NCBI GenBank assembly: GCA_003671025.1
Contig: QWPW01000033.1
Span: 1 to 34,499 of the forward strand
Length of the DNA: 34,499 nucleotides
Reading direction: 5' to 3'
Source of the DNA: Planctomycetota bacterium
GTDB taxonomy: Bacteria; Planctomycetota; Phycisphaerae; Phycisphaerales; SM1A02
Position 1 is the stretch's first letter, and each line of letters starts with the position of its first letter. Below, piece after piece: positions 1 through 34,499 of this stretch. The notes beneath the pieces are model-generated. The model was not told the origin of the DNA. It worked only from the letters and a program-made list of their open reading frames with translations, and made no database searches. Both the position numbers and the translations under genes were made by a program.

Positions 1-438
1 GCCGCGTGTTTGGGTGTCGCGCGCGCGTTGCTCCACTCGAGCGGCGCAGCAACGCGTCCTTCCGCGTGGGTCAACGAAGGACTCGCGCGCACGATGGCGG
101 ATGTGAGCGTGCCCAACGCCGCGCAAGACAAAGAGTGGCGAGCGGTAGGACTCGCGTGGTTGCGCAACGGCGGTTCGTTCGCGCCGATTGTGGGTGCTGG
201 TTACGACAATGAGGTGTGGAGCGGTGAAGCGCAGTTGGCGCGTTCGCTCTCGTACATGTTGGTGCGTTGGTTGTATGAATCAGCGCCCGACGCGACGTTG
301 CGCTTTGCGCGCAAGTTTGAAGAGCCATCGCCTGGACAACCGCCGCTCGACGAAGCAGCGCGTTTTCGCAGCGCGTTTGGAGTTTCACTCGAACAGCGCG
401 TGAGCGATGCGCAGCGATGGTTTCGCACCAACGACTAA
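1..438 (+). CDS. C-terminal fragment of an unrecognised protein, possibly metallopeptidase-like
   Basis: An open frame enters from the left edge in frame 1 and stops with TAA at 436-438, giving about 145 residues; the start lies outside the window. The stretch RPSAWVNEGLARTMAD resembles the segment after the zinc site in peptidase-MA/DUF1570-type gluzincins, where a W.xEG.A motif supplies the third zinc ligand. The HExxH motif itself would lie upstream and cannot be seen, so the family is a weak inference. The remainder is soluble and mixed, with no membrane segment. It converges on the lolD-type gene, with 25 bases between the two stop codons. That the frame is coding is fairly secure from its length and codon pattern; its function is not. 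Confidence 0.6.
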   Translation, partial: AACLGVARALLHSSGAATRPSAWVNEGLARTMADVSVPNAAQDKEWRAVGLAWLRNGGSFAPIVGAGYDNEVWSGEAQLARSLSYMLVRWLYESAPDATLRFARKFEEPSPGQPPLDEAARFRSAFGVSLEQRVSDAQRWFRTND

Positions 439-463
439 CCGCGTCGCGTGAAACACACGCACC

Positions 464-1156
464 TCACACCACGCGGCCATCGACGATGCGCACTTGTCGT
501 TGCGCCCGCGCCGCGATGGTCGCGTCATGCGTCACCATCACCAACGTGAGTCCGGCCGCGTGACGTTCCGCAAGCAAATCAAGAATGCCGCGACCCGTTT
601 CTGCGTCGAGATTTCCCGTGGGTTCATCGGCGAGAAGAATGCGTGGATGATTGATGAGCGCGCGCGCGATGGCGACGCGTTGACGTTCGCCGCCCGAGAG
701 TTCACTCGGTCGATGAGTCAATCGATGCGCGAGTCCGCACGTCGTCAGCAACTCGGTGGTGCGTGCACGCAGCGCGCTTTTCTCGCGATGCCAACGCAAG
801 CGTGAGAGTCCGACCAACGCGGGAAGCATCGCGTTCTCCAGCACGTTGAGTTCGGGCAACAAGTGATAGAACTGAAAGACAAATCCGACATCACGATTGC
901 GATAGTGATTCTCGCGACGCGGTGAAAACTTGCGCAGGTCTTCGTCGCCAAACTGAATCGGTCCCGAGTTGCTGTCGCCGCGATCGAGTCCGCCCAGCAA
1001 ATGTAAGAGCGTGCTCTTGCCCGAACCAGAGCTGCCCAGAATCGCTACCCACTCGCCTTCTTCGATGCTGATGGAAGCATCGCGCAACACGGGCACATCG
1101 ACGCGGCCGAGGCGATAGGTCTTGCGGACATTGCTCGCGTTGAGAAGCGTGGTCAT
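464..1156 (-). CDS. lolD: LolD-type ABC transporter ATP-binding protein
   Basis: A 230-residue ABC ATPase of the LolD/MacB type. It would power extraction of lipoproteins from the inner membrane by the adjacent LolC/E-type permease. Visible motifs are Walker A GSSGSGKST (41-49), the Q-loop FVFQFYHLLPEL (about 92-103, very LolD-like), the ABC signature LSGGERQR (153-160), Walker B ILLADEPTG (173-181) and the H-loop MVTHD. An open frame runs further upstream, but the ATG at 1156 gives the standard family length. It also overlaps the permease stop as ATGA (1153-1156), which indicates translational coupling. LolD and MacB ATPases are similar; the LolC-like partner favours lolD. A general efflux role cannot be excluded. 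Confidence 0.9.
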   Translation of the reverse strand: MTTLLNASNVRKTYRLGRVDVPVLRDASISIEEGEWVAILGSSGSGKSTLLHLLGGLDRGDSNSGPIQFGDEDLRKFSPRRENHYRNRDVGFVFQFYHLLPELNVLENAMLPALVGLSRLRWHREKSALRARTTELLTTCGLAHRLTHRPSELSGGERQRVAIARALINHPRILLADEPTGNLDAETGRGILDLLAERHAAGLTLVMVTHDATIAARAQRQVRIVDGRVV

Positions 1157-2817
1157 TCGAAACGAAGGCTCTGCACGGGGTCGGTGTCGGCGGCGTATGC
1201 GGCGGGAATCGCGGCACCAACCACACTGAAGAGAATGCCGCCCACCATGGTGGTGCTCGCAGTGACCCAATCGAGTTGGCTGGGAATGCGGCTGAAGTAA
1301 TAGACGCTGGGGTCCCACACCATGAAGCCTTGGTGCAGCACGAGCGCGATGGCAATGACGCTCAGGGCAAGTGTCGCGAAGGTCCACAACACCACCCGTA
1401 ACGCCGACGCGCGCATCGCGCCGCGCACCAACATGAATACTGACGCAGCGACGGCGACGCAGACAATGATGCGCAGCCACAGCGGCGCAGGCGAGCCGAG
1501 CGCACCGTGAATTTCGTTGAGTCGCGCCACGATGATCCACGCGAGTGCCACGCCCGCGATCGAACCCACGAGACCGATGAGTAATCCGTAACGCAGGAAA
1601 ATCCACAGGATTCCCGCACGGCTCGCGCCCACCGCGCGCAGGATTCCGATGTCGCGCGTCTTCTCTTGCACGATGGCCCAGAAGATCGCGAGCACCAATG
1701 CGGCCGACACGATGTAGACAATCGAGAACAGCGTGCGCATGAGTTCGCGCTCTTTCTCGACGGGACCGATGAGGTCGGCGAGCCGCTCTTCCCAGGTCAT
1801 CACGCTCAACTGGTTGGGCATGGTGAACGCGACCGTCGCGGTGGCGGGGTCGTTGCGCAAGCGATCGACGAGCGTGGCGTATGCCTCGCGCACCGCCTTG
1901 GCCAATGCTTGCGGAGTCACACCTTCGGCCGCACGAATCACGATGGTGGTGGCGCGCGCAGGACTTTCGCCGATCACTTTGGGCCGACCGTTTGCTTCGA
2001 ACTCGGTCGTGCTCACGATGGGCGCGGGGTCGAGACGCAACATCTCTTGCACGATGTTCAGCGGCGCGAGCACTCTTTGTGCATCGATTTGATAGACGCC
2101 GCTTTGAAACTCGTTGACCACTGCGAAGCGTCGTTTCTTCTCGCCACCGAGTGAACCGCGATCACTCACTGGCACCAGCGTGAGCGTGACACCCGAAGTG
2201 TCGGGCATGAACACAGGAAGAATGTCGTTGACCGGCGTCTCGAGTTGATAGCTGCCGTCTGGTTGACGCTCGTTGAACGCAGAGATTTCGATGCCCAGCA
2301 CCACGCCCGCTTCGCCGCTGAGGTTGGTGAGCGACATGCCTTGCGCGAGGCGATCAAACGCGGGATCAAGTCGCGGGTCCGTGGGCAGCAACGTCGCTGC
2401 GAGCGCCGCGTCAGGCGCGCGCCAATAGAGTTTGTCGCGGTAATTCGCGACGCGATCGAGCGACTCTGGTTCGATGCCCCACACTTGCACCGTCTCGAGT
2501 TGTCGCGCGCCTGCGCCCGGACCGTAAGGCATCTGCAGCAGTCCGAACGTCTCGATGATCGGGCTCGCGGCGACAGCTTCAGGCAGCGCTTCGATGGCGC
2601 GGATGAACTCTTGGTAGTAGGAAATTCCCGTGACATCGTGGGTCGCAACGACATCACCGATGAGCGTCTTGCCCGACGTGCGCACCATGTCGAGAAAGCC
2701 CGTCATCACGCTCACCACGATGATGACCAGCGCGACGCACAGCGCCACGGCGGTCGCCGCGATCATCGGAATGATGCGCGAAGTGAGATAGCGATTGGCG
2801 AGAAGCGGGGCGTACAT
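1153..2817 (-). CDS. lolC: LolC/LolE-family lipoprotein-release permease (FtsX-like)
   Basis: A 554-residue inner-membrane permease that would pair with the downstream LolD ATPase to release lipoproteins for transfer to the outer membrane. The N-terminus MYAPLLANRYLTSR is the family's typical opening, so the ATG at 2817 is preferred although the frame stays open upstream and no strong Shine-Dalgarno is seen. TM1 covers about residues 15-38, followed by a periplasmic domain to about 350. The FtsX domain then follows, with the cytoplasmic coupling segment QEKTRDIGILRAVGASRAG and the closing WDPSVYYFSRIPSQLDW segment. Oddity: between the third FtsX-type helix and that segment there is an extra stretch (from PLWLRIIVCVAV to ALVLHQG) holding two additional hydrophobic helices. 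The gene ends in an ATGA overlap with lolD. There is one permease rather than separate LolC and LolE, as in organisms with a single LolF-like protein. Confidence 0.85.
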   Translation of the reverse strand: MYAPLLANRYLTSRIIPMIAATAVALCVALVIIVVSVMTGFLDMVRTSGKTLIGDVVATHDVTGISYYQEFIRAIEALPEAVAASPIIETFGLLQMPYGPGAGARQLETVQVWGIEPESLDRVANYRDKLYWRAPDAALAATLLPTDPRLDPAFDRLAQGMSLTNLSGEAGVVLGIEISAFNERQPDGSYQLETPVNDILPVFMPDTSGVTLTLVPVSDRGSLGGEKKRRFAVVNEFQSGVYQIDAQRVLAPLNIVQEMLRLDPAPIVSTTEFEANGRPKVIGESPARATTIVIRAAEGVTPQALAKAVREAYATLVDRLRNDPATATVAFTMPNQLSVMTWEERLADLIGPVEKERELMRTLFSIVYIVSAALVLAIFWAIVQEKTRDIGILRAVGASRAGILWIFLRYGLLIGLVGSIAGVALAWIIVARLNEIHGALGSPAPLWLRIIVCVAVAASVFMLVRGAMRASALRVVLWTFATLALSVIAIALVLHQGFMVWDPSVYYFSRIPSQLDWVTASTTMVGGILFSVVGAAIPAAYAADTDPVQSLRFE

Positions 2818-2951
2818 CAGTCTTTGATCAAAGGAGATCGGCGGGTGTCCATCACGTGCGCATCGATGCGCCGCATGCAGCAAATCACCAGCGACGAAGA
2901 GTAACAGGAGACGCGCCGCGAGTTCGTTCACGTCTGCCGCGTCGATCGTCG

Positions 2952-4163
2952 CTACGAGAGATTGCGGCCGTTGGCGGTGCGAGGTTGCAGCACATATTCG
3001 CGACCGCCCCAACGCACGGGCACTCGTCGTTGCAGCATGCGCGCTCCATCGAACAACCACATCGCCACGATCGCTGCGGCGATCGGGTGAATCAGTACTG
3101 TGAGCAACGGCGCGCGTTGCCGCTGGTGAATGAGCGCGACGGCGGAAAAGCCCAGTGCTAATCCCATGACTCCCATCATGGTGAGCGTGACTGCGCCGCC
3201 GTCGCCGCGCAGTGCGCCGAGCGCACCCACGATCGTCGCAGCGAGCGAAGCCAACGGAAGCACGACCGAAAGCAGCAACAGCTCGATGGCTGAACGTTGC
3301 AAGCGCCAAGGGACGCGGCAGCAACTCTCGATGTAGATGCGCGTCCATCCCGAACGCATCGCGGGGACGGAGTCGTACATCGCAACTTCCATGCGCCGAG
3401 TCGCGTCGACCACGCCGATTTCCCAGCCGCGCGCGTGCACTTCACGCGCGAAGGCGAGATCTTCAAGCAGGTCATCTTTCACGGCGGCGTGACCACCGAG
3501 CGCATCGTATTTTTCGCGGCGAAACAGCAGGAATTGGCCGTTGGCGAAGGGCCAGCGCTTGCGTGTGCGATTGGCTTTGTCCAGCGGAAAGATGCGCAAC
3601 AACACGGCCGCTGCGACCGGTTGCAGCACGCGTTCGAAGCGATGCACAAACGTGAGTCGTCCCAGCGCCGAGAGCAGCGCGGTTTGCCGGGAGTGCGCGA
3701 TGGAGATCATCGAGTCGATCAACTCGGGAGCGAAACGGCAGTCGGCATCGGTGAAGAGAATCCATTCGCCGGTCGCGGTTTCGGCGCCGATGCGACAGGC
3801 ATTGCACTTGCCCGCCCAATCCGCAGGACACGAATCGTTGTCGATGATGCGAATGCGCGCGTCGCCTTCGATCGCGCCGGTGAGCCGCGCGCGCGTGCGG
3901 TCGCTGCAGCGATCAAGCACGTAAATCGCCTCGAAATTGCGCCGCGTTTGCGCGCGCAGTCCGCGCACGCTCGCTTCGATCACGCGCTCTTCGTTGTGTG
4001 CAGGAATCACAATCGAGAGCAATCCCGGCGCAGGCGGCATCGTGTCACCCGAGCGCGCGCGCGGAATTGCGCTGTTGGCCAACACGATGCGCAAGATCAC
4101 CACAATCGCCGCAAGCGCCGTCATTCCGCTGAGGATGCCAAGAATGATGCCGAGTGCAGTCAC
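2952..4163 (-). CDS. Family 2 glycosyltransferase, membrane-anchored (HpnB/CrtQ-like)
   Basis: A 403-residue GT-A fold glycosyltransferase. Order: N-terminal TM helix (about 4-28); GT2 core opening with LLSIVIPAHNEERVI (about 48-62); metal-binding TDAD (138-141); acceptor-side LLEDLAFA (232-239, catalytic-base region); then three or four C-terminal hydrophobic segments. It ends in a VRWGGREY motif like that of hopanoid-associated HpnB and CrtQ-type enzymes. It probably transfers a sugar to a lipid or polyisoprenoid acceptor at the cytoplasmic membrane; donor and acceptor cannot be told from sequence. The start is a GTG at 4163, because the nearby ATG is out of frame. A 134-base gap separates it from the lolC-type gene on the same strand, so co-transcription is likely but not shown. 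Confidence 0.8.
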   Translation of the reverse strand: MTALGIILGILSGMTALAAIVVILRIVLANSAIPRARSGDTMPPAPGLLSIVIPAHNEERVIEASVRGLRAQTRRNFEAIYVLDRCSDRTRARLTGAIEGDARIRIIDNDSCPADWAGKCNACRIGAETATGEWILFTDADCRFAPELIDSMISIAHSRQTALLSALGRLTFVHRFERVLQPVAAAVLLRIFPLDKANRTRKRWPFANGQFLLFRREKYDALGGHAAVKDDLLEDLAFAREVHARGWEIGVVDATRRMEVAMYDSVPAMRSGWTRIYIESCCRVPWRLQRSAIELLLLSVVLPLASLAATIVGALGALRGDGGAVTLTMMGVMGLALGFSAVALIHQRQRAPLLTVLIHPIAAAIVAMWLFDGARMLQRRVPVRWGGREYVLQPRTANGRNLS

Positions 4164-4200
4164 TCATGCATCGTACGAAACATGTGCGATGGCGGAGCGG

Positions 4201-4690
4201 TCACTCGAGCGTGAACCGCAGCGGCGATACCAGACCGCGAAAGCGTTGGCAGCGGACTTGCTTTTTTAAATCGCGAGTGGAACTGTTTCGGCGCGACGTC
4301 AAACGTTGCGCTATCGAAGCGCCCACGGTCGCGCAGGCGCAGGCTGAAGCGCAAGATGTTGCGCAGATGGCTCAGCCCGCAGACCGCGCGGATGGGTGGT
4401 TGGAGTGGCGATGCTCGACTCGCTTCGCGTGCGCATCGAACTTGAGGCGGATGATGATGTAACCCTGCAATTCAAAGCGTTTTTGCAGGCACGCGGTGCC
4501 GTGAGTGGAACGTGTCCCACGACTGTGGCCGCACTTTGGGAGTCGCTAACAGTCCTCGCACGACTCGCAATGCGCGCGGGGAAGACGAAGGTCGCGGTGG
4601 ACAATGCTCAGCAATATCGCGACGCATTCGCGCGCTCGACGTCGCAGCCGATTGTGCAGTTTGGAATTCAGCGGAGTTCATCGCGAGTCC
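4201..4690 (+). pseudogene. Decayed tail of a Ser/Thr protein kinase-like gene
   Basis: Frame 1 at 4201-4266 reads SLEREPQRRYQTAKALAADL, almost exactly the C-terminal end of bacterial Hanks-type kinase domains (consensus LEKDPERRYQTAAELADDL). It then meets a TAA at 4267. The same frame resumes with VSARRQTLRYR, which resembles the juxtamembrane segment (VSARRPTL.YR) that follows such kinases. Further down it gives LTVLARLAMRAGKTKVAVD, a TPR-like helix pair. The catalytic domain is missing because the antisense glycosyltransferase gene occupies the upstream bases. No intact gene fits 4164-4749. I read this as the relic of a kinase-TPR gene, a type common in planctomycetes, truncated and broken by stops. 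Recognition rests on one strong short motif, so confidence is moderate. Confidence 0.45.
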
Positions 4691-4697
4691 AATTGCT

Positions 4698-4740
4698 TGT
4701 GATCATCACACGCGCTCAACCCTCAACACCCCTCTATACT
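4698..4740 (+). promoter_or_regulatory. Candidate surE promoter with a 13-bp palindromic operator
   Basis: A perfect 13-base palindrome, TGTGATCATCACA, lies at 4698-4710. A -10-like TATACT lies at 4735-4740, nine bases before the surE ATG. No good -35 box is present at the right spacing (bases 4712-4717 are GCGCTC). The palindrome would centre near -43 relative to a start point at about 4747, a usual place for an activator site. Its arms resemble CRP/FNR half-sites, but the spacer is three bases, not six, so the regulator is not assigned. The transcript would have almost no leader, which fits the lack of a Shine-Dalgarno before surE. Confidence 0.35.
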
Positions 4741-4749
4741 GAAAATCCA

Positions 4750-5532
4750 ATGCGCATCTTGCTCACCAACGACGACGGTATTCACGCTCCTGGAATTGCG
4801 GCGCTGCACGCGGCGATTCATGACATGGGCGAGGTGGTCACTATCGCGCCTGCCGATGCGCAGAGCGCCGCGGGACACGGGATTACCTTTCACACGCCGC
4901 TGATGGTGGCTGAGGTTTCGCCTAACGCGCATATGAAGGGTTTCGCCGTTGATGGTCGTCCCGCGGATTGCGTGAAGGTTGGCTTGCGCCGCATTTGGCC
5001 TGATCTTTTCGGCGATGGCGCGCTTCCGGACATTGTCATTTCGGGCATGAATTCAGGCGCGAATGTTGGCATCAACGTCATCTACTCAGGCACGGTCGCG
5101 GCGGCAGTTGAGAGCGCGTTTCTCGGCGTTCCAGCGATTGCGGTGAGTTTGCACATTGGCGGTGGTGCGCCGCACTGGCGCCGCGCGGCGGAGATCGCGC
5201 GTCACGCGATCAACCAAGTGATGAAGCACCGCATCGAACCGCACAGCGTGATCAACATCAATATTCCGCGCACACACACTGCCGAATGCGCGCTGCCGCC
5301 GATGAAAGTGGTGACCATGAACACGGCGGCCGGCATCGACAATTACGAGCGCCGCGTCTCGCCCGCAGGACAGGTGTACTACTGGCCTTCTGGCGACGGC
5401 ATGAAGTTCTTTCACACCAAGGCGGGCACCGATGTCGAAGCGCTCAACGAGCGATTCATCACCATCACTCCGCTGCAGTACGACCTCACCAACTATGAAT
5501 CGTTGGCGCCGTGGCGTGATCGATTGGCGTGA
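4750..5532 (+). CDS. surE: 5'/3'-nucleotidase SurE
   Basis: A 260-residue SurE, a metal-dependent nucleoside monophosphate phosphatase of the cytoplasm linked to stationary-phase survival. It opens with MRILLTNDDGIHAPGIAAL, the family's signature N-terminus with the metal-binding Asp-Asp pair (residues 8-9). It continues with AGHGITFHTPL, DGRPADCVKVGL, and VISGMNSGANVGINVIYSGTVAAAVES, which carries the conserved metal-ligand Asn and the SGTV loop. Length is normal for the family. The frame stays open well upstream, but the ATG at 4750 precedes the conserved start exactly. No Shine-Dalgarno is visible; the -10-like box nine bases upstream suggests a nearly leaderless message. The gene converges on the TonB-like gene, with 42 bases between the stops. 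Confidence 0.96.
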   Translation: MRILLTNDDGIHAPGIAALHAAIHDMGEVVTIAPADAQSAAGHGITFHTPLMVAEVSPNAHMKGFAVDGRPADCVKVGLRRIWPDLFGDGALPDIVISGMNSGANVGINVIYSGTVAAAVESAFLGVPAIAVSLHIGGGAPHWRRAAEIARHAINQVMKHRIEPHSVININIPRTHTAECALPPMKVVTMNTAAGIDNYERRVSPAGQVYYWPSGDGMKFFHTKAGTDVEALNERFITITPLQYDLTNYESLAPWRDRLA

Positions 5533-5574
5533 GTGATTGGCGCGGTTGCTTCACGCGTCAATCAGCGCGACGCA

Positions 5575-7296
5575 TCAATCAACCAACATGATGATGCGCA
5601 GCCGCACCGTGATGGTCTTCCCCGGCTGCAGTCGCTCGAGTTGTTTGCCACTGGCGCGCCACTTGTACAGCGCGGTACGAATGGCTTCGTCGACGCCGGA
5701 GTTTCCCGTTGAACGAATCAAGCGCGCTTGCTGGGGAACGCCGTCGCGTCCAAACACCATCTCGCCGATGGGATTGCGTCCCACACCGTCGACATAGTTG
5801 AGTGTCGAAAAGCGCGGACGCACGGGCTTGAGCACGATGCCGCGCGCGGCAAGTGGTCTTCCGCTTTGCCAATTGATCATCGGCACATCGATGACTGAAG
5901 TGGGATCGCTCTCGCGGTCGGAGAGGTCGCCGCTCTTGGACATGCTGTCGCCGGGAGCTCCCGCGGGCGAGGGCGGAGTGGGTTGACTTTGCGCGCCGTC
6001 GGCGGCCGTCGGCGCGTTGATGCCACCACCTTGAACGCCTGAAACTGCCGCGTTTTCTGCACTTTGCGCCGAAGTCGCGGCGGGCTGGTCCGTCGGCGGC
6101 TTCGCTGCGATTGGATCCTGTGTTGCCAGCGGCGCTTCGTTGAGCGGCGTGATTTCGGTTGCGGTTGGATCTGCAGGATTGCGCGCCGGCGCCTGCGGTG
6201 TCGCGCCCGAAGGCGTTGGGTCGAGCGACTTGAGCGGCTCGACTTGCGATGGATCGGCGTTCTCATTGGGATCGGTGCGCGGCTGTGCGCGAGGATCGGT
6301 GAGCGCGGTCGAAGGCGGCGTGGGCGCGATGCCAGTGGCGGGATTTTGCGGAGCCAACGGCGAGGGAACTTCGATGTTCGGCGTCGCTGGCGTCTCTTGC
6401 GCGGGCGTTGGTTGCGGAAGCGCGTTGCCACCCTCAGGCGAAATCGGATTGAGCGCCGTCGCGGGAATCGGGAGCTCTTGCTCTGCCGGCGTTGGCAGTT
6501 CACTCGGCGAATCTGCAGGGTCGCTCGGAGGCAACGTTTCCGCAGGCATCTCTGGCGGAGGCAGCGGTCGCGCCTGTTCCGCATCAGCGCCGCGCGTGGT
6601 TGTCGTTTCAGTCGGAAGCGTCGCCGCGAGCGTCGCAGATGGTTCCGCAGAAGCGATCTCGACCAAGTTGGTCTTCGGATTGGGTTCGAGTGGATTCGTT
6701 GGTGGCGAAGCTTCGTTCGCGGCGACAACAACGGTGGGCGCGCTCGTCGCAGCTGAAGGCAATGGCAGCGAACTCGGATTTACTGACGCAGCGACGCTCG
6801 GCGTTGGCTCTGCCGGAGGAAGGTTGGACGCGGCAGTGCCGTTTGAACCGCTCGCGAGTTCAATGCGAAACGCGGCTTGCTCAACTTCGGCCAACTCCGC
6901 GAGATGACGCTCGTATTCCTCGTATCCAATCCAGTTCATCGTCGCAGCGTTCGACTCATCGATGCCGAGATGGACTTCCTCTTCACGCGCTTCGGGTGGC
7001 AACGCGCGATCGCGCTCGCGACGCTCTTGCAAGACACGGCGCGCAGCGATGGCGCCGCGTTCCATCGCGGCGTGATCACGCGTGTTAGATCGCGATGGAT
7101 CGCTCGCGTCGTGGAGTTCGGTGTCGTCTGCGTCGTCAATTGCCGATTCGACTGCGGCGTCAATTCCGGCGTCGAGCAGGTTGCCTTTCGCACCCAACTC
7201 AAACAGGCCTAACGCAGGAAACAACACAAACGCATGCAGCAACACGGAGAGCGTGAACGCGAGTGCGAGCGGAAGGTTGCGGTGGAGCCACTGCAT
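5575..7296 (-). CDS. TonB-family energy transducer with long Pro/Ala-rich linker
   Basis: A 573-residue TonB/TolA-type protein. One TM helix spans about residues 8-30 and carries the S17xxxH21 pair that matches the essential SxxxH of TonB. Next comes a charged segment with Asp- and Arg/Glu-rich stretches (40-130). A very long Pro/Ala/Thr/Glu-rich periplasmic spacer covers about 150-480. A TonB C-terminal-like domain ends it, with NPIGEMVFGRDGVPQQARLI followed by STGNSGVDEAIRTALYKW. It would carry proton-motive energy from an ExbB/ExbD complex to outer-membrane partners. The ATG at 7296 places the TM helix at the N-terminus; an in-frame GTG at 7329 would add 11 residues. It follows exbD closely, so the two are probably one transcript. 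The spacer is much longer than in classical TonB. Confidence 0.75.
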   Translation of the reverse strand: MQWLHRNLPLALAFTLSVLLHAFVLFPALGLFELGAKGNLLDAGIDAAVESAIDDADDTELHDASDPSRSNTRDHAAMERGAIAARRVLQERRERDRALPPEAREEEVHLGIDESNAATMNWIGYEEYERHLAELAEVEQAAFRIELASGSNGTAASNLPPAEPTPSVAASVNPSSLPLPSAATSAPTVVVAANEASPPTNPLEPNPKTNLVEIASAEPSATLAATLPTETTTTRGADAEQARPLPPPEMPAETLPPSDPADSPSELPTPAEQELPIPATALNPISPEGGNALPQPTPAQETPATPNIEVPSPLAPQNPATGIAPTPPSTALTDPRAQPRTDPNENADPSQVEPLKSLDPTPSGATPQAPARNPADPTATEITPLNEAPLATQDPIAAKPPTDQPAATSAQSAENAAVSGVQGGGINAPTAADGAQSQPTPPSPAGAPGDSMSKSGDLSDRESDPTSVIDVPMINWQSGRPLAARGIVLKPVRPRFSTLNYVDGVGRNPIGEMVFGRDGVPQQARLIRSTGNSGVDEAIRTALYKWRASGKQLERLQPGKTITVRLRIIMLVD

Positions 7297-7342
7297 TGTG
7301 CGGTTCAACTCATGCGAAGAAAAAATCACTCGTTACTACTTG

Positions 7343-7377
7343 GGTGCTAGTCAGCGGCGGGGTGCTAGTCAGCGGCG
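7343..7377. repeat. 17-bp direct duplication spanning the exbD stop codon
   Basis: The 17-mer GGTGCTAGTCAGCGGCG occurs at 7343-7359 and 7361-7377, a period of 18 bases. On the minus strand each copy carries the codons for Val-Ala-Ala-Asp and TAG, so the end of exbD, including its stop, is present twice in tandem and in frame. The second copy lies after the stop and is not translated. It looks like a recent slippage or duplication event. Confidence 0.85.
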
Positions 7378-7955
7378 ACAGAAGTCGCGTTCTCTGCGGT
7401 TGAGTTTGGCGACGAGACGCCAACTGAAGGAGGCGCAATCGTGGGGAGATTAGGAACGGTAGGACCAGTCGCAGCAGGGGTCGATGGTTTCACGGGTTCA
7501 TCACGAATCACTGGCCCGCGTCGACGATGTCCCACCACATTCACGTTGAATTTCGCCGGTTGCAGTCGATCCCAAATGTCGAGGAAGAGTGCTGAGCGAT
7601 CCACCTTGGCGCTGCCATCGGCGAGCGCGAGGTAGACGACGAGATCAGGCGCGGCCGTGCGCGCGCTTTCCAATCGCGACGTGAGTTCGTCGAGCGCGAC
7701 AGGCACGCGATCGAGATAGAGATTGCCATCGAGATCAATGGAGATTGTGGCTGCAGGAGCGGGTTTTGCGGCCTTTCCTGATTGATAGGTGGTGAGCTCC
7801 ATCGGCACCAGATCCACGCGCTCCATCATCATCACGCTGTAGATGAAAAACGCGAGCAAGAACATCATCACATCGATGAGCGGCGCGAGTTCAATGCTCG
7901 GATTATGCGACTTGCGGCGGAGTTTGAAGGGGGAGCTCGTGGACACGGTAGACAT
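7365..7955 (-). CDS. exbD: ExbD/TolR-family proton-channel protein
   Basis: A 196-residue ExbD/TolR-type inner-membrane protein. A short basic cytoplasmic N-terminus (KLRRKS) precedes a single TM helix, about residues 22-45. That helix contains APLIDVMMFLLAFFIY, with Asp28 at the position of the proton-carrying aspartate of ExbD (E. coli Asp25). A periplasmic ExbD fold follows (ISIDLDGNLYLDRVPVALDEL and LVVYLALADGSAKVD). It ends in a Pro/Ser/Thr-rich tail longer than usual. It would work with an ExbB-type channel and the TonB-like protein encoded next. No ExbB/TolQ homologue lies in this window, which is unusual because exbB normally precedes exbD. The start is the ATG at 7955. A 12-bp tandem repeat fills most of the gap to gyrA upstream. 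Confidence 0.85.
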   Translation of the reverse strand: MSTVSTSSPFKLRRKSHNPSIELAPLIDVMMFLLAFFIYSVMMMERVDLVPMELTTYQSGKAAKPAPAATISIDLDGNLYLDRVPVALDELTSRLESARTAAPDLVVYLALADGSAKVDRSALFLDIWDRLQPAKFNVNVVGHRRRGPVIRDEPVKPSTPAATGPTVPNLPTIAPPSVGVSSPNSTAENATSVAAD

Positions 7956-7990
7956 GGTGGGCGTTTGCTTGGACTTGCGAAGTGAGCAAT

Positions 7991-8074
7991 TCTGCGGTCA
8001 ATTTTGCGATCAACTCTGCGATCAACTCTGCGATCAACTCTGCGATCAAATCTGCGATCCAATCTGCGATCCAT
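7991..8074. repeat. 12-bp tandem repeat, seven units, between gyrA and exbD
   Basis: Seven contiguous 12-base units start at 7991, 8003, 8015, 8027, 8039, 8051 and 8063. The consensus is TCTGCGATCAAC on the plus strand. The two central units are identical and the outer ones differ by one to three bases. The array ends exactly at the gyrA stop codon (8075-8077). On the minus strand it forms the 5' end of an ATG-initiated frame that abuts the gyrA stop and would encode Asp-Arg-Arg-Val repeats, but that frame then runs out of phase into exbD. Role unknown. Because the unit is a multiple of three, copy-number change would not shift a reading frame. Confidence 0.9.
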
Positions 8075-10855
8075 TTATGAATCAGGTTCGGTCATAGGCT
8101 TCGCATCGGAGGTCGTGTCGGGCTGCGTGGAATCGCTCGTCGCGAGGTCGGTCGTTTCGGCAGTCGCGTTTGCCAACGCAGCGAGTTCAGCTTCGTCCAT
8201 TCGCGCCGACGCGACACCAACCACCGAATCGCCATCCTTGAGCCGCGTCACGCGAACGCCTTGCGTGTTGCGTCCCACTTCACGAATCTCTGAAGCAGGA
8301 ATGCGCACCAACATGCCGGTACTGCTGACGATCACCACCGAATCACTCTCGCTGATCGGAAGCACGGCGACCACGAGGCCGTTCTTGTCGGTGGTTTGGA
8401 TATCGATGCGGCCTTTGCCTCCGCGCGATTGCGCGCGCGTCGATCCATCTTCGGATTGCACGAGATACTCGCGCAGCGACGTGCGCTTTCCGTAGCCCTT
8501 GCTGGTCACGGTGAGCAGCGCGCACGATTCATCGCAACGGATCAGTCCGACCACTGCGTCAGTGTCGGCGAGTTCGATGCCTTTCACACCCGCCGCGGCG
8601 CGACCCATGACGCGCGCATCGTCTTCCTCAAAGCGAATCGCCATGCCTTCGCGCGTCGCGAGCAGCACATGATCCGTGCCCGAGGTTGAGATCACGCCGA
8701 TGAGATTGTCGTCGTCGTTGAGCCCGATGGCGATGATGCCGCTGCGATTGACGTTGCTGTAATCCTTCAAACTTGTGCGCTTCACGCGACCCTTCGAAGT
8801 GGCGAAGAAGAGGTAGTCCTCCTTCTTCTCGAAGTCTTCGATGGGCAGGAACGTCTTGATCTTTTCGCCTTCGCGCAGTTCGAGCACGTTCACGATTGCG
8901 CGCCCCTTCGCGGTGCGCGCCATCTCGGGAATCTGCCACACCTTGATGCGGAACACGCGCCCGGTGTCAGTGAAACACAGCAAATCATCGTGCGATCCGC
9001 ACACCAACACTTGTTCGACGTAATCATCTTCGCGCGCTTCGGAGCCCTTGATGCCCGTGCCGCCGCGTCCTTGCGTGCGATAGGTGTCAAGCGGCAAACG
9101 CTTGACATAGCCCGCGTGACTCACGGTCAATACGGCCGTGTGCGGCGGAACCATCGATCCCAGTTCGAAGTCTTCGGCTTCATTGGTTTCGATCGCAGTG
9201 CGACGCTCGTCGCCAAAGCGCTCGCCCATTTCCACGGTGTCGGCGCGAACGATGGCGAGAATGAAACGCTCATCGGAGAGGATCAATTCCAGCGCGTCGA
9301 TCTTGCTTAGCAACGCCGCGAGTTCGCTGGCGAGCTTTTCGATTTCGAGTCCGACCAACTGAATCAAGCGCAACGCGCCGATGGCATCCGCTTGCACGCG
9401 GGTGAGATGCACGCCGCCTTTGCCCTGCGTGAACGCCAACTCCGCGCGCTCAACCAATCGCGCGGGAACGATGTCGATGCGCGCATAGTCAGACGAGATA
9501 CGGAACGCGCGCTCCATCAATCGCGTGATGGCTTCGTCGCGGGTACGGCTCGAACGAATGAGACGAATGACTTCGTCGATGTCGCACACCGCGTAAATCA
9601 AACCTTCCAACTTGTGCGCCGCTTGGCGCGCTTGACGGAGTTCAAACTCAGTGCGCCGACGAATCACACTGCAGCGGTGATCGACGTAGCACTGAATCAA
9701 CTGACGCAGCGACAGCGTGCGCGGCTGGTGATTGATCAGCGCGATGTTCTGAATCGAATACGACGATTGCAGCGGAGTAAATTCGTAGAGCTGCTTCTCG
9801 ACTGTCGCAGGGTCAGCGCTCTTCTTGAGGATGACTTGAATGCGCGTGCGCGCGTCGCGGCCGGAGTGATTGCGCACATCAGAGATTTCGGTGATGCGAT
9901 CAGGATCTTTGGCAGCTTCAACGATCTTCTCGATGAGCGCGCTTTGCGAAATCTGAAAGGGAATCTCGTCGATCACAATCGCGTCGCGTCCATTGACTTT
10001 CTCGTGACGCACGCGGCCGCGCACGATGATGCGCCCGCGTCCTGCGGAGTACGCCTCGAGAATTCCGCGCCGACCCATGATGATGCCGCCCGTAGGGAAA
10101 TCAGGGCCAGGAACGATGTCCATCAAGCGCTCGACGCCGATGAGCGGGTCATCGATGGTGGCCACGATGGCCGTGCAAATCTCGCGCACATTGTGGGGAG
10201 GCATCGTGCTCGACATTCCCACCGCGATCCCGCTCGAACCATTCACCAACAGATTGGGGAACTTCGCCGGGAGCACCATCGGCTCCATCAATCGATCGTC
10301 GTAGTTGGGTTTGAAGTCGACAGTTTCTTTGTCGAGATCTTCCATCAACGCCATGGCGTGCGCAGTCATGCGCGCTTCGGTGTAACGCATCGCTGCCGGT
10401 GGATCGCCTTCGATGGAACCGAAGTTGCCTTGCTTGTCGACGAGCATGTAGCGCGTCTTCCAATCTTGTCCGAGGTTCACCATCGTGGGATAGATCACGC
10501 TCTCGCCGTGCGGGTGATAGTTACCACTGGTATCGCCGCAGATCTTGGCGCACTTGATGTGCTTCTTGCCCGGTGCGAGACGGAGATCATTCATCGCCAC
10601 CAAGATGCGTCGCTGTGAAGGCTTGAGTCCATCACGCGCATCAGGCAGCGCGCGATCCATGATCGTGCTCATGGCGTAGGTGAGATAGCTCTCGTGCAAC
10701 TCGCGATCGATGTCGAGGTCGATCACGCGATCCATAATTTGTTCAGTGACTGTCTCAACAATCGCAGCGACGACCTCGCCCTTTTTCGGCGTGCTCTTTG
10801 CAGTCGGCTGCGGTGGTGGAGTGGAATCGTCTGCTGGAGTTGCGCCGTCGGTCAT
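8075..10855 (-). CDS. gyrA: DNA gyrase subunit A
   Basis: A 926-residue GyrA (E. coli: 875), the breakage-reunion subunit that introduces negative supercoils with GyrB. The catalytic tyrosine is Y158 in AAMRYTEAR. The quinolone-resistance region reads HPHGESVIYPTM (114-125), with Ser119 at the E. coli Ser83 position and Pro123 at the Asp87 position. The canonical GyrA-box site holds QGRGGTG (595-601) instead of QRRGGKG, and a second box-like QSRGGKG occurs at 809-815 in the C-terminal beta-pinwheel. The N-terminus has about 36 extra residues rich in Pro/Lys/Ala, and the tail is acidic. Start ATG at 10855, with GAAGGA eight bases upstream. It heads a same-strand run with exbD and the TonB-like gene; gyrB is not in the window. 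The GyrA-box match, with no separate parC visible, supports gyrase over topoisomerase IV. Confidence 0.97.
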   Translation of the reverse strand: MTDGATPADDSTPPPQPTAKSTPKKGEVVAAIVETVTEQIMDRVIDLDIDRELHESYLTYAMSTIMDRALPDARDGLKPSQRRILVAMNDLRLAPGKKHIKCAKICGDTSGNYHPHGESVIYPTMVNLGQDWKTRYMLVDKQGNFGSIEGDPPAAMRYTEARMTAHAMALMEDLDKETVDFKPNYDDRLMEPMVLPAKFPNLLVNGSSGIAVGMSSTMPPHNVREICTAIVATIDDPLIGVERLMDIVPGPDFPTGGIIMGRRGILEAYSAGRGRIIVRGRVRHEKVNGRDAIVIDEIPFQISQSALIEKIVEAAKDPDRITEISDVRNHSGRDARTRIQVILKKSADPATVEKQLYEFTPLQSSYSIQNIALINHQPRTLSLRQLIQCYVDHRCSVIRRRTEFELRQARQAAHKLEGLIYAVCDIDEVIRLIRSSRTRDEAITRLMERAFRISSDYARIDIVPARLVERAELAFTQGKGGVHLTRVQADAIGALRLIQLVGLEIEKLASELAALLSKIDALELILSDERFILAIVRADTVEMGERFGDERRTAIETNEAEDFELGSMVPPHTAVLTVSHAGYVKRLPLDTYRTQGRGGTGIKGSEAREDDYVEQVLVCGSHDDLLCFTDTGRVFRIKVWQIPEMARTAKGRAIVNVLELREGEKIKTFLPIEDFEKKEDYLFFATSKGRVKRTSLKDYSNVNRSGIIAIGLNDDDNLIGVISTSGTDHVLLATREGMAIRFEEDDARVMGRAAAGVKGIELADTDAVVGLIRCDESCALLTVTSKGYGKRTSLREYLVQSEDGSTRAQSRGGKGRIDIQTTDKNGLVVAVLPISESDSVVIVSSTGMLVRIPASEIREVGRNTQGVRVTRLKDGDSVVGVASARMDEAELAALANATAETTDLATSDSTQPDTTSDAKPMTEPDS

Positions 10856-11015
10856 GAGTGGATTCCTTCAAACTTGACCGCCCAGAGAGGCCGTACAAGT
10901 GAAACCGAATCCTAGCAGAAATGGCTTATTTTTACCTGCGTGACGCGTGTTTGAGCGGTGAGGATTCGCGCTCAAAAAACCGCGACCGCAACGCATGCTC
11001 GCACGACGCGTTCGA

Positions 11016-11954
11016 TCACTCGTCGACGATGCCAACGATGGCGATACCCGCGCGTTCCGCTTCTGCGATGACCGCAGGGCGATCCACAAAAATCACCCGA
11101 CCAGCACCAAGCGCGAGGCATCCTCCGCCCGCAGCACGCATGCGTTGAATGGTGGACACGCCGATGGTGGGAACATCCGCGCGCATGTCGTGGCCCGCGC
11201 GCGCGGTCTTGAGCAACGTCCAACCTTTGCGGCGACAGAGCATGCCTGCGCGTTGAATCATCGCGTCGGTTCCTTCCACGGCTTCGACCGCGATCACGTC
11301 GCGTTCGCGCACGACCATGCCTTGGCCAATGTCGAGCGCGCCGATCTGTTGCAACAACGGCCAACCGAAGGCGATGTCCGCGACCTGCGCTGCATTGGGA
11401 GTGCAACGGGTCATGATTCCCGCCACGCTCATGTGATTTTGAATGTAAGTGGTTGAGTCAATCAAGGTGAGTCCCTCAAGAGCGAGGTTGTCGGCGAGAG
11501 TGGTGAGTAAGGTTGCCGAGCGGTGGTCGTGACGCAGAGTTCCGTACCAAAGTTTGATGGCACGCCAATCGGGAAGTTGTCGCAGCACGCGCAGCGGATC
11601 GTGCATGCGCGCTTTGGAGACGCGGCCCACCATCACGCATTCACGAATGCCAAATCGTCGCGCGAGGCGAATCCATTTTCCGATTTGCACAACGCCTGCC
11701 GAGGCGAATTCATCACAAAACGAGGGCAATTCAGGGGTAAACTGATCGTGCAGTCCAATGCATGCGACGCGTCTGCCCGCCGCATGAATGCCTCGAGCCA
11801 CCAACAACGGAAGCTCGCCTTCGCCCGCGATCAAGCCGATCGGAGGCTGTGCAACGGTTGCCGCCGCCACGTGCTGCGCCGGCGATTTCGACGAACCGTG
11901 TGTTGAACATAGATCAACACTCGACACGCAATCGTGCGTCACGACAGCGCTCAT
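11016..11954 (-). CDS. lpxI: UDP-2,3-diacylglucosamine pyrophosphohydrolase LpxI
   Basis: A 312-residue LpxI (DUF1009 family). It hydrolyses UDP-2,3-diacylglucosamine to lipid X and UMP in lipid A synthesis, the step done by LpxH in E. coli. The N-terminal domain starts at PIGLIAGEGELPLLVARG (38-55). Further on come VGRVSKARM (109-117) and LIDSTTYI, then VEAVEGTD (223-230), whose Asp230 matches the catalytic aspartate known from Caulobacter LpxI. The family usually starts right at the GLIAG motif, so the first 37 residues are an extension; a later GTG start is possible. The chosen ATG (11952-11954) shares one base with the upstream gene's TGA, giving tight translational coupling. It implies that this organism makes lipid A. 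Confidence 0.93.
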   Translation of the reverse strand: MSAVVTHDCVSSVDLCSTHGSSKSPAQHVAAATVAQPPIGLIAGEGELPLLVARGIHAAGRRVACIGLHDQFTPELPSFCDEFASAGVVQIGKWIRLARRFGIRECVMVGRVSKARMHDPLRVLRQLPDWRAIKLWYGTLRHDHRSATLLTTLADNLALEGLTLIDSTTYIQNHMSVAGIMTRCTPNAAQVADIAFGWPLLQQIGALDIGQGMVVRERDVIAVEAVEGTDAMIQRAGMLCRRKGWTLLKTARAGHDMRADVPTIGVSTIQRMRAAGGGCLALGAGRVIFVDRPAVIAEAERAGIAIVGIVDE

Positions 11955-12559
11955 CAACCCTTCGGACCCATGGGCAGAAATCGCTCAGGGTCTGCATGCA
12001 CTGGTGTATGCGCGTGCACTTGCAGCCACTCCAAGAGCGGCTCTAATTCGGTGCCAAACTGCACGATTTCGCGCACGGCGCTGCGCACGAAGCGCTCGCG
12101 AATCGCGTGCTCGATGAGCGATTGCAGCGGGAGGTAGTAGCCGTGATCGTCGAGCACCGCGATGGGCTTGTCGTGATCGCCGATCTGTCGCCCCACCAAT
12201 GTTTCGAAGAATTCTTCGAACGTTCCCATGCCGCCGGGCAACACCAAAAACGCATCGGCGCGTTCGATGAGCAGCCGCTTGCGTTCGCGCATGGTGTCGA
12301 CCACTACGAGTTCATCGCAGCCGTCCCAACCTTGCTCGAGATTGAGAAACTTGCGCGTGATGATTCCCTCGACGCGGCCACCCGCGGCCTTGCATGCGCG
12401 CGCGGCCTCGCCCATGAGGCCGAGCCCGCCGCCGCCGTAGACCAAGGTGATGTTGTGCCGCGCGAGCAACTCGCCCGCCGCACGAGCGGCCACCGAAAAG
12501 TGTGGATCGAGACTTCTCGAACTCGAGCAATAGATGGTCACGGATCGCAGAGTGGACAT
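11954..12559 (-). CDS. LOG-family protein (TIGR00730), probable nucleotide phosphoribohydrolase
   Basis: A 201-residue LOG/TIGR00730 protein with a Rossmann-like fold. It has the glycine-rich YGGGGLGLMG (41-50) and the PGGMGTFEE signature (108-116), plus the MRERK segment (90-94) that completes the phosphoribosyl-binding site in LOG enzymes. Characterised relatives release the base from cytokinin riboside or other nucleoside monophosphates; the substrate here is not known. The ATG at 12559 is chosen because an AAGG lies eight bases upstream (plus-strand 12568-12571). A second in-frame ATG at 12583 would add eight residues but would overlap the divergent gene's start. The stop overlaps the lpxI start by one base. 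The coupling to lipid A synthesis has no obvious biochemical reason. Confidence 0.85.
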   Translation of the reverse strand: MSTLRSVTIYCSSSRSLDPHFSVAARAAGELLARHNITLVYGGGGLGLMGEAARACKAAGGRVEGIITRKFLNLEQGWDGCDELVVVDTMRERKRLLIERADAFLVLPGGMGTFEEFFETLVGRQIGDHDKPIAVLDDHGYYLPLQSLIEHAIRERFVRSAVREIVQFGTELEPLLEWLQVHAHTPVHADPERFLPMGPKG

Positions 12560-12581
12560 CGCGTGTACCTTATCGAGAGTC

Positions 12582-13730
12582 ATGCTCGGCATCGTCCTCG
12601 GACTTCTCCTTCTCGGCTTCACGATTTCGGCAGCGGCCAGCGGGGTTCTCGCGCGCGTCGGTCGCTCCATCGGCGCACTCGACAGCCAAGGGTCCAACGG
12701 CCACGTCAAAGTGCTGCGAAGTGTGCCCAATATCGGGGGAATCGCCATCTTTTGGTCGGCCGTCGGTCCGCTTGCCGGCGGAATCGCGCTGGTGCTTCTC
12801 GCGCCCGAGCGTCTCCAAGAATGGGCGCCCTCGCTCGAGCCGCACCTCACGCACGCGCAAGCAACGGCGAACGATTGGATCGTCATCGTCGCCGGCGCGT
12901 TGGTGTTGCACGTGATGGGATTGGTCGATGATCGCCGCGCTATCGCTGCGTGGCCCAAACTGGGATTGCAGTTGTCGGTGGCGATCGCCACGGTGCTGCT
13001 CTCCGATGTGCGCCTGTTGCACGCGGTCACCGCTGACTACGCGTGGGGCGAGATCGCCAGCATCGCGCTCACCGTCGCGTGGATTGTGGTCGTGGTCAAC
13101 GCGGTCAACTTCATCGACAACATGGACGGACTTGCGGGCGGCGTTGCGATGATCGCGGCGTTGTGCTTCATGGTCGCCACGATCTTGAATGGGCAGTGGT
13201 TCATCGCTTCAGCACTCGCGCTCTTGGCTGGATCACTCGCAGGATTCTTGGTGTGGAACGTCCCGCCCGCGACGATTTTCATGGGCGACGGCGGCTCGCT
13301 GTTCATCGGATACATCTTGGCCACGTTGGCGGCGCGCACGACGTTTGTTGATGCCGCGCATCCCGACTTCGCGCTGGGAACTGCGTGGTACGGCGTGTTC
13401 ATGCCGCTGCTTGTGCTCGCGATTCCACTCTACGACGGCGTGTATGTCACGGTGTGGCGATTGCGCCGAGGCAAGAGTCCGTTCGTCGGCGGACACGAAC
13501 ACATCTCGCATCGTTTGGTGCAGTTGGGTTTGTCCAAGCGTCGCGCCGTGTTCGTGCTGTGGCTGCTCACCGCGGTCACCGCGTCGAGTGGCATTGGTCT
13601 TGGATTGATGAAGCCGTGGCAAGCAGCGCTCGTGGGAATCCAGTTGATGGGAATTTTTCTGGTGATGCTCGTGCTCGAAACCAGCGTGGCGCGCATCGAA
13701 GATCCACTGCCTGAGCAGGATCGACGGTGA
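12582..13730 (+). CDS. WecA/MraY-superfamily phosphosugar-1-P transferase
   Basis: A 382-residue polytopic membrane enzyme of the polyprenyl-phosphate N-acetylhexosamine-1-P transferase superfamily, with about ten hydrophobic helices. Motifs: VPNIGGIAI (48-56), GLVDDRR with the Asp pair (113-119), NFIDNMDGLAGG (176-187), FMGDGGSLF (233-241) and the loop-5 motif GHEHISHRL (304-312), close to the HIHHRL of WecA-type enzymes. It would load a sugar phosphate onto undecaprenyl phosphate to begin a surface glycan. The GT4 motifs and the neighbouring ligase-like gene point to WecA/TagO rather than MraY. Start ATG at 12582, 22 bases from the divergent LOG gene. The stop overlaps the next start as GTGA. 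Confidence 0.88.
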   Translation: MLGIVLGLLLLGFTISAAASGVLARVGRSIGALDSQGSNGHVKVLRSVPNIGGIAIFWSAVGPLAGGIALVLLAPERLQEWAPSLEPHLTHAQATANDWIVIVAGALVLHVMGLVDDRRAIAAWPKLGLQLSVAIATVLLSDVRLLHAVTADYAWGEIASIALTVAWIVVVVNAVNFIDNMDGLAGGVAMIAALCFMVATILNGQWFIASALALLAGSLAGFLVWNVPPATIFMGDGGSLFIGYILATLAARTTFVDAAHPDFALGTAWYGVFMPLLVLAIPLYDGVYVTVWRLRRGKSPFVGGHEHISHRLVQLGLSKRRAVFVLWLLTAVTASSGIGLGLMKPWQAALVGIQLMGIFLVMLVLETSVARIEDPLPEQDRR

Positions 13731-15967
13731 ACGCGTTTCGATCCAGCGCGCACGGGTTGCGCTTGGCTGGATTCGCTGGAATTCTCGGGGTTTGCGCGCT
13801 GCGCGCGTTGCTGCCGATTCAACCGCAACTGTGGTTTGATGTCGATCCCGCGCTCGATGCCATGCCCATGTTGGCGATGGGGCCGACGGGTTCGCATGTG
13901 CTCGATGTGTTGCTCATTCTCGCGGCGACGCTCGCCATCGCCGGCGAACATCGTGCGGGCCTGGGTGTGCACTGGAGCATGGTGTTGTTGGCGTTGGCGC
14001 CGCTGCCTGCGCTTGCGTATTGGGGACAAAACAGCATTGACGCGTTTCGCGGTGATACGTGGCTTGCGGCAGCATTGGCGTTTGTCGCGCTCGCGCATCT
14101 GGTGCGCGAACGATCGTTGCGCGTGATGGCCATCGCGATTGTGGTTGCGCTTACCGCAGCATTCGCGCTTCGTGGCATCGTGCAAGTGACCACCGAGCAT
14201 GACGCGACAGTCGCGCTGTTTCGCGAGACACGAGCAACGTTTTTCGCGGAGCGCGGTTGGAGTGCGGACTCAAGTGCCGCGCGCACCTACGAGCGTCGAT
14301 TGATGCAAGCGGAAGCGACGGGGTGGTTTGGATTTTCCAATGTCTTCTCGACGTTCATGGGTGTCGGCGCGTTGGTGTTGGGCGCGACGGCGGTGATGTC
14401 GTGGCGTCGCGTGAAATCCACGCTCACGATGAGCTTGACCATCGCCGCGCTCGCCTGCGCCGCGTTGTTAGTGATCAACGGAGGCAAGGGCGCACTGGGC
14501 GCGACCGCACTCGCGGCGTTGCTGCTGCTGTGGATCGTGCGCAGCAAGTCTGCTCCGCGCGCAAGCATCGTGTTCGTGCTCGTTGCGGTGATGCTCGCGG
14601 CCGTCGCAGTGCGCGGCTTGGTGGGTACCCAACTGGGCGAATTGAGTCTGCTCTTTCGCGCCTATTACCTCGAGGCCGCGGCGCGCATGTATGGGCAAAT
14701 GCCCGTGCAAATGCTGGTTTTTGGCGTCGGACCTGCTGGGGTGCAGGAGGTGTTCAACGCGATGAAACCCGCGCAGTGCCCTGAGGATGTTGCCAGTTTG
14801 CATTCGATGTTTGTCGATTGGATGGCGAGCATCGGGGCAATCTCTGCGTTGGCGTGGAGCGTGATGATCGCGCTCGCGTTTCGCGGGCGCGTCGCCGTTG
14901 CGAAGAGGGAAGAGAGCGATGAGCGGAGCAACATTTCGACGATGACGGTGCGCCTCGCGACGATCATCGGCGCAGTGGTGCTCATCGCGCAAGCGTCTGT
15001 GGAACAAGCAGCGCTCGATGCATTAGGTCTCATGCTGCGCGGCATAGGACTGCTGGCATTCGCGCTCATCGCGTCGATGTTGGCGCAGGCGCTGAACACG
15101 CTCAACGCGCGCGCGCTTGCGGCGATCGCGCTTGCGATGGCGGCGTTGGTGATGATTCACGCGCAAATCGAAATGACCGCCTGGCTGCCCACATCGTGCG
15201 TGTTGGCCTTGGTCTGTGTCGCGTGCGGAAGCAACTGCGCGGCGACGAACAGCGAACACGCGCGCAGTTCATCACGCACGCACTTTGCCATGATTGCCAG
15301 TGGCGCACTCGTGCTAGCGGCACTGTTGATGTGCACACGCGACGCACTCGACGCATTCACACGCGACCGCGCGTTGGAGAACGCCGCGCAACAACTCGCG
15401 CCATTGGCACACGCGCGCAGCGAAGGAAAGCCACTCGCGCGCGAGATCGAGTTAGCGACGCGCCTCAGTGTGGCGCAGCAACTCATCGACATCGACGCGA
15501 CGCGCAGCAGCGTTCCAATGGAAGCAGCGGTGCGCCAACTCGTAGCCGCCGCGCAATTCGAAACGCAGCGCGATTCAACGCAACCACGTGGAGCCTTGGA
15601 TGGAGCCGTCGATGGAGCCGCGTTCACGCGTGCGTTGAACGTCGCGCGCGAAAGATTGACTGCGCATCCCGCGCGAGCAATCGCGTTGCTGGCGGGATTA
15701 TCGATGGAAAAATTGCGCTACTCGCACACGCTCGATGACGCGCAGCAGCAGGAATTGCTGGGATTTGTCGCGGTTGGAGCGCAACGACAACCGGCGAGCG
15801 CGCGTCGTCGCGGCGATCTGGCGCAAGCGTATGCATCCATCGGACGCATCGATGATGCTCGTCGCGTTGCGCGCGAAGCTCTGACCCTCGACGATCAGTT
15901 GTCACTCGATCCGCTCGCGCAATTCTCAGAGCGCGAACGTGCGCGCATGACTACTCTCGCGCAGTGA
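13727..15967 (+). CDS. O-antigen ligase/polymerase-like membrane protein
   Basis: A 746-residue protein that starts with GTG at 13727, overlapping the previous stop. Residues 1-300 contain about eight or nine hydrophobic helices. The region LFRAYYLEAAARMY...FGVGPAG (about 310-345), followed by SLHSMFVDWMASIG (about 357-371), matches the Wzy_C/O-antigen ligase periplasmic-loop pattern. More helices follow to about 560. The last 180 residues are soluble, Ala/Arg-rich and helical, with TPR character (AQAYASIGRIDDARRVAREAL). Together with the preceding glycan-priming enzyme it suggests assembly of a lipid-linked surface polysaccharide. Ligase and polymerase (Wzy) versions cannot be told apart by sequence alone. 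Other glycan genes such as a flippase and most glycosyltransferases are not adjacent, so the locus is incomplete here. Confidence 0.75.
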   Translation: MNAFRSSAHGLRLAGFAGILGVCALRALLPIQPQLWFDVDPALDAMPMLAMGPTGSHVLDVLLILAATLAIAGEHRAGLGVHWSMVLLALAPLPALAYWGQNSIDAFRGDTWLAAALAFVALAHLVRERSLRVMAIAIVVALTAAFALRGIVQVTTEHDATVALFRETRATFFAERGWSADSSAARTYERRLMQAEATGWFGFSNVFSTFMGVGALVLGATAVMSWRRVKSTLTMSLTIAALACAALLVINGGKGALGATALAALLLLWIVRSKSAPRASIVFVLVAVMLAAVAVRGLVGTQLGELSLLFRAYYLEAAARMYGQMPVQMLVFGVGPAGVQEVFNAMKPAQCPEDVASLHSMFVDWMASIGAISALAWSVMIALAFRGRVAVAKREESDERSNISTMTVRLATIIGAVVLIAQASVEQAALDALGLMLRGIGLLAFALIASMLAQALNTLNARALAAIALAMAALVMIHAQIEMTAWLPTSCVLALVCVACGSNCAATNSEHARSSSRTHFAMIASGALVLAALLMCTRDALDAFTRDRALENAAQQLAPLAHARSEGKPLAREIELATRLSVAQQLIDIDATRSSVPMEAAVRQLVAAAQFETQRDSTQPRGALDGAVDGAAFTRALNVARERLTAHPARAIALLAGLSMEKLRYSHTLDDAQQQELLGFVAVGAQRQPASARRRGDLAQAYASIGRIDDARRVAREALTLDDQLSLDPLAQFSERERARMTTLAQ

Positions 15968-16009
15968 ACGCACGCGCTCGTACTGAGACGCTGCGTCGCT
16001 CTCGTATTA

Positions 16010-18124
16010 CTACTCGCCCGATGCGGGCGCGGCATTGCGCGCGGTATTGCGCGCGGCGTCGATCGCGTCGATCACTTGTTGCGGCGTGTAATCACTTGCG
16101 TTGAGTATCAGCGAGCCGTCGCGTCCATAGACCAACAACAGCGGAATGGTCACACGATGCGATGCCTTGAGCAGCGCGTTGCCCTCGCTGTTGTTTCCCG
16201 TGAGATCCACTTTGATCGAGGCGACATCGTCGGCATTGAGTTCGCGCGCGACACGCGGAAGATTGAGTACCAGCGCTTCAAACGTCTTGCAATTCGCGCA
16301 CCACTCTGCAGTGAAATCGACGACGACGACTTTGCCTTCGCTCTGCGCCGACGCCAATCGCTGCGGTGTGTAGTAGATCCAATCGACGGGCCCTTTGGCC
16401 GTTTGCGAGATTCCAATGAGCAGGCTGATCGCGAGCATCACCAGCGCAAATCCGCCGAAAACTACGCGATTCAGCGACTTTTGGGTGATGATCATGGTGC
16501 GCAGCAGCAACCAAGCGCCCGCCGCGAATCCAAACGCAGCAACGCTCCACCAATACATCTTGCTCGGCGGAGTCGGTGGCTCGACCATCACGCCCGACAG
16601 TCCAGCGCCAATGAAATACGCGCTCGCAGCGAGCAGCAACAGTCCCATCACTTGCTTGATGAGATCGCTCGCCTTTCCCGTGCGTGGCATCGATTCGACG
16701 AGCGAAGGAAACGCGGAGAGCACGAGGTACGGAAGCGCCATTCCTGCACCGACCGCGCCGAACACCGTGAGAATTGTGCCCGCGCCTTCCGTCGTTGACC
16801 ATGCGACGGCCGTGCCCATGAGCGGCGCAGTGCACGGCGTCGAGAGCACTGCGGTCATCACACCAAACGAAAACGAACCGAGGTACGAATCATGATTTGG
16901 TTGCGGGTGATACACCCAGTTGGGCAGCGAGATGGTGAACATGCCCGCCATGCCGATGGCCATCGCGCCGATGATGACGCCCACGAGAATGGTGAACCAG
17001 GGCATCTGAAACAGTTGATTTGCGCTGGAAAACCCTTGCACAAACGCCATCAGCGATCCCAGCACCATCCAAAACGCGACCACGCCCAACGACATCACGA
17101 CGCCCAATGCGAAGCAACGCGCGCGACTACCTTGCGCTGCTTGCGCTAGTCCCATGATCTTGAGTGGGATGACGGGCAAGACGCATGGAGTGAAGTTCAA
17201 CAACGCGCCACCGAGCGCGGCGATGAGTAGGAGCGCGACGAATCCCCAACCGGTGGGATCGATGGAGAACTTGTACGAGAGCAGATTGAACTCAATCACT
17301 TTGCTCGTGGTCGCGCCACTGCGAATCGCGCGGTACACCGTCGGATCAAACGCTTGAAACATCGCGCTCGGCGCCGCAGTTGTGGTGGCCGCGGCGATCT
17401 CAATGCGCACCATCAGTTCAACGTCCGCAGGCGCGCTGCAGCCGCTGTCATTGCACGCTTGAAAACTCACCAACAACGGAATCTCCACGGTGCCAGGCGC
17501 GGCGTCGCTGGCAATCGAGGCAGGAATGAATGCGGCGACCTGACCTTCGTAGACGCCGAATTGCTTTGGTCCATCGCCAAGATCCGCCGTGGCTGCGTGC
17601 AATGCTGGCCACCGAATGAACGTGAGATTAAGTTGAACGCGCGGGTCGATCACCGCGCCTGGCTTCACTGTGATCTCAGTGCGAATCGCGCCGTCAAACT
17701 CCGCGAGTTCCTCAGCGTTTGGCCCAAGCTTCGACACGCCCTCCGCGGGCCAAATGTGCCAACCCTTGAGCAACTCAAACTCGATTGCGATCGGAACATC
17801 GCCTCCTGGCGCGACGTTCGCGTGCGCGATCTGCGCCCGCACTTCGACCTGATCGCGCGAGTCGGCGAAGACGACTTCCGCAGCAGCCGCGGGCTTGCCG
17901 AACACGGGAAGACCAGGGATTTTCGGGGGAATTTGCGCGGAAACTGGCGTGATCGACGCGCTCGCCGTCGCGAGCAACACGATGCAAGTCGCAAGCAACG
18001 CGTGGCGGTTCAGTAGGGTTCCAGTGAGGGCGCCTCCGCCGCGAAGAGAAGCGGCGAGGACCGAGCAAAGCCACGACACAATCGAATTGGCAAGAAAGGT
18101 CGCACGCAACTCGGTGGTTCTCAT
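16010..18124 (-). CDS. dsbD: DsbD-family thiol:disulfide interchange protein
   Basis: A 704-residue DsbD-type protein that passes electrons from cytoplasmic thioredoxin across the inner membrane to periplasmic partners. Order: a basic and hydrophobic N-terminus acting as a signal (up to about residue 65, ending ASITPVSAQ); the periplasmic alpha domain with its redox pair in FQACNDSGC (C224, C229); the central membrane domain of about eight helices with the redox cysteines in NFTPCVLPVIPLK and STPCTAPLMGTA; and a C-terminal thioredoxin-like domain with WCANCK (C609, C612). All three redox centres are therefore present. Two starts three codons apart are possible (18124, 18133); 18124 is given. 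The signal region is long and the true start could be further in. It converges on the ligase-like gene, with 42 bases between. Confidence 0.9.
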   Translation of the reverse strand: MRTTELRATFLANSIVSWLCSVLAASLRGGGALTGTLLNRHALLATCIVLLATASASITPVSAQIPPKIPGLPVFGKPAAAAEVVFADSRDQVEVRAQIAHANVAPGGDVPIAIEFELLKGWHIWPAEGVSKLGPNAEELAEFDGAIRTEITVKPGAVIDPRVQLNLTFIRWPALHAATADLGDGPKQFGVYEGQVAAFIPASIASDAAPGTVEIPLLVSFQACNDSGCSAPADVELMVRIEIAAATTTAAPSAMFQAFDPTVYRAIRSGATTSKVIEFNLLSYKFSIDPTGWGFVALLLIAALGGALLNFTPCVLPVIPLKIMGLAQAAQGSRARCFALGVVMSLGVVAFWMVLGSLMAFVQGFSSANQLFQMPWFTILVGVIIGAMAIGMAGMFTISLPNWVYHPQPNHDSYLGSFSFGVMTAVLSTPCTAPLMGTAVAWSTTEGAGTILTVFGAVGAGMALPYLVLSAFPSLVESMPRTGKASDLIKQVMGLLLLAASAYFIGAGLSGVMVEPPTPPSKMYWWSVAAFGFAAGAWLLLRTMIITQKSLNRVVFGGFALVMLAISLLIGISQTAKGPVDWIYYTPQRLASAQSEGKVVVVDFTAEWCANCKTFEALVLNLPRVARELNADDVASIKVDLTGNNSEGNALLKASHRVTIPLLLVYGRDGSLILNASDYTPQQVIDAIDAARNTARNAAPASGE

Positions 18125-18205
18125 GGCGCGCATCCTACGGCTCGTGGCCGACGCGGTTGCTGCGCATCGAGTGAGCGCGTTGATGTGCGGCGCTCGAGTG
18201 ATCAC

Positions 18206-18326
18206 TTCAACTTATGCGTTTCATTCAGCACCACGCGTTCAAGCACGTGTTCAACTCATGCGTTCAAGCAACGCGCATCGGTCCGCCGATGACACACACA
18301 GCGGGCAGTTCGTCCGCCGCGGCGGA
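18206..18326. other. Repeated motif and palindromes in the fliM upstream region
   Basis: The 231-base divergent gap between dsbD and fliM holds a near-perfect 15-base direct repeat, TTCAACTYATGCGTT, at 18206-18220 and 18250-18264 (period 44). It also holds a small hairpin CATCGG-TCCG-CCGATG at 18276-18291 and a perfect 14-base palindrome, TCCGCCGCGGCGGA, at 18313-18326, just 29 bases before the fliM ATG. These could be regulator sites or leader structure. No clear -10/-35 pair was found. Confidence 0.4.
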
Positions 18327-18355
18327 GCCGTGTATCTCGCCAGTGAGACCAAACT

Positions 18356-19402
18356 ATGGGCACTGAGGTTCTCAATCAGTCTGATATCGACGCCTTGCTC
18401 AATGCAGTAAGCGACCCCGCGCCCGTCGTCGAAGCGCCGCCGACGCAGATCTTTTCTCGCGTACGTCGCGACCGAGACAAGATCGAAATTCGCCCCTACG
18501 ACTTCAAACGTCCCGAGCGGATTTCCAAGGACCAAATGCGCGCGTTGGAGATGTTGCACGAGACCTTCGCGCGCAACTTCGGTGCGTCATTGTCGGGCTA
18601 TCTGCGCACTATTGTCGAAGTGCGCGTTTCGCATGCGGCGCAGATGACCTACTCCGAATTCATCGGAAGTCTGCCCAATCCCACGAGTTTCAATCTGGTG
18701 CGCTGCGCGCCGCTCGAAGGACAAATGTGCCTCGAGGTCTCGCCGTTGGTGATCTATCCCATCATCGATCGACTGCTCGGCGGATCGAATAAAGAGTTGT
18801 TTGTTCCGCAGCGCCCGATGACGCTCATCGAAGTCAAGCTCATCCAAAAGATTCTCCAGCGCGGCCTGTTTGCGCTGTCCGAGGCATGGCAGAGCATCCG
18901 CAAGATCGACTTCACGCTGGGCGAAATGGAATCCAACCCGCAACTGGTGCAGATCGTTCCACCCAACGAAGTCGTGGTGGTGATTGGCTTTGAAGTCAAG
19001 CTCACCAATCGCGCGGGGCCGATGACTCTGTGCATTCCCTATAACTCCATCGAGCCGCTGGTTGAGGATCTTTCCGCGCAAAGTTGGTTTGTCACGGGCA
19101 AGGCCAAGGGCGGCTCTGGCACCGCCGACATGATCGCGGGCGGGCTCTCGGGCGCGCCCATTGATATGGAAGCGACGCTCGCGACCACCAGCATGTCCAT
19201 TCACGAATTGCGCCATCTGCAAGTGGGCGACCTCATCGTCACCACGCGCTCCGCCGACTCGCCCGCGGTGCTCTCGGTGGGGGGACGGCACAAGTTTCTC
19301 GCCAAGGTCGGCCAAATGCGGGGAAATCGTGCCCTGCGCATCGAGCGCTCGATCACGCCCAACGAACGGGTCGATCTCGGTGGTTTCGGCGGCGCTGGCT
19401 GA
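18356..19402 (+). CDS. fliM: Flagellar motor switch protein FliM
   Basis: A 348-residue FliM, a C-ring component that binds phospho-CheY and controls rotor direction. The N-terminal peptide LNQSDIDALLNAV (6-18) is the CheY-binding helix. The middle domain begins near residue 45 (YDFKRPERISKDQMRALEMLHE) and contains the CheC-like fold. The C-terminal SpoA/FliN-like domain (about 265-335) includes LQVGDLIVT and a GRHKFLAKVG loop. Start ATG at 18356 gives the normal FliM start and length. No other flagellar gene (fliN, fliL, flhA) is nearby, so it stands alone between dsbD and a long gene-free region. All domains appear intact, so a functional gene is likely. Confidence 0.95.
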   Translation: MGTEVLNQSDIDALLNAVSDPAPVVEAPPTQIFSRVRRDRDKIEIRPYDFKRPERISKDQMRALEMLHETFARNFGASLSGYLRTIVEVRVSHAAQMTYSEFIGSLPNPTSFNLVRCAPLEGQMCLEVSPLVIYPIIDRLLGGSNKELFVPQRPMTLIEVKLIQKILQRGLFALSEAWQSIRKIDFTLGEMESNPQLVQIVPPNEVVVVIGFEVKLTNRAGPMTLCIPYNSIEPLVEDLSAQSWFVTGKAKGGSGTADMIAGGLSGAPIDMEATLATTSMSIHELRHLQVGDLIVTTRSADSPAVLSVGGRHKFLAKVGQMRGNRALRIERSITPNERVDLGGFGGAG

Positions 19403-19838
19403 AGCGTTGTTGCAGCGTTGTTGAAGCGCGTGCTGCGCGGTTCACCCGGCGCGCGAGCGTCACATTGCAGGGAAATCACGCCCAAATCCGACGTGAAATG
19501 AGCGCGCCATCCGCGCCGACCCGACCGTCGCATGCGCAGACGCGGTCCGCGCGCCTCCTCGTTGCGCCCTCGATGATCCTTTCCCCAAATCGCCGCTGAC
19601 CACGAGTCCATGGCCTCCTCCGGACTTGGGGCGCATTGACGGTTTGGCCTCGAAAGGCTATGTTTCCCCCTCCTTGAGCGGGGTTTGTGCGCTCGAGGTG
19701 TGTTGCCGGTCGTGTGTTTTTGTCTAGTCTGCGACAAGGCGGGATGTCCAATGCTTCGAATCTCTGGTGTGTCACAACTTGTGGTGTCACAGTCCTCTGA
19801 TCCGTCAGGCGGTTGGATTATTCGCGTCGGAATCGACC

Positions 19839-19861
19839 GATGAAGGCTGTTTGCCTTCATC
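19839..19861 (+). other. Perfect 9-bp hairpin in the nusA upstream region
   Basis: GATGAAGGC (19839-19847), loop TGTTT, GCCTTCATC (19853-19861). The stem is perfect, but no T-run follows on either strand, so it is not a standard terminator. It may be a regulatory or small-RNA structure. Confidence 0.5.
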
Positions 19862-20073
19862 CTCGAGTTCGGCCGAATGCGTTGTGTGGCTTTGGGCCTG
19901 TTTCAGTCAACCGTGATCTTGCCACTCGTTTGAGCGGCGTCACGCGCGACGGTGCGAGTTCAACAATCATGCGTGATTCCGCTTCAACTTGGCCTTCGGA
20001 GGCACTTCTGATCTCATAGTCGTTCACACGACACGAGTCTCTCAGGGGTTTGCCGCAACGCCAACCGCCGACT

Positions 20074-20100
20074 AGCCACGAGTGCACTGCATTCGTGGCT
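20074..20100 (+). other. 12-bp hairpin with three-base loop upstream of nusA
   Basis: AGCCACGAGTGC (20074-20085) pairs with GCATTCGTGGCT (20089-20100) around loop ACT, with one G-U pair. A few bases later comes TGTGTGTTT, only a loose T-tract. It could be a weak attenuator or part of a structured leader for nusA. Confidence 0.5.
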
Positions 20101-20170
20101 TGTGTGTTTACAAATGTCTGTAGCGCCGTGCTTTCGCAGCCATTGCGCAAACGCATGGCCGTCAAGTAGA

Positions 20171-20221
20171 TCTCGAAATCAGTCACATCCCGAAATCAGT
20201 CACATCCCGAAATCAGTCACA
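20171..20221. repeat. 17-bp tandem repeat, three units, before nusA
   Basis: Units at 20171-20187, 20188-20204 and 20205-20221 with consensus TCCCGAAATCAGTCACA. The last two units are identical and the first differs at one base. The array lies 73 bases before the nusA ATG. It could be a set of protein-binding sites or simple slippage. Confidence 0.85.
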
Positions 20222-20294
20222 TCTCAACGGCCGTCGCAGGACTTACACGCGGCGCCGACAACCCAGCGCGTCGTAAAGAAAAAGGCCACTCGTC

Positions 20295-21662
20295 ATGAAT
20301 TCTGAAACTCTCCGCATCCTCGACTCCATCGCCCGCGATCGAAACATCGATCGGGAGCATCTCATTCGCGATCTCGAGATGGCGATGATTAGCGCTGCGC
20401 GCCGACACTTTGATTCGCTTGACCCCGATGAATTCGGCTGCGAGATGGATCGTCTCAGCGGACGCATCGTCATTTGGCGTAACAACGAAGAGGGCGGCCG
20501 CGACGATGTGCCTATCGAGAGCCTCGGCCGCATTCCCGCGCAAACCGCCAAGCAAGTAATGATTCAGAAGTTCCGTGAAGACGAGCGCAACTCGCTCATG
20601 GAAGAATTCGCGAAGAAACAAGGCGAAATCGTCACCGGCACCGTCACCCGTCAAGAAGGTCCCGCACTCATCGTGCAGGTCGACCGCGCCGAAGCGTTCA
20701 TGCCCAAGAGCGAGCAGATTCCTGGCGAGATGTTCAAGCCTGGTGACCGCATTCGTTGTCTCGTGCTTGATGTGCGCGACGGCGGAAGCCAAATCAAAGT
20801 GATTCTCTCGCGCGGTTCGCCGGACTTCATTCGCCGCCTCTTCGAAGCAGAAGTTCCTGAAGTTGCTGAGCGCGTCATTGAAATCAAAGCGCTCGCGCGT
20901 GAGCCGGGCCAGCGTTGCAAGGTTGCCGTGGCCAGCGTTGATTCGAAGGTTGATGCCAAGGGCGCATGCATTGGCGTGCGCGGCAGTCGTATTCGCAACA
21001 TCGTCGACGAAGTGAACGGCGAGAAGATCGACATCGTCTTGTGGAACGAGTCGAGCCAAGTGCTCATCTCCAACGCAGTGCGTCCTGCAGCGGTGGAAGA
21101 AGTCAGCCTCTGCTTTGAACTCGGTCGCGCCACCATCATCGTGCGCGAAGATCAGCTCTCGTTGGCGATTGGAAAGCGCGGACAAAACGTGCGCCTCGCC
21201 GCGCGACTCACTGGTTGGGACATTGACATCCTGACGCCGGTGGAGTTTGCCAAGGGCTTGGAAATTCTCGGCGAAACGCTGCGTCCAATTGACGGAGTGA
21301 ACGACGAGATGCTCGACAAGATCGGCGCGCTGGGAATGATCAGCGTGTTCGACATCGAAGAGATCGGCGCAGAAATGTTGGTCGAAGAACTCGGCATCAG
21401 CGACGACCTCGCCGACACGTTGTGCGCGGCCTCGAGCAATCGTGCGCGTGAAGTCGAGATCGAGCGCGAGCGCGATGCGGCTGCTGCGGCAACGCGCGCT
21501 GCGGAAGACGCATCGGCGACCGATGCGATTCTCGGTGGCGGCGGCGGAGATGGCGTCGCGGTCGGCGGCGAGGCGAGTGCTGCGCCAGTGACCGATGTCG
21601 ATGCGGAGAGCGCGGCGGACTCGATCCTCGGCTTCGGTCGTGCGGGTCGCGTGAACAGTTGA
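20295..21662 (+). CDS. nusA: Transcription termination/antitermination protein NusA
   Basis: A 455-residue NusA, which binds RNA polymerase and nascent RNA and tunes pausing, termination and antitermination. The N-terminal polymerase-binding domain covers 1-105. The S1 domain is at about 109-173 (GEIVTGTVTRQEGPALIVQ), KH1 around GACIGVRGSRIRNI (223-236), and KH2 around LSLAIGKRGQNVRLAARLTG (288-307). A helix-hairpin-helix-like segment at about 335-395 resembles the acidic-repeat domain and is followed by a low-complexity Ala/Gly/Asp tail. Start ATG at 20295, with AAAAGG about nine bases upstream. It leads the run nusA-infB-rbfA, the usual order in bacteria; rimP is not in its common place upstream, which is gene-free here. 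Confidence 0.96.
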   Translation: MNSETLRILDSIARDRNIDREHLIRDLEMAMISAARRHFDSLDPDEFGCEMDRLSGRIVIWRNNEEGGRDDVPIESLGRIPAQTAKQVMIQKFREDERNSLMEEFAKKQGEIVTGTVTRQEGPALIVQVDRAEAFMPKSEQIPGEMFKPGDRIRCLVLDVRDGGSQIKVILSRGSPDFIRRLFEAEVPEVAERVIEIKALAREPGQRCKVAVASVDSKVDAKGACIGVRGSRIRNIVDEVNGEKIDIVLWNESSQVLISNAVRPAAVEEVSLCFELGRATIIVREDQLSLAIGKRGQNVRLAARLTGWDIDILTPVEFAKGLEILGETLRPIDGVNDEMLDKIGALGMISVFDIEEIGAEMLVEELGISDDLADTLCAASSNRAREVEIERERDAAAAATRAAEDASATDAILGGGGGDGVAVGGEASAAPVTDVDAESAADSILGFGRAGRVNS

Positions 21663-21751
21663 TTGATGTTTGTCTAATCGGTGTGTGTCAAATCTTGCGT
21701 GTCTAAAGTCAGTGTGAGCAATCGTGTGGTGGTGCGAAAAGTTCGTGTGTT

Positions 21752-21768
21752 GCTGCGATGGTCGCAGC
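21752..21768 (+). other. Short hairpin just before the infB ribosome-binding site
   Basis: GCTGCGA-TGG-TCGCAGC forms a perfect 7-bp stem with a three-base loop, in the 135-base gap between nusA and infB and 18 bases before the Shine-Dalgarno. There is no T-run. It might stabilise the message or limit infB translation. Confidence 0.4.
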
Positions 21769-21786
21769 GAAATGCGTGAAGTACTC

Positions 21787-21800
21787 AGGAGGAACGTTTG
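21787..21800 (+). promoter_or_regulatory. Strong Shine-Dalgarno deciding the infB TTG start
   Basis: AGGAGGA at 21787-21793 is nearly perfectly complementary to the 16S tail. It ends five bases before the TTG at 21798. No ATG or GTG lies at a suitable distance in this frame, so the TTG start is well supported. Confidence 0.85.
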
Positions 21801-24800
21801 TCGAAGAAACCCGTGTCGCAGAAGGTGCATCAACTTGCCAAGGAACTCGGTTTGAGTTCCAAAGACATCATTACGCGCTGTCAGAGCGAAGACATTCCTG
21901 ACATCACTACGCACCTCTCGCCGGTTTCGGTGGGCCTTGCGCTGACCATTCGTGAATGGTTCGCAGGCTCTCTCGGCGGCGTCGCGACCGCGACCGCGCC
22001 TGACACGGCGTCGGCATCGGAGTCAGTCGCTGCACCTTCCTCGAGCGCAAAGATTGGCGCGTTCAAGTCGCCAACCAGCGGCACTGATTCGACTCGTCGC
22101 GCAAGCACCGCCGGCAGCGAAGGCGCAGAAGGCGCGGAAGGCACTGAAGCGCCACGTGCTGTGGCCAAGCGCGCCACCAAGAAACCAACTCCAGCCGACG
22201 CGCCGACAGAGGTCACGCCCGCAGGAAAGACGCCGCTGGGCGTCCGACGATTTGTGAGCGGCAGCGGTGATGCCCCGACTCAGACGCCACTCACGCCCGC
22301 GCAGACGAGCGGACGTGGCTCGACCGAGGCGGGGATTGCAGAGCGCGCCACGGATGCTCCGCACGCGACGCCCGCGCCGCGGCCCTCTATCGCAGCTTCT
22401 ACGCCGACGATTTCAGAGGCAGCATCATCAGTCGCCGCAACCGCTCAAGCGGCCGCCGCGCCAACCTCCAGTGCAACTGCGCATGCTCCGACGAGCTCCG
22501 TCGCGGCAGCGCGTCCACCGCACGGCGGCACCACCAATCCTCCGCAGCGCGTGCCGTTTCGCGTTCCTGCGGGATTGACCGCGAAGCAGCAGCCACGCAC
22601 CGATCTTCCGCCAGTGTCGGCGCGCATCGAAGCGCCACAAACTGCGCCTCGACGCGTCATCACCGCACCACCGCCGTCCACCATCGGGGACGGTTCGGGC
22701 GCGCCACCAGTGATGAACGTGCCTACACGTCCTACGCAAACCGGCCCCGTCGGACCACAACTCGCGTTGCGCGAGAAGACGCGCCTCGCGGGTCCGCAAG
22801 TCATTCGCGTTGAGCAAGCTGACAATCTGCCGACGCCGCCACCGATGCGTCGCCTTGGTACCGCAGGCGGTCCTGGGACCGCAGCAGGGCGCACAGGGAC
22901 TGGCCGAGTCGATCCGCGTGCGCGCGGAGGAATCGGTGCTTCGCGCACAGGTCGCGCGGGCGACACCGCGCGTCAAGCGTTTGGCGCACAGGATCTGAAG
23001 GATCGGCAAGCACGCATCGACGGCGCGCGCGGATTCATGACCTCGCATCGCAACCAACCCACGCGCGGCGCGGGTCCGGGGTTCAGCGGCGGCGGTCAAC
23101 GCACCGAGCGCAAAGCAGGCGAAATTGCCCAGATCCATGTTGCTGAGCCGCTCACGATCAAAGAGCTCTCCGCGGCAACTGGCATCAAGGTGAGCGACAT
23201 TCTCAAGAAGCTCTTCCTCGGCGGAACGATGGCGACGATCAACAGCGCCATCGACAGCGAGAAGGCGATGGAGATCATGATCGACTTCGACATCGACCTC
23301 GTCGTCGATGAAGCGAAGTCTGCCGCGGACATCATCGAAGAGCGCTTCAAGGGTCGCGAGCGCACCGACGAGCGTCGTCGCGCGCCGATCGTGACCATCC
23401 TCGGACACGTCGATCACGGCAAGACCAGCTTGCTCGACAAGATTCGCAGCACCAAGATTGCTGCGGGCGAAGCGGGCGGCATCACCCAATCGACGCGAGC
23501 GTTCAGCGTGCCTGTGAAGGCCGGCGATGTCGATCGAATGGTCACCTTCATCGATACGCCTGGACACGAAGCGTTTAGCGCGATGCGTTCGCGCGGCGCG
23601 AAGGTCACCGACATCGTGGTGCTGGTGGTTTCGGCTGTCGACGGCGTGATGCCGCAGACGATCGAATCGATCAACCATGCGAAAGCAGCGGGCGTTCCTA
23701 TCGTGGTCGCGCTCAACAAGATCGATCGACCTGACGCCAACGAAGCGACCATTCGTCGCGTGCTCGGCGAGCTCGCGCAACATGAGCTCAATCCGGTGGA
23801 GTGGGGCGGCACGACGGAAATCATTCGCACCAGCGCAACGCGCGGCGATGGCATTCAACAGTTGCTGGAAATCCTCGACTACCAGGCGGAACTGCTGGAA
23901 CTCAAGGCCGACTTCGGCGGCTTCGCGCGCGGAACCGTGCTCGAAGCGTCCATCGAAGAGGGTCGCGGTCCGGTCGCGCGCATCATGGTGCAAGAAGGCC
24001 GACTCAAGAAGGGCGACTTCATCGTCATCGGACGCGGCTACGGCCGTGTGCGTGACATCATCAACGACAACGGCGCGCGCATCACCGAGGCGTATCCCTC
24101 GACTCCGGTGGCGATCTCCGGTCTCGACACACTTCCCGATGCGGGCGACAAGGCCTACGTGGTCGAGTCGATTCACGCGGCAGAAGAAGCTGCGGACGAG
24201 CGTCGTCGCATCGATCGTGAGCGCGAGCTGGCCACGCCGAAGATCACCCTCGACAACATCTTCTCGCATCTCGAGAAGGCCGGCCGCAAGGAACTTGCGC
24301 TGGTGGTCAAGGGCGATGTGCAAGGTTCGGTCGAAGCACTCAAGGGCATGCTGGTCAAGTTGCCGACCGAAGAAGTTGTGGTCTCGGTCAAGAGCGCGGC
24401 GGTCGGTGGAATCAACGAGAGCGATGTCTCTCTTGCCGAAGCGACCAAGGCGATCATCGTTGGTTTCAACGTCACTTCCAGCAGCAAAGCGCGACAATTG
24501 GCCGACTCCAAGGGCGTCGAGATTCGACTGTACGAAGTCATCTACGACCTCATCGACGACGTCACCAAAGCCGCGCGCGGCATGTTGGCCCCCGAACTCA
24601 AACTCGAAGTGCTCGGCCATGCCGAAGTGCGTCAAGTGTTCAAGGTCACCAAGGTTGGTGCGATTGCTGGTTGCTACATCACCGATGGCGTGGTGGAACG
24701 CAACGCGCAAATCCGCGTGACCCGCAACGGCATCGTGATCGAGAAGGATCGCCGGCTGGAACAGCTCAAGCGATTCAAGGACGACGCGAAGGAAGTGCGC

Positions 24801-24899
24801 TTTGGTCAAGAGTGCGGCATGAAGATCGTGGGCTACGACGACATCAAGGTCGGCGATGTGCTTGAGTGCTACAAGACCGTTTCGGTGCAGAGGAGTTGA
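21798..24899 (+). CDS. infB: Translation initiation factor IF-2
   Basis: A 1033-residue IF-2, the GTPase that brings initiator tRNA to the ribosome. Residues about 8-32 ([19 protein letters not shown]) are the small IF2-N domain. About 55-425 is a long Ala/Pro/Thr/Ser-rich, Arg-spotted linker. A second IF2-N-type domain starts near 447 ([20 protein letters not shown]). The G domain has GHVDHGKT (536-543), DTPGHE (586-591) and NKID (640-643). Domains II to IV follow to the C-terminus, which includes a conserved [18 protein letters not shown] end. The TTG start at 21798 has a strong ribosome-binding site. The C-terminal half is well conserved; the length over typical IF-2 (about 890) comes from the linker. 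Confidence 0.97.
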
Positions 24900-24907
24900 C
24901 ACGGCTC

Positions 24908-25591
24908 ATGCGTCATCCAAAGCCATCGAACGACAACTCTGATTCGGGACGCGATCCATCACGCGATGATCGGCGCTCGCGCGACAGCGCGCAGGGTCGT
25001 CCCACGTCGCGTCCCACGTCGCGTCCAGAAGGACGAGCAGACGGTCGACCAGAAGGTCGTCGCAACACTCGTCCGGAAGGACGACCCGCGGGTCGACTTG
25101 GTCCACCGGTTTTTTCGGCTGCTTCGCCGAGCGATCGACCTGCGCAAATGGGCGGAGAGATCCGTCGCGCAGTGCAGGCGGAGTTGGCGCGCGGGCTCAA
25201 TGATCCGCGCGTGCAAGGAATGATTTCCATCACCGAAGTTGTGGTGACCCCTGACTTGCAAGAAGCCAAGCTGATGGTGTCGGTTCTTCCTGAAGAACGC
25301 GCCTCACTCACGCTGTCGGGCCTGCGCGCGGCCGCGGGATTCTTGCGTCGCAAGGTGATGGAAGAAACCCGCATTGGCCGCGTACCCAAGATTGTTTTTG
25401 AACTCGACGTGCGCCTTAAGCGCCAAGCCGCGCTCGACTCGCTCATTCGTGAAGGCGAGTCGAAACACGCGAGTGGTGCGATAGAACCCGCGTCCGAAAC
25501 CGATGCGCAGCCCGAAGATTCTGTTGAGCCCACGACGCACAAGCAAACTCGTCGCGGCGAAACAAACGCATTGGAGAACGACTCACGATGA
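24908..25591 (+). CDS. rbfA: Ribosome-binding factor A with an Arg/Gly/Pro-rich N-terminal extension
   Basis: A 227-residue RbfA, which assists late 30S maturation. The KH-like core spans about residues 78-180: MGGEIRRAVQAELARGL, then VQGMISITEVVVTPDLQEAK and GFLRRKVMEETRIGRVPKI. Before it lies a 75-residue extension rich in Arg, Asp, Pro and Gly with repeats such as GRPTSRPTSRPEGRADGRPE, also visible as tandem 12-base units in the DNA near 25000-25022. After it is an acidic tail. Classical RbfA is about 120-135 residues, so both ends are extended. The ATG at 24908 is eight bases after the infB stop; AGAGGAG within the infB end (24889-24895) serves it at slightly long spacing. The TGA overlaps the next gene's ATG. 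Confidence 0.9.
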   Translation: MRHPKPSNDNSDSGRDPSRDDRRSRDSAQGRPTSRPTSRPEGRADGRPEGRRNTRPEGRPAGRLGPPVFSAASPSDRPAQMGGEIRRAVQAELARGLNDPRVQGMISITEVVVTPDLQEAKLMVSVLPEERASLTLSGLRAAAGFLRRKVMEETRIGRVPKIVFELDVRLKRQAALDSLIREGESKHASGAIEPASETDAQPEDSVEPTTHKQTRRGETNALENDSR

Positions 25592-27198
25592 AGGTCGAAG
25601 CTGTCCGTGGTCCTAAATTCCTGGCAATTCTGCGCAAGTACGGCAGCAACGCTCCATTGGCGCCAACGCCGGTATTGGTGCATCACGAACCCAACGACCC
25701 GCTGGCCATTCTTCTGACCAACTTTTTATTGTGGGAAAGCACGCCGGAACTCGCGGACGAAGCGCTCGCGCGATTGAGCCGGGTCATCGTCGATGTCAAT
25801 GAACTGCGCGTGATGTTGGAGCGCGAACTCGCTGAGACCATCGGATCGAAGTATCCGTTCATCGAAGAACGTGCGCTGCGCCTGCGCGCCGCACTCAACG
25901 ACGTCTTTCGTCGCCAGCATCGCACTTCGCTTGATCACTTGCGCAACGCGTCGCGCAAAGATCAGCGCGGGTATCTCGAAGGACTCCCCGAGATTCCACC
26001 GTTCGTCTCTGGTCGAACATTGTTGGCGGCCTTCGAGCATCCTGCGGCCGTTGTCGATGACACGACGGTTGAAGTGTTGCTGCAGCACGGTGCGGTTGAG
26101 CCGACGAGTACGACTGCGGATGTCGTCGCGTGGATCAGCAAGCATCATCGCGCTGACGAGATGGTGAAGATTCACAACGCGTTGACCGCGCTCAAGTACG
26201 AAGCGTGTGCGGCGGCGGGAAAGCAATTCACCAAGATTCGCGCGGCATACTTGGCGCGTCATGCGGGGTATCTCGCGGTCGAAAATGCGGCGCGCCAGAA
26301 GATCGAAGATGAGAAGCAGGCGAAGATCGCCGCCGCCGAGCGCGTCATCGAAGACAAGCGTCTGGCGGAGATCGCGAAGGAAGAGGATCGCGTGCGACTC
26401 AAGCGCGAGGCCGAAGAAGCGCGCGTTGCCGCGAAGATTGAGCGCGACGCTCAGCGCGTGTTGCGTGAGCGCGAACGCGTTGCCCACGAAATCGCGCGCG
26501 AGAAGGCGCTCAAGAAAGCCGCACACGCGAAGCAAGTGGCGGCGGTGCGTGAAGAAGCGCGACGCGTGCGCGACGCCGCGCGCAACAAGATTCGCGAGGC
26601 CGCGGCAGCGAAGAAAGCCGCTGCACGCCAGATTGAACAAGATCGCAAAGTGGCGCTGAAGGCCTCGGCGGCGAAAAAGATTGCGGCCGCGAAAGCGATC
26701 GTGGACGCGAAGAAGGCTGCAGCGGCGAAGAAGATCGTCGCTGCCAAGGCTGCGGTTGCGGCGAAGAAATTGGCCGCGGCGCAGAAGGTCGTCGCGAAGA
26801 AGGAAGCGGTTGCCGCCAAGAAACTTGCCGCCGCGCAAAAGGTCGCTGCGAAAAAGGCAGCGGTTGCCGCCAAGAAACTTGCCGCCGCGAAAAAGGTCGC
26901 TGCGGTAAAGGCCTCGGCGACAGCAAAGAAAACCGCGGCCAAGAAGAAGATCGCGGCCAAGAAGGCGCCAGCGAAAAAATCATCGCCGTCGAAGTCGTCG
27001 ATCAAAAAGTCTGCAAGCAAGAAGTCATCGTCGAAGTCATCGGCGAAGTCGTCTTCGAAGTCGTCGTCGAAATCTGCAGCATCCAAGCCTGCGCCTAAGC
27101 GCTCGAACAAAGCTGCGCGCAAGGCTGCGAAGAAAACTTCGCGCGCCGCGTCATCGTCGAAATCCGCGAAATCGGCAAAGCGTGGACGTCGGCGGTGA
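25588..27198 (+). CDS. Divergent HhH-GPD (EndoIII-like) domain fused to a coiled coil and histone H1-like tail
   Basis: A 536-residue protein coupled to rbfA by an ATGA overlap. Residues 1-210 align by eye with endonuclease III: DPLAILLTNFLL (37-48) with the SPFELLIAVLLSA helix, LPEIPPF (133-139) with the LPGVGRK hairpin, and AAFEHPAAVVDDTTV with TAFGWPTIAVDTHI. The catalytic Lys position is Phe139, the hairpin glycines are lost and the Fe-S cysteines are missing; Asp157 matches the catalytic Asp. Residues about 225-345 form a charged coiled coil rich in Lys, Glu, Arg and Ala. About 345-455 is Lys/Ala-rich with three 18-residue repeats, and 455-536 is Lys/Ser-rich, ending SAKRGRRR, like histone H1 tails and bacterial H1 mimics. 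I infer a nucleic-acid-binding structural protein, not an active glycosylase. The glycosylase similarity was not tested by a search. Confidence 0.7.
   Translation: MKVEAVRGPKFLAILRKYGSNAPLAPTPVLVHHEPNDPLAILLTNFLLWESTPELADEALARLSRVIVDVNELRVMLERELAETIGSKYPFIEERALRLRAALNDVFRRQHRTSLDHLRNASRKDQRGYLEGLPEIPPFVSGRTLLAAFEHPAAVVDDTTVEVLLQHGAVEPTSTTADVVAWISKHHRADEMVKIHNALTALKYEACAAAGKQFTKIRAAYLARHAGYLAVENAARQKIEDEKQAKIAAAERVIEDKRLAEIAKEEDRVRLKREAEEARVAAKIERDAQRVLRERERVAHEIAREKALKKAAHAKQVAAVREEARRVRDAARNKIREAAAAKKAAARQIEQDRKVALKASAAKKIAAAKAIVDAKKAAAAKKIVAAKAAVAAKKLAAAQKVVAKKEAVAAKKLAAAQKVAAKKAAVAAKKLAAAKKVAAVKASATAKKTAAKKKIAAKKAPAKKSSPSKSSIKKSASKKSSSKSSAKSSSKSSSKSAASKPAPKRSNKAARKAAKKTSRAASSSKSAKSAKRGRRR
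26752..26913 (+). repeat. Three 54-bp tandem units in the Lys/Ala tail
   Basis: Units at 26752-26805, 26806-26859 and 26860-26913 each encode 18 residues on the pattern AVAAKKLAAAQKVAAKKA, with few changes. Units two and three are close at the DNA level, so the tail grew by in-frame duplication. The pattern is typical of H1-like lysine-rich tails. Confidence 0.85.
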
Positions 27199-27418
27199 GT
27201 CGTGGTTTGCGGGTTGATTGGGCCATTTGATGTTTGCACGACTGGCGAAACTGATCTCTGCGCGCATCGAGCATGTCTGCACGGGTTCATCCACGGGCAT
27301 TGCGCGGTTTGCTCGTTGTGAAGCTCGCTGCGCACTTCCAGAGCATGAACGCTCTCGCGCGCGACCTCGGACGTCGTTCCTTTCAACCGCTTCGCCCGCG
27401 ACTTCATTCACTTCGCTC

Positions 27419-30400
27419 ATGGCTTCGGTTCAATCGTTCTTCGTTTCACATCAACGTCGCGCGAAAGCATCGGTTGGACCACACGGTTGGTCAGATGTTC
27501 AACATGCACCGCGCGCGACGCATCGCGGTATTGACGCGTGCTCCGTGTTGGTGCTCTGCGCGCTCACCTGCTCGTTGTGGAGTTGTCGCAGCGACACGCG
27601 GAGGCCAGGGATGGACAGTGCGAGGGCGGCGCGCGCGGGCGGCTCAACTGCACCGTCGTTGTTGTTTTGCGCGGCGTCTCCACCTGTCGCAACCGGTGCG
27701 AGGGCACCTGATCCTCTCGCGAGCATCGTGACCTTTCGCGAAAGTCTCGCTCCCGCCGCCGCGCTGACACCAGTTGAAGCCGAAGCGAATCGACAACTCG
27801 CGCGTGCCGCTGAGGCACTCTCCAAGAACGATGTCGCGCAGGCACTTGACGCCGCAACTCTCGCTGCGCAACTGGCACCCGATCGGCTCGAGCCGCTTGA
27901 AGTGTTGCTCCTGGTTCGACTCGCGCGCGCTGAAAGCAGCGAAGTACGCGAAGTCATGGCGCGCATCGTTGCCGCTGATCCTTGCAACGCAATCGCACTC
28001 GCATTTGGCGGGCTCGAAGCGATGCAGCGACGTGATCCCGCACGCGCGCTGGCCAAGTTGTCATGGTTTGTTGGGCCTGACGCGATGGTGCGGCGCGGTG
28101 CGGCCATCCCGCTTCCCACTGCTCCTGGAGAACTCGAAGAAACAGCGGCAATGAGCGCGTTGCAATTGGGTGCGTATCAAGCAGCGATCGACGCGATTGA
28201 TGCAGCGCTGTTGGTTCGAGCACACGATGTCATGCGCACGCGCGCGCTCGCGTTACTGCGGGCCGATGCGTTGAGCGAACTTGGTCGCGACGATGAAGCG
28301 TTGAGCGCGCTGATGCAATTGCGCGTGGCCATCGATGCCAGTGATGCGATTCCCATGCTCGTGGCATTGCGCATAGATCGCATTCATTCGAGGCAGAACG
28401 ATCGCACCTTCGCGCTGGTTGATGCCGCGGAGCAACTGGCGCTTGCGCCCGCAAATGATTTCGCGTTTTGGCGATTACTCGGTCATGGCGTGCAAGACTC
28501 GCGCGACGGTTCGCGCAACGCGCGGCGCGTCGCACTGCGGCAACTCGAACAGGTCCCTGCTGCAGCGAGCTCGTCGTTGCGCATGGAAGTTGTGCGCGCG
28601 TGTTTACGCGACAAGGATGCGTTGCAAGCGTTGCCCGAAGCACTTGTGCGCGACGCGTCCGATCGTGTGGCCATGAACGGGGCATGCCGCGTGCTGTGGA
28701 GCCTCGCGTCCAATGAATTACTCCCTGCAGTGTGCGCGGTCATTGCGCACCATCCCAACGAGTTGGACAGCGCAACGTTGGCGTTGCTCGCAAGTGGAAT
28801 CCCCGTCGACGAGGCGCTCGCGCAGATTGCGCAGCGCGATCTTGGCGTCGTCAGCGATGCGCTGAAGAGCCGAATCTACGCGCAGTTTGGCTTCTTCGAA
28901 GAAGCGTTCCTCATCGCCGATGCGGCGCGCGCGCGCGACCGCGCCTCGCAATGCGCACTCGCGGCATGCGCGTTAGCCGCTGCGGAACTCAGCGATGAGA
29001 CGTTGCTGATCGACATTGATGACGACGCGATGCCGTTGCGCGCAGTTGCTGGCGACAGCGCGGAAGTGCGTCCCACCATCGCACGAACACTTGCGGCATC
29101 GTGGTTTGCCGTTGAGCGTTTTGATTTGGCGCGCGACCGCGCCAGCGAGGCTCTGCGCGAGTCATCCGAGGATGGACGCGCGCGTCTCATCGAGTCGTTA
29201 GCGGCGTTGCGTGACCCAAGTCTCATGGACAAGTCGCTGCTCGCGCATGCTTGCGCAACGATTGAGTCGCTCGCGCAAAGCGATGACTCAGCCGCAGCGG
29301 ATGCGTGGACGCGCCTTGATGATGTGGCGCGCGCGCGTGCGAAGCAGAGTGCGGGTGATGACCAAGTCTCGTTGGCGACCAAGTTGCTTCCACCACAACG
29401 CGCCTCCGTGCTCACGCTGCTGCGTGCCGCGCGCATCTACAGCGACGCGCGTTTGCCACTCGCCGCAGAATGTGTCGCTCTCGCGCAGGAGATGGACGCC
29501 TCACTCGCGCGGCAAGCAACGCCCGCACTGTTGGAGTCGCAACTCAACTATCTCGCGTGGTGTGAGCGCATGTGCGATGACGCGCCCGCGCTTCCTACGC
29601 GCCGACGCATGGCGATTCGCGCGTCGCCGCCTGTGGATGTAACGGCGATTCCCGCCCAACCACTCTCTGCTCGATTCGATGCGCGTGTGCGCGCGCTTGA
29701 GCAATCGCTGGTGACGAACAACTCGGCGCAAGATGTTGCATTGGAAGAAGTCTTCGCGCGCGATGCGCTCGCGCAGTCAAAGCTGCGCCCCACAACGCCC
29801 GCATCGATTGCGGCGGTGATGGGCTCCATGCTTGCGTTAGGAATGAACGTGCAAGCGCGCGCGCAGTTGGCGTCCGTCGCGTCGACGCACGCACTCACCA
29901 TGCCTGTGCGTGCCGCGCAATCGTTACTCGCGCATGCCGCGGAGTTGGCACGGCGCGATGGGTCCTTTGCGCAGACGTTGAGACTCGACGCAGAGGTGCT
30001 CATCACGCGATTGGTGCGCGCGCGTGCGGAAGACATGCTTGCGGCGATGCGCGTCGCGATCGACACGCAGGCCGACTCGGCGACGATGCAACAATTCGCG
30101 ACGCTGCTTGCGCGCGCAGCACGACCGATGACCATCGAAGAGTTGCCCGAGTTTGGTCGTCTCTTTGGACTGGTGATGGCGATTGATTCGGATCCCTATC
30201 CAGCAGCGCTTCTCGCCGCGGCGCTCTCTGCAGAACAACGATTTCCCAACCCCGTGCGCAGTTGGTTTGGCAACGCGACCGTGGCGTTGTTGGCCGCATC
30301 GGGCGCGAGTGAATCCGAAACCGTGGCCACAGTGGTGCGATTGTTCGAGGCGGGAACTCCCGCGTGCCTCAAGCCTGGCGAGTCAACAATCTCGCGCGCG

Positions 30401-31042
30401 GAAGCGTTGCTGCGTGCGGCGAACATCGCGAGCATGATCGGCGACGAACGCGGAAGTGAAGCGCTGCTGCGCGCCGCTGTCGCCGCGGATCCGCAGCTTC
30501 CTGAAGCGTTAAACAATCTCGCCTTCGCAGCGATTGGTCGCGGTGACCTTTCCGCGATCACGATTGATCTTGCGCAGCGGGCCGCGCAGGCATCGCCCGA
30601 TGAGCCGTCGATCTTGGACACGCTTGGATGGGTGCGTTACCACCAAGGTCGATTTCGCGATGACGCCAATGGAGCGGGCGCGATTTCGCTGTTTCGTTCG
30701 GCGCTGCGCATTCGTCCCAACGATCCATCGTTGGCCACGCTCGATCATCTCGGTGATGCTTTGTGGCGTGATGGTGATCAACAAGGCGCGATTCGTGTGT
30801 GGCAACAAGTTCCCACGCTGGCCAATCTGCGCTATCCCCCGGCGGCGCTCGCGCGCAATCTGGAGGAGTTTCAACAGCGCGAGTTTGGACTTGAGTTGGT
30901 GATGGCCAGCGATTTGATTCGTCGCATGTACGGTGATGTGGTCACGCGCGTCGAACTCAAGTTGCAAGAAGTTGCCCGTGGCCAAACACCTTCTCTCGCG
31001 CCATGTCTTGCCGCGCGTGAACGCACTGCCGAGAATCCGTAA
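27419..31042 (+). CDS. Very large TPR-repeat protein, probably exported or membrane-anchored
   Basis: About 1207 residues from the ATG at 27419; the frame is open from 27218 but the earlier part looks non-coding. The N-terminus has a 40-residue basic stretch, then a hydrophobic run CSVLVLCALTCSLWSC (41-56), which could be a signal with a weak lipobox (Trp at -2 is atypical). The rest is almost all Ala-rich helical repeat. Clear TPRs occur near the N-terminus (NRQLARAAEALSKNDVAQAL) and the C-terminus (ALNNLAFAAIGRGDLSAI, LDTLGWVRYHQGRF and LDHLGDALWRDGDQQGAI). The closing triplet, with its LGW..Y..G pattern, resembles TPR proteins of outer-membrane and exopolysaccharide systems. Specific partners cannot be inferred. 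It follows the H1-like gene by 220 bases and precedes yebC by 63. Confidence 0.75.
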   Translation: MASVQSFFVSHQRRAKASVGPHGWSDVQHAPRATHRGIDACSVLVLCALTCSLWSCRSDTRRPGMDSARAARAGGSTAPSLLFCAASPPVATGARAPDPLASIVTFRESLAPAAALTPVEAEANRQLARAAEALSKNDVAQALDAATLAAQLAPDRLEPLEVLLLVRLARAESSEVREVMARIVAADPCNAIALAFGGLEAMQRRDPARALAKLSWFVGPDAMVRRGAAIPLPTAPGELEETAAMSALQLGAYQAAIDAIDAALLVRAHDVMRTRALALLRADALSELGRDDEALSALMQLRVAIDASDAIPMLVALRIDRIHSRQNDRTFALVDAAEQLALAPANDFAFWRLLGHGVQDSRDGSRNARRVALRQLEQVPAAASSSLRMEVVRACLRDKDALQALPEALVRDASDRVAMNGACRVLWSLASNELLPAVCAVIAHHPNELDSATLALLASGIPVDEALAQIAQRDLGVVSDALKSRIYAQFGFFEEAFLIADAARARDRASQCALAACALAAAELSDETLLIDIDDDAMPLRAVAGDSAEVRPTIARTLAASWFAVERFDLARDRASEALRESSEDGRARLIESLAALRDPSLMDKSLLAHACATIESLAQSDDSAAADAWTRLDDVARARAKQSAGDDQVSLATKLLPPQRASVLTLLRAARIYSDARLPLAAECVALAQEMDASLARQATPALLESQLNYLAWCERMCDDAPALPTRRRMAIRASPPVDVTAIPAQPLSARFDARVRALEQSLVTNNSAQDVALEEVFARDALAQSKLRPTTPASIAAVMGSMLALGMNVQARAQLASVASTHALTMPVRAAQSLLAHAAELARRDGSFAQTLRLDAEVLITRLVRARAEDMLAAMRVAIDTQADSATMQQFATLLARAARPMTIEELPEFGRLFGLVMAIDSDPYPAALLAAALSAEQRFPNPVRSWFGNATVALLAASGASESETVATVVRLFEAGTPACLKPGESTISRAEALLRAANIASMIGDERGSEALLRAAVAADPQLPEALNNLAFAAIGRGDLSAITIDLAQRAAQASPDEPSILDTLGWVRYHQGRFRDDANGAGAISLFRSALRIRPNDPSLATLDHLGDALWRDGDQQGAIRVWQQVPTLANLRYPPAALARNLEEFQQREFGLELVMASDLIRRMYGDVVTRVELKLQEVARGQTPSLAPCLAARERTAENP

Positions 31043-31105
31043 TCTCTCCTTCATCGCGCAAACTCATCGCGCCCCCGTCGGCGCAATACTCAAAGCGAAC
31101 GAGCC

Positions 31106-31834
31106 ATGGCTGGACATAGCGTTTGGAAAAACATCAAGCACCGCAAAGCAGCGGTCGACAAAAAACGCGGCAAAGCGTGGAGCAAATGCTCACGCGCGCT
31201 GATCGTTGCCGCGCAGAAGGGCGGCGGTGATGTGCATTTCAATCCGTCACTGCGCATCGCCGTTGACGCGGCGCGCTTCGCCAACATGCCGCGCGAGACG
31301 ATTGAGAAAGCGATCAAGAAGGGCACCGGCGAAGGTAGCGAAGAGCGGTACGACCACGCGCGCTACGAAGGCTACGGCCCCGGCGGTGTCGCGCTCATTC
31401 TTGAGTGTCTCATCGCCAACGCCAACAAAGCCGCGGCGGACATCCGCGTGATCCTCGACAAGAACGGCGGCAAGATCGGCGTGCCTGGATCGGTGTCGTT
31501 TAGTTTTGCGCAGCGCGGTCAACTGCTGGTTGAGCGCACCACCGAAGAGCGGTTGATGGAAGTCGCACTCGATGCGGGCGCCGAGGAAATCCTCGGTGAA
31601 ATCGAGGAAGGCGTGGAGACGGGATCGTTCGAGGTGCTCACCGCACCGAGCAATCTCATCGCCGTGCGCGCCGCGATCGAAGGCGCGGGGATTTCTGTGC
31701 ACAGCGCGGAGATCGTGTGGGTTCCTTCGCAGCACATCGAAGCGACGCCCGAAGTGCACGCGCAAGTCGAGAAGTTGGTCGACTTGCTTGAAGACCTCGA
31801 TGACGTGCAGCGCGTGTTTACGAATCTCGCGTGA
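31106..31834 (+). CDS. yebC: YebC/PmpR-family protein
   Basis: A 242-residue YebC/TACO1-family protein. It opens with the family signature MAGHSVWKNIKHRKAAVDKK (1-20) and continues through FNPSLRIAVDAARFANMPRE, then YEGYGPGGVALILECLIAN, and GSVSFSFAQRG. All three domains are present at standard length. Members have been described both as transcription regulators and, more recently, as ribosome-associated factors that relieve stalling at proline-rich stretches, a role that overlaps with EF-P. An efp gene lies 1.7 kb away and this genome has many proline-rich proteins (TonB-like, IF-2 linker), so the translational role is attractive here, but this is inference. Start ATG at 31106. It converges on the lipoprotein gene. 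Confidence 0.95.
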   Translation: MAGHSVWKNIKHRKAAVDKKRGKAWSKCSRALIVAAQKGGGDVHFNPSLRIAVDAARFANMPRETIEKAIKKGTGEGSEERYDHARYEGYGPGGVALILECLIANANKAAADIRVILDKNGGKIGVPGSVSFSFAQRGQLLVERTTEERLMEVALDAGAEEILGEIEEGVETGSFEVLTAPSNLIAVRAAIEGAGISVHSAEIVWVPSQHIEATPEVHAQVEKLVDLLEDLDDVQRVFTNLA

Positions 31835-31867
31835 TGCATGTGAGCGCATCAACTGATCATCACGCGA
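31827..31867. terminator. Inverted repeat between convergent yebC and lipoprotein genes
   Basis: TCGCGTGATG (31827-31836) and CATCACGCGA (31858-31867) form a perfect 10-bp inverted repeat around a 21-base loop, spanning the yebC stop and the gap. No T-run follows, so intrinsic termination is uncertain. Its symmetric position between convergent genes suggests a two-way stop signal. Confidence 0.4.
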
Positions 31868-31870
31868 TGA

Positions 31871-32485
31871 TCACTCCGGCAACGGTTCCATCGCGGGCTC
31901 TGGCATTGGTTCTGCCGCAGGCTCAGGCATCGGCTCTGCGACAGGAGCGGGTGCGACTGGCGCAACGGTCGGCTCTTCATCAAGCGGCGGCGGCATGGGA
32001 ACGACATCAACTTCGATAAGAATCACTTCAGTCGGCGCGCGCGCGGGACCAAGCAGCAACCGCATCTGCGCGAAGTAGCGATCGGCTTCGTTCCACACGT
32101 GCGCGGGAACCTCGATCTGCCGCGCAGTGAAATCAACCATCGGCTCGTTGAGTTTTTCGTCGCGCGCGAGCATGATCTGAAAGCGCCACTCCTCTTCTTC
32201 CTTGCGCGGATCCGAAAACGGTGAGACATAGGTGCGCCGGAGCACGCGATAAATTTCGATGCGTCGCGACGCATCGTCAACGTAAACCTCGTTCTCGTAA
32301 ACTTTCCAATCGTCGTAACTGGGCGCGCGCGCGGTGGCGACCATCGCGGTCCACAGCTGATCATCGGAGTGACCGTCGAACACCTGCGTGCGCGTGGTGC
32401 AACCGCTCGTTGCCGCAAGCACGATCGAGGCCAGTGGAAGGGCGAGCATGAAACGCAGGCAGGAGGTGTGGAGGGGAGAGTTCAT
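31871..32485 (-). CDS. Small lipoprotein of unknown function with Pro/Glu-rich tail
   Basis: A 204-residue predicted lipoprotein. MNSPLHTSCLRFMLALPLASIV begins a signal ending LAATSGC, with lipidation at Cys29. The mature part (30-160) is a compact alpha/beta domain with many acidic and aromatic residues (DDQLWTAMVATA, DWKVYENEVYVDD, RIEIYRVLRRTYVSP, EEEEWRFQIMLAR). The C-terminus is a low-complexity repeat of Glu-Pro-Met-Pro type. The ATG at 32485 is chosen because it puts the signal at the N-terminus; an upstream open frame adds 24 residues without signal character, and no strong Shine-Dalgarno is visible. Exported by Sec and possibly moved by the LolCD system at the other end of the window. 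I recognise no family. Confidence 0.75.
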   Translation of the reverse strand: MNSPLHTSCLRFMLALPLASIVLAATSGCTTRTQVFDGHSDDQLWTAMVATARAPSYDDWKVYENEVYVDDASRRIEIYRVLRRTYVSPFSDPRKEEEEWRFQIMLARDEKLNEPMVDFTARQIEVPAHVWNEADRYFAQMRLLLGPARAPTEVILIEVDVVPMPPPLDEEPTVAPVAPAPVAEPMPEPAAEPMPEPAMEPLPE

Positions 32486-32656
32486 GGGAAGTGCTGTGGT
32501 AGGCCGCGACGGAATCTGCATCGACAGCGGAGGCGAGCGAACGCGTGAGTCAGACATTCAAGTATCGGCACGCGGGCGCGGTGTCGGCCAGAACGCGTCG
32601 TGTGTGCGAAGCGAACGATCCGCCACCGTCGAGAGAGATTCTCGTACTCTGCCGCA

Positions 32657-33406
32657 ATGGATCAACCGACCGTCGCAACTGAGCCCGCTCCGCGAAAGGA
32701 CCCGCGTCTCGTTGCGAGCATGGTGCTGGGTTTGCTTTGGGTGACCGCGCCGCCCTTGGCCGGGACCTACTTGTTGGTCGAACTCGGTTCGATCAGCAGC
32801 CTGCTGCAAAAAGATCTGACTCTGGGTTTTTGGGCGTACGTCGCGGTCTTTGCCGTCAGCGCCGGCCTCGGAATTCTTCCGACCTACGCGCAGGCGATTC
32901 TCGGCGGATGGGTCTTCGGGATGTGGATGGGATTGGCCGGCGCGCTGATGGGGTTCACCGGTGGCGCGGCGATTGGAATGCTCTTCGCGCGTGCCGTTGC
33001 CGGCGCGAGTATCGAGCAGCGAATCGCCAACCACCCGCGTGCAGCAGCGATTCGCCGCGCGTTAGTGGGCGGAAGTCCCGCGAAGACATTCGCCATCGTG
33101 GCACTGGTTCGATTGCCGCCCAACTCTCCCTTTGCGATCACCAATCTCGCGCTAGGCACCACGGGAATCTCGTTCTGGCTTGCACTCGCCGCCACCACTG
33201 TGGGCATGCTTCCGCGCACCGCAATCGCTTGTTTTGTCGCGAGTTCCGCAGCGGCGACGGGCGCGGATGACCTCAAACAACTGGTCATGGAACAGGGATG
33301 GACGATCGTGATCGTGGGCTTGGTCACCATGGGGATCGTCATCGCCATCATCGGCCGAGTCGCCAAAAAGACCCTCGACCGAATGACCGCGACAGAGAGT
33401 GCCTGA
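32657..33406 (+). CDS. TVP38/TMEM64-family (VTT domain) membrane protein
   Basis: A 249-residue integral membrane protein of the TVP38/TMEM64 (SNARE-associated/VTT) family, related to DedA. TM helices lie at about 22-45, 55-80 and 82-110, then after a loop, with a final helix near 215-240. Family marks are the re-entrant segment GGWVFGMWMGLAGALMGFTG (about 85-104) and the later VRLPPNSPFAITNLALGTTG, then TTVGMLPRTAI, matching the R.xP..PF..N...G pattern. Such proteins are linked to lipid scrambling or flipping and envelope homeostasis; the substrate here is unknown. The ATG at 32657 removes an upstream Arg-rich stretch. It is divergent from the lipoprotein gene and converges on efp across a strong terminator. 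Confidence 0.85.
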   Translation: MDQPTVATEPAPRKDPRLVASMVLGLLWVTAPPLAGTYLLVELGSISSLLQKDLTLGFWAYVAVFAVSAGLGILPTYAQAILGGWVFGMWMGLAGALMGFTGGAAIGMLFARAVAGASIEQRIANHPRAAAIRRALVGGSPAKTFAIVALVRLPPNSPFAITNLALGTTGISFWLALAATTVGMLPRTAIACFVASSAAATGADDLKQLVMEQGWTIVIVGLVTMGIVIAIIGRVAKKTLDRMTATESA

Positions 33407-33441
33407 ACCCAGCGAAGTGGCGCACTCATCTGCATCAAGCC

Positions 33442-33487
33442 AAAAAAAACGCGAGCCCTCTGGATTTCCAGAGGGCTCGCTTTGTTC
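33442..33487. terminator. Strong bidirectional intrinsic terminator
   Basis: Perfect 13-bp stem GCGAGCCCTCTGG (33451-33463), loop ATTT, CCAGAGGGCTCGC (33468-33480). It is flanked by eight A's on the left (33442-33449) and TTTGTT on the right, so it can end transcripts from both the VTT gene and the converging efp gene. Confidence 0.92.
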
Positions 33488-33502
33488 AAAAAGTTGATCG
33501 AC

Positions 33503-34057
33503 TCAGGCGCGGCTGCGATAGGCGCCGTCGGCAGTGCCGACGATGATTTTTTCGCCGAGCGTGATGAACGGCGGAACGCGGGTCTTGAGCCCAGTCTCGC
33601 AGGTCGCTTCCTTGAGTTGATTGGTTGCGGTCGCGCCCTTGATGCCAGGAGAGGTGTCGGTGATCTGCAAGGTCACGGTCATTGGGAGTTCGACGGAGAT
33701 CGGCCTGCCGTCGCACCAGAGCACGAGGATTTGGGTGTTGGGGAGCGCGTAGAGCGCGAGGTCGCCCACGACATCTTTGGTGAGCTCGATTTGTTCGAAG
33801 CTCTCGAGATCCATAAACACGGCCATCGGGCCTTGGGTGTAGAGGAACTCCATGATGCGGCGGTCGAGTTCGACCTGCTCGACATCTTCACCCGAGCGCA
33901 ATCGCTTTTCAATAATCGAACCAGACTTGAGGTCGCGCAATTTCGCTTGCACAAAGGCGCGCAGGTTGCCCGGCGTGCGGTGCTCCACGCCCGTCACCAG
34001 AAACAGTTTGCCGTCCATTTTGAGGGCCATGCCAGGGCTGAGATCGTTGCTATTCAA
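33503..34057 (-). CDS. efp: Elongation factor P with non-lysine tip loop
   Basis: A 184-residue EF-P, which relieves ribosome stalling at polyproline. The KOW-like domain I runs from SNDLSPGMALKMDGKLF to about residue 65, and two OB domains follow (FLYTQGPMAVFMDLESFEQIEL; VTLQITDTSPGIKGATATNQLKEATCETG, with a signature-like GIKGAT). The tip loop is HRTPGNLRAF (26-35), where E. coli has VKPGKGQAF; the position of the beta-lysylated Lys34 is Asn31, so classic EpmA modification is not possible. Start is TTG at 34057 with GAGG seven bases upstream; an ATG at codon 10 would lose conserved sequence. Length fits the family. No epmA, epmB or earP gene is in the window. Confidence 0.95.
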   Translation of the reverse strand: MNSNDLSPGMALKMDGKLFLVTGVEHRTPGNLRAFVQAKLRDLKSGSIIEKRLRSGEDVEQVELDRRIMEFLYTQGPMAVFMDLESFEQIELTKDVVGDLALYALPNTQILVLWCDGRPISVELPMTVTLQITDTSPGIKGATATNQLKEATCETGLKTRVPPFITLGEKIIVGTADGAYRSRA

Positions 34058-34068
34058 TGGAAAACCTC
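34055..34068 (-). promoter_or_regulatory. Ribosome-binding site deciding the efp TTG start
   Basis: On the minus strand GAGG (plus-strand CCTC 34065-34068) lies seven bases before TTG (34055-34057). The nearest ATG-like triplet is out of frame, and the TTG gives the full N-terminus expected for EF-P. Confidence 0.7.
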
Positions 34069-34380
34069 AAAGGGTGCATTTCGCGCGGACAAGGTGGGAG
34101 GGGAATGTAGCAGGATCGCGCGCGGAGTCGACGCAACGAGCGATGGCTCGTGTGCATCTGCGGGTGAATCGCGTTCTGCATATTCCTTGAACCGTCCACC
34201 AACTCACGCTTCACGCCCATGTGAAAGTCAGTTGAGTGCTCCGAGTTTGAGCATCATCTAAAGCGCGACGAGACATCGCTTTCGTCGCGACACTCGCCAC
34301 GAACCGCGCCCGTCCGCGCGAGCGAGCGGAGACATGAGGTCACCGCCGAAATAATCGCGAACACCCGTGAACGCCCCGAA
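34069..34380. other. Gene-free stretch upstream of efp
   Basis: No frame here resembles a gene. On the minus strand a TACATT (plus 34104-34109) could be a -10 box for efp, but no convincing -35 is present. Nothing else was recognised. Confidence 0.4.
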
Positions 34381-34410
34381 CAAAAAACAACCCCCGACCG
34401 AAGTCGGGGG
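34381..34410 (-). terminator. Intrinsic terminator for a minus-strand gene entering from the right edge
   Basis: CCCCCGAC (34391-34398), loop CGAA, GTCGGGGG (34403-34410) form a perfect 8-bp stem. The A-rich bases at 34381-34390 become a T-run on the minus strand, so this stops transcription coming from the right. Confidence 0.85.
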
Positions 34411-34439
34411 CGGAGGGAGGGAAAAGGGCTTTTTGGGAG

Positions 34440-34499
34440 TCAAGCATTTCTACTTGGCTCGACATCAATTTGCCACGGAACACGAGCGATGCAAATACG
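34440..34499 (-). CDS. Possible last 19 codons of a gene cut by the right edge
   Basis: Reading leftward from the edge, one minus-strand frame gives 19 codons (RICIARVPWQIDVEPSRNA) and then TGA at 34440-34442. A minus-strand terminator follows 30 bases later, as expected after a gene. The fragment is too short to identify, and another frame is also open to the edge, so this is tentative. Confidence 0.3.
   Translation of the reverse strand, partial: RICIARVPWQIDVEPSRNA

Follow-up and report, generated by a model that had tools for sequence, protein, structure and literature searches.

In a planctomycete genome, the gap before nusA is probably a conserved leader that controls nusA-infB and not a small RNA gene of its own

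Judged from its sequence and from that of its relatives, the 892-bp gap between fliM, which ends at 19402, and nusA, which starts at 20295, appears to be a leader, conserved in relatives, that controls the nusA-infB genes; a separate small RNA gene is the less likely reading, although the leader, once terminated, would itself be a short RNA. The gap lies in a 34,499-nt stretch (the window), which is the entire contig 27 of a 3.25-Mb assembly in 68 contigs. Comparison across the order gives good support to the anatomy of the leader; how it would work as a switch, described below, is a proposal. We consider it an even bet that this leader is a ribosome-sensing transcription attenuator of the nusA-infB-rbfA operon. 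As an attenuator leader it would be of a known kind; its combination of a leader peptide with a near-minimal frame appears to be a new design.

Downstream of the gap, all on the + strand, lie nusA (20295-21662; Pfam NusA_N, S1, and KH), infB for translation initiation factor IF2 (21798-24899; IF-2, IF2_N, and GTP_EFTU), and rbfA (24866-25591; RBFA). After rbfA comes a 536-aa frame on the same strand (25588-27198) that has a long Lys/Ala-rich C-terminal part and no Pfam match. A fliM match was found upstream of nusA in 25 of 31 loci, two of them the window itself, and in the loci of the window's genus the gap from the end of that match to nusA is 663 to 933 nt. The nearest named relatives, by NusA, are 62 to 92% identical; 80 of 274 loci were kept, mostly from metagenome-assembled genomes, and these relatives carry labels such as Planctomycetota, Planctomycetaceae, and Phycisphaerales, a few of which (e.g., Limnohabitans) look wrong. 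The preliminary description had noted that rimP is absent from the gap, and indeed none is there; none of 21 genomes from the order gave a match to RimP_N (PF02576), compared with 10 of 14 control genomes, and the lineage may lack RimP. The gap had also been described as free of genes. It is a real gap, but a short frame at 19751-19843, which 13 of the 14 genus leaders share, was overlooked; two longer frames in the gap gave no match when tested against Pfam. Similarly, the lower GC reported for the gap holds only from about 19600 on (0.525 to 0.57), whereas the first 200 to 300 nt (0.63 to 0.67) are like the end of fliM. GC is about 0.555 to 0.665 in fliM and 0.56 to 0.625 in nusA outside its GC-rich end.

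Scanning 19300-20400 gave a single promoter-like match (shuffle mean, 0.3), a sigma-70-like promoter on the + strand at 19636-19664 made of TTGACG (19636-19641), a 17-nt spacer, and TATGTT (19659-19664). Both boxes, with the 17-nt spacer, recur 506 to 834 nt before nusA in each of the 14 genus leaders whose sequence extends far enough. The predicted transcript would carry a 5' hairpin (+ strand, 19672-19698), and the folds of the genus leaders have a hairpin at the same place. The 440 nt from 19671 to 20110 fold with a z score of −4.0, none of 100 shuffles being equally stable. The same region contains a single terminator-like match (shuffle mean, 1.3), the 12-bp hairpin at 20074-20100, which together with a weak T tract forms the intrinsic terminator (+ strand, 20074-20111); since a scan match alone is not beyond chance, the weight of this terminator comes from its conservation across the order. 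The genus leaders share a leader core, and the automatic finder recovered a terminator-like hairpin in 13 of the 14; it missed L012, in which a hairpin is nevertheless visible.

For the wider comparison, we sampled families f1 to f6 of the order (133 leaders of at least 200 nt), of which 93 had a terminator that passed a stem, sequence, and distance filter; the other 40 were dropped. The comparison also took in 40 leaders of the same class but of other orders, as well as 20 that belong to other classes of the phylum, and a pooled set of 133 leaders with a terminator joins the 93 of the order to the 40 of the other orders. A named-genome set consists of the 22 of 80 loci left after duplicates, short loci, and those lacking a clear terminator were removed. 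L001 and L011 were excluded from the leader set, and the shuffle statistics given throughout ignore kinship among leaders.

In 76 of the 133 pooled leaders (shuffles, 9.2; max, 13), the 430 nt ahead of the terminator contain a sigma-70-like site; between the terminator and nusA, none of the leaders has one (shuffles, 1.7; max, 5). The distance from terminator to nusA in this set has a median of 89 nt and a minimum of 22 nt, with 50 nt or less in 20 leaders; in the window it is 194 nt. Because promoter-like sites are seen only upstream of the terminator, nusA-infB-rbfA is apparently transcribed by read-through, barring another type of promoter past the terminator. Of the two readings offered in the preliminary description, leader regulation thus gains from a conserved promoter, a structured leader, an intrinsic terminator, and the empty stretch before nusA. 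The stem of the terminator in other orders of the class often reads AAGTGGG...CCCACTT; the high pairing of the stems across leaders is partly built in, because they were chosen by pairing.

The first of the two short frames, uORF1, begins in the window with an ATG at 19751 and runs for 30 codons (MLRISGVSQLVVSQSSDPSGGWIIRVGIDR) to a TGA at 19841-19843 on the + strand. Its stop lies in hairpin A (+ strand, 19839-19861), which has 9 bp and reads GATGAAGGC-TGTTT-GCCTTCATC; this and the 12-bp hairpin of the terminator are the two strong hairpins of the preliminary description, both of which we find in the sequence. Across the genus, uORF1 has 25 to 30 codons and the same start and stop positions in 13 of 14 leaders, with lengths that differ by multiples of three; it is missing from L008. 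Variable sites fall on the three codon positions 17, 15, and 19 times, and the synonymous fraction is 0.38, compared with 0.29 expected, a weak bias that gives modest support for translation of uORF1 in the genus. Hairpin A can pair in 13 to 14 of 14 genus leaders at each of its nine pairs, of which only the inner ones are informative because the search pattern fixed the ends. Missing covariation or conservation had been named as evidence against a functional RNA here; hairpin A shows two-sided changes at two of nine pairs, and the promoter, the structured leader, and the intrinsic terminator are kept in relatives.

Short first frames are also found outside the genus. In family f2, a uORF1 of 7 to 12 codons ending in [HDN][AVG]x-stop (for example, MLAAFNHAR, MQVLADHGR, and MTYVADTHAR) is present in 25 of 34 leaders, compared with a mean of 0.7 and a maximum of 4 in 200 shuffles and with 0 on the reverse strand, in a test that is not blind because the motif was first spotted in the same sequences. 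The count leaves out L145, which is near-identical to L124, and the four leaders of genus g23 (L066 to L069), in which no uORF1 was found. Some leaders of other orders encode MNFVGLISRA, MFCTGFYSRA, MKKVGIFSRA, and similar peptides.

For the second frame, uORF2, we looked in the 150 nt before the terminator for a Shine-Dalgarno core and, after it, [ATG]TG-NNN-stop. Such a frame, with one inner codon, is found in 64 of the 93 order leaders, a count in which the near-duplicates L082/L084/L085 and L124/L145 were partly left in; 100 dinucleotide shuffles gave a mean of 1.6 and a maximum of 4. Controls gave 1 of 93 on the reverse strand, 1 of 93 in the next 150 nt upstream, and 1 of 272 in nusA coding windows. 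The canonical form is missing from 29 of the 93 leaders. Frames with two inner codons occur in 12 (shuffles, 1.7; max, 4) and frames with none in 5 (shuffles, 1.9; max, 7), and no excess was seen for 3, 4, 6, 8, or 12 inner codons in the same 93 leaders. Among the 64, the start is ATG in 49, TTG in 9, and GTG in 6, the stop is TGA in 51, TAG in 8, and TAA in 5, and the second codon specifies 14 kinds of amino acids. Variable start, second, and stop codons are what is expected from selection on a frame and not on one RNA word.

Other samples give related counts. Of the 22 further leaders from named genomes, 11 have one inner codon and 5 have none (shuffles, 0.4 to 0.5; max, 3), although several are close relatives and 4 of the 11 share ATGGGTTGA. 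In the class outside this order, frames with zero, one, and two inner codons were found in 9, 12, and 9 of the 40 leaders (shuffles, 1.6 to 1.9; maxima, 5 to 6), sets that overlap in that one site can be counted in more than one of them. The 20 leaders from other classes had no overall excess for zero to four inner codons (4, 2, 2, 2, and 0; shuffles, 1.2 to 1.5; maxima, 4 to 6). All four leaders fetched from family f37 of another class (L272 to L275) have a Shine-Dalgarno sequence and then a start codon followed directly by a stop, which shared descent may explain.

The window itself has a degenerate uORF2 (+ strand, 19998-20019), with GGAGG at 19998-20002 and then CTG-ATC-TCA-TAG at 20008-20019. 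It lacks an ATG, GTG, or TTG start, so that the sole start at normal spacing is the CTG, with two inner codons. Of the 14 genus leaders, 12 have GGAGG or GGGGG at the corresponding place, and the frame takes the forms TTG-AAC-TGA (L003), ATG-GCT-TGA (L009 and L030), and CTG-type starts (L004 and L013). With its degenerate uORF2 and weak T tract, the window is a poor example of a well-conserved device, and some function may be reduced in its own leader.

We also searched genomes for GGAGG-N4-9-ATGACCTGA. The pattern matched in 29 of 151 genomes (33 rows, compared with 1 for the reversed control pattern), and the coordinates place 5 of the sites (6 rows) ahead of nusA. Among 20 loci fetched (21 sites), a terminator lies within 200 nt in one (L303), and 17 of the 21 sites overlap an open frame of more than 200 codons on one strand. 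Within such a frame GAT GAC CTG is ordinary coding sequence, so the pattern is ill suited as a test and does not establish that the micro-ORF is specific to nusA.

How might these frames act on the terminator? In f2, the pairing predicted between uORF1 and the 5' arm of the terminator in the same leader has −18.5 kcal/mol, compared with −15.5 kcal/mol for the arms of other f2 leaders; none of 300 permutations of the 19 leaders did as well, in a test that kept both of the near-identical L124 and L145 and in which the automatic uORF1 of L119 is probably wrong. A scan of 23 positions in 25 f2 leaders (without L084, L085, and L145) peaked at uORF1, 96 nt before uORF2, with a z score of −3.4, and had a similar peak at 128 nt. 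We therefore treat the uORF1 pairing in f2 as a candidate antiterminator. The same pairing was unspecific in f1 (180 of 300 permutations were as good), in f5/f6 (36 of 300, 5 leaders), and in the window's own genus (142 of 300, 11 leaders). Pairing of uORF2 with the terminator was weakly specific over 64 leaders (own, −9.0 kcal/mol; permuted, −8.4 kcal/mol; 4 of 300), and both a partner search by base-pair probabilities and a scan by distance from the terminator gave a diffuse picture. In a few f1 members (L027, L028, and L094), uORF2 is itself complementary to the terminator arm. A general antiterminator role for uORF2 was rejected, the pairing being weak over the 64 leaders and strong in those few f1 members only.

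We imagine the following sequence of events, the first steps of which are supported by comparison. Transcription would start just past 19664, and RNA polymerase would pass uORF1, with its stop within hairpin A, and then the Shine-Dalgarno sequence and uORF2. It would then meet the intrinsic terminator at 20074-20100, with nusA reached by read-through only. For the remainder, we infer that a ribosome on uORF1, or one parked on uORF2, would block pairing with the 5' arm of the terminator; with this pairing blocked, the terminator would form and the operon would be off. When initiation is scarce, the antiterminator would form, and read-through would allow NusA, IF2, and RbfA to be made. Because uORF1 paired with the arm would keep the terminator from forming, and a ribosome translating the frame would disrupt that pairing, read-through should be lower when uORF1 is translated, and the IF2 operon would thus run inversely to initiation capacity. 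The part given to uORF2 would follow from its place in the leader. NusA itself may strengthen termination, as in the report on the B. subtilis leader discussed below.

A possible but rather unlikely alternative is feedback by NusA on its own synthesis, in which the terminator would be of the rimP-leader type and NusA dependent, the short frames would protect or pace the leader, and a CA-rich stretch would bind NusA. The stretch between terminator and nusA bears on this reading. GACAA[CT] occurs in 58 of the 133 terminator-to-nusA stretches (shuffles, 9.5), ACAAC occurs in 62 (shuffles, 19), and ACAACTNAATA occurs in 10 (shuffles, 0); the window has GACAACCCAG (+ strand, 20257-20266), one instance of this CA-rich word, which relatives repeatedly carry ahead of nusA, and GACAAGTGAATA is found in three class-level leaders (L155, L156, and L158). 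As a guess, the CA-rich word may be a NusA site, like the boxC site of M. tuberculosis. What boxC does in E. coli has been described as unclear (PMC10250234). In five of six rRNA leaders (L146 to L150; L151 differs), a stretch like TCTTTG-(R)(M)-AAGTGARCAGTTG can be recognized by eye. To the eye, the GACAAGTGAACAG-like words that follow the boxA-like TCTTTG in those five leaders resemble the CA-rich words before nusA. Scripted patterns for boxA and boxC words found no match in the rRNA leaders, which counts against this alternative. A 16S rRNA match was absent in two of eight genomes searched (G000 and G014); the window's own genome gave none, so the comparison with rRNA leaders rests on relatives. 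Between its terminator and nusA, the window also contains the triple 17-bp repeat of the preliminary description, three direct copies (+ strand, 20170-20220); in genus relatives copies are missing, and only a CACATCCCAACG-like piece is kept among the alignment blocks listed.

Precedents for NusA feedback are at hand. B. subtilis NusA is reported, in the portion of the work used here, to be autoregulated through attenuation in its own leader (PMC12288461), and NusA feedback has been suspected for the rimP-leader, a terminator before rimP-nusA-infB that has been called the most ubiquitous transcription attenuator (PMC2965389, Naville and Gautheret 2010; cited in part). The leader resembles the rimP-leader in that an intrinsic terminator, whose stem is conserved in sequence to an unusual degree, directly precedes an operon with nusA and infB; unlike it, as far as the cited part goes, there is no rimP here, the leader is long, and it has two short frames (PMC2965389). 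In that part of the source, larger conserved elements are not reported for the rimP-leader save for a possible antiterminator in some Gammaproteobacteria, its stem is GGGc...gCCC, compared with AGCCACGAGTGC...GCATTCGTGGCT in the window, and its terminator lies 4 to 130 nt from the gene (PMC2965389), compared with the 194 nt of the window and the median of 89 nt in the 133 leaders. Some relatives have stems of the form GGGCC...GGCCC. The B. subtilis nusA leader likewise controls transcription into nusA by termination in the 5' leader; uORFs go unmentioned in the portion of the report used (PMC12288461), in contrast to the two short frames here. Feedback by NusA would leave unaccounted for the strong selection on a Shine-Dalgarno sequence and a near-minimal frame of fixed length, as well as the pairing of uORF1 with the terminator in f2.

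It is improbable, in our estimate, that the micro-ORF serves only in mRNA protection or ribosome landing, a held ribosome shielding or loading the transcript with termination unaffected. Two-codon minigenes that act in cis are known as single cases in the axe-txe and LEE1 leaders, and in the part of the source consulted, where axe-txe is described and LEE1 cited, they possibly protect mRNA (PMC8708949). The freedom of the second codon of uORF2 to vary would fit such a function. Like those minigenes, the frame has a Shine-Dalgarno sequence and start-X-stop in a leader (64 of 93 order leaders, not the window); as far as the cited part goes, the axe-txe and LEE1 minigenes neighbor a toxin or virulence gene and affect either translation or the stability of the mRNA (PMC8708949), whereas here the frame recurs across the order, ahead of both a terminator and nusA-infB. 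Protection alone leaves the place of the frame just upstream of a conserved terminator unexplained. Ribosome sensing by the leader has a partial parallel in Salmonella mgtCBR, where a long leader has two short frames whose translation is expected to steer stem-loops, but the operon and signals differ, and the part of the source used does not mention a two-codon frame (PMC3641672). Among open-licence papers we recognized none that describes such frames for a nusA leader, which does not establish absence from print.

A new small RNA was the other reading in the preliminary description. A free-standing sRNA gene between fliM and nusA that acts in trans, with nusA transcribed independently, was first favored from the genus alignment, and it has in its favor a promoter and terminator of its own, the folding z score of −4.0, and conservation. 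It is now very improbable: all 133 leaders lack promoter-like sites between the terminator and nusA, the next gene, which would then have no recognizable sigma-70-type promoter; the spacing is 22 to 50 nt in 20 of the 133; and conserved short reading frames lie inside the would-be gene.

An Rfam covariance search, proposed earlier as a check, returned no match at gathering score in the window; the best match below cutoff in the gap was MH_s15 (19.4 bits versus 123; E, 0.02). In the loci of 14 relatives, up to an E value of 1, no leader RNA family was matched, and microRNA-type matches below cutoff were all in L157. A missing housekeeping RNA was considered and rejected, as RNase P RNA, SRP RNA, and tmRNA scored over cutoff elsewhere in 4 of 4 genomes. 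6S RNA was over cutoff in 0 of the 4, with weak matches elsewhere in 3 and none in the window's genome. L036, L037, and L038 have 6S RNA matches below cutoff at 29 to 30 bits, possibly a divergent 6S RNA.

What would a ribosome-sensing leader mean for these bacteria? The operon makes IF2, a translation initiation factor, RbfA, a 30S maturation factor, and NusA, a transcription factor involved in termination, and a leader that reads ribosome loading would couple its transcription to initiation capacity. Tentatively, and with somewhat less confidence than we have in attenuation itself, we suggest that the near-minimal start-stop frame kept across the class, mostly with one inner codon and in other orders also with none or two, is a stationary ribosome sensor that feeds initiation into termination before the IF2/NusA/RbfA operon. 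The leader points to what may regulate this operon in a lineage where RimP went unrecognized. The recurrence of the start-stop ORF over many genera makes it a concrete, testable case and not a single curiosity. If the suggestion is true, initiation would be measured almost without elongation, and a homeostatic loop would be closed on the initiation machinery.
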